Positions 1 through 64,000 of a DNA stretch of 64,000 nt are shown one piece after another. Origin of the DNA: Maribacter stanieri (GTDB lineage: Bacteria; Bacteroidota; Bacteroidia; Flavobacteriales; Flavobacteriaceae); contig NZ_FOYX01000003.1 of NCBI RefSeq assembly GCF_900112245.1, forward strand, positions 310,001 to 374,000, given 5' to 3'. The translations under genes and the position numbers were made by a program. The notes beneath the pieces are model-generated. The model was not told the origin of the DNA and ran no database searches. It saw only the letters and a list, made by a program, of their open reading frames with translations. Position 1 is the first letter of the stretch, and the number at the start of each line of letters is the position of its first letter.

Positions 1-1
1 G

Positions 2-940
2 GCTTTAGGTAGTAAAGACAATGATGGTAACGGAATTTTCAATTATGCTTCTAAAAAAGGGAATATAGATTTTCTAAAATTACTTGTTGAGAAAGGGGTG
101 GACTATAAAACACTGAACAATAATGGAGGTAATGCATTTATGTTTGCATCACAAGGTGGTCGTGGATTCAGTAATGGGTTACCGGTCTATACATACTTAA
201 AAGGTCTAGGTTTGGAACCTAATATTGTTGAGAAAAATGGAAGTACTCCATTACACCGTTTAGCATTCAGTAATAAAGATGCTGCCATATTTGAACTTTT
301 TTTAAATGCAGGCGCAGATGTAAATCAGGCAGATGAAAAGGGTAATACGCCATTCTTAAATGCTGCTACTAGAAATGAACTTGCCATGGTGCAATTATTA
401 TCTAAAGATGTAAAGGATATCAATACAGCTAATACTGATGGTGAAACAGCTTTAATGCTTGCTGCCCATGATAACAGTGTAGATGTAGTTGAGTTTTTAT
501 TGGAAAAAGGTGCGGACATTAATGCGCAAGATTCTAAGGGGAATACAGTTGCTTATTTCTTGGCAGAATCTTTCAGTAAAAGAAATGCAGATGCTTTTGA
601 TGCTAAGCTTGCTGTATTGAAAACAAAGGGATTAAAATTCAATACCGTTCAATCAGAAGGAAATACGCTGTACCATATCGCTGCTAGAAAAAACGATTTA
701 GAATTGTTGAAAAGACTTTCTACTTTTGATATCGATGTAAATGCTAAGAATGATGAGGGCTTAACGGCTTTACATTTAGCGGCAATGAAAGCAGAGAATG
801 ATAAGATGCTTAAGTTTTTAATAGCTAACGGTGCAGATGCAAAGAGTAAAACCGATTTTGAAGAAACCGTGTACGATTTAGCAAGTGAAAACGAATTGTT
901 ACAGAAAGAGAATACATCATTAAATTTTTTAAAGCAATAA
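2..940 (+). CDS. Ankyrin-repeat protein, 5' end cut by the window
   Basis: The reading frame is open from base 2, so the start lies outside the window; the GTG at 98 is an internal Val codon, not a start. The visible 312 codons hold a run of ankyrin repeats with the usual pattern of G-x-TPLHxA followed by a helix pair and GADVN/GADINAQD turns (for example STPLHRLAF, ETALMLAAHD, LTALHLAAMK). Ankyrin repeats bind proteins; there is no catalytic motif in the visible part, and whether a signal peptide exists cannot be seen. It is followed after 51 bases by a DUF2271 gene and then a PepSY reductase on the same strand, so it may belong to that surface/periplasmic module. The family is clear; the function is not known. 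Confidence 0.88.
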   Translation, partial: ALGSKDNDGNGIFNYASKKGNIDFLKLLVEKGVDYKTLNNNGGNAFMFASQGGRGFSNGLPVYTYLKGLGLEPNIVEKNGSTPLHRLAFSNKDAAIFELFLNAGADVNQADEKGNTPFLNAATRNELAMVQLLSKDVKDINTANTDGETALMLAAHDNSVDVVEFLLEKGADINAQDSKGNTVAYFLAESFSKRNADAFDAKLAVLKTKGLKFNTVQSEGNTLYHIAARKNDLELLKRLSTFDIDVNAKNDEGLTALHLAAMKAENDKMLKFLIANGADAKSKTDFEETVYDLASENELLQKENTSLNFLKQ

Positions 941-991
941 AGAAACCTGCTAGGTCCATTTAATATGCCCTGGTAAGAAAATAGATTACAG

Positions 992-1477
992 ATGAAAAGA
1001 GTATTAAAATTTATACCGGCAATTGTATTGATCGGTGCGTTACTAACAGCATTTACTCCCGTAGAAAAAACAGCGGTAAAATGTCTTATTCAATTAACTA
1101 ATTATTCTGGTGAAGGTGCCTACCTAATTGTATCCATAGTTGATGCCGATAACGAATATGTAGAAACCTTATATGTTCAAGGTAAAGACAGTGAGTGGTA
1201 TAGTGAAATTACAGAGTGGTGGAAATTCTATGGTAAAAATCGCCCTAATATTGATGCTATTTCTGGTGAAACCATAAGTGGTGGCGAGCGTGCTTTGTCC
1301 GTATTACAGATCCCAAATGATAAAATTGACAAGGGTTATAATCTACGTTTTGAAACCTCAGTTGAGGATCAAGGGTATTATGCAGATGATATTCAATTTG
1401 CTTTGTCTACAGAGAATTTAAAAGCAAAAGTAGAGGGCAAAGGATTCATTCGTTACGTCCGCATGCTTCCTCAGTAA
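992..1477 (+). CDS. DUF2271 family exported protein
   Basis: A 161-residue protein with an N-terminal hydrophobic signal (about residues 5-22, ending in AFTP) and a single beta-rich domain of the DUF2271 type (CLIQLTNYSG, then YVETLYVQGKD and the SGATISGG-like stretch AISGETISGGERAL). DUF2271 proteins are usually encoded beside PepSY-type membrane reductases and TonB receptors for iron; here the PepSY-flavodoxin fusion follows after 235 bases. A hairpin terminator at 1639-1677 separates the two. The molecular role of DUF2271 is not established; periplasmic metal or flavin-linked work is inferred from the neighbour only. Confidence 0.75.
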   Translation: MKRVLKFIPAIVLIGALLTAFTPVEKTAVKCLIQLTNYSGEGAYLIVSIVDADNEYVETLYVQGKDSEWYSEITEWWKFYGKNRPNIDAISGETISGGERALSVLQIPNDKIDKGYNLRFETSVEDQGYYADDIQFALSTENLKAKVEGKGFIRYVRMLPQ

Positions 1478-1493
1478 TAATTTGTACTAGAAG

Positions 1494-1601
1494 ACGTCTT
1501 TGCGAGGAGCTTTTCGCGACGAAGCAATCTGCTTAATTTAGGTAGCTTGTGGTTTTTTTGGTTACCAAGAAGTGGATTACTTCACTTTATTCGTAATGAC
1601 A
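1494..1601. repeat. REP/MITE-like palindromic intergenic repeat, copy 1
   Basis: About 108 bases with diverged inverted ends: the left arm reads GTCTTTGCGAGGAGC and GACGAAGCAATCTG, and the right arm is the imperfect complement (GGATTACTTCAC, then TTCGTAATGAC). The same arms occur in the copies at 3910 and 4029. The CATTGCGAGGAG...GACGAAGCAATC core resembles palindromic repeats scattered between genes in many Bacteroidota. No coding potential. Confidence 0.75.
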
Positions 1602-1638
1602 TTTTTAGTTAATACGTTTATTTTACAATCAGAGTGTT

Positions 1639-1677
1639 ATTTCCAGAATGTCATTTTATGATGTTCTGGAATTTTTT
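1639..1677 (+). terminator. Rho-independent terminator after DUF2271 gene
   Basis: Eight-base perfect stem TTCCAGAA (1641-1648) / TTCTGGAA (1664-1671) with a loop of 15 bases, followed by six T (1672-1677). It lies between the DUF2271 gene and the PepSY reductase and should end the ankyrin-DUF2271 transcript, so the reductase probably has its own promoter in the 35 bases that follow; no clear promoter motif is seen there. Confidence 0.75.
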
Positions 1678-1712
1678 AAAGTATATAGCAATACAAAATT
1701 ACAGTACTACTT

Positions 1713-3908
1713 ATGACGATTTCTATTTGGCGCTATAGTCATCTTACACTTGCCTTAGTTTCTTCGCTATTTTTGATAGTTGCTTCTGTTACCGGTATCA
1801 TTTTAGCGGTAGAACCAATTTCGCACCAAGCTAAGGGCTATGCCGTAGAAAATCTAGAAGAAGTCTCCTTGGCAACGACCATAGATGCCCTAAAGAATTC
1901 TTATGATGAGGTGTTAGGGCTGGAAGTAGAATCATCTGGGTTCGTTAAAGCTTCTGTACTAACTATGGACATGGAGACCTTAGATGTGTATGTAAATCCT
2001 GCAACGGGCGAGCAATTGGGCGAGGTAGAAGAACGACCTTATATTTATACATTCGCCACCAACTTACACCGATCTCTTTTTCTTAAAAGTATAGGCAGGT
2101 TCTTCGTGGGTCTAATTTCATTACTCTTATTCATTATAGCCGTTACAGGCTTAATTTTGTTAGCGAAAAGACAAGGCGGATTTCTAAAGCTTTTTTCAAA
2201 AGTTAAGAAAGATTACTTTGAAATGCGATACCATGTCGTTTTAAGTAAATGGTTCTTTATTCCTATTTTAATTCTGGCACTCACCGGAGTCTATTTATCT
2301 GCGGAGAAATTCAACTTGTTGCCCAATACGGTTGTAGCGCAACAACAATTTGCTATCAATGATAATGCTGAGGTTTATGAAACCATTGGTGATATTCCTT
2401 TTTTTAAGGAAACAATCTTAGCTGAAATTCGTCAGGTAGAATTTCCGTTTTCCGATGACCCAGAGGAATATTATCTCATTGCTTTACAGGATAAGGAAGT
2501 TCAGGTAAATCAGCAAACAGGTGAAATTGTTAGTAGTGGTGACTATCCCTTTGTGACTTTAGCTTCGAGATTAAGTTTAGTGCTACATACTGGTGAGGGC
2601 AGTGTACTTTGGTCTATCATTCTATTGCTTGCTAGTGCATCCATATTATTTTTTATGTATTCCGGTTTTGTAATGACCCTAAGGCGTAGAAAGAAAGGAA
2701 AGCGAATTGCTACAATGCCAAATAAGGATGAATGTGAGTTTGTTATATTGGTAGGGTCGGAGAGTGGTACTGCGTTTGACTTTGGGCAACGATTGTATAA
2801 CGGATTGACAAAAGTTGGAAAGAACGTTTATTTGACGGAACTTAATACATACACCACGTACGCTAAGGCGACGAATATTATCGTATTTACTTCTACTTAC
2901 GGTGAAGGAGAACCACCAACGAATGCCCGTAAATTTCCAGCAATATTTTCCACTATTAAACAACCGAATACGATTGATTTTTCAGTAATCGGTTTTGGCT
3001 CTTTGGATTATCCAGATTACTGCAAGTTTGCAATTGATATTGATAAGCAAATTGCCGATGCTTTAGATTTTAATAGACAATTGCCCTTATTTAAAATTAA
3101 TAAAGCAAATTTTGAATCTTTTGAACTTTGGATGATTCAATTTGGTAATCAAGTAGGATTTACTATTCCAATAGAGCGTCCTGTAGTTAATAAAAAGAAA
3201 TATAAGAAAGTAGATTTTGAAGTTTTAGAACGAACAGAGCTAAATATTGATGATACTTTTTTGCTGAGGTTACAACCAAAAACTAATATTGAATTTACAT
3301 CTGGAGATTTGTTGGCTGTATTCCCAAATGGAGATGAAACGGTTAGGCAGTATTCAATTGCTAGAATTGAAGACGATATTCTATTGAGTATTAAAAAACA
3401 TGAATTAGGAAGAGGTTCTAATTTTCTCTTCGGATTAAATGTTGGTGAAACTATTAGAGCTGCTATTGATAGTAATGAACATTTTCATTTACCCAAAAAT
3501 GAAAAAAATGTAATTCTCATCTCAAATGGTACTGGTATAGCTCCGTTTTTAGGAATGATTTCAAAAAATACAACTCAAAATATATCCTTGTTCTGGGGAG
3601 GGCGTAAAAAAGCCTCTATGGATGTTTATAATTCTATTTTAGAAAAAAACTCATTAAATCATAAAAACATCAAGATATTTTCAACGTTCTCTAGAGAAGG
3701 CGAAAAGCAATATGTTCAAGATGTTATTAAAGAGCAAAAAGATTTGGTGCTACAAACAATTAACACTGGTGGTACCATTATGATTTGTGGTTCGTTGGCA
3801 ATGCAGCATGATGTTCTTGATGTATTCGAAAACATGCTCCAAGACAATAAACTCATAACTTTTGAGGCTTTCGAAAAAAGCGACCAGCTGAAAACAGATT
3901 GTTATTAG
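1713..3908 (+). CDS. PepSY membrane domain-flavodoxin-ferredoxin reductase fusion
   Basis: A 731-residue electron-transfer protein. Four membrane helices are visible (about residues 8-32, 128-150, 179-198, 296-322) in a PepSY-associated arrangement with periplasmic loops between them, followed by a cytoplasmic flavodoxin domain (VGSESGTAFDFG near 345, TSTYGEGEPP near 395) and a ferredoxin-NADP reductase/CYPOR-type domain (FAD motif RQYSIA near 545, GTGIAPFLG near 605, MICGSLAMQ near 690). Such proteins take electrons from NADPH through FAD and FMN across the inner membrane; related proteins reduce ferric siderophores or other periplasmic substrates. It is often annotated as sulfite reductase flavoprotein alpha subunit, which is probably a misnomer because no sulfite reductase gene is near. 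Upstream DUF2271 supports a metal-related role; no TonB receptor lies in view. Confidence 0.88.
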   Translation: MTISIWRYSHLTLALVSSLFLIVASVTGIILAVEPISHQAKGYAVENLEEVSLATTIDALKNSYDEVLGLEVESSGFVKASVLTMDMETLDVYVNPATGEQLGEVEERPYIYTFATNLHRSLFLKSIGRFFVGLISLLLFIIAVTGLILLAKRQGGFLKLFSKVKKDYFEMRYHVVLSKWFFIPILILALTGVYLSAEKFNLLPNTVVAQQQFAINDNAEVYETIGDIPFFKETILAEIRQVEFPFSDDPEEYYLIALQDKEVQVNQQTGEIVSSGDYPFVTLASRLSLVLHTGEGSVLWSIILLLASASILFFMYSGFVMTLRRRKKGKRIATMPNKDECEFVILVGSESGTAFDFGQRLYNGLTKVGKNVYLTELNTYTTYAKATNIIVFTSTYGEGEPPTNARKFPAIFSTIKQPNTIDFSVIGFGSLDYPDYCKFAIDIDKQIADALDFNRQLPLFKINKANFESFELWMIQFGNQVGFTIPIERPVVNKKKYKKVDFEVLERTELNIDDTFLLRLQPKTNIEFTSGDLLAVFPNGDETVRQYSIARIEDDILLSIKKHELGRGSNFLFGLNVGETIRAAIDSNEHFHLPKNEKNVILISNGTGIAPFLGMISKNTTQNISLFWGGRKKASMDVYNSILEKNSLNHKNIKIFSTFSREGEKQYVQDVIKEQKDLVLQTINTGGTIMICGSLAMQHDVLDVFENMLQDNKLITFEAFEKSDQLKTDCY

Positions 3909-3909
3909 C

Positions 3910-4015
3910 CGTCTTTGTGAGGAGCTTTTCGCAATGAAGCAATCTGCTAAATAGTGGCAGCATGTGAGTTCTCGGCTACCAACAAACAGATTACTTCACT
4001 ACGTTCGTAATGACG
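3910..4015. repeat. REP/MITE-like palindromic repeat, copy 2
   Basis: Second copy of the palindromic repeat, starting 2 bases after the stop of the PepSY reductase. Left arm GTCTTTGTGAGGAGC ... AATGAAGCAATCTG, right arm CAGATTACTTCAC ... TTCGTAATGACG. The right 65 bases (3951-4015) are identical to 4071-4135 in copy 3, so copies 2 and 3 share a recent origin or have been homogenised. Folded in RNA it could end the reductase transcript, but it lacks a T run. Confidence 0.8.
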
Positions 4016-4028
4016 TTTTGTGTCGAAA

Positions 4029-4135
4029 TCGTCATTGCGAGGAGTTTTTCACGACGAAGCGATCTGTTGAATAGTGGCAGCATGTGAGTTCTCGGCTACC
4101 AACAAACAGATTACTTCACTACGTTCGTAATGACG
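4029..4135. repeat. REP/MITE-like palindromic repeat, copy 3
   Basis: Third copy, in direct tandem with copy 2 at a 120-base period. Its arms are the best preserved: CGTCATTGCGAGGAG ... CGACGAAGCGATCTG on the left and CAGATTACTTCAC ... CGTTCGTAATGACG on the right, giving an imperfect palindrome over the whole unit. Confidence 0.8.
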
Positions 4136-4146
4136 GTTGAATTTTC

Positions 4147-4256
4147 AGTGTGTCACATTGAGCGCTATCGAAATGCAAACTTTGCGAGATGCTAGCTTGT
4201 AGGTTCTCGACTCCGCCTGCCCGACGAATAGGCGGGCTAGAATTAAGATTTTCACT
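4147..4256. repeat. Second, degenerate intergenic repeat type
   Basis: Within the 351-base gap between the PepSY reductase and the P-type ATPase, the stretch CACATTGAGCGCTATCGAAA and then TTCTCGACTCCGCCTGCCC looks like a broken palindromic repeat (a TGTCACATTGAGCGC / GACTCCGCTCAATGTG type known from flavobacteria) joined to a short hairpin GCCTGCC / GGCGGGC at about 4218-4240. No gene is seen in the gap; it is filled by these repeats. Assignment of this last repeat type is from memory of the family and is uncertain. Confidence 0.4.
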
Positions 4257-4259
4257 AGT

Positions 4260-6230
4260 CTAATCCCAATTCATTTTTTGCAATCTAACGGCATTCAAAA
4301 TTGCCAATAGCGCAACACCTACATCTGCAAAAACAGCTTCCCACATAGTAGCTAAGCCTCCTGCTCCTAAGGCCAGAACAATTACTTTCACTCCAAAAGC
4401 CAAAGCAATATTTTGCCACACAATACTACGGGTAGAATTACCTATTTTAATAGCTGTGGCGATTTTAGAAGGTTGGTCGTTCTGTATAATAACATCGGCT
4501 GTTTCAATAGCTACATCACTTCCTAGTCCGCCCATAGCAATACCTACATCACTTGCGGCAAGTACAGGTGCATCGTTTATTCCATCACCTACAAATGCTA
4601 TCTTCATATTAGGTAGTTTCTTTAGTTTTTCAACTTCATCTAATTTTTCCTCAGGTAACAATCCTCCTTTTGCCCAATCAATGCCCAATTGTTTTGCAAC
4701 CTTTTGTGTAATGGAATCTTTATCCCCAGATAGCATAATAATCTTTGTGACTCCGGCAGCACGTATATTTTGAATTGCTTGTTGCGCATCTTCTTTCAAT
4801 TCATCCGCAATGGTGACATAACCTGCAAATTTTCCATCTATCGCGACCAAAACAATAGATTCAACAATGGTGTCAGTTTTCTTATGTACCTCAATTTGAT
4901 TCGCCGTCATTAAGGCTTTGTTACCTACTAAGATAACTTTGCTATTTACGATTCCCTTTAATCCTTTACCTGCAATTTCAGATACATTTGTTGCTTTATA
5001 TGCTTCGCCTTCTGGTTTATATTCCAAAATAGCTTTGGCAATTGGGTGTGTAGATTGCGTTTCAATGGCGATCAAGTACTTCATGAATTCATCTTTGGTA
5101 AAGATCTGATCTTTAACAAGATCCTTTATCTTAAAAACACCTTTAGTTACGGTACCTGTTTTGTCCATGACCACTGTATTTACCTTGGTCATCGTATCTA
5201 AAAAGGATGCTCCTTTAAATAAAATACCATTTCTAGAAGCAGCTCCTAATCCGCCAAAATAACCCAAGGGAATAGAAATCACCAAGGCACATGGACAAGA
5301 AATCACCAAGAATATTAAGGCACGATACAACCAGTCTTGAAACACATAATTTTCAACAAAAAAGTATGGAAGAAAAGTAAGTGCAATTGCTAGGTAAGTG
5401 ACAATAGGAGTATATACCTTGGCAAATTTTCTTATGAACAGCTCCGTTTTAGATTTTCGTGCAGTGGCATTCTGTACCATATCAAGAATACGTGCAATGG
5501 AACTGTCCTTAAAAGCTTTGGTCGTTTCAATTTCTATAACTCCGTCTAGATTTATACTACCAGCATATACGGATTCTCCTTTTTTAAGGGAATCAGGTTT
5601 GCTTTCACCTGTTAATGCAGCAGTATTGAAAGAACCTTTTTCTGAGCGTAATACGCCATCTAGCGGGACTTTTTCACCTACTCTAATTTGTATTTTTTCG
5701 CCAATTTCTACTTCTTCTGGAGATACGGCAACAAAGCTATGATCACGGTAAACCAAAGCTTGATCTGGTCGTAGATCAAGTAAAGCTTTAATATTGCCCT
5801 TAGCACGTTTAACAGCAGCACTTTGGAACAATTCACCAACACCGTAAAAGAGCATTACGGCAACTCCTTCAGGATATTCTCCAATACCGAAAGCGCCTAT
5901 AGTGGCAATACCCATTAGAAAGAATTCCGTAAAAAAGTCTCCTTTTCTTATGCTTTCCCAACCTTCTTTTAAAACAGGTAAACCTACAGGAATATATGCT
6001 ATAATATACCAGGCTAAACGTATGTAACCATCAAAGAATGGAAACGACTTAAAATAGTCTAGTGCTATACCAATCATCAGCATTATAAAACTGATAATTG
6101 CAGGTAAGTATGTATTGATGGTGAAATTTTCGCCAGCTTCGTTGTGATTGTGCCCATTGTCATCATGGCAGTGTTCACAAGTGCTTTTGGAAGCGGTAAG
6201 GGATTTTAAATCTAATTTATTCTTTTTCAT
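4260..6230 (-). CDS. Zinc/cadmium/lead-exporting P1B-type ATPase
   Basis: Uses ATP to pump divalent soft metals out of the cytoplasm. I place the start at the ATG at 6230, since the 11 codons before it begin with TTG. The N-terminus has no HMA domain but a short Cys/His stretch (STCEHCHDDNGHNHNE) that may bind metal. Seen in order: TGES actuator loop, the CPC membrane motif (ISCPCALV, near 313), phosphorylation site DKTGT (near 355), HPIA nucleotide-binding motif, GDGIND (near 551). In the last helices an Asn is followed after seven residues by Lys (NIALAFGVK) and then by DVG; this N-x7-K ... DxG pattern is the signature of the P1B-2 group for Zn, Cd and Pb. The Fur-family gene lies 44 bases upstream on the same strand, implying co-transcription. 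A ZntA/CadA-type name would fit. Confidence 0.93.
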   Translation of the reverse strand: MKKNKLDLKSLTASKSTCEHCHDDNGHNHNEAGENFTINTYLPAIISFIMLMIGIALDYFKSFPFFDGYIRLAWYIIAYIPVGLPVLKEGWESIRKGDFFTEFFLMGIATIGAFGIGEYPEGVAVMLFYGVGELFQSAAVKRAKGNIKALLDLRPDQALVYRDHSFVAVSPEEVEIGEKIQIRVGEKVPLDGVLRSEKGSFNTAALTGESKPDSLKKGESVYAGSINLDGVIEIETTKAFKDSSIARILDMVQNATARKSKTELFIRKFAKVYTPIVTYLAIALTFLPYFFVENYVFQDWLYRALIFLVISCPCALVISIPLGYFGGLGAASRNGILFKGASFLDTMTKVNTVVMDKTGTVTKGVFKIKDLVKDQIFTKDEFMKYLIAIETQSTHPIAKAILEYKPEGEAYKATNVSEIAGKGLKGIVNSKVILVGNKALMTANQIEVHKKTDTIVESIVLVAIDGKFAGYVTIADELKEDAQQAIQNIRAAGVTKIIMLSGDKDSITQKVAKQLGIDWAKGGLLPEEKLDEVEKLKKLPNMKIAFVGDGINDAPVLAASDVGIAMGGLGSDVAIETADVIIQNDQPSKIATAIKIGNSTRSIVWQNIALAFGVKVIVLALGAGGLATMWEAVFADVGVALLAILNAVRLQKMNWD

Positions 6231-6274
6231 AATACCTGCAAGGTCTGAAAATGAATAGTGCAACAGAAGTGCAT

Positions 6275-6691
6275 TTAATGTTCACTGCACAAATCGCAAA
6301 TACCTTTAATAACCAAATTGGCATCTTCAGCGATATATCCTGATGGTAAATTAATATGCGGAATTTTATGTTCGGTCAAGCAGATCGTTTTGTCACATTG
6401 ACTACAGTGAAAATGTAGGTGTAAATCTTGATCAATTTCGCAATTGCAACCAGGTTGACACAGTGCGAATTTTGAAATATTTGTACCATCATCAATTTGA
6501 TGTACAATACCTTTTTCTTCAAATGTTTTTAATGTACGATATAAGGTTGTGCGTTCCGCTTTTTCAAAAGCATTTTCAATATCGGTTAACGCGACGGCAG
6601 TTTTTTTACCTGCCATAAATTTATAGATAAGTATGCGCATTGCAGTAGGGCGTACACTTTTATTATCTAATGTTTTTTCTATTTCAGTCAT
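6275..6691 (-). CDS. Fur-family metal-dependent transcriptional regulator
   Basis: A 138-residue Fur superfamily repressor. The winged helix covers about residues 10-85 (ERTTLYRTLKTFEEKGI is the recognition region) and the dimerisation domain the rest, with the His-rich metal loop HLHFHC and two CxxC pairs (CSQC near 95-98 and CDLC near 133-136) that would form the structural zinc site; an additional cluster CQPGCNC near 78-84 could bind a second metal. It heads the transcription unit that carries the zinc/cadmium exporter, which suggests it senses zinc or a related metal rather than iron. Whether it is Zur, Fur or PerR cannot be told from sequence. Start ATG at 6691 lies about 15 bases after a promoter-like -7 box. 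Confidence 0.9.
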   Translation of the reverse strand: MTEIEKTLDNKSVRPTAMRILIYKFMAGKKTAVALTDIENAFEKAERTTLYRTLKTFEEKGIVHQIDDGTNISKFALCQPGCNCEIDQDLHLHFHCSQCDKTICLTEHKIPHINLPSGYIAEDANLVIKGICDLCSEH

Positions 6692-6705
6692 GTAAAAAAG
6701 CAGTT

Positions 6706-6735
6706 TAAAAATACCTTTAACACTAATGTAATCAA
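6706..6735 (-). promoter_or_regulatory. Putative promoter of the Fur-ATPase unit
   Basis: On the minus strand TTG (6735-6733), 19 bases, then TATTTTTA (6713-6706), a near match to TTG-N19-TAnnTTTG with A for the last G. It sits 14 bases before the Fur start, so the leader would be very short. The remainder of the 395-base gap (6692-7086) shows no gene, repeat or hairpin that I can support. Confidence 0.4.
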
Positions 6736-7086
6736 TGTTTTAGAAGATTTCAACTTGAGAGGATCTTTAACTTTAAATTAAGCAATTTAGTCTAATGAAT
6801 AGAGTTCGATTTTTTGTTATAAAGTGCTGAAAATTCGAATAATATGGTGATGAGGACTCAATTTTTAAGAATAAAGAGTTTCGGTTAGAAAATCGGTGAA
6901 TTATATATTTTTTTTAACTAAAAAATGAAGGTGTTTTATCTGTAGTTGCTGCAATTTTCGAGTTGGTAGTTTGTGTTTTTGTTGAAAGGTTAATGATCCT
7001 TCAGTCAGTAAGATAGCGAATTTTAATTGCAGGTGATCTTTAACGTTTTGACCTTTAATTATTTAAAAATAAAATGGTTTTGAAGT

Positions 7087-8058
7087 CTATTCCACATCGT
7101 ATGCAATATGGAAAATAGCGTCGCCTTGATTCACAATTGGTGATTCGTTGATGCAAATTACATATCCGGTTTCTTTGGCTTTTATTTTCTTTTCAAAATA
7201 CCCGAACGGACCAGAAATGCTTCCGATTCCTTCTCCTTTTTTTACTGCTTGACCGATTTTGATTGTGGGGTGAAACATGCCCGAATGTTTTGCTCGAACC
7301 CATTTAGAAGCATGAACCAATTTCGGAACCGTTTCTTTTAATGCATAATGAGAAAGTTCTTCTTCGAAATTTCGCATGCCTAAATGATGCATCATTCTCA
7401 GCGCACCAACTATACCGGTATCGGTAATTTCTCTATCAATATGAAGTGATTTTCCGCCCTCGTATAACAGTACCTTTTTGTCGAGTTGATGTAGCGTTTC
7501 ACGAAATGATTTTTCTCTTCCGGCAGATTTTACAATGAATTCTGCGCCAAATACTTTAGCTAACGCTAACCCGTCAACATCATCACTATCAATTCTAATC
7601 TGTGGAGCGTTAAAACGGCTGTCACCACCTGTATGGTAATCTATACAGTGATCTATAACCGGAGCGATATCTTTTACCAAATGATATGCAAAGCGGCTTG
7701 CTAATGATCCTCTTAAACTGCCAGGAAAAACTCTGTTTAAATCTCGACCATCTGGAAATTGACGCGTCTGGTTCAAGAACCCGAATATGTTTACAACAGG
7801 AATACAAATAACCATACCACATTCTGGACGGTTGAATTTTTTGGATACGATTTGCCTGACAATTTCGACACCGTTAATTTCATTACCGTGAATACCACCA
7901 GTAATTAATAGGGTAGGACCATCCTTTTTACCACGCTGTACAATCACCGGAACTTCAATTTTGGTTCTGGTGTGTAACTTTGCAATGTCTAAATTTAATT
8001 GGGCGCCTTTGCCTTTTTGTATGGTCTCCCCTAAAACGGTATATTTTTTATTGAACAT
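7087..8058 (-). CDS. Succinylglutamate desuccinylase/aspartoacylase-family hydrolase
   Basis: A 323-residue zinc-dependent amidohydrolase of the M14-like AstE/AspA family. The zinc ligands are visible as GGIHGNEINGVE (His and Glu, near residues 54-60) and the later His in CIDYHTGGD (near 140); the C-terminal part (about 240-320) forms the beta domain with the sequence GYVICINESPIVNQGDAIF, as in the deacylase-like branch of the family. No signal peptide, so cytoplasmic. It stands alone between the metal unit and the xylan locus, with 175 bases to the GH43 gene that include that operon's terminator. The exact acyl amino acid substrate cannot be read from the sequence. Confidence 0.85.
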   Translation of the reverse strand: MFNKKYTVLGETIQKGKGAQLNLDIAKLHTRTKIEVPVIVQRGKKDGPTLLITGGIHGNEINGVEIVRQIVSKKFNRPECGMVICIPVVNIFGFLNQTRQFPDGRDLNRVFPGSLRGSLASRFAYHLVKDIAPVIDHCIDYHTGGDSRFNAPQIRIDSDDVDGLALAKVFGAEFIVKSAGREKSFRETLHQLDKKVLLYEGGKSLHIDREITDTGIVGALRMMHHLGMRNFEEELSHYALKETVPKLVHASKWVRAKHSGMFHPTIKIGQAVKKGEGIGSISGPFGYFEKKIKAKETGYVICINESPIVNQGDAIFHIAYDVE

Positions 8059-8154
8059 TTCTGTTGGCGTAAGTTTATTTTTTTCTGTATAACTTAAATA
8101 GTTCCAATTTGTTATATCTCAAAGGGCGAAATTAGTGTATAAATTACTAGCCTT

Positions 8155-8207
8155 ACTGTAAAAAGAAACACGAATAACGGAATCATTAGGACTCTGTTAT
8201 TCGTGTT
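8155..8207 (-). terminator. Terminator of the xylanase-symporter-GH43 operon
   Basis: Twelve-base perfect stem (8167-8178 AACACGAATAAC / 8196-8207) with a 17-base loop; reading the minus strand the stem is followed by TTTCTTTTTAC. It lies 27 bases after the GH43 stop. Confidence 0.8.
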
Positions 8208-8233
8208 AAAAAGAAAATTGATGTGTTTATGAA

Positions 8234-9253
8234 TTATAAACTATAAGGAGAAATAGTTTTAATATGTCCGTCTGCTTGGTGCTCTAATTCCACCATTTTT
8301 ACAGATCGTAAATGGGTTACGCCTTTAGAAAGACTACTATCATGATAGAATAAATAGAATTTATCTTCTACTTGACAAATTGAGTGATGCGATGTCCAAC
8401 CCACTACTGGTTCTAAAATTCTACCACCGTAAGTAAAAGGTCCGTATGGGTTGTCGCCAATAGCATAGCAAATAAAATGCGTATCGCCTGTGGAATATGA
8501 AAAATAATATTTGCCATTATACTTGTGCATCCATGATGCTTCAAAGAATCTACGGTCATTATCGCCCTCTAATAAAAGTTCGCCATTCTCATCAAGAATC
8601 TTGATTTCTTTTGGTTCTTCTGAAAATTCCAATAAATCATCGGTCATCTTTGCGACGATAGGTAATAGTGCAGGCTCATTAGGCTTGGGGAGTTCGTTAT
8701 TGTAGTTATATACATTGTTACGGTATTTCTGTAACTGTCCGCCCCAAATGCCTCCAAAATACATGTAATAGCTTCCGTCTTCATCTTCAAAAACTGCTGG
8801 GTCAATGGTATAACTTCCTTTTATAGCTTCTGGTTCTGGGGTAAATGGTCCTGTAGGACTATCGGAAACAGCGACACCTATTTGGAAAATTCCATCAGAT
8901 TTTTTAGCTGGAAAGTATAAGTAGTATTTTCCGTTTTTATGCGCGGCATCTGGAGCCCACATCTGTTTTTCTGCCCATGCAACATCTTTGACATGAAGTG
9001 CAACACCGTGGTCTGTGGCTTCACCACTTTCCCTATCTACGGAAATAACATGATAATCTTCCATAGCGAAATGACTTCCTAAATCATCAAAAGGAATATT
9101 AGATTCTATATCATGAGAAGGATATATATAAATTTTTCCGTCAAAATAATGTGCAGAAGGATCTGCGGTATAAATATGGCTAACTAAAGGTTGTGAAACT
9201 GCCTTTTCGTTCAGTTTATCAAAATCAATGTGGTCAATGCTATCTTCTGGCAT
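8234..9253 (-). CDS. Cytoplasmic GH43 beta-xylosidase/arabinofuranosidase
   Basis: A 339-residue five-bladed propeller glycosidase. The three acidic residues of GH43 are present: base Asp31 in TADPSAHYFDGK, pKa-modulating Asp151 in TIDPAVFEDEDG, and acid Glu238 in FFEASWMHK. There is no signal peptide or lipobox, so it acts on imported oligosaccharides in the cytoplasm. Its start is only 2 bases after the stop of the GPH symporter, which makes translational coupling likely. In a locus with GH10 and GH67 the natural job is to release xylose or arabinose from short xylo-oligomers; the split between xylosidase and arabinofuranosidase activity cannot be decided without a subfamily tree. Confidence 0.92.
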   Translation of the reverse strand: MPEDSIDHIDFDKLNEKAVSQPLVSHIYTADPSAHYFDGKIYIYPSHDIESNIPFDDLGSHFAMEDYHVISVDRESGEATDHGVALHVKDVAWAEKQMWAPDAAHKNGKYYLYFPAKKSDGIFQIGVAVSDSPTGPFTPEPEAIKGSYTIDPAVFEDEDGSYYMYFGGIWGGQLQKYRNNVYNYNNELPKPNEPALLPIVAKMTDDLLEFSEEPKEIKILDENGELLLEGDNDRRFFEASWMHKYNGKYYFSYSTGDTHFICYAIGDNPYGPFTYGGRILEPVVGWTSHHSICQVEDKFYLFYHDSSLSKGVTHLRSVKMVELEHQADGHIKTISPYSL

Positions 9254-9255
9254 AC

Positions 9256-10707
9256 TTAAGCTTTTCTTCTAGTTATTAAATCTTGTTCTATTTGAGTTTC
9301 CATTTTTTTATTTATTTCATAAAGAAATAACAATGCTATTGCTATGAAAAATGAAATTGCAGGATATATGCTTACCAGCATTTTTGTTCCCTGTATGGCG
9401 CTTTCTGGTTGTATGATCGCATCTGTAGCTGCAAATTTCTTAGGTATATAGTCATAGATTCCTAATATCCAAGTAACTAAAGAGCTACCAATGGTTAAGC
9501 CCAATTTAAGACCTATCATCATTGCAGAAAATATAATTGCCGTTGCCCGTCTATTATTTTTCCATTCAGAGTAATCTGCTACATCTGCAATCATTGCCCA
9601 TAGTAATGGGATGGTGATACCGTAAAAGAACCCGTGTAAAATTTGAGATAAGAACATTAGCTCTACAGAGGTTGGCGCAAAAAAGTAAAAAATTGCAATG
9701 AAAATAGTAGAGACAAATAGCGCTGCACCAAAAACATCTCGTTTACCATATTTATCCGCCAAGCCTTTGGATAAGGATATACCAACGATCATAAATATTA
9801 TACCACCGGCATTGAACAGACCAAAACCTGCAGAAATTGGGTTGTCACCAAAGAAATCTACTCCTATACTGTTAAGTCCATTTAAAATAGGACCTATAAA
9901 TTCTGCCAAACTTGTAGCATCTACATAGTTTTCAAAATAGTAAACATAAGAACCACCTTTCATCGCTAAAGTGATGAATACCAAAGTGGTTAATACCAAC
10001 ATTATAATCCAAGGCTTGTTCTTTACCAAATCACCTAAATCTTCTTTGAAGCTTGATTTTTGATCTATGGTGGGTATGACTCTCTCTTTGGTTGTAAAAA
10101 AGGTGATTAACAGCATTATCGTTCCTATAATTGCCAAATAGGTCATTACAATTTCAATACCTACCGCTTTGTCTCCGTCTCCTGCATATTGAATGATAGG
10201 CAACATGAATACTTGTACAAAGAATTGAGCGAACATTACCGCAACAAAACGGTATGATGAAATACTATTACGCTCTTTCATACTGCCTGTAATTACACCA
10301 CTTAAAGCAGCATACGGTAAGTTGTTGGCAGCATATAATAATAAGAGTAGGGTATAGGTTACCGCAGCATAGACTACTTTACCAGAATAGTCAAAATTGG
10401 GAGTGCTGAAAGCTAATAGAGCGACAACACCTAATGGAATGGATGTAAACAAGATCCAAGGTCTAAATTTACCCCACTTACTTCTGGTTCTGTCTGCCAA
10501 GGCACCTACAATAGGGTTAAAGGCAAATGCAGCGACCATACCGACAACAAATATTATTAACGAGGCGTCGTTGGTTTCTAGACCGTAAATATCGGTATAG
10601 AAATAAGCTAGGTAGGTAACTAAGGTCTGGAAGACCAAATTGGCGGATAAGTCTCCTAAAGAATACCCTATTTTCTCCTTAAGAGATATTTTATGATCGT
10701 TGTTCAT
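9256..10707 (-). CDS. GPH-family sugar:cation symporter (xylo-oligoside importer)
   Basis: A 483-residue major-facilitator-type membrane protein of the glycoside-pentoside-hexuronide family: it opens with EKIGYSLGDLSANLVFQ and has the loop ADRTRSKWGKFRPWIL after the second helix, both diagnostic of MelB/XynP-like symporters; twelve membrane helices can be counted by eye. It should carry xylose-containing oligosaccharides across the inner membrane with a cation. It lies 23 bases after the GH10 gene and 2 bases before GH43, within one operon. There is no signal of truncation. Confidence 0.92.
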   Translation of the reverse strand: MNNDHKISLKEKIGYSLGDLSANLVFQTLVTYLAYFYTDIYGLETNDASLIIFVVGMVAAFAFNPIVGALADRTRSKWGKFRPWILFTSIPLGVVALLAFSTPNFDYSGKVVYAAVTYTLLLLLYAANNLPYAALSGVITGSMKERNSISSYRFVAVMFAQFFVQVFMLPIIQYAGDGDKAVGIEIVMTYLAIIGTIMLLITFFTTKERVIPTIDQKSSFKEDLGDLVKNKPWIIMLVLTTLVFITLAMKGGSYVYYFENYVDATSLAEFIGPILNGLNSIGVDFFGDNPISAGFGLFNAGGIIFMIVGISLSKGLADKYGKRDVFGAALFVSTIFIAIFYFFAPTSVELMFLSQILHGFFYGITIPLLWAMIADVADYSEWKNNRRATAIIFSAMMIGLKLGLTIGSSLVTWILGIYDYIPKKFAATDAIIQPESAIQGTKMLVSIYPAISFFIAIALLFLYEINKKMETQIEQDLITRRKA

Positions 10708-10730
10708 TTTGTGGTATTTGGTTCGTTTTA

Positions 10731-11885
10731 TTAAAGTGCACTATCTTTTGCAACTTCGAGTACGCTGTAATAAGCTGGTTTTCTGTTGTATTCCCGGTCA
10801 AATAATAATGGGTAGTTAGTTCTATCTTCTATTGGCCAACTGTTTAACCATGATACACCGTCATTTATGCCCCAAAAAGTAACCCTGCTAATTTTATCGC
10901 TGTGTTTTTTAAATAAGCTGAAGATGTCTTTATAACGTTGGGCTAATTGCGTATTAACAGAGTCTGGTAATTCTTTGGTATAGGGATTCATGTGTTCACT
11001 ACCTTCAAAGTTCTGACTTACTTCTGCACCTTCTAAGTCCCATGGATTTGGTAGTACCGTGATATCAAATTCCGTAATCATTACTTGAATGCCTAAATCT
11101 GAATACTCCAATATACTTGTTTCAATTTCCTCTAATGTGGGGTCTTTTAAACCCCAATGTGCTTGCATTCCAATACCATCAATTCTAGCACCACTTGCTT
11201 GTATGTCCTTAACTAACTTAATTGCACCTGCTCTTTTTTCTTGGCGGGTCATGTTATAATCATTGTAATAGAGCTCCGCCTTAGGGTCGGCTTCTTGTGC
11301 CCATTTGAAAGAATTGATCAAATAGTCTGGTCCTAGTTGTTTTAGAAACAATGAATTTCTTAAGGTGCCATCTTCGTTTAGCGCTTCGTTTACAACATCC
11401 CAACCATGTATTTTCCCCGAGTATCTAGCAGCAACAGTTTGAACATGGTTTTTTAAACTAGCAGATAGTTCTTCTTTTGACTCTATTTTTTCCACCCAGC
11501 CTGCAAGTTGACTATGCCAAACAAGGTTATGCCCTATAAAAGCAATATCATTTTTGGTGCTAAAATCTATATACTTATCTGCGGTCTCAAATTCAAACTT
11601 TCCCTGCTCTGGTTCCATATACATCCACTTCATTGAATTTTCTGGTGTAATGGTGTTGTATTCTGTTAGTACAATTTGTTCGCCAAGACTATCTTTTTTT
11701 GATACAAGATTGTCGTTAACCGCGCTACCAATTAAAAAATTACTTTCAAACGCCTCCTTAAGTGTGGGTTCTTTTTCAACCTTAGGAGTTGTCTTTTTTT
11801 CTCCACAGCCAATCATTAAAATTGAGGCAAGTATTAAAGTGAATTTAATGCTTGTTTTATGTTTAGACTTTAAATTTCTTTTCAT
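10731..11885 (-). CDS. GH10 endo-1,4-beta-xylanase, lipoprotein
   Basis: A 384-residue enzyme that cuts the xylan backbone with retention. The N-terminus is a lipoprotein signal ending in the lipobox MIGC (Cys27), so it is anchored in a membrane, probably the outer one. The catalytic (beta/alpha)8 domain starts near residue 40; the acid/base is Glu167 in WDVVNEAL and the nucleophile is Glu272 in VMITEFDIT; the substrate motif HNLVWHSQ is intact. It is the first gene of the GH10-GPH-GH43 operon, 207 bases after the hybrid sensor's stop. No carbohydrate-binding module is present. Confidence 0.96.
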   Translation of the reverse strand: MKRNLKSKHKTSIKFTLILASILMIGCGEKKTTPKVEKEPTLKEAFESNFLIGSAVNDNLVSKKDSLGEQIVLTEYNTITPENSMKWMYMEPEQGKFEFETADKYIDFSTKNDIAFIGHNLVWHSQLAGWVEKIESKEELSASLKNHVQTVAARYSGKIHGWDVVNEALNEDGTLRNSLFLKQLGPDYLINSFKWAQEADPKAELYYNDYNMTRQEKRAGAIKLVKDIQASGARIDGIGMQAHWGLKDPTLEEIETSILEYSDLGIQVMITEFDITVLPNPWDLEGAEVSQNFEGSEHMNPYTKELPDSVNTQLAQRYKDIFSLFKKHSDKISRVTFWGINDGVSWLNSWPIEDRTNYPLLFDREYNRKPAYYSVLEVAKDSAL

Positions 11886-12092
11886 AATTTTTGTTGTTGT
11901 TTTTGGATTTTAGTAGGAGCTTAAAAATACAATCTTGAACTAGTTTGTATTGTAATATTTGATGCATTAGATAGGAATCTTGTTGCATCATGGGATAGTG
12001 CGGCGGTCTAATTTGAATTTTAAGTAGATTCGGCTTTAAAAAACTAAGGAATTGACAATTAATAGCCTAAGCGAAAATCATATTCTCACTTT

Positions 12093-15000
12093 CTATGAAT
12101 TCCCTTTTAATTCTGTTGGTAGTATGCCAAACTCATTCTTAAAACATTTGCTAAAGTAAGATGCAGATGAGAAACCAACTTTAAAACCAACCTCGCTAAT
12201 AGATTCACTTCCGCTCTCTATCATTTGTTTGGCTTTTTTAAGTCTTATTTTTCTGATGAGTTCAGTGGCGGTCATCCCAGTAATGGCCTTTATTTTTCTA
12301 TACAATTGACTTCTGCTTAAAGACATGTCATCAGCTAAATGTTCAACGTTTAAATCTGGTTCCCCTAGATTTTCGTTTACATAATCTAGCACTTTTTGCA
12401 TAAAAGTTTTATCTAAACTGGTTGTGTTTTCAAGAAGGGTTATTTTATTTTCCTCATTGATGTTCTTCTCTATAAATTGTTGACGCGTTTCTATTAATCG
12501 CTTTATATATGATCTTAATAATTTCATTTCAAAAGGCTTATTAAGATATGCGTCTGCACCAGAATCAATGCCTTTTATTTTATCGCTGCTCATTGCTTTA
12601 GCGGTAAGCATTAAAACAGGGATATGACTCGTTTTTAAATTTTCTTTAATATGGGTGCAGAATTCAAAACCATCCATTTCTGGCATAATAACATCAGAAA
12701 TTATTAAATCTGGAATTCCCTTAAGTGCCATTTGTAAACCGGTTTTTCCATTTTCAGCTTCTACAACAGTATAATCTGTTCTAAGTTTATTTTTTAAATA
12801 ATTTCTAAGTTCAATATTATCTTCAACTACCAAAATGGTCTTTTTATTTTCAATATCCAGATTACTTATTGGATTAACTTTTTGGTCTTCTTCTAGATGT
12901 TCCTCTTTAATATCTAGATTTAAAACTTTACCTGAAGGAATGGATATTTCTGAAGAGTGAAAATGGTCTTTCCCCAATGGAAATAACAATGTAAATTTTG
13001 TACCTTGATTAACTTCGCTACTTACTTCTACGATGCCTTTATGCATCTGTACAAAACTTTGTACCAACTCAAGACCAATACCTGTACCTGAGCCGCCAAA
13101 ATAATGCTGACTTTTATTTGTTGCTTGATAGAATCTTTTGAAAATATGTTCAATATCATCTTTGTTGATACCTGATCCCGTGTCTTCAATACTAATTTCT
13201 AATGCATTATGCATTTTAGAATCATCTAGTAAGGGGAAAACTACTTTGCTTTTATGGGAATAAATTCCTAACGTGATTACTCCACTTTCTGGTGTTGCCT
13301 TAAATGAATTGGACAACAAGTTGAAAATGACTTTTTCCAATAATCCTGGATCTCCCCAAAAATCCATTTCGTTATTGTCATCTGTTTCAGTGGTAAGCAG
13401 TATGTTCTTTTCAAAAGCCTCTTCTTCAAAGTGCTTGGCAATTTCCTTAACAAATTTATAAGCATCTATTTTTGAAGTGTTTAATGTCATTTTATGAATA
13501 TGGAGTTTTCTAAAATCCATTAATTCATCAATAAGGGTTTTAAGTCTTTGGGCATTTCTGTAGATAATCCTATGCTTTTCTTTTAACCCTTTATTTAGTT
13601 TGTAATTATTAGTCTCCATAATATCCATAATAGGATTCATGATAAGAGTGAGGGGAGTCCTGAATTCGTGGGAAATATTGGTGAAAAATTGAATCTTCTT
13701 TTCGTTTAAAACCTCTTCTTGTTGCCGTTGTGATCTTTCTAACTGAATGATTTGTCTTTCTTCTCTTCGCTTACTCAGTATCCAATTAACTAATAAAATA
13801 AGACTAACAAATGCAATCATATAACCAATTATTGCCCATGTTGTAGCCCACCATGGCGCAAGTATCGTAATGGGTAATTCTAATGAGTTTTCTGTCCAAA
13901 CACCATCATTATTGGAGGCTTTTACATGAAAAATATAATCACCAGGACTTAGATTGGTATAGGTGGCGGTTCTTGTATTACCCACATAGTTCCAGTTATT
14001 TTCTAAACCTTCCAGATAGTATGCATAATTATTGTTATTTGCTCTAGTGTAATTTATGGCAGCAAATTCTATTGTAAATACATATTGATTTGGTTTCAGC
14101 GTTACATGTTCTACTTCTGAAATGTTCTTTTGTATTGGAGAATCTTGTTCATTAGGTTTTACAGATTTGTTGAATAATTTAAAATCAGTAAAATAAACTT
14201 TAGGTTTATTTTCATTTTTAATAATATTATTCGGGTCGAAATAATCTATACCCTCATAATTACCAAAATATAACACTCCATCTTTATCTTTTGTAACAGC
14301 ATTATAATTGAAGTTGTTTGCTAGTAAGCCATCATTTTTATTGTAATTGTTAATTTCATAAGAAGCGGTGTTTAGCATGGATAGCCCTGTATCTCCACTT
14401 ACCCAAATATTGTTGTTCTCATCTTCTATAATTGAAGAAATATTTTCTAGATTAAGACCATTATCAGTATTGAACCATTTTACCTTGTTAGCATTGGTGT
14501 TTATTTTGCATATACCCTTACCATATGTTCCAAGCCAAATATTGTGATTGTGATCTTCAAATAAAGCTCTAGAATTAATGTTGTTTTGTACATCGTCTGA
14601 ATTTGTAATAATCTCCTTGAAAACTTCTGTTTTATATGTATTATTTTCAGTTAAGTGCGTTTTAATGAGTCCGTTAGGGCTGCCTATCCAAATATGATCT
14701 TTATGGTCTATTAGTACAGTCCGTATATGTCTTTCTTTGCCTAATGACTTATTGAATGAGGCATTGGCATGGTTATTTATAATTTGAGACTTAGGATCAA
14801 AAGAGTGTAATCCTCCAAAAAAAGTTGATATCCATATATTACCATTAGAATCTTCGGCAAAACCAGTAACGCTGTTAGAGGATAGCGCACCTTGTGTATT
14901 CTCAATATTGTAGTTGATTATTTTGGACCTGTTTTTAGGTAGATAGTATATGCCTGAACTCCATGTTCCTGCCCAAATATTTTCATTTCTATCTATAAAT

Positions 15001-16253
15001 AGGGTTTGAATATCTAAATTTTCAAGTGCCTTGTAGTTTTTGTTTTTATCGTTAGATAAATGGGTAAATTCTTGTGTTTCGGGATTATATTTATCTATAC
15101 CGCCACCATCAATACCTATCCAAAAATTATTTTCATTGTCTTGAACTATTCCGGTTACAGATGGCGATTGGAGGGAGTTTACACTATATGGCAAGCTTTG
15201 AAGATGCGAGAATTTATCATATAACTTATCAAAGACTCCAATACCTTTATTATAATACCCTAGCCATATTCTCTCTTGGTCATCTACAAAAACTGACCAT
15301 ATTGAATTTGAACGAATACTATTGGGGTCAAACTTGTCATAGGTATAATTGTAGATGGTATTACCGTTACTATCAACAACAAAAACCCCGTCATTTTCAG
15401 TGGCGCAAATAATAGTATCATCTTTTAGTTTTTTGATATCAAATATTCGCTTATCGGTAAATGCAAATTGCTCTGAATAATACGAGCCCTCTTCTTGTTT
15501 TTTGAGTTTTAAAAGTCCCTTGGTATAAGTTCCCGCCCAAATAGTGTTGTCTGCATCTATTAATAAAGATTGTATCGCAAAAGAATCATTATTTAACTCC
15601 GTATTAATCTGTTGCTTACTTAATACTTTTTTATCCGCATTATAGATGAACAACCCTAAATTAGAACCAATCATCATATTACCATCTGGTAAGGGAATTA
15701 TTGCGTTTATAACTGATTTAGAACCTTTAGATGAAGAATCGTCTTTAATTTCTTGTGCTATTAAAGATTTTTCGTCTAGAATAAATAAACCATGGGCTTG
15801 TGTACCAATAAACAAATTACCACTGCCGTCTTCATTTATAGAAAATATAGGTACGTTGTCTATGGTAGAATTAGCTTTTTCGCTTGTAATTCTTTCAAAT
15901 ATATCAAGAGTGCTATTGTATCGGTTTAATCCTTCTTGAGTACCTACCCAAATATTCTTATTAGAATCTAAAAAGATGGTGTTGATTATAGAACTATTAA
16001 TAGAAGTACTATCGCTTGGGTTATGTTTAAAGGCTTTTAAATCGGTGCCATTATAATTATATAGACCTTCACCATATGTTGCTATCCATATTAAACCATC
16101 GTTATCTTGGAGTATTTCCGTGATGGCACTTTTGGGGATGCCATCATCAATGGTCACAAAATTATACCTATCCGATATCGTTTGGGCATTACCCGAAAAA
16201 GTTAATGCTATGAATAGGAGTAGAGTTAATATGTTGAGTAAGGTGTACTTCAT
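12093..16253 (-). CDS. Hybrid two-component system sensor/AraC regulator of the xylan locus
   Basis: A single 1386-residue protein that joins a periplasmic sensor to a DNA-binding output. Seen in order: signal sequence (1-23), a long series of Reg_prop propeller repeats with the pattern D-x-x-x-x-IWIGT (about 35-690), a Y_Y_Y domain (about 720-795), one membrane helix (about 803-826), HisKA with phospho-acceptor His862 in ISHEFRTPL, HATPase with DTGSGI and GTGIGLEL, a receiver domain with Asp1187 in ISDVIMPEMDG, and a C-terminal AraC-type helix-turn-helix (about 1280-1386). Such proteins bind an oligosaccharide released from the target glycan in the periplasm and activate the locus. It lies between GH67 and GH10, 65 bases after the GH67 stop... 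on the same strand, GH67 being downstream. All catalytic residues are intact. Confidence 0.96.
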   Translation of the reverse strand: MKYTLLNILTLLLFIALTFSGNAQTISDRYNFVTIDDGIPKSAITEILQDNDGLIWIATYGEGLYNYNGTDLKAFKHNPSDSTSINSSIINTIFLDSNKNIWVGTQEGLNRYNSTLDIFERITSEKANSTIDNVPIFSINEDGSGNLFIGTQAHGLFILDEKSLIAQEIKDDSSSKGSKSVINAIIPLPDGNMMIGSNLGLFIYNADKKVLSKQQINTELNNDSFAIQSLLIDADNTIWAGTYTKGLLKLKKQEEGSYYSEQFAFTDKRIFDIKKLKDDTIICATENDGVFVVDSNGNTIYNYTYDKFDPNSIRSNSIWSVFVDDQERIWLGYYNKGIGVFDKLYDKFSHLQSLPYSVNSLQSPSVTGIVQDNENNFWIGIDGGGIDKYNPETQEFTHLSNDKNKNYKALENLDIQTLFIDRNENIWAGTWSSGIYYLPKNRSKIINYNIENTQGALSSNSVTGFAEDSNGNIWISTFFGGLHSFDPKSQIINNHANASFNKSLGKERHIRTVLIDHKDHIWIGSPNGLIKTHLTENNTYKTEVFKEIITNSDDVQNNINSRALFEDHNHNIWLGTYGKGICKINTNANKVKWFNTDNGLNLENISSIIEDENNNIWVSGDTGLSMLNTASYEINNYNKNDGLLANNFNYNAVTKDKDGVLYFGNYEGIDYFDPNNIIKNENKPKVYFTDFKLFNKSVKPNEQDSPIQKNISEVEHVTLKPNQYVFTIEFAAINYTRANNNNYAYYLEGLENNWNYVGNTRTATYTNLSPGDYIFHVKASNNDGVWTENSLELPITILAPWWATTWAIIGYMIAFVSLILLVNWILSKRREERQIIQLERSQRQQEEVLNEKKIQFFTNISHEFRTPLTLIMNPIMDIMETNNYKLNKGLKEKHRIIYRNAQRLKTLIDELMDFRKLHIHKMTLNTSKIDAYKFVKEIAKHFEEEAFEKNILLTTETDDNNEMDFWGDPGLLEKVIFNLLSNSFKATPESGVITLGIYSHKSKVVFPLLDDSKMHNALEISIEDTGSGINKDDIEHIFKRFYQATNKSQHYFGGSGTGIGLELVQSFVQMHKGIVEVSSEVNQGTKFTLLFPLGKDHFHSSEISIPSGKVLNLDIKEEHLEEDQKVNPISNLDIENKKTILVVEDNIELRNYLKNKLRTDYTVVEAENGKTGLQMALKGIPDLIISDVIMPEMDGFEFCTHIKENLKTSHIPVLMLTAKAMSSDKIKGIDSGADAYLNKPFEMKLLRSYIKRLIETRQQFIEKNINEENKITLLENTTSLDKTFMQKVLDYVNENLGEPDLNVEHLADDMSLSRSQLYRKIKAITGMTATELIRKIRLKKAKQMIESGSESISEVGFKVGFSSASYFSKCFKNEFGILPTELKGNS

Positions 16254-16318
16254 AATAAACTAAAAATGTTTATCTAGTAGGTGCTAGTTTATGCTTTATA
16301 TTATAGAGATGCTTTTAT

Positions 16319-18490
16319 TTAATTCCAACTTGGTTTAATACCTGGTGCAAATGGAAATTTAAGGGATTGATAATATTCTAAGGAATGGGCCGGTTTTTCT
16401 ACACCTTTAGGTAATGGTAAATTTGAAAAGGTTTGAAAATATAATAAACAGGCATCTCGCCACCATTTAGCTTCCTTAAGTTGAATTTGTAGAAGCATAT
16501 GAACTTCATTGAATTGTTCTTCATTTAAAAATGGTTTTGCTGCTTCCCAAGTTTTGATCATATCATCAACTTGATCAACTCCTTCTTGATATTTTAAAGC
16601 TATTCCGTCCCAGAGAATTTCACCATTATTCAGCTTGTAATCCCAAGGTAAATGATGAAACCATAGCAAATATTCTTCAGGAATCGTATTGGTATTACTA
16701 TACGCTTTTTCTAAAAAGGGAGCGTATTGTTCTAGAGCATTACTACCTGAAGTAGTACGGTCAAAACCAATACCGTTTTTATCTGCATTATGATAGTATA
16801 CAGGGTTCCAATCTGGCCTACCCAAATCATCTACCCAAGGTCCTGGTCCGTAATGGTGACCGGTATCAAAAATGTGATGCAGTCCTAAGGGGTTCATATA
16901 GTTTACAACAGCCTCGCGAGATGTTAACATCATTTTTTTAATAGGTTCAACAAAGGCTTTGTCATTAGTATATGTGGTGCGTATCCATTCATCTGCAATT
17001 TGCCCTGAGTTTAGATTAGGGTCCCATGCTAAACGTCCAAAACCATACCAATTAGCTTGTGCAAAAGGGTGGCCTGTCCAATTTAAATCGGTTCCAATAT
17101 TCGTTACACCAGCCATAGTTGTAAGTTTGTTTCCGTATAAGCTACCATCTATAATTTTAGCAATAGTGGATCCTGTTCCTTTTTGATAGGTATCTATATC
17201 TAAAATTTCTTCAAATAGTTTAGGTAAGAATACTAGGTGTGTACTAAACCCTAAATATTCTTGGGTGATTTGGAATTCAATGGCTAGAGGGGTTTTCTTG
17301 TAAGCACCAAACATTGGATGAAAAGGCTCTCTAGGTTGAAAATCTATTGGTCCGTTTTTAACTTGAACGATCACATTATCCTTAAAACTACCATCATAGG
17401 GCAAGAACTCGTCATATGCTTGTTTGGCTCTATCGGTATCGTCATGTTCAGAATATACAAAGGCACGCCAAATTACATTTCCTCCAAACGGCTTTAAAGC
17501 GGTTGCCATCATATTGGCCCCATCTACATGGTTGCGCCCGTAATTTTGTGGACCAGGTTGCCCTTCTGAATTTGCTTTGACCAAGAAGCCACCAAAATCA
17601 GGAATACGCTTATAAATTTCAGCTGCTTTATTTGACCACCATTCTTGCACGTTCTTGTCTAATGGATCGGCAGTTTCTAAATTTCCTATTTCAATTGGGG
17701 CCGAAAAACGAGCGGTTAAATATACCTGTATGCCATAACTTCTAAACACATTGGCTAAAGCTTCAACTTTTTCTAAATACATAGGAGTTAATACCAAGGC
17801 ATTCGCATTAACATTAGTAAGTACTGTAGCATTTATGCCAATTGATGCATTGGCTCTGGCGTAGTCAATATAACGCTGGTCTATATATTCTGGTAATTTC
17901 TGCCAATTCCACAAAGAAAACCCTGCATAACCACGTTCAACACTACGATCTAAATTGTCCCAATGATTCAACATTCTCAACTGAATTTTAGGGCTATCCA
18001 CAATAGTTTTGGCTGATATATTTTCATGCATTTGCATTTCTCGCAAAAACCTAAATGTTCCATACAATAATCCAATCTCTTCTTTTGAAGTTATTATGGT
18101 AAGTGGGGTATTGTTTCGTGAAATTGATTGTATTATAAAGCCTTCCTTATTTATGTTTTCTATATTTTTTTTAACGGCTAATTTTAAATCTTCTGGAAGA
18201 TTATTGAATACATCAATAATTAATGTGGTTTCGCTAGTAATACTACTTTCATAGGTTACTTGTGTACCTAACATTTGAGGTAATGCCAATGATAATTCTC
18301 TCTTAGCATTTTTAATTATATCGCCTATGTTTGCTATGTATACTGCGTTTGTTGTTTTTGAATACGCTTGTGATAAATCGTGATTTTCTATTTTATTATA
18401 TTTCAACCAAAGTTTATAATCATTAAGATTCTGACTTTGGGCAACAAGGCTTAAAAAGGAAATTAATATGAATACGGTTTTATGTTTCAT
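16319..18490 (-). CDS. GH67 alpha-glucuronidase
   Basis: A 723-residue enzyme that removes (4-O-methyl-)glucuronic acid from the non-reducing end xylose of glucuronoxylan oligomers. Residues 1-20 are a cleavable signal peptide ending SQ, so it acts in the periplasm or outside. The order N-terminal GH67 domain, central barrel (GFLVKANSEGQPGPQNYGR with the acid region, PLAIEFQITQEYLGF with the second carboxylate pair), and C-terminal helical domain matches the family, as does the length. It is upstream of the hybrid sensor on the same strand with a 65-base gap, so the two may share a transcript. The 402-base gap between it and the SusD terminator should contain its promoter; no consensus box is evident. 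An aguA-type name would fit. Confidence 0.95.
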   Translation of the reverse strand: MKHKTVFILISFLSLVAQSQNLNDYKLWLKYNKIENHDLSQAYSKTTNAVYIANIGDIIKNAKRELSLALPQMLGTQVTYESSITSETTLIIDVFNNLPEDLKLAVKKNIENINKEGFIIQSISRNNTPLTIITSKEEIGLLYGTFRFLREMQMHENISAKTIVDSPKIQLRMLNHWDNLDRSVERGYAGFSLWNWQKLPEYIDQRYIDYARANASIGINATVLTNVNANALVLTPMYLEKVEALANVFRSYGIQVYLTARFSAPIEIGNLETADPLDKNVQEWWSNKAAEIYKRIPDFGGFLVKANSEGQPGPQNYGRNHVDGANMMATALKPFGGNVIWRAFVYSEHDDTDRAKQAYDEFLPYDGSFKDNVIVQVKNGPIDFQPREPFHPMFGAYKKTPLAIEFQITQEYLGFSTHLVFLPKLFEEILDIDTYQKGTGSTIAKIIDGSLYGNKLTTMAGVTNIGTDLNWTGHPFAQANWYGFGRLAWDPNLNSGQIADEWIRTTYTNDKAFVEPIKKMMLTSREAVVNYMNPLGLHHIFDTGHHYGPGPWVDDLGRPDWNPVYYHNADKNGIGFDRTTSGSNALEQYAPFLEKAYSNTNTIPEEYLLWFHHLPWDYKLNNGEILWDGIALKYQEGVDQVDDMIKTWEAAKPFLNEEQFNEVHMLLQIQLKEAKWWRDACLLYFQTFSNLPLPKGVEKPAHSLEYYQSLKFPFAPGIKPSWN

Positions 18491-18892
18491 GAATTATTGG
18501 TTTTTAGGCACATTACCTTTAAACTTAAGAATTATTTTGTTCAAAAGCAGTTTGCCAATGTGGTCTAGCAATTAGGGTGATCATTTGTAAATACCATGTA
18601 ATTAAATCGATATCGCTGTTTATTGTGAAACTACTAGGGGCAGGAGATTAATGCTGTTAAAATTAGAGCCTTAAAATAATTACGATAACCTTTTCGTCAA
18701 TTCCACTTTGTACGTTATAATAAGTAATTGTTTAGGTATTAAATGGTGGGGTAATTCTAATCCGTTTGATTAATAACCATAACCTTTTCTGCTTGGCTAT
18801 CAAAAAAATGGGAAGTGTATTTCAAAATCTTTTAAATGAATTTCATAGATGTTAGTTTTTAGATTCTCAAAAAAAGTAAACGTAATATTAAT

Positions 18893-18922
18893 TAAAAAAG
18901 CAGCATGCTTTCACATGCTGCC
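18893..18922 (-). terminator. Terminator of the susCD transcript
   Basis: Perfect 8-base stem GCAGCATG (18900-18907) / CATGCTGC (18914-18921) with a 6-base loop; read on the minus strand it is followed by six T. It sits 34 bases after the SusD stop and separates susCD from GH67. The remainder of the 465-base gap (18491-18955) has no gene that I can support. Confidence 0.9.
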
Positions 18923-18955
18923 TTAATCAAACTAAACTAACTCAATATTAAAATT

Positions 18956-20467
18956 TTAGTAGCCAGGATTTTGGTCTGCTGCACTTAAGTTTTCGTTAGA
19001 TGTTATTTCTCTATCTGGTATTGGCCAAAGCTCGTTTTTACCAGCTTGGAAGTTTGTTCCTGCCAATTCTGTAGAAGTCAGGTTCCATCTTAGAATATCG
19101 TTGAAACGAACTTGCTCTCCAGCTAACTCAACTTTTCTTTCATGAACGATAGCTTCAAAAACAGCTGTTTTAGAAAGTCCGTAAGCTAAACCGTCAAGAC
19201 TAGCTCTTTCACGAACTTCATTGATTAAATCAATAGCATTATCTTGTGTGCCTACTTCATTTTCACATTCAGCCATCATTAATAATACATCGGCATATCG
19301 TAAATATTTAAAGTTAATGCCAGACTCTTGGTCTTCATTTGCATCTTTGTAGTAATTCTGATATTTTTTCCAAGCAACTTCTCTTTCTAATGGAATGTAA
19401 ACTTCACCTTCAGGTATTACGTTTGGTGCTGGACCCGTTTTAACAGTACCAATAGCAGATTCTGAACCCTCATAATAAAAATTGCCATCGTATCTTAAAT
19501 CACCGTCTTCAAATTCATTTTTTAAATCATCAGAAGGGTAGACGTTAAACCAATCATTAAAACCATATTCTTGACCTCTAAATGTTGCCTCATTAGGACC
19601 TGCCCCTGTTACAGAAGAATCCCATTTTGCACTAGCTCCTAAAGCATCATCATATTCAATTTCAAAAATTGATTCTATTCCGTGTTCAGTCTCTTCTTTG
19701 AAATTATCGAAATAGTCTGGCTCTAACGCGTAGCCGGTTAATTTTTTAAATTCAGCTAAGGCTAGTGCATGCTCGCCTCTATAAAGGTATACTTTACCTA
19801 AAAGTGCAATTGCCGCACCTTTTGTAGCCCTACCGTTAGCTTCTTCACTCTTATCAAGTAAACTTGCAGATGCAGACTGTAAGTCTGAAATGATCAAAGC
19901 ATAAACGTCATCAGCAGAAGATTTAGCAATACCTTCTGTGGTAGTAGGTATTTCTGTAATCAAAGGCATATCACCAAATCTAGTTACCAGTAAAAAATTA
20001 TATAAAGCCCTTAAAAATTTAGCTTCACCTAGAAATTTTTGTTTGGTAGCTTGACTTACTAAAGATTCATCTATAGCATTGATTCTCTCTTCGTTTCCGA
20101 TAACAAAATTTGCTTTATTGATCCCTCTATAGCAACTCTCCCAATAATCTGCTATTGGCCCATGACTTGAGTCAAAAGAAAAATCTAGGTATTGTTTTTT
20201 GTCTGCTTCCAATTGTGGGTTACCTGCATTCTCATGAGACATATTATCTTGAGAAAAGAAGATGTGCCTAGAGTACAAACCTCTTGTTTGTAAGTTTGCA
20301 TATGCTGCGTTTACGGCAGACTGCACTTGTGCTTCTGTCTTAAAAAATGTCTCTGGAGATAATCCGTTAGGATTAACTAACTCCAAGTCATTTTCGCTAC
20401 ACCCATTTATGATCACCATTGCGGTGAAGAGCGTAAACATTGAAAAAATTATTTTTGTTGTTTTCAT
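18956..20467 (-). CDS. SusD/RagB-family glycan-binding lipoprotein
   Basis: A 503-residue outer-surface lipoprotein that caps its SusC partner and delivers glycan. It has a lipoprotein signal with lipobox INGC (Cys23), the N-terminal SusD-like helical repeats (about 30-270), and the C-terminal RagB/SusD domain ending in the typical NELWPIPDREI and NPGY. Its start is 20 bases after the SusC stop, so the two are co-transcribed. In this locus the ligand should be xylan or glucuronoxylan oligomers. The terminator at 18893-18922 follows it. Confidence 0.97.
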   Translation of the reverse strand: MKTTKIIFSMFTLFTAMVIINGCSENDLELVNPNGLSPETFFKTEAQVQSAVNAAYANLQTRGLYSRHIFFSQDNMSHENAGNPQLEADKKQYLDFSFDSSHGPIADYWESCYRGINKANFVIGNEERINAIDESLVSQATKQKFLGEAKFLRALYNFLLVTRFGDMPLITEIPTTTEGIAKSSADDVYALIISDLQSASASLLDKSEEANGRATKGAAIALLGKVYLYRGEHALALAEFKKLTGYALEPDYFDNFKEETEHGIESIFEIEYDDALGASAKWDSSVTGAGPNEATFRGQEYGFNDWFNVYPSDDLKNEFEDGDLRYDGNFYYEGSESAIGTVKTGPAPNVIPEGEVYIPLEREVAWKKYQNYYKDANEDQESGINFKYLRYADVLLMMAECENEVGTQDNAIDLINEVRERASLDGLAYGLSKTAVFEAIVHERKVELAGEQVRFNDILRWNLTSTELAGTNFQAGKNELWPIPDREITSNENLSAADQNPGY

Positions 20468-20487
20468 ATTTCTTTTCTTTTTAGCAA

Positions 20488-23487
20488 TTAAAATGATACT
20501 TGTAATCCCATTAAATAGGTTTTAGGCTGTGGATAGGCACCTCTGTCAATACCATATTCGAATAAATCACCATTTCCTACTTCAGGGTCTAAACCAGTGT
20601 AATCTGTAATGGTAATCAAGTTTTGACCACTAACATAAATTCTGAATTTTGAGAATAATTCTTGACCAAAAGCGTCATTTGGTAGCGTGTACCCAATGGT
20701 TAAGTTTTTAAGTCTTGAGAAAGAACCATCTTCAACAAAACGATCAGATAGTTGAAGGTTTTGTGGTGCACCACCAGCTTTAGGAACTGTATTAGATGGG
20801 TTAGTTGGCGTCCATCTATCCAATACACCGACACCTGCATTAAATAATCTAGGCATACCTTCTAAATCATAAATATTGGTATTATAAATATCTCTACCAT
20901 AGATACCTGTCCAGAACATGTTAACATCCCAGTTTTTATAATCTGCACTTAAGTTTAAACCATAAGTTAAGTCTGGAAGAGGATTACCTATGATAGCTCT
21001 ATCCTCGGAGGTAATATCACCATCATTGTTTAAATCTTTAAATCTAATATCACCAGGTTGTACTGTAGTTTGACCAGGATTCGCTGTAAATACAGCATCT
21101 ACTTCAGCTTGGTTTTGATAAATACCATCGGTAACTAATCCGAAAAAGTGAAATAATGATTCTCCTTCAGTAATTCTTGTAATATTTTGGTTTTCAAAAT
21201 TACCACCATTTAGTTCATCAACACCACCTAAAGAAATTGCTTCGTTTGAGCTTGTAGATAAGTTTAAGTTTGCAGACCATTTGAAATCACCTTCAAAATC
21301 ATTGTATCCTAAGCTTAATTCAAAACCAGTAGTTTCTACTGCACCTACATTTCTCACTTGACTACCTTCGTTAATACCTAAAGATGTAGAAGTAGGAACT
21401 CTAATTAATAAATCATCACTTTGGTTTTCATAGTATTCAAGCGCAGCTGTAAATTTATCGTTGTTGAAACCTAAATCAATACCTACGTTCAATTGTCTTG
21501 TTTCCTCCCATTTTAAATCTGGGTTTGCCAAGCCAAATGCAGTTGTACCCACGGCATTTGATCCTGCTATAGGATAAAGGAAATTATTTACCAATGTTGC
21601 ACTATATAAGTAATTAGCGATTCTATCATTTCCAGAATACCCTAAACTACCTCTTAATTTCAAGGTACTTACATTAGTATCTACCAAGAAGTTTTCTTTT
21701 GCAATGTTCCAACCTAAAGCATAGGAAGAGAACCATCCCCAACGATTGTTAGAACCAAATTTAGAAGAAGCATCACGTCTTAAGGATACCGCAGCAATAT
21801 ATTTATCATCATAGTTGTAGTTTAATCTTCCTAAGAAACCTAATCTGTTGTATTCGAAAGAAGTACTTTGTAAACTAGAATCTTCATTAGATAACTCATC
21901 TATATTATCCGATACAGTGTTTCTACTGCTCGCATTCAAGCTAGTACCTTTGCTATCAAATTTCTCAGCTAATAATAATGCTTCAAAATTATGAACATCC
22001 GCTATCGTTTTGTTATACGTTAAACTGTTCGTATAAATTATAGTCTGACCTGCAGAAGTATTTTTGGTAATTGTTGCAAAAGCCTGTTGGTGTGTGGCAC
22101 CTAAGCTATCATCATTGTAAGATGGTACAAATCTATCACTAGTGCCCTTGTAATAATCTAAACCTACTTGCGATTTAAATTTTAAACCATCTAAGATATC
22201 ATATTCAGCAAAAATGTTTCCTACTAATGCGAAAGTATTATTAACGGCATTACCATGCTTTAAAATTCTAACAGGGTTTTCAGCATCCTGTCCGTCAGCA
22301 GCACTGTTAGGTCCTTGAAACCCACCTAGGTTATTAGAATTGTATACAGATAAATACGGTGCTGCTTTAATAGCGTGCTCTAATAGTGAACGGTCACCAA
22401 CACCACCTGTTGGATCAGGGTTTTGTTTGTTAAAATTAACAGAGAAATTTTGTCCCAACTTTAATTTACCAAAAGTAAAATCGCTATTAGCTCTAAAAGA
22501 ATATCTCTGAAATCCGGTTTCAATAATGATACCTTCTCTTTCAAAATATCCACCAGATATTCTGAAATTGCTAGTTTCACTACCACCAGAAGCAGCTAAA
22601 TCGTAACTTCTAATAAGTCCGGTAGTATAGATTTCATCTTGCCAGTTTGTGTTAAGACCAGAAGCAGATGATGGAGTGTTTGGTACAATACCAAAAGCTT
22701 CATTGGCATATTGTAAATATTGCTCGGTATTCAATACATCATATCGCTGTGTATTTTGTTGAAAACCAGTATGCGCATTAAACGATAATTGAGTTTTACC
22801 GCTTTTACCTTTTTTAGTAGTAACTATGATTACCCCGTTAGAACCTTGTGCACCGTATACAGCTGTAGTAGATGCATCTTTTAAAACGTTTATGGTTTCA
22901 ATATCATTTTGGTTGATACCAGAAAGGTTACCGACAATAACACCGTCAACAACAAATAAAGGTGAGTTATTACCAAAAGTACCAAGACCTCTAATAGTAA
23001 TAGAAGGCTCTGTTCCAGGTGCGCCTGTATTTACTACAGATACACCAGCAGCTCTACCTTGTAATGCTTCTGTTGCATTAGCAACGGGTACAGCATTAAG
23101 ATCTTCCGATTTTACACTGGAAATTGCTCCGGTTACTGCAGCTCTACTTTGAGCGCCATAACCTACAACAACAACTTCATCAAGTGCTTGGGCATCTATT
23201 TGCATAGAAACCGTGATAGAAGATTGTCCGTTGACAGAAATTTGCTGGGTAACGTAACCAATGTAACTAATGGTTATAGATCCATTAGACGGCACGTTCG
23301 CTAACGTAAAATTTCCATCGAAATCTGTTTGGGTACCATTTGTGGTCCCTGAAACCACAACGGAAGCCCCTGGAAGAGGTGCCCCGGTCTCGTCGGAAAC
23401 AACACCTGTTACGGTAGTTGTTTGTGAGTAGGCAAATTGCCCCAACATTGCAATAATTGCAATGAATGTAATTTTGAGTTTAGTCAT
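20488..23487 (-). CDS. SusC/RagA-family TonB-dependent transporter
   Basis: A 999-residue outer-membrane barrel for energised import of oligosaccharides. In order: signal peptide (1-21, ending AYSQ), a carboxypeptidase-regulatory-like N-terminal extension (GVVSDETGAPLPGASV, about 27-105), a TonB-box-like DEVVVVGYG, the plug domain (about 115-230, with VFVVDGV-type and SNGVIIVTTKKGK motifs) and the barrel ending in a terminal Phe (GLQVSF). Forms the SusCD pair with the next gene. There is no N-terminal anti-sigma signalling (STN) domain, consistent with control by the hybrid sensor rather than an ECF sigma factor. Confidence 0.97.
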   Translation of the reverse strand: MTKLKITFIAIIAMLGQFAYSQTTTVTGVVSDETGAPLPGASVVVSGTTNGTQTDFDGNFTLANVPSNGSITISYIGYVTQQISVNGQSSITVSMQIDAQALDEVVVVGYGAQSRAAVTGAISSVKSEDLNAVPVANATEALQGRAAGVSVVNTGAPGTEPSITIRGLGTFGNNSPLFVVDGVIVGNLSGINQNDIETINVLKDASTTAVYGAQGSNGVIIVTTKKGKSGKTQLSFNAHTGFQQNTQRYDVLNTEQYLQYANEAFGIVPNTPSSASGLNTNWQDEIYTTGLIRSYDLAASGGSETSNFRISGGYFEREGIIIETGFQRYSFRANSDFTFGKLKLGQNFSVNFNKQNPDPTGGVGDRSLLEHAIKAAPYLSVYNSNNLGGFQGPNSAADGQDAENPVRILKHGNAVNNTFALVGNIFAEYDILDGLKFKSQVGLDYYKGTSDRFVPSYNDDSLGATHQQAFATITKNTSAGQTIIYTNSLTYNKTIADVHNFEALLLAEKFDSKGTSLNASSRNTVSDNIDELSNEDSSLQSTSFEYNRLGFLGRLNYNYDDKYIAAVSLRRDASSKFGSNNRWGWFSSYALGWNIAKENFLVDTNVSTLKLRGSLGYSGNDRIANYLYSATLVNNFLYPIAGSNAVGTTAFGLANPDLKWEETRQLNVGIDLGFNNDKFTAALEYYENQSDDLLIRVPTSTSLGINEGSQVRNVGAVETTGFELSLGYNDFEGDFKWSANLNLSTSSNEAISLGGVDELNGGNFENQNITRITEGESLFHFFGLVTDGIYQNQAEVDAVFTANPGQTTVQPGDIRFKDLNNDGDITSEDRAIIGNPLPDLTYGLNLSADYKNWDVNMFWTGIYGRDIYNTNIYDLEGMPRLFNAGVGVLDRWTPTNPSNTVPKAGGAPQNLQLSDRFVEDGSFSRLKNLTIGYTLPNDAFGQELFSKFRIYVSGQNLITITDYTGLDPEVGNGDLFEYGIDRGAYPQPKTYLMGLQVSF

Positions 23488-23600
23488 AATTAATTAAGTT
23501 TTAAGTTGTTATTTGATAGAATGTCCTAATGTTGTCTTTAAGAATATAATAAGTTCTGCTTATTATGTGTGTAAAATACATTTATTATTTTCTATCTCAA

Positions 23601-23608
23601 CAAATATA
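23601..23608 (-). promoter_or_regulatory. Putative -7 box of the susCD promoter
   Basis: On the minus strand TATATTTG matches TAnnTTTG exactly, 114 bases before the SusC start. A TTG at the right upstream spacing is not present, as expected for an activator-dependent promoter. The roughly 105-base leader (23488-23595) holds no gene. Confidence 0.4.
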
Positions 23609-23828
23609 AAAGGAGGCTTATATTGGCAGTAAAACATATGAAGCGAACACTAGTAAAAATGATGCAATTCGGGTTTAAGTATTGGTAATACGGCAATTAT
23701 GATCCTTTATTATTGTCAAAATCTTATTTTTTGCTATAGGTAAATGGGTAATTCTTAATGTGAAATTTATTTTTATATGTTTTTGAATTTTTGGAATTAA
23801 GTGTATCTGTCCGTCAAGAATCTCTAAG

Positions 23829-23860
23829 TTGATAGGATTTATAAATTAAATATATCTTTG
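23829..23860 (+). promoter_or_regulatory. Promoter of the DUF255 lipoprotein gene
   Basis: TTG (23829-23831), 21 bases, TATCTTTG (23853-23860): a full match to the Bacteroidota vegetative promoter TTG-N19-21-TAnnTTTG. It ends 18 bases before the ATG at 23879 and so decides against the upstream in-frame TTG at 23858, which lies inside the box. The remaining 370-base gap (23488-23857) shows only this and the susC promoter. Confidence 0.75.
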
Positions 23861-23878
23861 AATTTAGATTTTAGACTT

Positions 23879-26017
23879 ATGAAAATTAATAGCTTGTTTC
23901 TTGTTTTTACTTACATACTAATTTTAGGGTCTTGTAAAAACCAGAATAAGACTGAAGATATAAATGGGGAATTCGGGAATCATGATTTTACTAACGATTT
24001 AATTAATGAAACTAGTCCGTATTTATTACAACATGCTCACAATCCTGTAGCATGGAAACCATGGTCAGATGATGCCTTCAAAAAGGCTGCTGATGAGAAT
24101 AAACTAGTGGTGTTAAGTGTAGGATATTCAACCTGTCACTGGTGCCATGTTATGGAAGAGGAATCTTTTGAAGATGTAGAGGTTGCAAAATTGATGAACG
24201 ATAAGTTTATTAGTATAAAAGTAGATAGAGAGGAGAGGCCAGATTTAGATATGGTGTATCAAACTGCCTTGCAATTGGTAAACGGAACAGGTGGTTGGCC
24301 AATGAACGCGATTATTATGCCAAATGGTAGCCCGGTATATTTAGGCACCTATCATGAAAAAGAAGATTGGAAGAATGTTCTTGTGAAATTTAGCACGGAA
24401 TATGAAAAGAATCCTGAAAAAATGCAGGAGTACGCAACTATGCTAGCAGATGGTGTGCAAGAAGTTTATGAACAACCTGCCAATCAAATGGTAAATGCCA
24501 TTACCACTGAAAAAATTGACAATGGTATCTCTGAATGGGCTACAATGTGGGATTCTGAATGGGGAGGTAATCTAGGTGAGCAAAAGTTTATATTACCAAC
24601 AAATTTGATCATGTTATTAGAATATGCAGATTTACAGCAAGATAATAATGCTAAGAATCATGTTTTAAATACGCTGGAAAAAATTACGCAAGGCGGGATT
24701 TATGATCACGTTGATGGTGGTTTTTTTAGGTATAGTACAGATCAGACATGGAAAGTACCCCATTTTGAAAAGATGTTATATGACAATGCCCAAATGTTGA
24801 GTTTATTGTCTAAGGCATATAAACTTACCGGTAACGAAGATTATAAAATTAGAATTCAAGAGACATTTAAGTTTTTACAAACTGAAATGAGAAATAGTGA
24901 TGGTGGATATTTTAGTGCTATGGATGCCGACACTGGTGGTGAAGAGGGTGTTTATTATGTATGGACTAAAGAAGAATTGCAATCATTACTTAAAGAAGAC
25001 TATGAATTGTTTTCCACTTACTATAACATTCAAGATAATCAAGAATGGGAGAACGGGAATTTTGTTTTGAACAATACCATTTCAGCAGACGATTTTTTAA
25101 AGAAATATTCTGTAAATAAAGCAGAGTTAAAAGAGAAGCTTCAGCAATGGAAATCAATTTTATATACAGCTCGACAAAAAAGGGAAAAGCCAACAAAAGA
25201 TTATAAAGTTCTGACTTCTTGGAATGCTCTATTAATTGATGGCTTATTAGAAGCATACAAAGCTTTTGGAACTGAGGAATATTTAAGTGAGGCAATCTCT
25301 ATATTTAATTATTTAAAGGAGAACAACTATAAGAATAACGAACTAGTGCATTCATATACTAAGGATAGTAAACAAAAGGAAGTGTTTTTAGAGGATTATG
25401 CTTTTTTAGCCAAAAGTACATTTGGTTTATTTGAAGTAACACTAGATAAGGCATATCTAAAGTTTACTAAGGAATTAATGGATGTAGCTGTTGAAAAGTA
25501 TAAAAGTGATTCTGAATTGTTTTATTATAATGTTTCTAACCATTTGGTGCCAAGTATCATTAATACTTCAGATGGTGTTGTGCCTTCTGCAAATGCCATA
25601 ATGGCCCAGAACTTTTTACAAATTGGACACTTAGAGTATAATACAGCATATCTTAATAAAGCTGAAATAATGGGTTCTTTAATTACTGAAGATTTTGAAA
25701 AGCATGCAGTCAGTTATGGTGCATGGGGAACACTTTTGCAACAACAAGCATTTCCATTTTACGAAATAGTTGTGGTAGGTGACAATGCGAAAAATATTGT
25801 TGCAGAAATGAACAAGTTTTATTTGGTGAATTCTATTTTAGTTGGTTCTACCGTTGAAAGTGAGATATCACTTTTTAAAGATCGCTTTGTTGAAGATGAA
25901 ACTTTCATTTATGTATGTCAGAATAATACGTGTAAATTACCCGTAAAAACAGTAGAAGATGGGTTTAAGCAAATGCGATCCTTTGGTTATAAGGGGTTTG
26001 TTGTAGAAAGCTTCTAG
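23879..26017 (+). CDS. DUF255 (YyaL-type) thioredoxin-fold lipoprotein
   Basis: A 712-residue protein of the YyaL/SPATA20 family. The start at 23879 gives a clean lipoprotein signal ([20 protein letters not shown], lipobox LGSC), whereas the longer frame begins inside the promoter. The N-terminal DUF255 domain has a thioredoxin fold with the redox-like motif [12 protein letters not shown] (near residues 85-96) and GGWPMNA; the rest is an (alpha/alpha)6-barrel like those of glycan-processing enzymes ([33 protein letters not shown]). Most family members are soluble and cytoplasmic; here it is exported. The reaction is unknown. It stands alone between the xylan locus and an aminotransferase. Confidence 0.88.
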
Positions 26018-26141
26018 TTGATCTTTAACTAATTATAAGGACTCAACGTATATAATTTAGTAGGGATTCAAACAATGACTTAATCTTTGCTTTTACCAAT
26101 ATTTAATACAAGATTTGTAATACAATTTTAAATAAAAAAGA

Positions 26142-27335
26142 ATGCCAGGTTTCGAGATGTTTGGGGAGAGTGAAAAAAAGCAAGTGCAAGATGTTTTAGA
26201 TTCTGGTGTGTTAATGCGTTATGGTTTCGATGGAATGCGTAATAATCATTGGAAAGCTTTAGAACTTGAAAAAGCGCTTTCAAAAAGAATGGAATCGAAA
26301 TACACTCAATTGGTAAGTAGTGGTACCGCAGCATTGACAGTTGCATTAGCAAGTGCTGGGATAGGAGCTGGGGATGAAGTAATTATGCCAACGTTTACCT
26401 TTGTAGCTAGTTTTGAATCTATTTTAGCCATAGGGGCAGTGCCAATTTTGGTAGATGTTGATGACACCTTAACACTAGATCCAGTAGCTGTAGAAAATGC
26501 GATTACCAGTAAAACAAAAGTTGTTATGCCGGTACATATGTGCGGTTCTATGGCAGATTTGAAAGCGTTGAAAGAGATTTGCACAAAACATAATTTATTG
26601 TTGTTAGAAGATGCTTGCCAGGCAATAGGAGGTAGCTATGATGGTAAGCCTTTAGGAAGCTATGGTGATTTGGGCTGTTTCTCTTTTGATTATGTCAAAA
26701 CCATAACTTGTGGCGAAGGCGGAGCAATCATTACCAATAGTGAAAAATATAAGACGAATGCAGATCATTATTCCGATCATGGTCATGATCATGTAGGTAA
26801 TAATAGAGGAGCGGAAACACATCCTTTCTTAGGGTATAATTTTAGAATTTCTGAGCTTAATGCTGCTGTTGGGTGTGCACAAATAGAACGTTTAGATGAC
26901 TTTTTAGCTATTCAGAAAAGGAACTATAGTAAGTTGAGAACTTCGTTAGAGCCACTTTCTAATGTTTCTTTTAGAAGGGTACCAACTGGCGGAGTAGAAA
27001 ATTATTCTTTCCTTTCCTTTTTCTTACCGTCAATAGAATTGGCAAAAGAAGCACATACCGCATTAGGAGAAGCGGGTATTGATGCTTGTTTTTATTGGTT
27101 TGATAACAATTGGCATTATTACAAAAAGTGGGAACATTTAACCCATAAGAAATCCCTTGGGAAACTTCCACAAGAAGTTATAGATCAATTACCTGATTAT
27201 TCAAAATCTGATTTCTCAAAGTCTGATGCATGGATAGGAAGAACTATCTCTTGTCTTATAAAATTAAGTTGGACAGAAGATGAGGTAGCTAACCGTGCCG
27301 CTAAAATGAAAGATGTTTTAGAAAATTTTAACTAA
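26142..27335 (+). CDS. DegT/DnrJ/EryC1/StrS-family aminotransferase
   Basis: A 397-residue PLP-dependent sugar-type aminotransferase. The fold-type I motifs are visible: VSSGTAALTVAL for phosphate binding, LLLEDACQAIGGSYDG with the Asp that contacts the pyridine nitrogen, and Lys in SFDYVKTITCGEGGA as the Schiff-base residue. The family transfers an amino group to keto-sugars for surface polysaccharides or antibiotics, but there are no sugar-nucleotide genes nearby, so the substrate is open. It runs towards ribB and the two stops are only 4 bases apart, with no terminator between. Confidence 0.88.
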   Translation: MPGFEMFGESEKKQVQDVLDSGVLMRYGFDGMRNNHWKALELEKALSKRMESKYTQLVSSGTAALTVALASAGIGAGDEVIMPTFTFVASFESILAIGAVPILVDVDDTLTLDPVAVENAITSKTKVVMPVHMCGSMADLKALKEICTKHNLLLLEDACQAIGGSYDGKPLGSYGDLGCFSFDYVKTITCGEGGAIITNSEKYKTNADHYSDHGHDHVGNNRGAETHPFLGYNFRISELNAAVGCAQIERLDDFLAIQKRNYSKLRTSLEPLSNVSFRRVPTGGVENYSFLSFFLPSIELAKEAHTALGEAGIDACFYWFDNNWHYYKKWEHLTHKKSLGKLPQEVIDQLPDYSKSDFSKSDAWIGRTISCLIKLSWTEDEVANRAAKMKDVLENFN

Positions 27336-27339
27336 AGCA

Positions 27340-28476
27340 TTAATAAGAAACATATTCAACAATTTCTAGTCCGTAACCAACGATACCTACCCGTTTAGCT
27401 TGGGTGCTATTGGTCATGAGCTTCATTTTGTGAATGCCTAAATCATGTAATATTTGGGCGCCAATGCCAAAATCACGATTATCCATTTCAATTTTAGGAG
27501 CCTTGTGAATGCCTTGTTTTTGTAATTCTTTCAGTTCTTTTAATCTAGATAGTAGATTAAGTGATTCTGAATCTTGATTGATGAAAACAATAGCTCCTTT
27601 TCCTTCTTCGTTGATTTTATTGAACATATCCTCTAACTTCTCGTCTGGGTTATGTGTCAATGTTCCTAAAATATCATTGTTTATAAGGGTGGAGTTAATA
27701 CGGGTCAATATTTTATCGGATGCTGACCAGTTACCCTTTGTTAAGGCAATATGAATATGATTGTTCGTAGTTTGCTTATAAGCTCTTAATCTAAATTCGC
27801 CAAAACGAGTGGTAATCTCAAAGTCGGTTTCTTTATCAATTAAACTGTCATGTTCCATTCTATAGGCAACAAGGTCTTCAATGGAAACAATTTTTAAATC
27901 GAACTTTCTGGCAACCTCCATCAATTGTGGCAAACGAGCCATAGTACCGTCCTCATTCATTATTTCTACAATAATACCCGCAGGTTGTAACCCTGCTAGT
28001 CGTGCAAAATCAATGGCGGCTTCTGTATGCCCTGTTCTTCTTAAAACGCCACCTTCCTTAGCTACCAACGGAAAAATATGTCCTGGTCTTGCTAAATCGT
28101 GCGGTTTAGTATCGTTTTCTGTTAATGCAATTACGGTTTTGGACCTATCACCAGCGGAAATACCAGTGGTAACACCTTTTCCCCTTAAATCTACAGATAC
28201 GGTAAAAGCAGTTTCTAATGGATCAGTGTTGGTACTGACCATCATATGTAATCCTAAATCTTTACAACGCCCTTCAGTTAAAGGAGCACAAATAAGCCCT
28301 CTACCATGGGTAGCCATAAAGTTGACTGTTTCAGGAGTTGCTAATTCTGCCGCAGCAAGAAAATCACCTTCATTTTCACGATTTTCATCATCTACTACAA
28401 TTATTACTTTACCGAGGCGAATATCTTCAATCGCTTCCTCTATGCTATTCAATTGTATTTTACTAAGATCTGTCAT
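27340..28476 (-). CDS. ribB: 3,4-Dihydroxy-2-butanone 4-phosphate synthase with degenerate GTP cyclohydrolase II domain
   Basis: A 378-residue riboflavin-pathway protein. The N-terminal half (about 10-205) is an intact RibB: acidic metal loop DDENRENEGDFL, THGRGLICAPL, HTEAAIDFARLAG, making the 4-carbon precursor from ribulose 5-phosphate. The C-terminal half (about 215-378) aligns with GTP cyclohydrolase II by shape (FRLRAY, DNRDFGIGAQIL), but where RibA has three zinc-binding Cys (C-x10-C-x-C) this protein reads INSTLINNDILGTLTHN without any Cys. The RibA half is therefore probably inactive. Its start lies right at the LptG stop (28479), so it is the last gene of the FtsK-LolA-LptG run. Confidence 0.93.
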   Translation of the reverse strand: MTDLSKIQLNSIEEAIEDIRLGKVIIVVDDENRENEGDFLAAAELATPETVNFMATHGRGLICAPLTEGRCKDLGLHMMVSTNTDPLETAFTVSVDLRGKGVTTGISAGDRSKTVIALTENDTKPHDLARPGHIFPLVAKEGGVLRRTGHTEAAIDFARLAGLQPAGIIVEIMNEDGTMARLPQLMEVARKFDLKIVSIEDLVAYRMEHDSLIDKETDFEITTRFGEFRLRAYKQTTNNHIHIALTKGNWSASDKILTRINSTLINNDILGTLTHNPDEKLEDMFNKINEEGKGAIVFINQDSESLNLLSRLKELKELQKQGIHKAPKIEMDNRDFGIGAQILHDLGIHKMKLMTNSTQAKRVGIVGYGLEIVEYVSY

Positions 28477-28478
28477 GG

Positions 28479-29987
28479 TTAAGAATCAGCTTTATCTTTT
28501 TTCTTAAATATTTTTTTGAAGAAATCGGCTATAAAACCGAAATCCATCATTCCTTTATCTTCTGTAGCCCTTTTTGTTAGATAAACACCTAACGGTAGCA
28601 TTATTAGTGTAGCTAACCAAGCGCCCAACATTGGGTGAATATTGCCTTCTTTTGCATAATTACTGGCAAAAACTCCTATGAAATAATAGATTAGAAATAA
28701 TACGATGGCGATAACCATTGGTAGCCCTAAACCACCTTTTCTTATAATTGCGCCCAACGGAGCTCCAACAAAAAACAAGATGATACAAGAGAAAGCCAAA
28801 GCATATTTATTGTGAAGCGAAAGAATATGCATATTGTATATTTTATATCGCTTTTGTAATTCTTCTTTTTTTCCGGTTAAAGAACCTAGAATACTACTGG
28901 TAGAATTTTTGGCACTACTTAAAACCTGTATTTGCTGCCAGTCAGGAAATATAATAAGAAAGTTCTCTTTTATGGAATCTTGAAAGGCAATATTGGCTTT
29001 AGACTTAATCGCCTTAGTTTCTATAATTGAGTCTTTTTTTCTGACCATATCGGTCTTTGTAGAATCATTGTTTTCTACCACTAAGGGAGTAAACATACCG
29101 GTTCTGCTTTCAATATTCTTTGAAAATGCACGTACTATTCTGTAATTATCGCCTCGTAAAGAATCAATATCTTTTGAAAGGCGAGAAATATTCTTCATTT
29201 TATCAGTACTAATGTCGCGCTCTTCTTCTAGTTCATCATTATTGATTTCAGGTATCTCAATATTCATGGTATACGTGTCGAAATCTGCTTGGGCAAAAGG
29301 GAATTTCATTTTGCTGTCATTACTTTTTGAAGTAACATCCTCATAATAATGCCCATCTTTTAATACCAATTGAATGATGTCAGATTCTTCACTACTGATC
29401 AATTCTCCCGTTTTAGATTTGATAACAGTGGTATTTAGGTTGTTTTTTGATTTGATATGAATGATAACATTCTTAAGAAAACGGTCGTTATCCCCATATT
29501 TCTCATCAACCTTAATATTCATTCCTTCAAAATCACTAAAAACACCTTCAGATACTACAGCTGCAGGTTTAACCTTTGCGATGTTTCTACGGAGATTATA
29601 TATCTTTCGTTGAGATAATGGAATTACATTATTGGCAAAAAAGAAGGTAACCCCACCTAAAATCGTTACAAAAACAATTAAGCTTAGCATGGAGCGCTGC
29701 AAGGAAATACCTGACGCCTTCATAGCGGCGAATTCATAATTTTCTGCAATGGAACCAAACGTAAGTATGGAAGACAAAAGCACCGTAAGTGGAAGTACTT
29801 TTTCGGTAAGGTCTGGCATTAAATAAAACAGAAACTTACCAATAATTACAATATCTAGACCTTTACCCGCAAGGTCATCAATAAAAAGCCAAATCGTTTG
29901 AAATATGAAGATGAACATCAATATTACAAACGAGCTGATAAAATTAAAGACGAACCTGGATAGGATATATCGGTCTAGTATTCTCAA
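28479..29987 (-). CDS. LptG/YjgP-YjgQ family LPS-export permease
   Basis: A 502-residue inner-membrane protein of the LptF/LptG family that, with LptB, extracts lipopolysaccharide. Six membrane helices (three near the N-terminus, 12-38, 55-80, 100-120, and three near the C-terminus, about 390-480) flank a large periplasmic beta-jellyroll domain (about 125-385), which is the expected topology; the sequence PLSQRKIYNLRRN sits at the first domain boundary. It follows lolA by 5 bases and is followed by ribB with no gap. Flavobacteria usually have two such permeases; whether this one plays LptF or LptG cannot be told here. Confidence 0.9.
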   Translation of the reverse strand: MRILDRYILSRFVFNFISSFVILMFIFIFQTIWLFIDDLAGKGLDIVIIGKFLFYLMPDLTEKVLPLTVLLSSILTFGSIAENYEFAAMKASGISLQRSMLSLIVFVTILGGVTFFFANNVIPLSQRKIYNLRRNIAKVKPAAVVSEGVFSDFEGMNIKVDEKYGDNDRFLKNVIIHIKSKNNLNTTVIKSKTGELISSEESDIIQLVLKDGHYYEDVTSKSNDSKMKFPFAQADFDTYTMNIEIPEINNDELEEERDISTDKMKNISRLSKDIDSLRGDNYRIVRAFSKNIESRTGMFTPLVVENNDSTKTDMVRKKDSIIETKAIKSKANIAFQDSIKENFLIIFPDWQQIQVLSSAKNSTSSILGSLTGKKEELQKRYKIYNMHILSLHNKYALAFSCIILFFVGAPLGAIIRKGGLGLPMVIAIVLFLIYYFIGVFASNYAKEGNIHPMLGAWLATLIMLPLGVYLTKRATEDKGMMDFGFIADFFKKIFKKKDKADS

Positions 29988-29992
29988 TAGTT

Positions 29993-30637
29993 CTAATTTC
30001 TTAGAATGAAATAACCTTCATCCTTATATTTAGCTTCATCAAAAGTAAATAAGGTTTTGGACAAATCTTGATCTGTTTTAAAAGAATTAACAGTGATTGT
30101 TGTCTTAGTACCGTTCTTACCAGTTTCAATAAGTTTATAGATATGTTTAGTACCCATATCAATACCTAATAATCTAGATTTTATTTCAGTATCAGAATCT
30201 ATAGGTGTCAATTTTACATACTGTACTTTTCTACCTTGTACATTTTGTAAAATATCCCAAGCATAATTGTGTCCTTCTTTGTAGAAAGTCAACATTTTAG
30301 AAGGTGTCATTGCATTTTCATCATCAGACTTATCTTCAATAGTTACTTCTTCATTTTCAGGTACAATAGTATATACTTTATTACCATCGAAAATTTGTTG
30401 AGATCCTAAATAGTTGAACATATATTTATTGCCTGCAAGAGTAACGTCTCCTCTTGTTTCTTGGTTAATACCAGCTTCTGCATTCTTTAAATCGAATTTA
30501 AAGTCAACAAAGATGTTATCATAACCCTGTACTTTGTTATAAACTTCGTCAAGTAAAGCTTTTGCTTTGTCAGAACCTTGCGCATTTGCAAAAGTTGCTG
30601 TGAACATAATCGTTAATACAATAATAATTTTCTTCAT
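29993..30637 (-). CDS. lolA: LolA-like outer-membrane lipoprotein carrier protein
   Basis: A periplasmic chaperone that carries lipoproteins from the inner to the outer membrane. I start it at the ATG at 30637 because that gives a perfect signal peptide (MKKIIIVLTIMFTATFANAQ); an in-frame ATG at 30658 would overlap the ftsK stop and place extra charged residues before the signal. The mature part (about 194 residues) is one LolA half-barrel: NIFVDFKFDLKNAE, GDVTLAGNKYMF, GNKVYTIVPE, TLFTFDEAKY. It is 13 bases after ftsK and 5 bases before lptG, in an envelope-biogenesis operon. Confidence 0.88.
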   Translation of the reverse strand: MKKIIIVLTIMFTATFANAQGSDKAKALLDEVYNKVQGYDNIFVDFKFDLKNAEAGINQETRGDVTLAGNKYMFNYLGSQQIFDGNKVYTIVPENEEVTIEDKSDDENAMTPSKMLTFYKEGHNYAWDILQNVQGRKVQYVKLTPIDSDTEIKSRLLGIDMGTKHIYKLIETGKNGTKTTITVNSFKTDQDLSKTLFTFDEAKYKDEGYFILRN

Positions 30638-30650
30638 CTCTTTTTTAATA

Positions 30651-33023
30651 TTATTCATTATCCAATATTTGTTGAAGGGCAACCATATCAGATACATATA
30701 CCTGTCTAGCTTTACTACCTTCAAATGGACCAACAATTCCTGCCGCTTCTAATTGATCAATAATTCTACCGGCTCTATTATAACCTAGTTTCAACTTACG
30801 TTGAATTAATGAGGCTGAACCTTGTTGTGCAATTACGATAACTTCTGCTGCTTCACGGAACTTTGCATCCCTATCCGACACATTATTATCAAGACTCGTG
30901 CCAGAATCTTCACCTACATATTCCGGTAGTTCATGAGCATCTGGATAAGCTCTCTGAGCGCCTATAAATTCAACAATTTTCGCAACTTCTGGTGTGTCTA
31001 CAAAGGCACATTGTATACGGGTAACATCATTACCTTGAGTAAACAACATATCACCTCTACCAATTAATTGGTCAGCACCTGCTGTATCTAAAATTGTTCT
31101 TGAATCTATTTTAGAAGTAACCCTAAAAGCTAATCTCGCAGGGAAGTTGGCTTTGATAATACCTGTAATAACGTTTACAGATGGTCTCTGGGTTGCAATG
31201 ATTAAATGTATACCAATTGCTCTTGCCAATTGCGCAAGCCTTGCGACGGGCGTTTCTACCTCTTTGCCAGCGGTCATAATTAAATCTGCAAACTCATCTA
31301 TAACTAGTACTATATAGGGCAAAAACTTGTGCCCGTCATTTGGGTTCAGTTTTCTTGCCTTGAATTTAGTATTGTATTCTTTTAAGTTACGAACCATCGC
31401 TAATTTCAATAGTTCGTATCTGTTATCCATCTCAATACACAGTGAATTTAGTGTATGAATTACTTTAGTGTTATCAGTAATAATCGCTTCTTCCGAATCT
31501 GGAAGTTTTGCCAGGAAATGACGTTCTATTTTATTGTACAGCGTAAGTTCAACTTTTTTAGGATCTACCAAAATAAACTTCACTTCAGCAGGATGCTTTT
31601 TGTATAGCAGGGAAGTTAATACTGCATTTAAACCAACAGATTTACCTTGTCCTGTAGCACCAGCCATTAACAAGTGAGGCATCTTAGCTAAGTCTACCAC
31701 AAATGTTTCATTACTAATGGTTTTACCAAATGCAATTGGTAATTCCATTTCTGCTTTCTGAAATTTGCTTGAAGCAATTACAGAACGCATAGAAACGATA
31801 GATGAATTTTTATTTGGTACTTCTATACCAATAGTTCCTTTTCCAGGAATAGGGGCGATGATACGAATTCCTAATGCAGCCAATGACAATGCTATATCAT
31901 CTTCTAGATTCTTAATCTTAGATATTCTAACGCCAGCTTCAGGTACTATCTCGTATAATGTTACAGTAGGACCGATAGTTGCTTTTATTTGAGCAATACC
32001 TATTTTGTAATTTTTTAGAGTATCAACAATTTTATTCTTATTTTCCTCTAACTCTTCTTGATTAATGGTAATACCACCTGTAGCACCATGTTGGTCTAAA
32101 AGATCAAGAGTAGGGAATTTGTAATTACCCAATTCTAGAGTAGGGTCAAACTCCCCAAAATCATCTACAAGCTTATTCGCAAGAATGTCAATTTCTTCTG
32201 GTTCTTCAATAACTTGTTCCACTTCCATATCCAAAGTTTCTTCGGGCTCTGGGGTGGTAATTTCAAAATCTTTGATTTTTTCCTCTTTTTCTAAATGAGG
32301 AATTTCTTCTTTATGAGTGTAGGTATCAATAATCACTGGAGCTTCCTCTTCTAGGGAAGTGGTAATTAATTCTTCCTCTTCTTTTTTCTTATTTGCTTTT
32401 CGTTCTTGGTTGGCTTTAAATTCTGTCGAAATAGCTTCTTTTCTTGATTTAAAGAAAGATGAAATTCCCTCTGGGGTAACTTCAAAAAGTCGTACCAAGA
32501 TAAATATAAGTCCGAATACCAATAGTAAAAGCACACCAATTTTACCGGCATAATCTTGTAAGAAGTCATTCATTTCAAAACCAACTAAGCCGCCTAGTAG
32601 AGGACTGCTAGTAGCAAAAAAGCCTAACGCAATAGAAATCCAAACAACAAATAGTAAGCCCCAAATCCATTTTTTAAACAATGCTTTCATTGGTAGACCT
32701 AGAAATAGGTATATACCTGTAATACAAACAAGAAATGGAAATATTAGAGATGCCAATCCAAAACCTTTGTACATGAAAAAGTGGCTAATACTTGCACCAA
32801 ATTTATTCAGTAGGTTTTTTGCTAATTCATTGCGGTCTTTAAATTCAGATAGTAAGCTTTGATCATCTTGCCAGTTAAAGTAAAAGGATATAAAAGAAAA
32901 GAAAAGCGCAATACTAAATAGCATTAACAAACTACCCAAAATGATTTTATTCTGTTTGGATAATTTAAATGATGTTCCTTTTTTAGTAGGTTTTGGCTTT
33001 GATTTAGTTGCCTTTTTTGCCAT
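30651..33023 (-). CDS. ftsK: FtsK/SpoIIIE-family DNA translocase
   Basis: A 790-residue septal DNA pump that clears chromosome ends at division. Four or five membrane helices cover about residues 25-195, followed by an acidic linker (about 200-310), the alpha domain, the RecA-like beta domain with Walker A GATGQGKSVGLN (near 454) and Walker B LVIDEFADL, and a C-terminal gamma winged helix (ASLIQRKLKLGYNRAGRI) that reads KOPS-like sites. Length and order are those of the Bacteroidota FtsK. A promoter lies just upstream (33050-33078), and lolA, lptG and ribB follow on the same strand. Confidence 0.97.
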   Translation of the reverse strand: MAKKATKSKPKPTKKGTSFKLSKQNKIILGSLLMLFSIALFFSFISFYFNWQDDQSLLSEFKDRNELAKNLLNKFGASISHFFMYKGFGLASLIFPFLVCITGIYLFLGLPMKALFKKWIWGLLFVVWISIALGFFATSSPLLGGLVGFEMNDFLQDYAGKIGVLLLLVFGLIFILVRLFEVTPEGISSFFKSRKEAISTEFKANQERKANKKKEEEELITTSLEEEAPVIIDTYTHKEEIPHLEKEEKIKDFEITTPEPEETLDMEVEQVIEEPEEIDILANKLVDDFGEFDPTLELGNYKFPTLDLLDQHGATGGITINQEELEENKNKIVDTLKNYKIGIAQIKATIGPTVTLYEIVPEAGVRISKIKNLEDDIALSLAALGIRIIAPIPGKGTIGIEVPNKNSSIVSMRSVIASSKFQKAEMELPIAFGKTISNETFVVDLAKMPHLLMAGATGQGKSVGLNAVLTSLLYKKHPAEVKFILVDPKKVELTLYNKIERHFLAKLPDSEEAIITDNTKVIHTLNSLCIEMDNRYELLKLAMVRNLKEYNTKFKARKLNPNDGHKFLPYIVLVIDEFADLIMTAGKEVETPVARLAQLARAIGIHLIIATQRPSVNVITGIIKANFPARLAFRVTSKIDSRTILDTAGADQLIGRGDMLFTQGNDVTRIQCAFVDTPEVAKIVEFIGAQRAYPDAHELPEYVGEDSGTSLDNNVSDRDAKFREAAEVIVIAQQGSASLIQRKLKLGYNRAGRIIDQLEAAGIVGPFEGSKARQVYVSDMVALQQILDNE

Positions 33024-33049
33024 TAAAACTTAATTCTGATGCTAAATTA

Positions 33050-33078
33050 CAAATTTACGATGAGCTACGTTATACCAA
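33050..33078 (-). promoter_or_regulatory. Promoter of the ftsK-lolA-lptG-ribB run
   Basis: Minus strand TTG (33078-33076), 18 bases, TAAATTTG (33057-33050), an exact TAnnTTTG box about 27 bases before the ftsK start. Confidence 0.6.
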
Positions 33079-33086
33079 GAACTAAC

Positions 33087-33452
33087 CTAAAGAATCTTTG
33101 GTAGGTAAATGATAAGGCCAATAATAGTAGAAGCAATAGAAACCAACATAACAGCCCCGGCAGAAATATCCTTAATAAATCCGATTTTGACATCAAATTC
33201 AGGTTGAATGTAATCTGCAATCTTTTCAACGGCAGTATTCATACCTTCAATACCTAAAACCATAGCGATGGCAAAAATTTGAAGTATCCATTCTGTTTGA
33301 GATATTTCAAAATAAAAGCCGGCAGCAGTCATTACAATGGCAATGAAAACCTGAATTTTTATACTTGCTTCAGTACGTATTAAAAGTATGGCTCCTTTAA
33401 AAGCGAAGCCAACACTTTTAATACGATTGACCAAAAAGGATTCTTTTGGCAT
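33087..33452 (-). CDS. dgkA: Diacylglycerol kinase/undecaprenol kinase (DgkA family)
   Basis: A 121-residue integral membrane kinase. It has the DgkA helices (an amphipathic N-terminal helix followed by three membrane spans at about 32-50, 54-72 and 96-118) and the active-site motif EGMNTAVEKIAD. Depending on the host it phosphorylates diacylglycerol for phospholipid turnover or undecaprenol for the cell-wall carrier; the sequence does not say which. It follows tpx by 15 bases on the same strand and is probably co-transcribed with it. Confidence 0.92.
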   Translation of the reverse strand: MPKESFLVNRIKSVGFAFKGAILLIRTEASIKIQVFIAIVMTAAGFYFEISQTEWILQIFAIAMVLGIEGMNTAVEKIADYIQPEFDVKIGFIKDISAGAVMLVSIASTIIGLIIYLPKIL

Positions 33453-33467
33453 GTGTGTTGTTTGTTA

Positions 33468-33971
33468 TTAGTTCATTAAAGCCTCTAAAGCTGCTTTGTA
33501 ATTTGGCTCTTCTGTAGTTTCTGCTACTTGCTCTGTATATAATACGTTTCCTTTTTCATCAACTACAACAACCGCTCTTGAAAGTAATGGAGCTAATGGT
33601 CCGTCTGAAAATGCTACGTTGTAACCTTTACCAAAATTACCATCTTTAAAATCAGAAAGCATTTCAACATTTTCAATACCCTCTGCACCACAAAATCTTG
33701 CTTGTGCGAAAGGAAGATCTTTAGAAATACATAATACGATTGTATTATCTAATTCTGCTGCTTCTTGATTAAATTGACGAACAGATTGTGCGCAAGTGCC
33801 TGTATCTACACTTGGAAAAATATTTAACACTACTCTAGAACCTTCATAGTCTGAAAGTTTAACAGTAGATAAGTCATTCTTAGTTAATTGAAATTCTGGA
33901 GCTTTTTCACCTGTTGTTGGTAGCGTTCCTATTGTGTGTATTTCGTTTCCTTTTAGTGTAACCGAAGCCAT
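33468..33971 (-). CDS. tpx: Thiol peroxidase Tpx (2-Cys peroxiredoxin)
   Basis: A 167-residue peroxidase that reduces hydrogen and organic peroxides. The peroxidatic Cys is in FPSVDTGTCAQSVRQFN (near residue 60) and the resolving Cys in ARFCGAEGIENV (near 94), the Tpx spacing. No signal peptide, cytoplasmic. It sits in a redox group with the peroxiredoxin and thioredoxin-like genes just upstream, and before dgkA by 15 bases. Confidence 0.95.
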   Translation of the reverse strand: MASVTLKGNEIHTIGTLPTTGEKAPEFQLTKNDLSTVKLSDYEGSRVVLNIFPSVDTGTCAQSVRQFNQEAAELDNTIVLCISKDLPFAQARFCGAEGIENVEMLSDFKDGNFGKGYNVAFSDGPLAPLLSRAVVVVDEKGNVLYTEQVAETTEEPNYKAALEALMN

Positions 33972-34042
33972 AACTTTTGTCTTTTTATAATTGAGAATGT
34001 GAAATTATAAAATATAAAGTTGAAATGAGTGGGAATAGGGTA

Positions 34043-34075
34043 AAAAAAAAGTCCTTTCAAATTTGAAAGGACTTT
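34043..34075 (-). terminator. Strong hairpin terminator
   Basis: A 28-base perfect palindrome (34048-34075, AAAGTCCTTTC ... GAAAGGACTTT) preceded on the plus strand by a run of A; on the minus strand it gives a stem followed by nine T. It lies 17 bases after the stop of the small helical gene and ends the peroxiredoxin-side transcripts before tpx. Confidence 0.9.
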
Positions 34076-34092
34076 ATAATTTTTTAAAGCTA

Positions 34093-34350
34093 TTATTTAT
34101 CTATAGAGCCTAAAACACGCTGCATAAATTGATTCATAGCATCTTTCTTTGGTGTGCCTTGCTCTATGCTGTTCGCAACCTCTATGGCACCGTACATATT
34201 AGAAATTAATTCGCCAATTACATCAAGCTCTTCATCTTTTAGTGAAGGTAACTCTGTTAGTGCTTCTAGAGTTTCAATAGTCTCTAGTACGAAATCGCTA
34301 TCTTTTTCTTCAATGAACTCTGTCAGTAATTTAATTATGGGTAATCTCAC
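34093..34350 (-). CDS. Small acidic helical protein coupled to thioredoxin-like gene
   Basis: An 85-residue protein (MRLPIIKLLTEFIEE ..., with LETIETLEALTEL and AMNQFMQRVLGSIDK) that looks wholly helical and carries no Cys, signal or metal site. It resembles the DUF6952-type proteins found only beside thioredoxin and peroxiredoxin genes in flavobacteria; that family name is from memory. It starts at a GTG (34350) inside the thioredoxin-like gene, a 20-base overlap, so translation is coupled. The overlap and the absence of another start codon fix the start. A role as partner or adaptor of the redox proteins is inference. Confidence 0.75.
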   Translation of the reverse strand: MRLPIIKLLTEFIEEKDSDFVLETIETLEALTELPSLKDEELDVIGELISNMYGAIEVANSIEQGTPKKDAMNQFMQRVLGSIDK

Positions 34351-34645
34351 TGATCAAATCTTTTAATAGGTCATACTTATTAGTTTGAACCTGATTTTTA
34401 ATTTTCCCTTTCTCGAAAGAAGCGAAGGTAGGTAAGTTACTTACGTCTGCTAGCTTTCTAGATTCAGGAAATTTTTCTGCATCTGCTAAAACAAAAGTAA
34501 TATTCTCATTTTGCGAAGCTTCTTTTTTAAACTTTGGCTTCATAATTCTACAGTTACCACACCATGATGCAGAATATTGTACAACTACATTAGGGTTATT
34601 GTCTATAATTTCCTGTAAATTATCTTGTTCTAATTCTAATAACAT
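34331..34645 (-). CDS. Thioredoxin-like protein
   Basis: A 104-residue thioredoxin fold with the active site WCGNCRIMKP (CGNC instead of the usual CGPC, near residues 29-32), a cis-proline region NLPTFASF, and no signal peptide. It should act as a disulfide reductant for the peroxiredoxins on either side. It overlaps the next gene by 20 bases. The CGNC redox centre suggests a potential different from standard thioredoxin. Confidence 0.88.
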   Translation of the reverse strand: MLLELEQDNLQEIIDNNPNVVVQYSASWCGNCRIMKPKFKKEASQNENITFVLADAEKFPESRKLADVSNLPTFASFEKGKIKNQVQTNKYDLLKDLISEITHN

Positions 34646-34673
34646 AATTAAAGTTATTTAAGGATTAATAAAA

Positions 34674-34702
34674 TGAACATGAGATAGATTACCTCATGTT
34701 CA
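34674..34702 (-). terminator. Hairpin between peroxiredoxin and thioredoxin-like genes
   Basis: Perfect 10-base stem TGAACATGAG (34674-34683) / CTCATGTTCA (34693-34702), loop 9 bases, followed on the minus strand by TTTTATTAAT. Because the T run is broken it may be a partial terminator that lowers expression of the thioredoxin-like gene against the peroxiredoxin. Confidence 0.65.
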
Positions 34703-34714
34703 TCAATAATTTTA

Positions 34715-35359
34715 TTAGTTAGCGTGTGTGGAAAGGTAGCTAGCAACACCGTCTCTATTTGCAGACATTGCTTCTTTACCTTCTTCCCAGTTAGCTGGAC
34801 AAACTTCACCTTTTTCTTGAACGTGAATTAAGGCATCTACTAAACGTAAATACTCACCAACGTTTCTACCAAGAGGCATATTGTTAATGCTTTCGTGTTG
34901 TACAACACCTTCTTCATCAATAATATATGTAGCTCTGTAAGTAACATTGTCACCTTCAACTTGAACTGTTTCTGTTTCTTCGTCGTAAACTTCGTTTTGG
35001 ATATCTAAAATGCCTAAAACGCTAGATAGGTTACGGTTGCTATCTGCTAATATTGGGTAAGTTACACCTTCAATACCGCCGTTATCTTTACTTGTACTTA
35101 ACCATGCAAAGTGTACTTCAGGAGTATCACAAGATGCACCGATTACTAATGTGTTTCTTTTTTCGAACTCACCAATAGCAGCTTGAAATGCATGTAATTC
35201 TGTAGGGCAAACAAAAGTAAAATCTTTTGGATACCAGAAAAGAACCACTTTTTTATTATTTTTTTGAGCTTCTTCTAATACGTTAAGTTTAAAAGTGTCG
35301 CCCATGTCGTTCATCGCGTTAACACTAAGATTTGGGAATTTTTTTCCTACAAATGCCAT
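34715..35359 (-). CDS. AhpC/Prx1-type typical 2-Cys peroxiredoxin
   Basis: A 214-residue peroxidase. Peroxidatic Cys in DFTFVCPTELHAF (near residue 50) and resolving Cys in GEVCPANWEEGKEAM (near 180); the C-terminal extension after it is typical of the eukaryote-like Prx1 type. Cytoplasmic. A TAATTTTG promoter box lies 33 bases upstream, and a hairpin follows the stop, giving a probably highly expressed single-gene transcript with read-through into the thioredoxin-like gene. Confidence 0.95.
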   Translation of the reverse strand: MAFVGKKFPNLSVNAMNDMGDTFKLNVLEEAQKNNKKVVLFWYPKDFTFVCPTELHAFQAAIGEFEKRNTLVIGASCDTPEVHFAWLSTSKDNGGIEGVTYPILADSNRNLSSVLGILDIQNEVYDEETETVQVEGDNVTYRATYIIDEEGVVQHESINNMPLGRNVGEYLRLVDALIHVQEKGEVCPANWEEGKEAMSANRDGVASYLSTHAN

Positions 35360-35391
35360 AATATGTTTTCGTTTTATAATTAATTATAAAG

Positions 35392-35399
35392 CAAAATTA
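35392..35399 (-). promoter_or_regulatory. Peroxiredoxin promoter -7 box
   Basis: Minus strand TAATTTTG, exact match to TAnnTTTG, 33 bases before the peroxiredoxin start. No TTG at the expected upstream distance. Confidence 0.5.
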
Positions 35400-35576
35400 A
35401 GACATGATAAGAGGTTAAAAGACTTTCTAAATTAGAATTTTCAATGGAAGAATAACTATTTTGAATAGCGTTTAGTTTACGCAACATTTTGTGTGAATGA
35501 CATAAATTATCACCTACAAAATTGTCAAATTAACAAAGAAGTAGGTGTAAAGGTGAAAAGGCAAAAGAATTAAAAT

Positions 35577-37061
35577 TTAGGATTTTTTTGAAGTCAGTCT
35601 TTTTATCTTAATATTAAAACCCGCAAATATGAAAGTCATAATTGGGCTCAACCAATTAAAGATAGCATACACAAAATACTCGGCTACACCAACACCTAAC
35701 ACACCGCTATGATATGCGCCACAGGTGTTATAAGGTATTAATACAGAAGTTACCGTTCCAGTATCTTCAAGTGTTCTACTTAAGTTCTCTGGAGCTAAGC
35801 CTCTATCTTTAAACGCTTTTGCAAACATTTTACCAGGTACCACAATAGCTAAATATTGATCAGAAGCTGTCCCGTTTAAAACAATACAGCTAATACCGGT
35901 ACTAAAAAATAGACCGAATGTAGACTTGGCCATGCTAAGTAGAGATTTTGTAATTCTAGCCAATGCACCAATACCATCCATTATACCGCCAAAGAACATG
36001 GCGCAAATAATTAACCAAATGGTTCCAAGCATACCTGTCATTCCCTTAGATGAGAATAAATCGCTTAAAGCTTTGTTATCGGTTGGTATATCTGTACTTA
36101 CCGTTATTGCTTTTAAAATGCCTTGGTAACCAGATTGAAAACTTAATTCTGTTGCTCCGGTAATACCTGCAACTATTTGTGGTTGAAAAATAAGCGCAAA
36201 TACAGCTGCTAAAAGCGTACCTATCAATAAGGCGGCTAAAGGAGGTGTTTTCTTGACTATTAGTGCTATTACGGCTATAGGAACAAGAAATAACCATCCA
36301 TTGATGTCAAAAGAAGAATCTATAGATGCTAAAATAGCATCAACGTCAGCTTCCCCGTTGGTTTCTAAACTAAAGCCTATTATTAAAAATACGATTAGTG
36401 TAACAGTTATTGTAGGCACCGTTGTCCATAGCATATACTTAATATGAGAGAACAACTCGCCACCGGCCATTGCAGGAGCCAAATTAGTGGTGTCACTTAA
36501 CGGTGATAACTTATCGCCAAAATAAGCGCCCGATAATACAGCGCCGGCTGTCATCCCTAAAGAAATACCCAAAGCTTCCCCAATACCTATTAATGCTATA
36601 CCCACTGTTGCAGAAGTGGTCCAGCTACTTCCTGTAGCTACTGAGATTATTGCACAAATAATTACACACGCCGCTAAAAATATGGTTGGATTTAGAATCT
36701 GTAATCCGTAATAAATCATAGCGGGAATTATACCGCTTACCAGCCATGTACCGGCTAGTGCACCAACCATTAGTAAAATAAGTAAAGCTCCCGTAGTAGA
36801 TCTTATATTCTCTTCAACTTCGGCAATCATTTGTTTGTAAGAAACTTTATGGAAGAATCCAACAATGGCAGCAACCGCACCACCTAATAATAATATAAAT
36901 TGATTAGAACCACTTAGGGCATCATCACCAAATACGTAAACATTGTAGGCCAACATGGCAACTAGGGCTACTACAGGAATTAAAGCAGCGAATATGCTCA
37001 ATTCTTTATTGTCAACGATATGTTCGTTTTCCCTGTGTTCATTGGTATTTTGATCTGACAT
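35577..37061 (-). CDS. nhaC: NhaC-family Na+/H+ antiporter
   Basis: A membrane protein of about 494 residues with around twelve hydrophobic segments that exchanges sodium for protons. I place the start at the ATG at 37061 (MSDQNTNEHRENEH); the three codons before it start with another codon and add nothing. NhaC-type features include the GSSWTTSATVGIALIGIG loop, YFGDKLSPLSDTTNLAPA and the late NGTASDQYLAIVVPG and IPYNTCGAYHSGVLGV motifs. It stands alone; a sodium-based energetics in a marine habitat fits. The antiported substrate (plain Na+/H+ or malate-lactate type) cannot be told. Confidence 0.92.
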   Translation of the reverse strand: MSDQNTNEHRENEHIVDNKELSIFAALIPVVALVAMLAYNVYVFGDDALSGSNQFILLLGGAVAAIVGFFHKVSYKQMIAEVEENIRSTTGALLILLMVGALAGTWLVSGIIPAMIYYGLQILNPTIFLAACVIICAIISVATGSSWTTSATVGIALIGIGEALGISLGMTAGAVLSGAYFGDKLSPLSDTTNLAPAMAGGELFSHIKYMLWTTVPTITVTLIVFLIIGFSLETNGEADVDAILASIDSSFDINGWLFLVPIAVIALIVKKTPPLAALLIGTLLAAVFALIFQPQIVAGITGATELSFQSGYQGILKAITVSTDIPTDNKALSDLFSSKGMTGMLGTIWLIICAMFFGGIMDGIGALARITKSLLSMAKSTFGLFFSTGISCIVLNGTASDQYLAIVVPGKMFAKAFKDRGLAPENLSRTLEDTGTVTSVLIPYNTCGAYHSGVLGVGVAEYFVYAIFNWLSPIMTFIFAGFNIKIKRLTSKKS

Positions 37062-37136
37062 TAAAATCAAGTTTGGTTACTTCGTAATATTACGATTTCT
37101 GTTACGGATGTGCAAACCCGTTTTAGAATTGAAATC

Positions 37137-38357
37137 TTAGACGTTAATGCTTTTGATATCCAGTATATTAAGATCTATTAAACATTTTTTCATTAAGGAA
37201 TAGGTTCTTTGAATATCATCATCTAATCCTATTGAAAATCGTATTAGTCCATTTCCAAGTCCCATTTCTTTTTGTTCTTCTAGCGGAATTTCTGAAGATG
37301 TAGAGCTTCCCGGAGCGCTAAATAGTGTTTTGTAAAACCCGAGGCTAACCGCTAAATATCCCAATTTTCTTTCTTGCATTAACTCCATAAGTGCATTGGC
37401 ATTTTCAATAGTGCCCACATCCATGGTTATTAATCCTCCATATCCATATTCAGGATTCATTTGATCTTCCATTATTAAATGACCTGGATGTGATGGTAGA
37501 CCAGGATAGACAACTCTGAGTCCGTCTTTTTCAAAATTTTCTGCTAGGTATTGCGCATTTTCGCTATGCTTTTTCATACGTATATGTAGGGTACGCATGT
37601 TTTTTAAAATTGATGATGCCCGTAAACTATCTAACGTGCTTCCTAAAAGCATACCTGCTCCATTGTTTACATCTTTTAGGCTAAGGCAAAAATCGGTTGT
37701 ACCACAAACTACACCGGCAACACAATCGCTGGTTCCGTTTATGAATTTTGTAAGACTGTGAATTATAACATCTGCGCCTAATTTTGCCGGAGATACGGAT
37801 AGGGGTGAGAATGTATTATCTACTACTAATGGTAGTTCGTTCTTTTTTGCTATTCGAGAAAGCGCAGAAATATCTGCAACTTCCAATAGCGGGTTGCTTA
37901 CACTTTCGCAATAAATCATTTTTGTTTTGGGGGTGATCGCTTTTGCAACAGCATCAAGATCGGTGATATCTAGAAATGTAGTTTTAATACCAAATTTGAT
38001 CAAGAAATTCTTCATGAAGGCATAAGTGCCACCATAAATAGTTCTACTGCTAATAATATGGTCACCTGAATTACAAAGTTGAAGAATTACGGCTGTAATT
38101 GCACCCATGCCACTTGCGGTTACATTTGCACTTTCTGTACCTTCTAGTGCTGCTAGAGCTTCGCCTAAATATAAATTTGAAGGAGAAGAGTGCCTACTGT
38201 ATAGGTAGCAACCTTCTGTATTTCCTTCAAAAGTATCAAACATGGTTTTAGCTGATATAAAGGTATATGTAGAAGAATCGGAAATGGAAGGGTTTACTCC
38301 TCCATATTCTCCAAAGTATTGTAAATCTTGTAAGTCGTTACTGTTCTTGTGGCTCAT
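37137..38357 (-). CDS. Cys/Met-metabolism PLP enzyme, methionine gamma-lyase-like
   Basis: A 406-residue fold-type I PLP enzyme of the cystathionine gamma-synthase/methionine gamma-lyase family. Visible are YSRHSSPSNLYLGEALAALE, SGMGAITAVI for phosphate binding, and the Schiff-base Lys in IHSLTKFINGTSD (near residue 203), plus the late LGFYKTLFSAPGSSTSSEI. The divergently transcribed Lrp/AsnC regulator 150 bases away supports a role in amino-acid breakdown, methionine gamma-lyase being the most likely; cystathionine gamma-synthase/lyase is possible. Confidence 0.85.
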   Translation of the reverse strand: MSHKNSNDLQDLQYFGEYGGVNPSISDSSTYTFISAKTMFDTFEGNTEGCYLYSRHSSPSNLYLGEALAALEGTESANVTASGMGAITAVILQLCNSGDHIISSRTIYGGTYAFMKNFLIKFGIKTTFLDITDLDAVAKAITPKTKMIYCESVSNPLLEVADISALSRIAKKNELPLVVDNTFSPLSVSPAKLGADVIIHSLTKFINGTSDCVAGVVCGTTDFCLSLKDVNNGAGMLLGSTLDSLRASSILKNMRTLHIRMKKHSENAQYLAENFEKDGLRVVYPGLPSHPGHLIMEDQMNPEYGYGGLITMDVGTIENANALMELMQERKLGYLAVSLGFYKTLFSAPGSSTSSEIPLEEQKEMGLGNGLIRFSIGLDDDIQRTYSLMKKCLIDLNILDIKSINV

Positions 38358-38373
38358 GGGTTGTTATTTTAAG

Positions 38374-38404
38374 TAAAAGTAGCTTTTAGCTGTAAAATTG
38401 TCAA
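38374..38404 (-). promoter_or_regulatory. Putative promoter of the gamma-lyase gene
   Basis: Minus strand TTG (38404-38402), 20 bases, TACTTTTA (38381-38374), a near match to TTG-N19-21-TAnnTTTG ending 16 bases before the start codon. The divergent Lrp gene lies on the other side, so the regulator could bind over this box. Confidence 0.45.
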
Positions 38405-38507
38405 TACGAACCTTGTTTGTTAGAATATTAAACTATTATTAGTTTAAGTTTAGATTTTAATTCGGTTGTTCATTAAATTTACTTGGTGTAATAGAATTAC
38501 AATCATT

Positions 38508-38966
38508 ATGAAGTTAGATTTAATTGATAATAACCTATTAGAGCTATTACAGGCAGATAGCAAAAAAACTACTAAAGAGTATGCCTTAAAACTGGGGCTA
38601 TCTACTACAGCTATATATGAGCGTATTAAAAGATTAGAAAGAATAGGGGCTATTAGAAATTATGTTGCTTTGGTAGATAAAGCAATAGTAAATAGAAACT
38701 TTACAGTGTTTTGTCATGTTAAACTAGTGCAGCATGTAAAGGAAAACATTGCTCAATTTGAAGCTCAAGTTATGCGTCTTCAAGAAGTTGTAGAATGCCA
38801 TCACCTTAGTGGAGATTATGATTATTTATTAAAAATACATGTTCAGGATATGGAGGCGTACCGTAATTTTATGGTGAATAAATTAACGGCTATGAATCAT
38901 ATTGGTAGTACGCAAAGCTCTTTTACCATAAAAGAGGTGAAGCATTCTACCGCTATACCGCTTTAA
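38508..38966 (+). CDS. Lrp/AsnC-family transcriptional regulator
   Basis: A 152-residue feast/famine regulator. I start at the ATG at 38508 (MKLDLIDNNLLELLQ); the longer frame needs a TTG and adds 14 residues not found in the family. The N-terminal helix-turn-helix (about 5-60, ALKLGLSTTAIYERIKRLE) is followed by an AsnC ligand/oligomer domain (about 65-150, HLSGDYDYLLKIHV with the RAM-domain GDYD turn). It is divergent from the methionine gamma-lyase-like gene and probably controls it in answer to an amino acid. Confidence 0.93.
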   Translation: MKLDLIDNNLLELLQADSKKTTKEYALKLGLSTTAIYERIKRLERIGAIRNYVALVDKAIVNRNFTVFCHVKLVQHVKENIAQFEAQVMRLQEVVECHHLSGDYDYLLKIHVQDMEAYRNFMVNKLTAMNHIGSTQSSFTIKEVKHSTAIPL

Positions 38967-38981
38967 AACTAAAAATAGTAT

Positions 38982-38989
38982 TAATTTTG
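38982..38989 (+). promoter_or_regulatory. lpd promoter -7 box
   Basis: TAATTTTG, exact TAnnTTTG match, 25 bases before the lpd start; a good TTG is lacking upstream. Confidence 0.45.
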
Positions 38990-39014
38990 TAAGACATTAG
39001 AAAACAAATATTTT

Positions 39015-40421
39015 ATGGATCAATATGATGTAGCCATTATAGGCTCAGGACCTGGAGGATACGTAGCAGCAATACGTTGTGCTCAATTAGGAATGAAAAC
39101 AGCAATAATTGAAAAATATTCCACCCTTGGCGGAACATGTTTAAATGTTGGGTGTATTCCTTCTAAGGCGATGTTAGATTCTTCACATCATTATGAGGAT
39201 GCTATTAAGCATTTTGATGAGCACGGTATTGAAATCCCTGGTGAGATTAAAGTGAATTTGGCAAAAATGATAGCTCGTAAGCAAGGTGTTGTTGACCAAA
39301 CTACTAAAGGAATAGAATTCTTAATGGATAAAAACAAAATTACCGTTTATGAAGGTGTCGGTAGTTTTAAAGATGCAACGCATGTAAACATAAAGAAGAA
39401 CGATGGTAAAACAGAAGAGATAGAAGCTAAAAATATTATAATAGCTACTGGGTCTAAGCCATCAACCCTACCTTTTATAAAATTAGATAAAGAACGCATC
39501 ATTACATCTACCGAAGCTTTAGAACTTAAAGAAGTTCCAAAACATATGATTGTTATTGGTGGTGGTGTAATTGGTTTAGAATTAGGTCAAGTTTATAAAA
39601 GGCTAGGTGCAGAAGTAACCGTAGTTGAATTTATGGATCGTATTATTCCTGGAATGGATGCTGCGCTTTCAAAGGAATTGACTAAGGTGATGAAAAAGCA
39701 AAAAGTAAAATTTGCTTTATCTCATAAAGTGAAGTCTGTTGAAAGAAAAGGTGGTCAGGTTATAGTAAAAGCAGATGACAAAAAAGGACAAGAAGTTGTT
39801 TTTGAAGGTGATTATTGTTTAGTTGCTGTTGGTAGAAAACCTTATACCGACGGATTAAATGCTGATGCAGCTGGTGTAAAGCTTGATGATAGAGGTAAGG
39901 TAATAGTTGATGCTCACTTAAAAACCAATGTAGATAATATATATGCTATTGGTGATGTAATAAAAGGTGCTATGTTAGCTCATAAGGCTGAAGAAGAAGG
40001 TACTTTGGTTGCTGAGCAATTAGCGGGTCAAAAACCACATATAGATTATAACTTAATTCCTGGTGTTGTTTATACTTGGCCAGAAGTTGCAGCAGTTGGT
40101 AAAACAGAAGAGGAATTAAAAGAAGCAGGAGTAGAGTACAAGGTAGGTCAATTTCCTATGCGTGCATTAGGACGTTCTAGAGCTAGTATGGATACTGATG
40201 GATTTGTTAAAATTCTTGCAGATAAGAAGACCGATGAAGTTTTAGGTGTTCATATGGTTGGCGCACGTTGTGCCGATTTAATTGCAGAAGCTGTAACGGC
40301 TATGGAATTTAGAGCATCTGCTGAAGATATTTCAAGAATGAGCCATGCTCACCCAACTTATGCAGAAGCTGTTAAGGAAGCTGCACTAGCTGCCACAGAT
40401 GATCGTGCATTACATATCTAG
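39015..40421 (+). CDS. lpdA: Dihydrolipoyl dehydrogenase (E3)
   Basis: A 468-residue flavoprotein that reoxidises lipoyl groups of the 2-oxoacid dehydrogenase complexes and the glycine cleavage system with NAD+. FAD motif IGSGPGGYVAAI at the N-terminus, redox disulfide Cys42/Cys47 in GGTCLNVGCIPSK, NAD-binding VIGGGVIGLELGQVY, and the catalytic dyad in MSHAHPTYAEAV near the C-terminus. All residues are intact. It forms a single-gene unit ended by the bidirectional terminator at 40443-40473. Confidence 0.97.
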   Translation: MDQYDVAIIGSGPGGYVAAIRCAQLGMKTAIIEKYSTLGGTCLNVGCIPSKAMLDSSHHYEDAIKHFDEHGIEIPGEIKVNLAKMIARKQGVVDQTTKGIEFLMDKNKITVYEGVGSFKDATHVNIKKNDGKTEEIEAKNIIIATGSKPSTLPFIKLDKERIITSTEALELKEVPKHMIVIGGGVIGLELGQVYKRLGAEVTVVEFMDRIIPGMDAALSKELTKVMKKQKVKFALSHKVKSVERKGGQVIVKADDKKGQEVVFEGDYCLVAVGRKPYTDGLNADAAGVKLDDRGKVIVDAHLKTNVDNIYAIGDVIKGAMLAHKAEEEGTLVAEQLAGQKPHIDYNLIPGVVYTWPEVAAVGKTEEELKEAGVEYKVGQFPMRALGRSRASMDTDGFVKILADKKTDEVLGVHMVGARCADLIAEAVTAMEFRASAEDISRMSHAHPTYAEAVKEAALAATDDRALHI

Positions 40422-40442
40422 ATGATTTAAAATTATAGTGAT

Positions 40443-40473
40443 AAAAAAAAGCAGCCAATTGGCTGCTTTTTTT
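40443..40473. terminator. Bidirectional terminator between lpdA and the acyltransferase gene
   Basis: Perfect 16-base palindrome GCAGCCAATTGGCTGC (40451-40466) flanked by eight A on the left and seven T on the right, so it can end both the plus-strand lpd transcript and the convergent minus-strand gene. Confidence 0.93.
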
Positions 40474-40505
40474 GTTTTGTAGTAATTATAATTTTTTAAT
40501 GCAGT

Positions 40506-41690
40506 TTAGTTTTTAATTAAACCTAGAAGACGTAAAACCTTTTCGGTTACAGTTCTTAGGACCTCAAAAAGTATAATTGCAATTTGTTCCAAGTAAATTC
40601 TAGTAGATGATAAGAAAGTAAATACGCTAGATTTAATGTCTGCCTTATGGTCTTCATATTTTAATGCCAAATAGGTACTGGCAATCATAAACAAAATAGC
40701 ACCAGGAATTGCAATGAACGGGTTTAAGGAGTGATGGAAAAACCTGTACAGACCAACACCCGTAAAACTACCATACAATATGATAAAATGAATAATGTAA
40801 ATAGATAGGGTACTTTGTCCTATTCTTAACCAAGTTGCATTCATTAAGAATTTTCTTAGCAGTATGAATATGGAAAAAACAATTAGAACATCACCTAACC
40901 TAATAAATAGATAATTGTTATTGAAAATATCTTGAAACAATTGTATGCCTGTAACTTCATATATAGAAAGGAAAAAATCTGAAGAAAGAAAAATTAGAAT
41001 TAATCCTATAGCGATATAAGTAGGGACAACATATTGATAAAGGTTTTTACTTTCTTGATACTTGGAAAATAAAACAGACATAAAACTACCAATTGTAGCA
41101 TAGCCTAACCATGGTATTATCGTAAAAACAGATCCATTTGCTTTTGTAAGATAATTGGCGAACACCTGAGGTAAAAACTCAAAGCTAGATGCTTTGTAAA
41201 TGGGTTCAAAAATAAAGAGTAACAACGTTGTAGATACTAATATTGTTGGGAAAATCCATTTTTGCTTAGCGAAAGTGAGTATGTAGAAACCAATAATAAA
41301 CAGTAATGAAAGACCTATACAATGCAGTACATCTACTAAGTAGAAAGAGTCGTAAACTTCACCTTTGAACAACCCAAAAATGTTCATTCTTAATAAGTAA
41401 GCTATTACAAGTAATTCTAGTCCACGTTTAATTCCCTTTTTAACACGTGGATTGTTCCATCCAGTTTGCGGTGATCTAATTAATAAAAATGTAAAAATGA
41501 ATCCAGATACGGTAAAGAATACGGGAGCTGTAATTCCTCTAAAATACTTCCATGTAGTGAACAGTATATTTGAGTTGTCTCTAAATGCATTATCTAATAA
41601 ACCATCAATGAAATGACCCTGTAACATCATCAAGATAGCCCAGGCTCTTATGGCGTCTAAAAAAAACAATCTTGACTTAGAGTTGCTCAT
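40506..41690 (-). CDS. Multi-pass membrane acyltransferase, HGSNAT/DUF1624-like
   Basis: A 394-residue membrane protein with about ten hydrophobic helices. The N-terminal RLFFLDAIRAWAILMMLQGH, with Asp and His at the first helix, and the following TAPVFFTVSGFIF match the heparan-alpha-glucosaminide N-acetyltransferase/DUF1624 group of acyltransferases, which move acetyl groups from cytoplasmic acetyl-CoA to outside sugars. A C-terminal amphipathic tail of about 45 residues (HKADIKSSVFTFLSS ...) is not part of the usual domain. Substrate unknown; no polysaccharide genes adjoin. Confidence 0.65.
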   Translation of the reverse strand: MSNSKSRLFFLDAIRAWAILMMLQGHFIDGLLDNAFRDNSNILFTTWKYFRGITAPVFFTVSGFIFTFLLIRSPQTGWNNPRVKKGIKRGLELLVIAYLLRMNIFGLFKGEVYDSFYLVDVLHCIGLSLLFIIGFYILTFAKQKWIFPTILVSTTLLLFIFEPIYKASSFEFLPQVFANYLTKANGSVFTIIPWLGYATIGSFMSVLFSKYQESKNLYQYVVPTYIAIGLILIFLSSDFFLSIYEVTGIQLFQDIFNNNYLFIRLGDVLIVFSIFILLRKFLMNATWLRIGQSTLSIYIIHFIILYGSFTGVGLYRFFHHSLNPFIAIPGAILFMIASTYLALKYEDHKADIKSSVFTFLSSTRIYLEQIAIILFEVLRTVTEKVLRLLGLIKN

Positions 41691-41818
41691 TATAACAATT
41701 ATACCCTATATACTTATAAAACAGTATGTTTGGATGTTTCAAGAGGCAAAATTAGATAAAATAATTTAAGGTATACTGTAATTGAATTAAATTCGCAATC
41801 ATACATTAAAATAGTCTT

Positions 41819-42355
41819 ATGAATTACGTTTTAGCATTTGCAGGTAGCAATTCTTCAATTTCCATTAATTATAAATTGGTAAAGTATACTTCTTCTTTAA
41901 TAAGTGGTACAGAAGTGCGACTTCGTAACATGGCAAAGTATCCATTTCCTATGTATAGTTATGATGTTGAAAAAGAAAATGGATATTCAAATTCATTGGT
42001 AGAATTCAAAAACGAAATCAGTAATGCAAAAGGCTTGATTATAGCTGTAAGCGAACATAACAGTTACCCTTCTGCCTACTTTAAAAATACGATGGATTGG
42101 TTGTCTCGATTAGATTCTAAGTTTTTGGTCGATAAGAAAATTTTACTCATGTCAACATCAACCGGTGGTCGTGGCGCAATTGGTGCTTTAGAGGTTGCAG
42201 AAAAAATGATTACTAGGTTCCAAGGTACAGTGGTTGAAACCTTTTCATTGCCTAGATATGGAGATAATTTTGATGAAAATACAGGAATAACCAATGCCGA
42301 CTTGGCAAAAATTCATTCAGAAAAAGTGAGTTCTTTTGTAAAGGCTATTTCTTAA
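41819..42355 (+). CDS. NADPH-dependent FMN reductase family protein
   Basis: A 178-residue flavodoxin-like fold oxidoreductase. FMN phosphate loop at the start (FAGSNSSISINYKL), SEHNSYPSAYFKNTMDWLSR in the middle and STSTGGRGAIGALE near residue 110, as in the ArsH/chromate-reductase/quinone-reductase family. Cytoplasmic, probably a dimer. It may act as a quinone or azo reductase; nothing in the context narrows it. Confidence 0.9.
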   Translation: MNYVLAFAGSNSSISINYKLVKYTSSLISGTEVRLRNMAKYPFPMYSYDVEKENGYSNSLVEFKNEISNAKGLIIAVSEHNSYPSAYFKNTMDWLSRLDSKFLVDKKILLMSTSTGGRGAIGALEVAEKMITRFQGTVVETFSLPRYGDNFDENTGITNADLAKIHSEKVSSFVKAIS

Positions 42356-42431
42356 AAGTATTTTACATTGGTCTAGTTAAATAATTCTTAGGCATCTCAA
42401 TTAAATTAGGGGACTTCCGTACCTTTATTGC

Positions 42432-43742
42432 GTGTTAAAAGTATTCAAAAAACATATTGAAGATTCTTTTCCGGAATTGTTAAATTCCCATTTCATAATA
42501 GCATGTAGTGGTGGTTTAGATAGTACCGTGCTTGCGGAACTTTGTCATCAAGCCCAACTACAATTTTCTATAGCACATTGTAATTTTAGATTACGTGGCG
42601 AAGCTAGTGATGACGATGAAACATTTGTGCGAGATTTAGCGGAAAAATTAAATAAGGAAGTTTTTATTACTCATTTTGATACTCTCGGATATGTGAATCA
42701 GCACAAAGTTTCTGTTCAAATGGCGGCAAGAGAGCTTCGGTATGCTTGGTTTGAGCAATTGCTTTCTCAAAATAATAAATCTTATTTGTTAACGGCACAT
42801 CATGCTAATGATGTTTTAGAAACGTTCATAATTAATTTATCTAGAGGCACTGGTATTGATGGTTTAACCGGTATACCTGCTAAGATAAATTACTTAAGAA
42901 GACCTTTATTGCCATTTTCTAGAGAAGAGTTGGAGCATTTTGCCCATATAGAAGAAATGGATTGGAGGGAGGATGCAAGTAATGCAGATACAAAGTATTT
43001 ACGAAATAAGATCCGTCATGAAATTATTCCTGCACTGAATGAATTACATCCTACTTTTTCAGATAATTTTAAAAACACTTTAAGTTATTTAAATCAGACC
43101 CAAACTATTGCTTCGGCATATCTTCATCATTTAAAAGAAGAAATTTTTATTGAAAATAATGGTAGGGTTGAAATTGAGATTACAAAGCTAAAAGAACTTA
43201 ATCCGCTTACTACTTATTTACATGGATTATTTAGCGATTACGGTTTCAAAGAAATGGACAATATAGAGACGCTGTTAGATGGTCTTAGTGGTAAACAATT
43301 GATTTCTAACACGCATGTTTTGACCAAGAATCGTGATGTTTTACTTTTAACGCCACTTGTTGAAAGTGAATTAAAAAACCAGGAGTTTTTCATTACTGAA
43401 GAAGAAGTACCTTTGAAACTGCCAATATCCTTAGAGTTTACTGTAGTACCTGAGCGTCTCGATAATTCAGATAAAATAATTTTCGTTCAAAAAAATGTAT
43501 TAAAATATCCCTTAACGATAAGAAAATGGAAGAATGGCGACTACTTTTATCCTATAGGTTTAAATGGCAAAAAGAAATTAGCAAAGTTCTTTAAAGACCA
43601 GAAAATAGATGTTTTGTCTAAAGATGGAACTTGGTTATTATGCTCGGGTGAGCAAATTGTATGGGTTATTGGTATGCGTGCCGATAATCGTTTTAGAGTT
43701 GTTGATACAACTCAAGAGATTTTAAAAATAGAATTTACATGA
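42432..43742 (+). CDS. tilS: tRNA(Ile)-lysidine synthase
   Basis: A 436-residue essential enzyme that makes lysidine at C34 of tRNA-Ile(CAU) from ATP and lysine. PP-loop SGGLDST (residues 25-31), HCNFRLRGEASDDDE, LTAHHANDVLETFIINLSRG and DASNADTKYLRNKIRHEIIP are all in place, followed by the C-terminal TilS tRNA-binding domain (about 355-436, WKNGDYFYPIGLNGKKK). Start is GTG at 42432. It overlaps dsbD by four bases (ATGA), so the two are translationally coupled. Confidence 0.97.
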   Translation: MLKVFKKHIEDSFPELLNSHFIIACSGGLDSTVLAELCHQAQLQFSIAHCNFRLRGEASDDDETFVRDLAEKLNKEVFITHFDTLGYVNQHKVSVQMAARELRYAWFEQLLSQNNKSYLLTAHHANDVLETFIINLSRGTGIDGLTGIPAKINYLRRPLLPFSREELEHFAHIEEMDWREDASNADTKYLRNKIRHEIIPALNELHPTFSDNFKNTLSYLNQTQTIASAYLHHLKEEIFIENNGRVEIEITKLKELNPLTTYLHGLFSDYGFKEMDNIETLLDGLSGKQLISNTHVLTKNRDVLLLTPLVESELKNQEFFITEEEVPLKLPISLEFTVVPERLDNSDKIIFVQKNVLKYPLTIRKWKNGDYFYPIGLNGKKKLAKFFKDQKIDVLSKDGTWLLCSGEQIVWVIGMRADNRFRVVDTTQEILKIEFT

Positions 43743-45703
43743 TAAGATTTTTTTATTTACTACTTTTTGTTGTTGCGTTTCCGCTAAATGCTGTTGCACA
43801 AACAGAAGATAATCCTGTTGTTTGGGAACAGCAGGTTAAAAAGCTCTCTGACACGGAATATGAATTGGTCATGAAGGCTAAGATTTTAGACGGATGGCAT
43901 ATGTACTCTCAGTTTACATCTGAATTTGGATCTCTACCTAGTGAATTTACTTATAATGGACACGGTACTGTTTATGAACTTGTGGGTGGTACAACAGAAA
44001 GTGAAACCATAAAAGAATACAGTGAAATCTTTGAAGTAGAAGAAACTTATTTTAAAGATAATGCCACATTTACTCAACGTATTAAAGTAGTTGATGCTAA
44101 AATTAATCAGATTGATGTTGATTTGTTTTTTCAGGTGTGTAAAGAAGTTTGTATACCAATGGATAAAAAGTTCATCTTTACGCTAGATGGCTCTGAAGCC
44201 CAGGCAATTATTGCTACAGTTGATGATAGGAGTTTAGCTTTAGGTCAAAAATTACGATTAGATTTAAAGAACAGGGAATTATTGACGCAGGGGCAAGATA
44301 CAATTGTTACTAGTACTAATATTTGGGTAATATTCGGATTAGGTTTTCTTGGCGGCTTAATTGCTTTATTGACACCATGTGTTTTTCCAATGATACCTTT
44401 AACCGTTTCTTTTTTTACAAAACATTCACAAAAAAAATCTAAAGGAATTATCAATGCATTGCTTTATGGGTTTTTTATTATTCTTATCTATTTCTTTTTG
44501 AGTTTACCGTTCCATTTATTTGATTCTGTGGATTCTCAAATTCTAAATTCTATAGCAACTAATGTTTGGTTGAACCTATTGTTCTTTTTGATTTTCATAT
44601 TTTTTGCTTTTTCATTTTTTGGATATTATGAATTGACATTGCCAAGTTCTTGGGCAAATAAGATGGATGCTGCTTCATCTAAAGTAGGTGGAGTTTTAGG
44701 AATATTTTTCATGGCCGTTACCTTAGCCATTGTTTCTTTTTCATGCACGGGTCCAATATTAGGTGGGTTGTTAGGCGGTACTACTTTGGCTGAAGGTGAA
44801 GTAGCCTCTAACCTTACAGCAGGTATGACCGGTTTTGGAGTTGCCTTGGCATTGCCATTTGCTCTCTTTGCGCTATTCCCTGCTTGGTTGAACTCCCTGC
44901 CAAAATCTGGCGGATGGATGACAACCGTTAAAGTGGTCTTAGGATTTTTAGAGATAGGTTTGGCTTTAAAGTTTTTATCAAACGCAGACTTAGTTGGACA
45001 TTGGGGAATATTGAAGCGTGAGGTGTTTTTAGGTATTTGGATTGTATTAGGTATAGCTATGACGCTTTATCTATTTGGTTTATATAAATTTCCACATGAT
45101 GGTCCGGTTAAAAAATTATCCGCCGGGCGAAAATTTACTGCTTTTATTAGCGCTGCTTTTACCATTTATATGATATTGGGCGTAACCAAAATCACAAACC
45201 TTAAATTATTAAGTGGTTTTCCTCCACCAGAATTTTATAGTGTTTTTGAACAAGAGAGCGACTGTCCTTTAGGTATAGATTGCTTTAAGGATTTTGATGA
45301 AGGATTAGCATATGCCAAAGAAGTTAATAAGCCTATACTCTTAGATTTTACAGGTTGGGCATGTGTAAACTGTAGAAAGATGGAAGAAAATGTCTGGAGC
45401 GATTCGGAAATTTTTCCAATCATTAAAAATAATTATGTACTTATATCTTTATACACCGATGATAGAGAAGAGCTGCCTGATGCCGAAAAATTTAATTTTC
45501 AATTTGATAGTGGTAGGGTAAAAGAGATTAATAACATTGCACAGAAATGGGGAACTTTCCAAGATGTTAATTTTAAATCTATCTCTCAACCTTTTTATGT
45601 TTTGTTGTCTCCAGATTTAAAAGTACTTAACACTTCCATACAAAATTCAGACATACCAACATATAAAAATTGGTTATTAGAGGGTTTGAAAAATAATAAT
45701 TGA
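43739..45703 (+). CDS. dsbD: DsbD-like thiol:disulfide interchange protein
   Basis: A 654-residue protein that carries reducing power from cytoplasmic thioredoxin to the periplasm. All three redox parts are present: signal peptide (1-20) and N-terminal domain with the Cys pair in VCKEVCIPMDKK (near 139-143); eight-helix membrane domain with Cys in LLTPCVFPMIP (near 218) and VSFSCTGPILGG (near 333); and C-terminal thioredoxin domain with Cys542/Cys545 in GWACVNCRKME. It overlaps tilS by four bases. The periplasmic thioredoxin domain could supply cytochrome c maturation or exported oxidoreductases. Confidence 0.94.
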   Translation: MIRFFYLLLFVVAFPLNAVAQTEDNPVVWEQQVKKLSDTEYELVMKAKILDGWHMYSQFTSEFGSLPSEFTYNGHGTVYELVGGTTESETIKEYSEIFEVEETYFKDNATFTQRIKVVDAKINQIDVDLFFQVCKEVCIPMDKKFIFTLDGSEAQAIIATVDDRSLALGQKLRLDLKNRELLTQGQDTIVTSTNIWVIFGLGFLGGLIALLTPCVFPMIPLTVSFFTKHSQKKSKGIINALLYGFFIILIYFFLSLPFHLFDSVDSQILNSIATNVWLNLLFFLIFIFFAFSFFGYYELTLPSSWANKMDAASSKVGGVLGIFFMAVTLAIVSFSCTGPILGGLLGGTTLAEGEVASNLTAGMTGFGVALALPFALFALFPAWLNSLPKSGGWMTTVKVVLGFLEIGLALKFLSNADLVGHWGILKREVFLGIWIVLGIAMTLYLFGLYKFPHDGPVKKLSAGRKFTAFISAAFTIYMILGVTKITNLKLLSGFPPPEFYSVFEQESDCPLGIDCFKDFDEGLAYAKEVNKPILLDFTGWACVNCRKMEENVWSDSEIFPIIKNNYVLISLYTDDREELPDAEKFNFQFDSGRVKEINNIAQKWGTFQDVNFKSISQPFYVLLSPDLKVLNTSIQNSDIPTYKNWLLEGLKNNN

Positions 45704-45812
45704 TTTATAGATATTGTAAGATGTTAACTACTTGTCAATAAAAAGCAGAGCTACGCGGAGTCTAATGTAAAAAAATAGTTCTAACTTGGGACTTAATCCC
45801 CCAAACTGAACT

Positions 45813-48206
45813 ATGAACTTATTAAAAAAAATAGGAGCCATCCTGTTGGTTATTATTACACTCCTGATAATTATTGTTGGAGTTATTGCGTATACTTTAA
45901 AACCAGATTACTCTGGGGAAAAAGAGTTAGCTAACCTTCAACAAGAGGTTAAAGTCTATTACGACGACTACGGTATTCCTCATATTTATGGAGAAAATGA
46001 AAAAGATGCATTTAGAACATTAGGCTACGTTCATGCTCAAGATCGTTTATGGCAAATGGAATTACTTCGCCGTATTGCAAGTGGAGGTCTTTCAGAAGTT
46101 TTTGGTGTGGATTTAATAGGAACGGATAAATTCTTCTTATCATTGGGTATTGCAGACGCCTCAAAATTAACTGCTGCCAGTGTAGCTGAAAATGATGAAG
46201 GTGTTGTTTTGGCAAAGGCATATTTAGATGGTATAAATCAGTTTATAACCGAAGGACCTACGCCCATAGAATTTCACCTTACCGGTATTGAGAAAAAAGC
46301 ATTTGTTCTAGAAGATGTTTATAATACTATTGGTTACATGGCATTCAGTTTTGCAATGGCACACAAAACAGACCCCTTACTTACCACTATAAATTCGAAA
46401 TTAGGTCCTAATTATTTAAAAGATTTACACGTAGGGTCTACCATAGATACGGAATGGATTAAAAATTATAATCCAGCTAGTTCAGATTCTATACAAAATA
46501 ATCTTACTGCAGCAGTCAATAAGGCTTTGGGTGTTTTGGACATTCCTTTATTTGAAGGTAGTAATAGCTGGGTAATAGCTCCGGATAAAACTAAAAATGG
46601 TAAGGTTATTTTTGCCAATGACCCCCATATTGGGTTTGCACAACCATCAGTATGGTATGAGGCTCATATGGAAACACCTACCTATTCAAAATATGGTTAC
46701 CATATAGCAGGTATTCCGTTTCCTCTTCTAGGGCATAATAGAAAATTGGCTTATGGTATTACAATGTTTGAGAATGATGATGTTGATTTTTATTTTGAGC
46801 AAAATAATCCTGATAATGAAAATCAGTATTTAACTGAAGGCGGTTATGTAGATTATGAAATTGTAAATAAGAGTATAAAAGTAAAGGACTCTTATGAAGT
46901 TCAATTTTCTTATAAAAAATCTATTCACGGACCAATTCTCAACGGTATTGCAGATCAGGTAAAAGGAGATAGACCAATTGCAATGTCATGGGTATATACA
47001 CAAATGGAAAATAAAGTTATTGATGCAATTTATGGTTTAAGTCATTCTAATAATCTTAAAGAGTTTAAAACCGCCTTACCAAAAATACATGCGCCTGGTC
47101 TAAATATTATGTATGGTGATGAGGAAGGTAATGTAGCTTGGTTCGCCACGGCACAACTCTATCAGATTCCAGATTCTGTAAATACCAAAATGGTTTTTGA
47201 AGTTGGAGAAGGTCTACCTTTAGAAAAAGATTTACTTGATTTTAAAGAGAATCCTCAAGCTATTAATCCTCCAAGTAATTATGTGTATTCAGCCAATAAC
47301 CAACCAGATTCTATTGCTGGTATGTTATACCCAGGCTACTATTTGCCAGAGAATAGAGGTAAGAGGATTGTAGAGTTATTAGCGCCTAAAAATGACTGGG
47401 ATATTACTTCTGCCAGTGAAATGATTACAGATGTTATATCATCTGTAGAGCCAGAAATTATAACCAATTTAGCAAAGTTGTTAGATGTTTCTTTATTGAG
47501 TGAAAATGGATTAATGGCTATAGATAGTTTAAAAATGTGGAGAGGGGATTATGAACTTTCTTCAATAGAAGCTACTATTTACAATAGATGGATTTACTAT
47601 TTTTTAGAAAACACTTTTGAAGATGAATTGGGTGATGAGTTGTTTAATCAATTTTTAAGTACTCATTTTATGAAAAGGCTAATTGCTCCTTTATCCAAGG
47701 ATGAAGATTCTGTATGGTGGGATGATGTTTCCACAACTGATGTAAATGAATCTATGGTTGATATAGTAAATATATCTTTTATGGAGGCAGTAGCTTCATT
47801 AGAAAAAGATTTCGGAAATAATCTAGATTATTGGCGGTGGGAGAGGGTGCATACCATTGAACATGGTCATCCTATTGGACAGATAGCAGCGTTGCGTTCC
47901 TTTTTTAATGTTGGTCCTTATCCAGTGCATGGTACTAGAGAGGTGATTAATAATTTGGCATTCTCATATGATGATACTGGCTATTATAAAACAACTTCAG
48001 GACCTTCAACCAGAAGAATTATAGATTTCTCTGACGTAGAGAATAGTATCAGCATACTGCCTACAGGACAATCTGGTAATCCCTTTAGTGAACATTACCG
48101 AGATCAAGCAGAAATGTATGTTAACGGAGAGTTTCGTAAAATGATGATGAATAAAGAGGAAATTCAGAAGAGTAAAGAAATCCTTACTTTTAAGCCAAAG
48201 GATTAA
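45813..48206 (+). CDS. Penicillin-acylase-family Ntn hydrolase
   Basis: A 797-residue exported or membrane-anchored N-terminal nucleophile hydrolase. Residues 6-30 are one hydrophobic helix; the proenzyme is expected to be cleaved before Ser250 in FEGSNSWVIAP, which becomes the catalytic N-terminal Ser of the beta chain. The alpha chain carries GYVHAQDRLWQMELLRR, and the beta chain MTFEN-like MFENDDVDFYFEQ, YSANNQP and GPYPVHGTREVINN, as in acyl-homoserine-lactone and penicillin acylases. It may cleave N-acyl amino-acid or lactone amides; the substrate is not readable. It is followed after 2 bases by yifB. The 109-base gap before it holds no clear promoter. Confidence 0.9.
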   Translation: MNLLKKIGAILLVIITLLIIIVGVIAYTLKPDYSGEKELANLQQEVKVYYDDYGIPHIYGENEKDAFRTLGYVHAQDRLWQMELLRRIASGGLSEVFGVDLIGTDKFFLSLGIADASKLTAASVAENDEGVVLAKAYLDGINQFITEGPTPIEFHLTGIEKKAFVLEDVYNTIGYMAFSFAMAHKTDPLLTTINSKLGPNYLKDLHVGSTIDTEWIKNYNPASSDSIQNNLTAAVNKALGVLDIPLFEGSNSWVIAPDKTKNGKVIFANDPHIGFAQPSVWYEAHMETPTYSKYGYHIAGIPFPLLGHNRKLAYGITMFENDDVDFYFEQNNPDNENQYLTEGGYVDYEIVNKSIKVKDSYEVQFSYKKSIHGPILNGIADQVKGDRPIAMSWVYTQMENKVIDAIYGLSHSNNLKEFKTALPKIHAPGLNIMYGDEEGNVAWFATAQLYQIPDSVNTKMVFEVGEGLPLEKDLLDFKENPQAINPPSNYVYSANNQPDSIAGMLYPGYYLPENRGKRIVELLAPKNDWDITSASEMITDVISSVEPEIITNLAKLLDVSLLSENGLMAIDSLKMWRGDYELSSIEATIYNRWIYYFLENTFEDELGDELFNQFLSTHFMKRLIAPLSKDEDSVWWDDVSTTDVNESMVDIVNISFMEAVASLEKDFGNNLDYWRWERVHTIEHGHPIGQIAALRSFFNVGPYPVHGTREVINNLAFSYDDTGYYKTTSGPSTRRIIDFSDVENSISILPTGQSGNPFSEHYRDQAEMYVNGEFRKMMMNKEEIQKSKEILTFKPKD

Positions 48207-48208
48207 AA

Positions 48209-49744
48209 ATGCTTACAAAAGTTTACGGGAGTGCAGTATTTGGCGTTGAGGCTACTACTATTATAGTAGAAGTAAATATTGATAAGGGAATTGGCTATCA
48301 TCTAGTTGGGCTTCCCGATAACGCAATTAAAGAAAGTAATTATAGAATAGCGGCTGCACTTCAAAATAATGGTTATAAAATTCCTGGGAAGAAAATAACT
48401 ATTAACATGGCACCAGCAGATTTACGTAAAGAGGGTTCTGCTTATGATCTCACACTAGCTATTGGAATTTTAGCGGCATCAAACCAAATTAAATCTGAAA
48501 ATATAGAGAAGTATATCATCATGGGCGAGTTATCGTTAGATGGTAGCCTTCAACCTATAAAAGGTGCACTTCCCATAGCTATAAAAGCACAAGAGGAAGG
48601 ATTTGAAGGTTTTATTTTGCCAACAGCCAATGCAAAGGAAGCTGCAATAGTTGGAGATTTAAAAGTATATGGGATAGATAATATTAAGCAGGTTTTAGAT
48701 TTCTTTGATCAAGATATTCCGTTAGAGCAGACTATTATAGATACAAGAGAAGAATTTTATAAAAGTTTAGATTTTCCTGAATTTGATTTCTCTGATGTAA
48801 AAGGTCAGGAAAGTATAAAACGTTGCATGGAAATTGCTGCGGCGGGCGGTCATAATATAATATTAATAGGTCCGCCAGGCGCAGGTAAGACTATGTTGGC
48901 AAAAAGATTACCTTCCATATTACCTCCAATGACTTTGCATGAAGCTTTGGAAACGACTAAAATTCACAGTGTTGTTGGTAAGGTAAAGAATATGGGATTA
49001 ATGAGTCAAAGACCATTTAGAAGCCCACATCATACAATTTCGGATGTGGCCTTGGTCGGAGGAGGTGCATATCCACAACCCGGGGAAATTTCACTTTCTC
49101 ATAACGGAGTATTGTTCTTAGACGAGTTGCCAGAATTTAAACGGGGTGTTTTAGAGGTAATGCGACAGCCCTTAGAGGATAGGGAGGTAACTATTTCTCG
49201 TGCACGTTTTACGGTTACTTATCCAAGTAGTTTTATGTTGGTGGCGAGTATGAACCCTAGTCCGGGTGGTTATTTTAATGACCCTGATGCTCCGGTAACT
49301 TCATCACCAGCAGAAATGCAACGATATTTAAGTAAAATATCTGGTCCGCTTTTAGATCGTATCGATATTCATATAGAGGTAACTCCGGTTCCATTTGAAA
49401 AACTATCCGAAGAACGAAAAGGAGAAGGGAGTGTTGAAATTAGAAAACGAGTTACAGCAGGGAGAGAAATACAAACAGCTAGGTTTGAAGGATTGGAAAA
49501 TGTGCATTACAATGCTCAAATGAACACAAAGCAAATTCGTGCATATTGTAAATTAGACGATAAGTCTAAAGCGTTATTGAAAAATGCGATGGAGCGATTA
49601 AATTTATCGGCTCGTGCATATGATAGAATCTTGAAAGTAGCTAGAACTATCGCTGATTTAGCCGGTGAGCAGGAATTGATTGGAGATCATATTTCAGAAG
49701 CCATTCAATACCGCTCGTTAGACAGAGAGGGTTGGTTGGGGTAA
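48209..49744 (+). CDS. comM: YifB/ComM family Mg-chelatase-like AAA+ ATPase
   Basis: A 511-residue hexameric helicase-like ATPase; ComM aids branch migration of incoming DNA during natural transformation. Full length, with the N-terminal ChlI/Lon-like domain (about 1-165), AAA core with Walker A GPPGAGKTMLAKR (near 222), Walker B LFLDELPEF (near 310), sensor region MNPSPGGYF, and C-terminal helical domain ending REGWLG. The 3' half (from about 49017) recurs 1.6 kb downstream as a fragment. It starts 2 bases after the penicillin-acylase stop. Confidence 0.95.
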   Translation: MLTKVYGSAVFGVEATTIIVEVNIDKGIGYHLVGLPDNAIKESNYRIAAALQNNGYKIPGKKITINMAPADLRKEGSAYDLTLAIGILAASNQIKSENIEKYIIMGELSLDGSLQPIKGALPIAIKAQEEGFEGFILPTANAKEAAIVGDLKVYGIDNIKQVLDFFDQDIPLEQTIIDTREEFYKSLDFPEFDFSDVKGQESIKRCMEIAAAGGHNIILIGPPGAGKTMLAKRLPSILPPMTLHEALETTKIHSVVGKVKNMGLMSQRPFRSPHHTISDVALVGGGAYPQPGEISLSHNGVLFLDELPEFKRGVLEVMRQPLEDREVTISRARFTVTYPSSFMLVASMNPSPGGYFNDPDAPVTSSPAEMQRYLSKISGPLLDRIDIHIEVTPVPFEKLSEERKGEGSVEIRKRVTAGREIQTARFEGLENVHYNAQMNTKQIRAYCKLDDKSKALLKNAMERLNLSARAYDRILKVARTIADLAGEQELIGDHISEAIQYRSLDREGWLG

Positions 49745-49805
49745 AAATTTTAACAATTAATTTGACCTTGAGTTTCAATCTGGCGACAGCTTAGTGTATG
49801 TAATT

Positions 49806-49858
49806 AACTTATTTTCGGATACTAGTTTTTGGCGGATTTTTCTAAAGAATTTTATCAT
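49806..49858 (-). pseudogene. Truncated N-terminus of a second DUF6090 gene
   Basis: On the minus strand the ATG at 49858 is 3 bases after the stop of the complete DUF6090 gene and in the same frame. The first 18 codons read MIKFFRKIRQKLVSENKL, matching MINFFRKIRQKLLTENKF of the intact neighbour, and then the match stops (ITYTKLSPD and a TGA follow). It is the start of a tandem paralogue cut off at about 49804, 60 bases from the comM stop. Not likely to make a product. Confidence 0.75.
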
Positions 49859-49861
49859 TTT

Positions 49862-50578
49862 TCAATTAAGTTCTTTATCAATCATTTCTATTAATTTTTG
49901 TATTTCTTTTTTAGTGGTATTTTTAAAAGTTTTCTGAATAGTGTTCTCTCTTCGAGTTGTCATTAACATTTCATGAAATTCATTATTTTCCAATAGGGAT
50001 TGATAATCGATAGGTGTTGCGTTATTTAGCAAAATGAAATTTTGAAAGTGTTTTTTGTAAAATATTTTAAATTCAATCATGTTATTATAGGCAAGTTCAT
50101 TTCTCTGGAACTTAGTAAGTTCGTAATTGAAGGAATATAGCTTTTGGTAGTTTTCGCGTAGGGTATCATTCGAAATAATATCAAAACCGATGGTCTTTAA
50201 ATTTTCATAAGCTGTAGTGTTGGTCATGTGTATAGTATATGCTGGTATCCATCCAAAATGGTAGTCTAAGCTGTCCTTATAGGGTTTTCGCTGTTCTAAA
50301 TAATCCAAGACAATATTTGTAGAATTCATTGCATTTTCAAGCACGAGATTTGGATACTTTTCTTGAAGAATGTCAGCCTCCAAATTGCGTTTCATTTGAA
50401 GTAATAAATCTCTTTCTTGTGATATTCTTTTATTTCCCTCATTCCAGTTGTTGATGGACAATGCAATCAGAATTCCGATAACTACCAATACAATCTCGCC
50501 AATTGAGTAGAATAGGTATTTACTAAACTTATTTTCAGTGAGCAGTTTTTGACGTATTTTTCTGAAGAAGTTAATCAT
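49862..50578 (-). CDS. DUF6090-type membrane protein
   Basis: A protein of about 238 residues with a conserved Bacteroidota-type head: short basic helix (INFFRKIRQKLL), then one membrane helix YLFYSIGEIVLVVIGILIAL and the sequence SINNWNE, followed by a mostly helical soluble domain. This head is what I recall as DUF6090, a family with no known function that commonly occurs as tandem copies. I start at the ATG at 50578 (MINFFRKIRQ); the extra seven codons in the longer frame are not conserved. It lies between the two copies of the comM 3' half and points against them; a truncated sister follows it. Confidence 0.8.
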   Translation of the reverse strand: MINFFRKIRQKLLTENKFSKYLFYSIGEIVLVVIGILIALSINNWNEGNKRISQERDLLLQMKRNLEADILQEKYPNLVLENAMNSTNIVLDYLEQRKPYKDSLDYHFGWIPAYTIHMTNTTAYENLKTIGFDIISNDTLRENYQKLYSFNYELTKFQRNELAYNNMIEFKIFYKKHFQNFILLNNATPIDYQSLLENNEFHEMLMTTRRENTIQKTFKNTTKKEIQKLIEMIDKELN

Positions 50579-50652
50579 GTGAAGTGGTTGGTTGTTCATC
50601 CTAAGATAGAGAATTATTCTAAGAGGCTTAAAATCAGTCTAATAATATGTAA

Positions 50653-51386
50653 TTAGAAGACCACCACATTAGATAGTTTCACAGATGTGGCCCTGGTCGG
50701 AGGAGGTGCATATCCACAACCCGGGGAAATTTCACTTTCTCATAACGGAGTATTGTTCTTAGACGAGCTGCCAGAATTTAAACGGGGTGTTTTAGAGGTA
50801 ATGCGACAGCCCTTAGAGGATAGGGAAGTAACTATTTCTCGTGCACGTTTTACGGTTACTTACCCAAGTAGCTTTATGTTGGTGGCGAGTATGAACCCTA
50901 GTCCGGGTGGTTATTTTAACGACCCTGATGCTCCGGTAACTTCATCACCAGCAGAAATGCAACGATATTTAAGTAAAATATCTGGCCCGCTTTTAGATCG
51001 TATCGATATTCATATTGAGGTAACTCCGGTTCCATTTGAAAAACTATCCGAAGAACGAAAAGGAGAAGGGAGTGTTGAAACTAGAAAACGTGTTACAGCA
51101 GGAAGAGAAATACAAACAGCTAGGTTTGAAGGATTGGGAAATGTGCATTACAATGCTCAAATGAACACAAAGCAAATTCGTGCATATTGTAAATTAGACG
51201 ATAAGTCTAAAGCGTTATTGAAAAATGCGATGGAGCGATTAAATTTATCGGCTCGTGCATATGATAGAATCTTGAAAGTAGCTAGAACTATCGCTGATTT
51301 AGCCGGTGAGCAGGAATTGAATGGAGATCATATTTCAGAAGCCATTCAATTCCTGCTCACTGGATAGAGAGGGTTGGTTGGGGTAA
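50653..51386 (+). pseudogene. 5'-truncated duplicate of the comM/yifB 3' half
   Basis: From TTAGAAG at 50653 to the TAA at 51384-51386 this copies 49017-49744 of comM. From 50683 on the match is nearly exact: by eye about 14 single-base differences in 660, mostly synonymous; protein changes are I to T, E to G and I to N near the end. The first 30 bases are scrambled by small indels, and near the end a one-base insertion shifts the frame so the open frame stops at 51367 (AIQFLLTG). It begins after the Walker A motif but keeps Walker B (LFLDELPEF), so it cannot make a working ATPase. There is no start signal of its own. Confidence 0.9.
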
Positions 51387-51430
51387 TTTACTTCTCTTGT
51401 TTTAATTTTTAAAAGTGGATTTAAATTAGC

Positions 51431-52858
51431 CTAGTTGAATTTTTTAATCAGTTGATAACTAAATTCTATAATTTCCTTATAATTTTCTTTATTAATTTTT
51501 TCATCAATACCGTGAAAACGTGATAATGAATTAGGATCTAATCGAATTGGATAAAATCGATATACATCGTCTGAGATTTCATAAAAATAGCGACCATCAG
51601 TGCCTCCACCTACAAGACCAGGAACAACTACAGACTCTGGGAAAACAGAACGTATTGTTTTTTCGAGTGTTTTATAAGCATTGGAATCAATGCTCGATAC
51701 AGGCGATGGATTCGTCAAAAAACCTACCTTTTCAACTCTTATTTTATTACTAATAGTATTTTCAATGTGTTCTTTAACAGATTCAATATTTTCGCCTGGT
51801 AAAATTCTGAAATTGATAGTGGCTTCGGCAACCGTTGGTATAACATTATTTTTAATGCCACCATCTATAATCGTTGCGGCAGTAGTAGTATGTGCATTCA
51901 ATGCTTCAAGAATTGGTTTTTTGAATAACCAAGGATTTGCGAAAGCAACTTTTTTCATAAAAGGTAATTCTGCGCCCATATATCCTAATTGATAATTGAT
52001 AGGCTCAACCAATTTATAAGGTAACTGATTGTTTTCTAGATCTACAATTGCCTTGGCCAGCATACCTATGGTATTTTCTTTTGGAGGTGCCGAGCTGTGC
52101 CCACCATTGGTTTCAACAATAAGTCTAAAAGAAGCAAATCCTTTTTCTGCTAAATTTACTATAGCTACAGTGTTATCAATACCTGGTACTAGACCATCTG
52201 CTAAAAAACCGCCTTCATCTATGGTCATAGATGCATCAACTCCTCGCTCTTTTAACAAAGCTGCAATTTTAGCAGCCCCTTTAGAACCGCCTACTTCTTC
52301 ATCATGACCAAAAGCTAAGTAGATAGTTTGGCTAGGAGTAAATGATTCTTTTAATAAAAGCTCAACAGCTTCCATGAGTGCCATTAAGGAACTTTTATCA
52401 TCTAGTGTTCCTCTACCTATAATATCTGTAGCTGTTATTTTTCCTTCAAAAGGTCCTGCTTCCCAGTCATTCAAGGTGGGTTCATCTACAGGTACCACAT
52501 CTTGATGAGACATAAGAATAATTGGTTTTTTATTTTGATCAGTCCCTTTCCAGGTATATAATAAACTGTATTCATTTACTTTTTCTAATGTCAGTTGCTC
52601 ATGAATTAATGGATATGTGTCTTGAAGGAATTGATGAAAACCATAAAAAGCAGTAGAATCAGGTATGGCATTTTCACTAAAAGAGATAGTGGGGTATTGA
52701 ATGGCTTTTGATAAATTTTTGTAAACATCGTCAGAGATCACTAATTTTTCTAACGGGTCGGACTCAACTTGTTTTGAAGTTAGTGATAGCGTATTGAATA
52801 AAAGTATACAAAGAACAAGAACGACAACAGCTAAAAGGCTGTAGAGTATTTTTTTCAT
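51431..52858 (-). CDS. M20-family metallopeptidase (carboxypeptidase CPS1-like)
   Basis: A 475-residue di-zinc peptidase. The start at 52858 gives a membrane anchor or signal (MKKILYSLLAVVVLVLCILL); the longer frame adds 14 residues from a TTG. Zinc ligands are visible as His in ILMSHQDVVPVDEP, Asp in GRGTLDDKSSLM and Glu in GHDEEVGGSKGA (catalytic EE pair), with GGTDGRYF near the C-terminus; the lid domain is at about 240-355. It probably trims peptides or N-acyl amino acids in the periplasm. It converges on the comM fragment with 44 bases between. Confidence 0.92.
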   Translation of the reverse strand: MKKILYSLLAVVVLVLCILLFNTLSLTSKQVESDPLEKLVISDDVYKNLSKAIQYPTISFSENAIPDSTAFYGFHQFLQDTYPLIHEQLTLEKVNEYSLLYTWKGTDQNKKPIILMSHQDVVPVDEPTLNDWEAGPFEGKITATDIIGRGTLDDKSSLMALMEAVELLLKESFTPSQTIYLAFGHDEEVGGSKGAAKIAALLKERGVDASMTIDEGGFLADGLVPGIDNTVAIVNLAEKGFASFRLIVETNGGHSSAPPKENTIGMLAKAIVDLENNQLPYKLVEPINYQLGYMGAELPFMKKVAFANPWLFKKPILEALNAHTTTAATIIDGGIKNNVIPTVAEATINFRILPGENIESVKEHIENTISNKIRVEKVGFLTNPSPVSSIDSNAYKTLEKTIRSVFPESVVVPGLVGGGTDGRYFYEISDDVYRFYPIRLDPNSLSRFHGIDEKINKENYKEIIEFSYQLIKKFN

Positions 52859-53222
52859 AATGGTTTGTTGGTTGATGGTCTGTAATAAGCTGAATTCCAA
52901 TACAATTTAGCTAAAAATACCAAGCAATTTATTGCCTATTGCGTTTATTATAAATTTCAAAATTTTATTGATGAATAAATAATGAATTCTAAAATTCTGT
53001 GATTAATTTTTATAAAATTGCTCTAATAATCATACCATTCAAATATGTGATCAACATAATTATAAGGTTCAATTTCGTTTCCTAAACATAGTAAAACTGA
53101 AGGATGGTAGTAAAGATATGGCTAGCTAAGTGCTAATGGCATATCAGTCACATTCTTATCCCATACATTCGCATTTAGCTTAAAGTTTACTTACATTTTT
53201 ACTCTGGTAATAGCCGATATTT
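52859..53222. other. 364-base gap with no recognised feature
   Basis: The gap between the M20 peptidase start and the aminotransferase stop is AT-rich, without an open frame of note, hairpin-plus-T-run or exact promoter box on either strand. A weak TATTTTTA on the minus strand (52919-52912) could be a -7 box for the peptidase. Confidence 0.4.
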
Positions 53223-54338
53223 TTAAGTCATTACTTTTCTAAGTGCCTTATCAAATAGTTTTATATCTTCTATTGTACCTGAACTAATTCTTGCCCAATT
53301 AGTAAATGGTGGAAATGGTCTGCCTATGAGAACATTCTCTTTTTCCATTGCAGCCATCATTTCGGTTATAGGTTTTCCAGTTTTGAAAAATATAAAATTA
53401 GTATGTGACTTTTGGTATTCTAGGTCTAAATCATCTAGAGTTTTGTATATCTGATTTTTAGCTTCTACATTTTTAGCAATACTAAATTTATAAAACTCAT
53501 CATCTCTTAATGCTTCTTTCGCAGCTTCAATTGCCAAAACATTGGTCATTGCCATAACGTTTTTCTTTAATCTGGTAGCAATATCAGGTCGGGCAACTAA
53601 ATAACCTATTCGTAGACCTGCGAGACCGTAAACTTTAGAAAAGGTTTTTGAAACGATGACATTCATGTTTTCTTTCACTAACTCAACCATAGACGGGTAA
53701 TCTGGTTCAGTAATAAAATCATAGTAGGCTTCATCGCTGAAAACCATGGTTCTATTACTTACAGATAAACAGAAATCTCTTAGCTTATCCTTTTCAATTA
53801 ATGTTCCCGTGGGATTGTTCGGATTACATATGAAAACTAAGCCTGTTTTAGCGGTAATACGCCTTTCCATTTCGTTAAGGTCATGACCCATTTTCTCATC
53901 AACAGGTACACGATGAATAAAACTACCGTTATTTTCGGCATAGGTTAGTAGGGATTGAAAAGTTGGTTCGGGTGCAATGATTTCCCCTCCGTTCATTCCA
54001 AAGGTTAATCCAGCTGCTTTTAGACCTTCCGTAGAACCACCGGTTACGACTATATGGTCTTTAGTTACCCCTTCTTTAAGTGCTATCTGTTCCACCAACG
54101 GATGAAAAATTATGGATGGATATCTGCAGGCGTAGTCCAACGAATTTATAATTACTTCCCTTACAGCCTTTGAAGGACCATATGGATTTTCGTTAGAGTT
54201 TAATTTAGCCACACCATTCAGTTTGGTGTTTATGGGCGTATGGAGATTCATAGCCATCGAGCTAAATCCTCCTAAAAGAGTGAAACCACTGGATAGTCCT
54301 GTGGTTTTAAGCCATTTTCTTCGGTCAATGTTGTTCAT
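53223..54338 (-). CDS. HisC-like aminotransferase with Tat signal
   Basis: A 371-residue PLP aminotransferase of the histidinol-phosphate aminotransferase family. Before the enzyme lies a twin-arginine leader: IDRRKWLKTTGLSSGFTLLG followed by GFSSMAMN, so it is probably folded in the cytoplasm and exported. The domain has NENPYGPSKAV, CNPNNPTGT, SDEAYYDF and the Schiff-base Lys in SKTFSKVYGLAGLRIGY (near 232). Exported HisC-like enzymes are not histidine-biosynthetic; PLP would have to be loaded before export. No histidine genes are nearby. Confidence 0.88.
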   Translation of the reverse strand: MNNIDRRKWLKTTGLSSGFTLLGGFSSMAMNLHTPINTKLNGVAKLNSNENPYGPSKAVREVIINSLDYACRYPSIIFHPLVEQIALKEGVTKDHIVVTGGSTEGLKAAGLTFGMNGGEIIAPEPTFQSLLTYAENNGSFIHRVPVDEKMGHDLNEMERRITAKTGLVFICNPNNPTGTLIEKDKLRDFCLSVSNRTMVFSDEAYYDFITEPDYPSMVELVKENMNVIVSKTFSKVYGLAGLRIGYLVARPDIATRLKKNVMAMTNVLAIEAAKEALRDDEFYKFSIAKNVEAKNQIYKTLDDLDLEYQKSHTNFIFFKTGKPITEMMAAMEKENVLIGRPFPPFTNWARISSGTIEDIKLFDKALRKVMT

Positions 54339-54415
54339 ATGTATACCCTTTAGGTAAAAGATACAAAAAACCTGACTATGTCATTTAGATATTTATTATG
54401 GGTAGTGAGCTTATT

Positions 54416-54979
54416 TTATAAAAAAAGCTCCTCATTATTAACATCGTCTTCTTTTCTTTTTGGTGCGGTAAATATATCTTTTAATATGTAGCTGGTCACA
54501 ATGGTAAGACCAATTGTCAAAGTAGGAATTGAGTATGTCCAACTTAACAAATGCATGAGACCTCCACAAATAAGGGTTATTACGCCTATTACCATTACAA
54601 AGTTCCATACTATTTCAGCTGTACTATTTTTTATATCTCCGTCTTTAGACATGAAATATGAGGTACCTTCCATTGCAAACCAGGCAATAAAAGTAAATGC
54701 AGTACCTATTTGAAAAAATAAGGTATGGGTAAAGTCTAAAATTGTTAATAGTCCGTTGGTTGTCCAAAAAAGAACCAATACCATTTTTATTAAATCGACG
54801 GTCTTTTTTTCTTCTTTTCTCGCAAAACGCATTGCATATAATACAAGTATTGCGGCAAAGGAGATGAATATTATTCCTTCAGAATAAGGCCAATGAAGTA
54901 TTCGCATAACCAATCCGATCAAAAGGGTAGCTATCGCTGCCCTAATGGGATTTCTAAATGCTTTTTTAGAATTTTCCAT
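54416..54979 (-). CDS. Membrane protein related to GldL
   Basis: A 187-residue protein with about six hydrophobic segments. The first part, ALIGLVMRILHWPYSEG-like (LIGLVMRILHWPYSEG), resembles the GALFKILHWPG motif at the end of the first helix of GldL, the proton-driven motor subunit of gliding and type IX secretion; the rest has no Glu in the matching helices and adds four more spans. The GldL likeness is limited to this motif, so I call it only GldL-related. It is 11 bases downstream of the small zinc-finger gene and probably co-transcribed with it. Confidence 0.6.
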   Translation of the reverse strand: MENSKKAFRNPIRAAIATLLIGLVMRILHWPYSEGIIFISFAAILVLYAMRFARKEEKKTVDLIKMVLVLFWTTNGLLTILDFTHTLFFQIGTAFTFIAWFAMEGTSYFMSKDGDIKNSTAEIVWNFVMVIGVITLICGGLMHLLSWTYSIPTLTIGLTIVTSYILKDIFTAPKRKEDDVNNEELFL

Positions 54980-54990
54980 ATCTGGTTTTT

Positions 54991-55437
54991 TTAGTTAATT
55001 ACTTTAATGTTGGCTTTTAGACCTTGCATAATTCCTATAATATTATTTACGGTTTCATTTAAATAATACCGTACTACAATATGTGGAATACGAATGGTTG
55101 TAAAACCATTTTTAAAAGAGTGCATTGCTTCTTCTAAATTATTGATAGCTTCATGCTCTGTAAGTTTATCATACGCAGAATCAATTTCAATATTTAGTTT
55201 TACACGAGAAATGGCAATATCAATTGATTTTTTACCATCCCACCATTCTAGCATAGAGTTAACACCTGCTTCTTTAAGTGCATAATAGAGCTGTATAGCT
55301 TCTAAAGGGGTGTTATGTTTATTAATTAATAATTCTATACGTTCATGGTGTTTCATGCAAAGCTCAACGCCTGCGCTATCCATTGCATTTTTGTGGTCTA
55401 GGTAACCAAGTTCTTTCTTACATTCTAAACAAATCAT
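54991..55437 (-). CDS. Small zinc-finger protein with PD-(D/E)XK nuclease-like domain
   Basis: A 148-residue protein not named in any family I know. The N-terminus holds a CxxC...CxxH zinc site (Cys3, Cys6, Cys27, His30). From about residue 45 the pattern helix, then WWDGKKSIDIAI, VKLNIEID, and GFTTIRIPHIVVRYYL follows the DUF559/Vsr-like nuclease fold, with Asp73, Glu84 and Asp86 at the places of the D...E-x-D/K active site. If real it is a minimal metal-dependent nuclease with a zinc finger for DNA binding; if not, it is a fold relative. It heads a two-gene run with the GldL-like gene. Confidence 0.6.
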   Translation of the reverse strand: MICLECKKELGYLDHKNAMDSAGVELCMKHHERIELLINKHNTPLEAIQLYYALKEAGVNSMLEWWDGKKSIDIAISRVKLNIEIDSAYDKLTEHEAINNLEEAMHSFKNGFTTIRIPHIVVRYYLNETVNNIIGIMQGLKANIKVIN

Positions 55438-55651
55438 TAATAGGTTAAGTTTAAGGTTTGGGGATAGCTATAACCCAGTTATTTTTGGATTAGTATATAA
55501 CCTCGATGAATGACCTCCAAGTTTTAGACGAACTGCATTTTTTTAGATTAACTGCATTTTGAAATGTTAAAATTGTGGTGAAAATGATTCTGAGTATGGT
55601 GAGCAAATTCATATTTACCAATTATATTTACAAGAATGATAATTTTACTAG

Positions 55652-56845
55652 ATGTTTAAGAAATTAGGTCCAGGTGTTCTTGTAGCCGCAGCATTTATAG
55701 GTCCGGGAACGGTTACCGCTTGTACATTAGCAGGGGTTAATTTTGGCTTTAGTTTGCTGTGGGCCATGTTGTTATCTATTATAGCAACCTATATTCTTCA
55801 AGAAATGTCTGCAAGATTGGGTATTGTAACACAGAAAGGTTTAGCAGATGTGATAAAGCAAGAGCTACACAATCCATGGTTACGCAATGGAGTAATAGTA
55901 TTGATTTTCTCTGCCATTATAATAGGTAATGCGTCTTATGAGGCAGGAAATATAGGTGGGGCTACCCTAGGTATGGAAGCTTTATTTGGTATGGAATACA
56001 GCAATTTATATCCTTATGTCTTAGGTGGTTTAGCTTTTATATTATTATATCTAGGAAGTTATAAGGCATTAGAGAAGGTATTTATAGTGCTTGTTTTAAT
56101 TATGAGCCTATCCTTTGTTATGACAGCCATTTTGACCAAACCCGATATTTGGGAGTTGATAAAAGGGTTGTTGGTTCCAACAATTCCAGAAAAGGGGATT
56201 CTAACCATAATTGCTTTAGTAGGGACAACGGTGGTTCCTTATAACCTTTTCTTACATGCAGCTTTAGTAAGTGAAAAATGGAAATCAAAAGATGATTTAA
56301 AACTAGCAAAGAGAGATACTTTGTTATCTATAATTTTAGGAGGTCTCGTTTCTGTGAGTATAATTATTTCCGCTGCTGCCATAAATTCAACCGAAGTGAA
56401 TAATGTAATGGATATGGCAAAAGCCTTAGAGCCTTTATACGGTTCAGCGGCATTATACTTTTTGGGAATAGGAATGTTTGCTGCTGGTATTACTTCTGCA
56501 ATAACGGCACCATTGGCTGCTGCTTATGTTGCAAATAGCTGTTTTGGTTGGAAAGCTGGGTTTAAGGATGCGAAATTTAGATCCATATGGATGATAATTC
56601 TAGCATTGGGAGTATTCTTTTTATCCTTCGGTATAAAACCAATAGAGATTATAAAATTTGCTCAGATAACCAACGGGTTATTATTGCCTATTATCGCCGT
56701 CTTTCTTTTGTGGGTGGTTAACAGGGCTGGGGTTATGGGTAAATATAAAAATAACATGAAGCAGAATATTTTTGGTGTAATCATTATTCTATTGGCTGTT
56801 TTATTAGGTGCTAAAAGTATTTTAACGGTATTAGGTGTTTTATAA
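55652..56845 (+). CDS. Nramp-superfamily transporter lacking the metal-site residues (5-oxoproline operon)
   Basis: A 397-residue membrane protein with eleven or so helices and clear Nramp ancestry (LGPGVLVAAAFIGPGTVTAC, QEMSARLGIVTQKGLADVI). Known Nramp metal transporters have DPGN in helix 1 and a Met before Pro in helix 6 (MPH); here helix 1 has GPGT and helix 6 has VVPY, so Asp, Asn, Met and His of the metal site are all replaced. The stop is directly followed by the pxpA start with no gap. A YcsG-like Nramp beside ycsF-kipI-kipA occurs in Bacillus. A role as importer of 5-oxoproline or a similar organic acid is inferred, not Mn/Fe uptake. Confidence 0.8.
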   Translation: MFKKLGPGVLVAAAFIGPGTVTACTLAGVNFGFSLLWAMLLSIIATYILQEMSARLGIVTQKGLADVIKQELHNPWLRNGVIVLIFSAIIIGNASYEAGNIGGATLGMEALFGMEYSNLYPYVLGGLAFILLYLGSYKALEKVFIVLVLIMSLSFVMTAILTKPDIWELIKGLLVPTIPEKGILTIIALVGTTVVPYNLFLHAALVSEKWKSKDDLKLAKRDTLLSIILGGLVSVSIIISAAAINSTEVNNVMDMAKALEPLYGSAALYFLGIGMFAAGITSAITAPLAAAYVANSCFGWKAGFKDAKFRSIWMIILALGVFFLSFGIKPIEIIKFAQITNGLLLPIIAVFLLWVVNRAGVMGKYKNNMKQNIFGVIIILLAVLLGAKSILTVLGVL

Positions 56846-57589
56846 ATGGTTAAGAAAACTATTGATATTAATTGTGATGTAGGTGAAGGCGTAGGTAATG
56901 AGCAAGAGCTATTCCCTATGATCAGTTCTTGTAATATTGCCTGTGGCGGTCATGCGGGTTCTAGAGAGTCAATTAGACATTGTTTAGAATTGGCTAAACA
57001 ATTTAATGTCAAAGTAGGTGCACATCCTTCATATCCGGACAAGGAAAATTTTGGTCGTATTTCTATTGACATATCTCAAAATGATTTAATCAAGACTATT
57101 GAGTCTCAAATGCAACAGTTTGAAGCTGTACGGGAGCAAATGGATATAAAACTGCATCATATTAAACCTCATGGGGCACTCTATAACGACATTGCAAAAA
57201 ATGAAACCTTAGCTACAACTTTTTTAAAGGGGATTGAGGCTTATAAAAGAGGTACGGTGTTATATGTTCCCTATGCTAGTGTAATTCATAAATTAGCCAT
57301 TAAAAACGGTTTTACAGTACTTGTGGAGGCTTTTGCAGATAGAAATTATAATAACGATTTAAGTTTGGTGTCCAGGAAAGAAAATAAAGCCTTAATTACT
57401 AAGGGTGATGAGGTGTTGACCCATTTACTACGTATGCATAACGAAATGATGGTAAAAACAATTACAGGAGATAAAATTGAGATAGAGGCAAATACCTTTT
57501 GTATACACGGAGATACTCCATCTGCATTGCAAATTTTGATGTATATTACAAAGCATTTACCTCAACATAATCTACAACTAAAATCGTGA
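56846..57589 (+). CDS. pxpA: 5-oxoprolinase subunit A
   Basis: A 247-residue protein of the LamB/YcsF family, subunit A of the ATP-dependent bacterial 5-oxoprolinase that opens pyroglutamate to glutamate. The conserved head DINCDVGEGVGNEQELFPMI and NIACGGHAGS are intact, as are GAHPSYPDKENFGR and HHIKPHGALYND. Cytoplasmic. It follows the Nramp-like gene without a gap and overlaps pxpB by 4 bases (GTGA), so the unit is tightly coupled. Confidence 0.95.
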   Translation: MVKKTIDINCDVGEGVGNEQELFPMISSCNIACGGHAGSRESIRHCLELAKQFNVKVGAHPSYPDKENFGRISIDISQNDLIKTIESQMQQFEAVREQMDIKLHHIKPHGALYNDIAKNETLATTFLKGIEAYKRGTVLYVPYASVIHKLAIKNGFTVLVEAFADRNYNNDLSLVSRKENKALITKGDEVLTHLLRMHNEMMVKTITGDKIEIEANTFCIHGDTPSALQILMYITKHLPQHNLQLKS

Positions 57590-58323
57590 GCTCCCCTAAA
57601 ATTAATATAAAACCATTTGGAGTACATTCCGTCTTAATTGAATGGCCAAACGAGGTAAGTGAACATATTCTTGAGAAAATATTACATTTTGAAACTTTTT
57701 TAAAGAATGAGTTGTTGACAAACCAGGAATGGGAGATGGTACCGTCATATAATTCACTCTTATTAATAAATAGAACTGCACAAATTGATTTTCAAAAAAT
57801 ATCTAAGGATATCATTACTTGGTATGCCCAATTAGGAGAGTCTACAAAACCTGATAGATATTTATGGAGATTACCTGTTAATTATGATTTAGAATACGGT
57901 CTGGACCTTGAAGAGGTAGCCAATAAACTTCATAAAACGAAAGAAGAAATTATAGCGATGCATACGGGAGCTACTTATATAGTTTATGGAATTGGGTTCT
58001 TACCTGGTTTTATGTACTTGGGTGGCATTGATAAAGAATTAGAAGTACCTAGAAAAGCAACTCCTAGATCAAAAGTTATTAAAGGTGCTGTGGGCATTGC
58101 TGGTAAGCAGGCGGGTATTTATCCGCAAGAATCTCCTGGCGGTTGGAATATAATAGGAAACTGTTCCGTCCCAATTTTTGATGTTTCAAAAGAGAACCCG
58201 TGTTTTGTAAGTGTTGGTGATAAAATTGAATTTTATCAAATATCAAGGGCAGAGCATAATTTACATAAGATAGAAGCTGAAGTGGGAATTTATAAACCTG
58301 AAAAAATTAAAATAGATGCTTAA
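57586..58323 (+). CDS. pxpB: 5-oxoprolinase subunit B (KipI-like)
   Basis: A 245-residue allophanate-hydrolase subunit 1-type protein. It carries GFLPGFMYLGGIDKEL, VPRKATPRSKV and AGIYPQESPGGWNIIGN, the diagnostic stretch of KipI/PxpB. Together with PxpC it phosphorylates 5-oxoproline for ring opening. Start is a GTG at 57586 overlapping pxpA; the stop overlaps the pxpC start by 8 bases. There is no sporulation context here, so a KipI kinase-inhibitor role as in Bacillus is not suggested. Confidence 0.94.
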   Translation: MSSPKINIKPFGVHSVLIEWPNEVSEHILEKILHFETFLKNELLTNQEWEMVPSYNSLLLINRTAQIDFQKISKDIITWYAQLGESTKPDRYLWRLPVNYDLEYGLDLEEVANKLHKTKEEIIAMHTGATYIVYGIGFLPGFMYLGGIDKELEVPRKATPRSKVIKGAVGIAGKQAGIYPQESPGGWNIIGNCSVPIFDVSKENPCFVSVGDKIEFYQISRAEHNLHKIEAEVGIYKPEKIKIDA

Positions 58324-59155
58324 AATTCTAAAAGCAGGTTTTTATACCACGGTGCAAGATGCAGGTAGGTTTCATTTCAGAAATAAAGGAGTGCCAGTTT
58401 CTGGTGTTATGGACGAAATGTCTGTATTTAAAATTAATTTCTTATTAGAAAATGAACCGGCGGCTGCGGTACTGGAAATTACCATGACCGGACCAACCCT
58501 CATTTTTGAAGAAGAAACGTATATGGCACTTGGTGGTGCAGAAATGTCTGCAACACTAAATAATCTCCCAATACAGAATTATAAGGTTTATCAAATTGAA
58601 GTAGGTGATATACTATCCTTTGGGCGCTTAGAGAAAGGTTTTCGATCTTACTTAGGTGTTAAGGAAGGTTTTACTACTAAAGAGGTGTTAGGTAGTAAAT
58701 CTTTTTATAAACCAATTACCAAAGTGAATAGGTTAATTGATAATGATGTTGTGCCTTTTTCTGCACAAAATGAATTTCAGCCTAAAATTTCAGAGATTAA
58801 AGTGGATTCCTTTTTAGACGTTTCAATATTAGAGGTGAGTAAAGGACCGGAGTTTGATATGTTAAATGACAAACAACTAGAAGACATTTTCTCTAAAGAC
58901 TTTACGGTAGCTCATGAGAATAATAGAATGGCTTATCAATTAACCGAAACAATAACCGAGCATTCTATTTCAATGCTAACATCTGCAACTATACCTGGTA
59001 CAGTGCAATTGACGCCTGCAGGTAAATTAATTATACTGATGAAGGATGGGCAAACTACTGGAGGTTATCCTAGAGCTGTTCAATTGACAGATAAGGCAAT
59101 ATGTATTTTGGCACAAAAAAGGGGAGGAGATGCTATAAGTTTCAAATTGGTTTAA
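58316..59155 (+). CDS. pxpC: 5-oxoprolinase subunit C (KipA-like)
   Basis: A 279-residue allophanate-hydrolase subunit 2-type (KipA/PxpC) protein: TTVQDAGRFHFRNKGVPVSG at the start, LEITMTGPTLIFE, ALGGAEMSATLN, and GQTTGGYPRAVQL near the C-terminus. It overlaps pxpB by 8 bases and ends the four-gene unit, followed by a hairpin terminator at 59301-59336. It is somewhat shorter than many homologues but has both domains. Confidence 0.94.
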   Translation: MLKILKAGFYTTVQDAGRFHFRNKGVPVSGVMDEMSVFKINFLLENEPAAAVLEITMTGPTLIFEEETYMALGGAEMSATLNNLPIQNYKVYQIEVGDILSFGRLEKGFRSYLGVKEGFTTKEVLGSKSFYKPITKVNRLIDNDVVPFSAQNEFQPKISEIKVDSFLDVSILEVSKGPEFDMLNDKQLEDIFSKDFTVAHENNRMAYQLTETITEHSISMLTSATIPGTVQLTPAGKLIILMKDGQTTGGYPRAVQLTDKAICILAQKRGGDAISFKLV

Positions 59156-59300
59156 TTTATTACTTTTTAATTCGATTTTGTTAAGGGGGTAATTATGACT
59201 TATTTTTTCACTATTATTGTAATATGAATCTAACGAATTTTAATATTGAGGTTGTCATTGTCATTCCTAAAAGGAAATGATATAGCTTTTCAATATGTAG

Positions 59301-59340
59301 AAAAACCTGTATCAGAATTATTTGATACAGGTTTTTTTTG
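59301..59340 (+). terminator. Terminator of the Nramp-pxpABC operon
   Basis: Perfect 11-base stem AACCTGTATCA (59304-59314) / TGATACAGGTT (59323-59333) extended by A-T pairs, 8-base loop, then eight T. It lies about 146 bases after the pxpC stop, inside the 391-base gap to ilvD. Confidence 0.9.
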
Positions 59341-59492
59341 TGCAATTAGATTTATAATAGTCAGTTTTGAAGTATTGAATATGGTATAAAACAAGGATTT
59401 AAATAATTGATTTTAAGTAAGTTAGATTGTTTTTTGTTAAAGTGGATTTGTATTGTCAATTATTGTTAAAATTAGAAATTTTTATAAACTTT

Positions 59493-59500
59493 TATCTTTG
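59493..59500 (+). promoter_or_regulatory. ilvD promoter -7 box
   Basis: TATCTTTG, exact TAnnTTTG match, 46 bases before the ilvD start; a TTG lies upstream at 59463 but at 27 bases, too far. The 391-base gap (59156-59546) holds the terminator above and this box; no leader peptide rich in Ile, Leu or Val can be seen. Confidence 0.55.
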
Positions 59501-59546
59501 GTTTAACAGTATTAAGAAATCAAGATAAGCATACGAGAATTACATT

Positions 59547-61223
59547 ATGGAATTGAACAAACATAGTAAAAATGTAACCCAAGATCCAACACAACCGGCA
59601 GCACAAGCAATGCTTTATGCTATTGGTTTAACTGAAGAAGATTTAAAGAAGCCGCTAATTGGTATTGGTAGCACAGGTTATGAGGGTAATCCTTGTAATA
59701 TGCACTTAAATGATTTGGCTCAAGAGGTTAAAGTAGGAGTCAATGATAGTGGATTGGTTGGTCTAGTTTTTAATACTATAGGTGTTAGTGACGGAATTTC
59801 AATGGGTACTTATGGTATGCGTTATTCACTTCCTTCAAGAGATATTATTGCAGATTCTATGGAAACTGTGGTACAAGCAATGAATTATGATGGTTTGGTT
59901 ACTGTAGTTGGCTGTGATAAAAACATGCCGGGTGCGCTAATGGCAATGATACGTTTAGATAGACCATCTGTTTTGGTATATGGTGGTACAATTGCCTCTG
60001 GTTGCTTTAAGGATAAAAAATTAGATGTAGTTTCTGCATTTGAAGCTTGGGGAGAGAAGGTTGCCGGTACAATGAATGAAGAGGATTACAAAGGTGTAAT
60101 TCAAAACGCTTGCCCAGGTGCAGGTGCTTGTGGTGGTATGTATACCGCTAATACAATGGCTTCGGCTATTGAAGCTTTAGGTATGGCAATGCCTTATAAT
60201 TCTTCTAATCCTGCAATTGGAAAAGATAAGCAGTACGATGCTATAAACTCTGGTAAGGCTTTAAGAAACCTTTTAGAGAAAGATATTAAGCCAAGTGATA
60301 TTATCACTCGTAAATCAATGGAGAACGCTATACGTTTGCTCACCCTTTTAGGTGGTTCAACAAATGCGGTACTTCACTTTTTGGCAATCGCCAAAGCTGC
60401 CGATGTTGATTTTACATTAGATGATTTTCAGAAAATTAGTGATACAACTCCATTTTTAGCTGATTTAAAACCCAGTGGTAAATTTTTGATGGAAGACGTT
60501 CATCGTGTGGGTGGTGTACCTGCCGTTATGAAGTTTATGCTTGAAAACGGAATGTTACATGGCGATTGTCTTACCGTTACGGGTAAAACAATTGCGGAAA
60601 ATTTAGCTGAGCTTCCAGGTTTATTAGAGCATCAGCAAGTTATTAAACCATTGAGCAATCCTATTAAGGCGACAGGTCATTTACGTATTCTTTATGGTAA
60701 TCTTGCAACTGAAGGTGCTGTTGCAAAGATTACTGGTAAGGAAGGTTTGTATTTCTCTGGTCCGGCTAAAGTTTATAATGATGAGTTTTTGGCTAATGCC
60801 GGTATTGGGAGAGGAGAAGTAAAAAAAGGTGATGTAGTTGTTATACGTTATGAAGGTCCTAAAGGAGGTCCAGGTATGCCAGAAATGTTGAAACCTACTG
60901 CAGCTATTATGGGAGCAGGTTTAGGTAAAGATGTGGCGTTAATAACAGATGGTCGCTTCTCTGGTGGTACACATGGCTTCGTAGTAGGTCACGTTTCACC
61001 TGAAGCTCAAGATGGCGGAGCTATCGGACTTTTAGAAGATGGTGATGTTATTACAATTGATGCAGAGAAAAATGAGATTTCGGTTAATCTAACAGAAGAG
61101 CAGTTATCAGAAAGAAAAAAGAATTGGAAACAGCCAGAATTAAAGGTGAAGAGAGGTAGTTTATATAAATATGCCCGTACGGTTTCATCTGCATCTAAAG
61201 GTTGTGTTACCGATGAGTTTTAA
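59547..61223 (+). CDS. ilvD: Dihydroxy-acid dehydratase
   Basis: A 558-residue iron-sulfur enzyme, third step of Ile/Val synthesis. Fe-S ligand Cys are visible in [24 protein letters not shown] and [16 protein letters not shown]; the C-terminal half has [19 protein letters not shown]. Full length. It is first in a branched-chain run with ilvB, a methyltransferase and ilvN, all on the plus strand. Confidence 0.98.
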
Positions 61224-61317
61224 ATAACATCAGCTAGGTTTTAATTAGTTCTAGGTGGATATATAATATCAGGTAATTGTAACTCTTAAATGCAATGCTT
61301 GAATTTGATTATTAATT

Positions 61318-63051
61318 ATGGAAACAGTAAAAGAGAAGAAAAAAGGTACGGATTCCAAGAAAACTATAAAGATTTCTGGAGCAGAGGCATTAATTCATTG
61401 TTTATTAGCTGAAGGTGTAGAAACAATGTATGGCTACCCTGGTGGCGCTATTATGCCCGTCTATGATGAACTATATAAGTTTCAAGATAAATTAACACAT
61501 ATTCTTACTAGACATGAACAGGGTGCTACGCATGCTGCTCAAGGTTATGCTAGAGTTTCCGGTAAAGTAGGTGTTGCAATAGCAACGTCTGGTCCAGGAG
61601 CTACCAATTTGGTTACCGGTCTTGCAGATGCTCAAATAGATTCAACACCTATGGTGTGTATTACGGGTCAGGTAACTAGACAACTGTTGGGTACTGATGC
61701 TTTCCAAGAAACTGATATTATTGGTATTTCTACTCCGGTAACAAAATGGAACTATCAAATAACAGAAGCTTCTGAAATTCCAGAAGTAATGGCAAAAGCT
61801 TTCTATATAGCAAGATCTGGTAGACCGGGTCCTGTTTTGGTCGATATTACTAAGAACGCTCAAATAGATGAGTTCGATTTCTCTTATGAGAAATGTACTG
61901 CTGTACGTAGTTATAAGCCTGTACCAAAACCGAATAAAACAGCAATTCAAGCAGCTGCAGATTTAATCAATAGCGCCAAAAAACCTTTTATTGTTTGGGG
62001 TCAAGGTATAATTCTTGGTAAGGCAGAAGCTGAGCTTAAAGAACTGGTTGAGAAAACTGGAATTCCTGCAGCATGGACAATCATGGGGGCATCTGCTTTA
62101 GATACTTCACATCCATTAAATGTTGGTATGGTTGGTATGCATGGTAATTACGGTCCTAATGTATTGACTAACGAGTGCGATTTACTAATTGCCATAGGTA
62201 TGCGTTTTGATGATCGTGTAACCGGTAATTTAGATTCTTATGCAAAACAAGCCAAAGTAATTCACTTTGAAATTGATCCTGCAGAAGTGAACAAGAATGT
62301 TCATGCAGATGTTGCTGTATTAGGAAATTCTAAAGATACACTTGGTCTAATTTTACCTTTATTAAATAATAACAAGCATGAAGCTTGGCATAATTTATTC
62401 AAAGAGAAATATAAAATTGAATTTGATACGATTATCAAAAATGATATACACCCTACCAAAGAAGGTTTAACGATGGGTGAGGTAATTGAGGAAATCAACT
62501 TGGCTTCAAATAATAAAGCAGTAATTGTATCAGATGTAGGTCAACATCAAATGATTGCGTGTAGGTACGCTAAGTTTTCACAATCTAAAAGTAATATTAC
62601 TTCTGGTGGTTTGGGTACAATGGGCTTTGCTTTGCCTGCAGCTATTGGAGCTAAAATGGGAGCAATGGAAAGGGAAGTGGTTGCTATCATTGGTGATGGT
62701 GGTTATCAAATGACCATTCAAGAGCTTGGTGTAATATTTCAACACAAAGTACCTGTTAAGATTGTTGTTTTGAACAATGAACACTTAGGTATGGTGCGTC
62801 AGTGGCAAGAGTTATTCTTTGAAAAAAGATATGCTTCAACGGTTATGGTTAATCCAGATTTTGTAAAAATTGCAGAAGGGTATAGCATAGAAGCAAAACG
62901 AATTTCTGAACGTAAAGATTTAAAATCTACAATTCAGGAAATGATGGCTTCTAAAGAACCATATTTCTTAGAAGTAAAGGTTGAACAAGAAGATAACGTA
63001 TTTCCTATGATACCTTCTGGAGCTTCGGTTTCTGATGTTAGATTGAAATAA
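61318..63051 (+). CDS. ilvB: Acetolactate synthase large subunit
   Basis: A 577-residue thiamine diphosphate enzyme condensing pyruvate with pyruvate or 2-oxobutyrate. The N-terminal domain has the catalytic-Glu region GYPGGAIMPVYDEL and RHEQGATHAAQGYARVSGK; the C-terminal domain has the ThDP/Mg motif GDGGYQMTIQEL and LNNEHLGMVRQWQE. FAD-binding middle domain present. It follows ilvD by 94 bases and precedes a methyltransferase gene by 20 bases, with ilvN one gene further. Confidence 0.98.
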   Translation: METVKEKKKGTDSKKTIKISGAEALIHCLLAEGVETMYGYPGGAIMPVYDELYKFQDKLTHILTRHEQGATHAAQGYARVSGKVGVAIATSGPGATNLVTGLADAQIDSTPMVCITGQVTRQLLGTDAFQETDIIGISTPVTKWNYQITEASEIPEVMAKAFYIARSGRPGPVLVDITKNAQIDEFDFSYEKCTAVRSYKPVPKPNKTAIQAAADLINSAKKPFIVWGQGIILGKAEAELKELVEKTGIPAAWTIMGASALDTSHPLNVGMVGMHGNYGPNVLTNECDLLIAIGMRFDDRVTGNLDSYAKQAKVIHFEIDPAEVNKNVHADVAVLGNSKDTLGLILPLLNNNKHEAWHNLFKEKYKIEFDTIIKNDIHPTKEGLTMGEVIEEINLASNNKAVIVSDVGQHQMIACRYAKFSQSKSNITSGGLGTMGFALPAAIGAKMGAMEREVVAIIGDGGYQMTIQELGVIFQHKVPVKIVVLNNEHLGMVRQWQELFFEKRYASTVMVNPDFVKIAEGYSIEAKRISERKDLKSTIQEMMASKEPYFLEVKVEQEDNVFPMIPSGASVSDVRLK

Positions 63052-63071
63052 TAAGAGAAAAGAATAATCTC

Positions 63072-63650
63072 ATGAACGATACTAACATACAAGACATTCC
63101 AAAAATACACACGGAGATTACTCGTAAATCTGAAGAAATCGGATTTACCATGCCCTCAGACTTGTACGTTGGTAGCTTTCTCAAAACCTTAATAGCCTCT
63201 AAACCAAATGGTAGATTCTTAGAAATAGGGACTGGTATTGGTCTTAGCCTTTCTTGGATGATAGAAGGTATGGATGCTGATTCTAAATTAATATCCGTTG
63301 ATAATGACCCAGCGTTAATTTCAATTGCTTCTAGTTATTTTGGTGATGATGATAGGGTTGAGGTTATTTGCAAAGATGGTACTGATTGGATAAAAGAATA
63401 TTCAGGTTCTAAATTTGATTTGATTTTTGCAGATGCTTGGCCAGGTAAGTATAGTGTAATTGATGAGGTTTTAGATTTACTTCAGGTTGGTGGATTTTAC
63501 ATTATCGATGATATGACAAAGCAACCTAATTGGCCAGAAGGTCATGAGGATAATGTGATAGTTCTTACAGCGTATTTAGAACAACGTGAAGATTTACAAT
63601 TGACCAAAATGAATTGGTCTACAGGCTTAATAATGGCCGTTAAGAAATAG
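63072..63650 (+). CDS. Class I SAM-dependent O-methyltransferase between ilvB and ilvN
   Basis: A 192-residue methyltransferase of the O-methyltransferase-3 (CaffeoylCoA/catechol-type) fold. The SAM-binding GxGxG is FLEIGTGIGLSLSW, with an acidic residue in LISVDNDPALI and the metal-site-like DLIFADAWPGKY and YIIDDMT. No signal peptide. Its position 20 bases after ilvB and 62 before ilvN, in the same direction, suggests co-transcription with acetolactate synthase. Substrate unknown; a role in branched-chain amino-acid synthesis is not established. Confidence 0.85.
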   Translation: MNDTNIQDIPKIHTEITRKSEEIGFTMPSDLYVGSFLKTLIASKPNGRFLEIGTGIGLSLSWMIEGMDADSKLISVDNDPALISIASSYFGDDDRVEVICKDGTDWIKEYSGSKFDLIFADAWPGKYSVIDEVLDLLQVGGFYIIDDMTKQPNWPEGHEDNVIVLTAYLEQREDLQLTKMNWSTGLIMAVKK

Positions 63651-63680
63651 TATAGAATAATTATAATGACACCATAAAAT

Positions 63681-63756
63681 CCTTTTTAAAAAGGAGTAGG
63701 TAATGAAAGCTTATGGAAAATCAATGGTTTACAATATCAGTATATTCAGAAAATAA
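63681..63756 (+). other. Palindrome, Shine-Dalgarno-like site and short upstream ORF before ilvN
   Basis: A perfect palindrome CCTTTTTAAAAAGG (63681-63694) overlaps the Shine-Dalgarno-like AGGAG at 63692. That site is 6 bases before an out-of-frame ATG (63703) opening the 17-codon frame MKAYGKSMVYNISIFRK that ends inside ilvN, and 16 bases before the ilvN ATG. It could be chance in an AT-rich gap or a translational brake on ilvN. Confidence 0.25.
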
Positions 63757-64000
63757 TGTTGGATTACTGAACAGGATTTCAGGTATATTTTTAAAGAGAC
63801 ACATAAATATTGAAAGTTTAAATGTATCTAAGTCAGAAATTGACGATGTATCTAAATTTACGATAGTAGCACATACTACAGAAAAGTGGGTGCATAATAT
63901 TGTCGGACAAATAGAAAAACAAATAGAGGTTATAAAGGCATATTATCATACCGATGAAGAAACTATTTATCAAGAATCGGCTTTGTTTAAAATTGCTTCT
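63713..64000 (+). CDS. ilvN: Acetolactate synthase small subunit, 3' end cut by the window
   Basis: The frame from the ATG at 63713 is open to the last base (96 codons). The N-terminal ACT domain is clear: ENQWFTISVYSENNVGLLNR, SGIFLKRHINIESLNVS, as in IlvN/IlvH small subunits that bind valine for feedback inhibition of the large subunit. The frame is closed 7 bases upstream by TGA, so this is the first possible ATG. The rest of the gene lies beyond the window. Confidence 0.95.
   Translation, partial: MENQWFTISVYSENNVGLLNRISGIFLKRHINIESLNVSKSEIDDVSKFTIVAHTTEKWVHNIVGQIEKQIEVIKAYYHTDEETIYQESALFKIAS

What the first reader, a model, noticed from the sequence alone, without database searches (positions are those of the whole stretch)
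49017..51386. Half of comM/yifB is repeated across a DUF6090 gene, as if left by a single-crossover integration
Seen: a full comM (48209-49744), then a minus-strand DUF6090 gene, then a fragment covering comM from about codon 270 to the stop, all within 2.4 kb. The order intact gene, inserted DNA, 5'-truncated copy, native downstream flank is what results when a circular molecule that carries only the 3' part of a gene recombines once with the chromosome. comM acts in natural transformation and is a known landing site for genomic islands in other bacteria, so its use here is suggestive. Alternative: tandem duplication followed by deletions.
Basis: partly seen in the sequence, partly recalled or inferred. 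Interest (0 to 1): 0.7.

Follow-up and report, generated by a model that had tools for sequence, protein, structure and literature searches.

The report
Integration scar beside intact comM
A marine bacterium (Maribacter) carries, beside its intact DNA-uptake gene comM, a dead second copy of that gene's back half that begins exactly where mobile islands cut comM in related bacteria; similar scars in relatives, sometimes several in a row, suggest that mobile DNA has entered this gene again and again while the gene survived.

Summary
comM codons 279-511 (49043-49744) recur at 50684-51386, 97.3% identical, across a minus-strand DUF6090 gene. The second copy begins at one precise point, GATGT at codon 279, preceded by AGACCACCACATTAGATAGTTTCACA. 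Nine relatives have comM split at this same point by islands with a large serine recombinase (LSR); a profile of eight of their right-hand half-sites ranks the window junction first of 127,948 window 26-mers. So this is an LSR-type attR scar, not a random breakpoint. The two 3' halves differ mainly by synonymous changes, and in 18 of 19 copy pairs tested (15 loci) no homology is seen after the stop codon. In situ duplication does not explain this; an incoming unit carrying its own comM 3' half does. Such tails lie downstream of intact comM in 17 of 107 loci (one more doubtful), always same strand, some loci with several. DUF6090 is recurrent cargo beside the half-site, and once splits another gene. 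Most likely: comM-sparing, gene-end-replacing insertions at an LSR site. How they enter (LSR in trans, homologous recombination, or repair of a split gene) is unsettled. LSRs targeting this gene are known; comM-sparing, repeated scars look like a new variant.

The parts
48209..49744 (+). intact comM/yifB-type gene (ChlI, Mg_chelatase, Mg_chelatase_C)
49043..49047 (+). GATGT core at codon 279: the target site (attB), present again inside intact comM
49043..49744 (+). 3' half of intact comM (codons 279-511 and stop), proposed (inferred) to have come with the inserted unit
49796..49858 (-). DUF6090 5'-end fragment just after the comM stop; by eye a similar comM-spacer-fragment block is seen in G019, G013 (after its first tail) and G012
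49862..50599 (-). DUF6090 gene, 245 aa, cargo; model all-helical; the hydrophobic N-terminal helix reads as a membrane helix (my reading)
50658..50683 (+). P half-site AGACCACCACATTAGATAGTTTCACA of an LSR-type attachment site
50684..50688 (+). GATGT core of the attR scar
50684..51386 (+). displaced comM 3' tail (codons 279-511), pseudogene
51300..51366 (+). inverted repeat (51300-51324 / 51342-51366, 92%) in the tail, possibly a template-switch mutation
51431..52900 (-). M20 peptidase, right flank; directly follows the single comM in G016

Best explanation
The second copy is the attR end of a site-specific integration into comM. Large serine recombinases use the GATGT at codon 279 as target and leave P half-site|GATGT-comM 3' half at the right end of what they insert. 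The unit that entered here was of a comM-sparing kind: it carried DUF6090, a P half-site and its own comM 3' half from codon 279 to the stop. Joined to the native 5' half it kept comM whole, pushed the resident 3' half to the right as a dead tail, and gave back the target site, so that further units can enter. Shown: the site, the tail, the divergence pattern, where homology ends, and loci with several tails in relatives. Inferred: the unit as one circular molecule, and the last step (LSR supplied in trans, or homologous recombination within the 3' half). No LSR was found in the genome now.
For: Nine loci have comM split at this codon with an LSR inside the split: G002, G003, G097, G107, G121, G147, G212, G350 and G360; the three LSRs given to Pfam have the Resolvase, Recombinase and Zn_ribbon domains. 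A profile of the 26-nt half-sites of the first eight, window not included, gives the window junction 19.6 bits, first of 127,948; left out one at a time, seven of the eight sites reach the top 0.04% of window 26-mers, G003 only the top 1.7%. Similar junctions follow intact comM in G186, G246, L119, L149, L131, L128 and G161. Intact 3' half against tail: window 10 of 13 differences synonymous (neutral 29%, p=4e-4; tail branch alone 5 of 7, p=0.02); G186 about 96 synonymous and 9.5 nonsynonymous at 85% identity; over 14 comparisons dN/dS is at most 0.18 in 12, and 0.30 and 0.39 in the other two. In 18 of 19 pairs the 200-nt flanks after the two stop codons are unrelated. Tails: 17 of 107 loci plus one doubtful, all same strand, none on the other. 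DUF6090, spacer and half-site align between the window, L119, L131 and G076 and the pairing recurs six times at 77-85 nt in G360. In G416 a DUF6090 unit of about 1 kb splits a phoD-like gene that is unbroken in 5 of 5 relatives read.
Against: No LSR gene was found in the window genome (PF07508) or, with two island LSRs as queries, downstream of intact comM in the Maribacter loci, so the agent is not seen. A site P|comM-3'half is not a normal LSR attP; pairing of attR with attB by an LSR is not established to my knowledge. The tail's nearest sequence is its own genome's comM in all 9 tails of 8 genomes compared, which suits exchange among close kin better than a widely moving element. Discordance between 5' and 3' halves of intact comM across species is slight. 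In G360 a deeper tail is better kept than the one at the island's end, against strict layer order. Half-site scores of the G295 (two), G014 and G012 scars are weak, -17.9 to 1.4 bits. At 12 bits and above, half-site matches near comM show no strand or side bias (15 and 10 downstream, 7 and 16 upstream on + and -); only above 19 bits are they downstream + alone. The left end of the unit in the window is not clean.
Confidence: 0.55

Rival explanations
1. Two-step: an LSR island or mini-element split comM at codon 279, and comM was later repaired by homologous recombination with DNA of a close relative (natural transformation likely). The right crossover fell inside the insert, possibly in DUF6090, so the old tail and part of the insert stayed behind.
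For: Full islands that split comM are the only forms found with a recombinase. Tail and intact 3' half are nearest relatives. In G295 the stretch after intact comM opens with a truncated small resolvase (residues 98-195 of 197) like those of LSR islands. comEC- and dprA-type genes are present, though 10 and 11 of 14 control genomes, E. coli among them, have them too. DUF6090 5' ends are alike enough at DNA level to serve as homology. The window's two copies have different neighbours, a DUF6090-fragment block and M20.
Against: Ordinary repair would cross over in the tail and remove everything. Cargo is 0.9-2.4 kb in 10 of 16 stretches between a comM stop and the next tail (0.1, 0.7, 3.2, 3.3, 3.5 and 4.7 kb in the others; 39 kb in G252), against 10-33 kb in the islands. 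Homology ends at the stop codon in 18 of 19 pairs, although repair DNA should bring native flank. No strain-level data.
Confidence: 0.3
2. Homologous single-crossover (Campbell) integration of a circle carrying the comM 3' part and DUF6090, with no role for a site-specific recombinase in this event.
For: Gives the observed order; the 700-nt 3' half is ample homology; the copies are 97.3% identical.
Against: Does not by itself explain why the truncated copy begins exactly at the LSR core with a P half-site, as in other genera. It could still describe how an already formed cassette spreads.
Confidence: 0.1
3. In situ tandem duplication of comM followed by deletions, or an assembly error.
For: Two nearly identical copies lie within 2.4 kb. 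No reads could be examined.
Against: Mostly synonymous differences, unrelated flanks after the stop codons, the exact LSR junction, and the same architecture in other assemblies (L119, L131; G008). The copies differ at 19 positions and sit inside a 734-kb contig.
Confidence: 0.03

Closest known systems
LSR-directed integrative elements that target the magnesium chelatase/comM gene (PMC10083194, passages read; sr1WO prophages of Wolbachia, PMC9203015, passages read)
   Same: Same target gene family and recombinase class; [quoted passage not shown]
   Different: Those are described as disrupting or flanked by parts of the target. Here comM is whole, no recombinase is present, and a displaced 3' tail remains. 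The passages read do not mention tails or repeated scars
comM-inserting islands in Acinetobacter and others (AbaR, PMC7508600; PMC11472951; PMC4774983; passages read)
   Same: comM as island target; disruption lowers transformation; [quoted passage not shown])
   Different: Tn7-like or other integrases; no gene-end replacement or tail scars in the passages read
Gene-end-replacing integrative elements (tRNA genes, icd; recalled, no call)
   Same: Element restores the target gene's 3' end and leaves a displaced fragment at the far end
   Different: Those I recall use tyrosine recombinases and carry the integrase; here the site is LSR-type and no recombinase is carried
Integron cassette arrays (recalled, no call)
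   Same: Repeated entry at one regenerated site
   Different: No integron integrase seen in the insert; each unit would carry part of the target gene; strict order is not upheld in G360

Membership tests
LSR integrative element (as attR scar) | right junction = P half-site + core + target 3' part | tested here: met
   19.6 bits, first of 127,948 26-mers
LSR integrative element (as attR scar) | large serine recombinase gene in the element | tested here: not met
   only DUF6090 in the insert; no PF07508 match in the genome
LSR integrative element (as attR scar) | attL (target 5' part | P' arm) at the left end | tested here: not met
   comM runs on intact through codon 279
LSR integrative element (as attR scar) | same site occupied by LSR islands in some relatives and empty in others | tested here: met
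Gene-end-replacing integrative element | target gene whole, displaced 3' fragment at far end, direct repeats flanking | tested here: met
Gene-end-replacing integrative element | element carries its integrase | tested here: not met
   the 942 nt from the comM stop to the junction hold only DUF6090 and a fragment
Gene-end-replacing integrative element | excises as a circle | not testable with these tools
   needs reads or PCR
AbaR/Tn7-like comM island | transposition genes and short target duplication | tested here: not met
   no ORF but DUF6090 in the insert; the repeat is about 700 nt
Integron | IntI-type integrase and attC sites | not tested
   not searched for; the insert's only ORF of 50 aa or more kept is DUF6090

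The most novel reading that the evidence does not exclude
comM codon 279 works in Flavobacteriaceae like an integron's entry site run by large serine recombinases. Small cassettes [comM 3' half - cargo, often DUF6090 - P half-site] enter, rebuild both comM and the target site, and pile up in arrays of up to about ten half-sites (G360). Cargo thus accumulates at a competence gene without the break in comM that full LSR islands cause.
Probability: 0.3. Interest if true: 0.85.

Novelty: new variant of a known kind. Interest (0 to 1): 0.62.

Why it matters
Mobile elements that break comM are discussed as a defence against their removal by transformation (PMC4774983, PMC11472951, passages read), and whether broken comM is regained is open: PMC11472951 raised it and found no excess over chance. 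The tails here are marks of insertion events after which comM is intact, so recovery versus sparing can be counted across genomes and tested. If cassettes bring their own 3' half, one site would host two opposed strategies, breaking comM and sparing it. DUF6090, listed in Pfam as of unknown function, gains a context as recurrent cargo.

Tried and rejected
Tandem duplication: rejected on synonymous pattern and unrelated flanks. Foreign origin of the intact 3' half in the window: not found; both copies are nearest to G015 at about 89%, so which copy is native stays open. Mosaic test of 5' against 3' halves over 84 distinct comM genes of exactly 511 codons: correlations across codon 279 (0.53-0.64) are about those within halves (0.65, 0.66), a few congeneric pairs disagree; inconclusive. 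Genus mates of G186 to polarise its two copies: only one genome is held. DUF6090 as a right-end gene of full LSR islands: no profile hit among ORFs of 80 aa or more in the eight islands scanned (that scan also missed a fragment in G076 that tblastn saw). DUF6090 as a defence protein: no PADLOC match. Structure of DUF6090: all-helical, mean pLDDT 77.7; no fold search made. A clean left end of the DUF6090 unit: an AGTAGTGGTGGTC-like end stands 133-134 nt from DUF6090 in G416 and G014 and a similar one in L119, none at this place in the window. P half-site as merely the DUF6090 promoter: not excluded as a second role, but LSR islands without DUF6090 have it. Literature: no paper in the library holds DUF6090. 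The listings of searches, most of them capped at 10-20 of up to 391 papers, show no title on comM tails; only passages of PMC10083194, PMC9203015, PMC4774983, PMC11472951 and PMC7508600 were read. A further search failed on its terms and was not repeated. Absence in print is therefore weakly tested.

Limits of the counts. The census left out L110-L113 as the same records as G035, G022, G034 and G005 (equal contig lengths); L122 (24% identity) is counted as doubtful; G007, G021 and G035 share one tail and are not independent; some loci have little DNA downstream (871-2126 nt in G008, G014, G034, L119), and most G loci only about 200 nt upstream, so the upstream control rests mainly on the named loci. 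G014's tail lies on another contig and is not among the 17. The family search lists only its best matches; I re-searched 54 of its 299 genomes, chosen by match number and E-value, so the 10 split genomes are a lower bound; DNA was read for 7 of the 10. Of the 19 flank pairs seven come from three loci (L128, L131, L135), and old pairs have little power; the weight rests on young pairs such as the window, G246, G252 and L159. Tails of G008, G013, G019, G179 and G201 were not in that test.
Full report
What is there. comM (48209-49744) is intact. Its codons 279-511 recur at 50684-51386, 97.3% identical (19 differences over 703 aligned positions), with a minus-strand DUF6090 gene (49862-50599) and a DUF6090 5' fragment (49796-49858) between. 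The second copy lacks the start and ends early, beside a small inverted repeat.

Relatives. The search of 60 genomes (the window's own and 59 relatives, 35 of the same genus) finds one comM match only in 27 of those 35, more than one in 6 and none in 2 incomplete ones. The genus is taken to be Maribacter, because contigs of G022 and G035 have the lengths of records named Maribacter. Downstream of comM, G016 has M20 directly, 11 genomes have the 187-aa gene within about 225 nt, and others hold a variable zone. In G002 and G003 comM is split: codons up to 279 and from 279 on lie 12-16 kb apart, with an LSR gene next to the 5' half. In the family, 10 of the 54 genomes re-searched (of 299) have comM in two parts near codon 280. 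Seven of these were read: six carry an LSR at the same codon, and G076 a distant one near codon 293. G360 is a further case at codon 279, which makes nine. Three LSRs were given to Pfam and have the three LSR domains. G003 carries type II and G002 type III restriction-modification genes; the others were not tested except one G212 protein without a match.

The junction. At the right end of these islands stands a half-site near ACCNCCACATTATANNNATAACA, then the core (GATGT, in some GACGT or AACGT) and the comM 3' half. A profile of eight such half-sites, none from the window, scores the window junction at 19.6 bits, the best of 127,948 window 26-mers on both strands; the unbroken comM at the same place scores 2.8. 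Left out one at a time, seven of the eight score in the top 0.04% and G003 in the top 1.7%. Of the other scars, G186 (two), G246, L149 and L128 score 16.7-25.1 bits; L119, G076 and L131 4.2-9.9; G014, G295 (two) and G012 1.4 or less. G252, G305 and L159 have a different junction, shared by the three, and score about -20. In the scan around intact comM, matches of 19 bits or more occur only downstream on the plus strand (window, L128, L149); from 12 bits up there is no such bias. A mirrored arm is recognisable at the left end of four of eight islands.

How the two 3' halves relate. In the window 10 of 13 differences in the first 655 nt are synonymous, where neutral change would give 29% (p=4e-4); on the tail branch alone 5 of 7 (p=0.02). 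In G186 the halves are 85% identical with about 96 synonymous and 9.5 nonsynonymous changes; over all 14 comparisons dN/dS is 0.01-0.18 in 12 and 0.30 and 0.39 in two. So the copies diverged mostly as working genes. In 18 of 19 pairs the flanks after the two stop codons are unrelated, G305 being the exception. Both facts speak for an incoming unit that carried the 3' half up to the stop. The tail's nearest sequence among those compared is nevertheless its own genome's comM, for 9 tails of 8 genomes, so donors are close kin.

Repeated events. In 107 loci with intact comM (30 Maribacter, G036, 76 named) 18 have a comM tail downstream on the same strand, one of them doubtful and three of them one shared tail; none has one on the opposite strand; upstream, where less DNA was at hand, there is one weak hit. 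More than one tail is seen in G013, G019, L128, L131 and L135 and in G186, G252 and G295. G360 has a current LSR island and, to its right between 49.8 and 72.8 kb of the stretch, ten half-sites of 14.5-32.8 bits, all on the plus strand, seven of them followed by GATGT, and 14 DUF6090 genes (13 minus, one plus), six of which start 77-85 nt from a half-site. The whole 93 kb has 15 matches of 12 bits or more (14 plus; the one on the minus strand is at the comM break) where shuffling gives 0.6; that profile was trained on 12 sites, the window's among them but none from G360. A deeper tail there is better kept than the one at the island's end, against simple layer order.

DUF6090. It lies beside the half-site in the window, L119, L131 and G076, with alignable spacers; counted from the conserved start MINFF (residue 8) the window spacing is also about 80 nt. 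Within 10 kb of comM in 80 named loci it occurs downstream in 4 and upstream in 0 (72 loci have the full 10 kb upstream). In G416 a DUF6090 gene with spacer and half-site, about 1 kb, splits a phoD-like gene (named from its sequence by me). Of 10 genomes of that genus, G416 included, 8 have a match to that gene, and it is unbroken in the 5 relatives read. So the unit is found away from comM, in one case.

Reading. That the second copy is an LSR-type attR scar I hold at about 0.93. That the unit brought its own comM 3' half, so sparing comM, I hold at 0.55; repair of a split comM by recombination is the main rival at 0.30. The genome has comEC- and dprA-type genes, which most control genomes have too, so transformation is possible but not shown. 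Riemerella species of this family are reported naturally competent, Flavobacterium johnsoniae not under the same conditions (PMC8383284, PMC7965970; starts of abstracts in a search listing).

Known and new. LSRs that target this gene are known and common (PMC10083194, passages; PMC9203015, passages), and comM-breaking islands and their cost to transformation are known (PMC7508600, PMC11472951, PMC4774983, passages). I saw nothing on comM-sparing tail scars or arrays in the capped listings, a limited check.

Noticed in passing
L090-L092 (G252:C2:396000-442000): Intact comM and a 98% identical comM tail lie about 39 kb apart; the ORFs between look to me, by eye, like a polysaccharide-utilisation locus. 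The junction is of a second type (ACAAATGG|CA.CACACCA) shared with G305 and L159.
   Followed up: partly
L216 (G416:C48), about 9500-10520: A DUF6090 unit of about 1 kb with an LSR-type half-site splits a phoD-like phosphatase gene that is whole in relatives.
   Followed up: partly
G360:C3 (L215, L220-L224): Array of 14 DUF6090 genes and ten half-sites to the right of a comM-splitting LSR island.
   Followed up: partly
L098 (G179:C37) 3014-3297: A 5' fragment of comM (codons 1-95) lies about 4 kb upstream of intact comM, the reverse of the usual tail.
   Followed up: no
L051 (G027:C13): Only the first 28 or 29 codons of comM were found in this 99% complete Maribacter genome.
   Followed up: no
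window 51300-51366: Inverted repeat inside the comM tail that looks like a template-switch mutation.
   Followed up: no
L050 (G048:C18): In another family of the order comM is in two parts (codons 2-128 and 282-509) 15 kb apart, without a match to the two LSRs used as queries.
   Followed up: no
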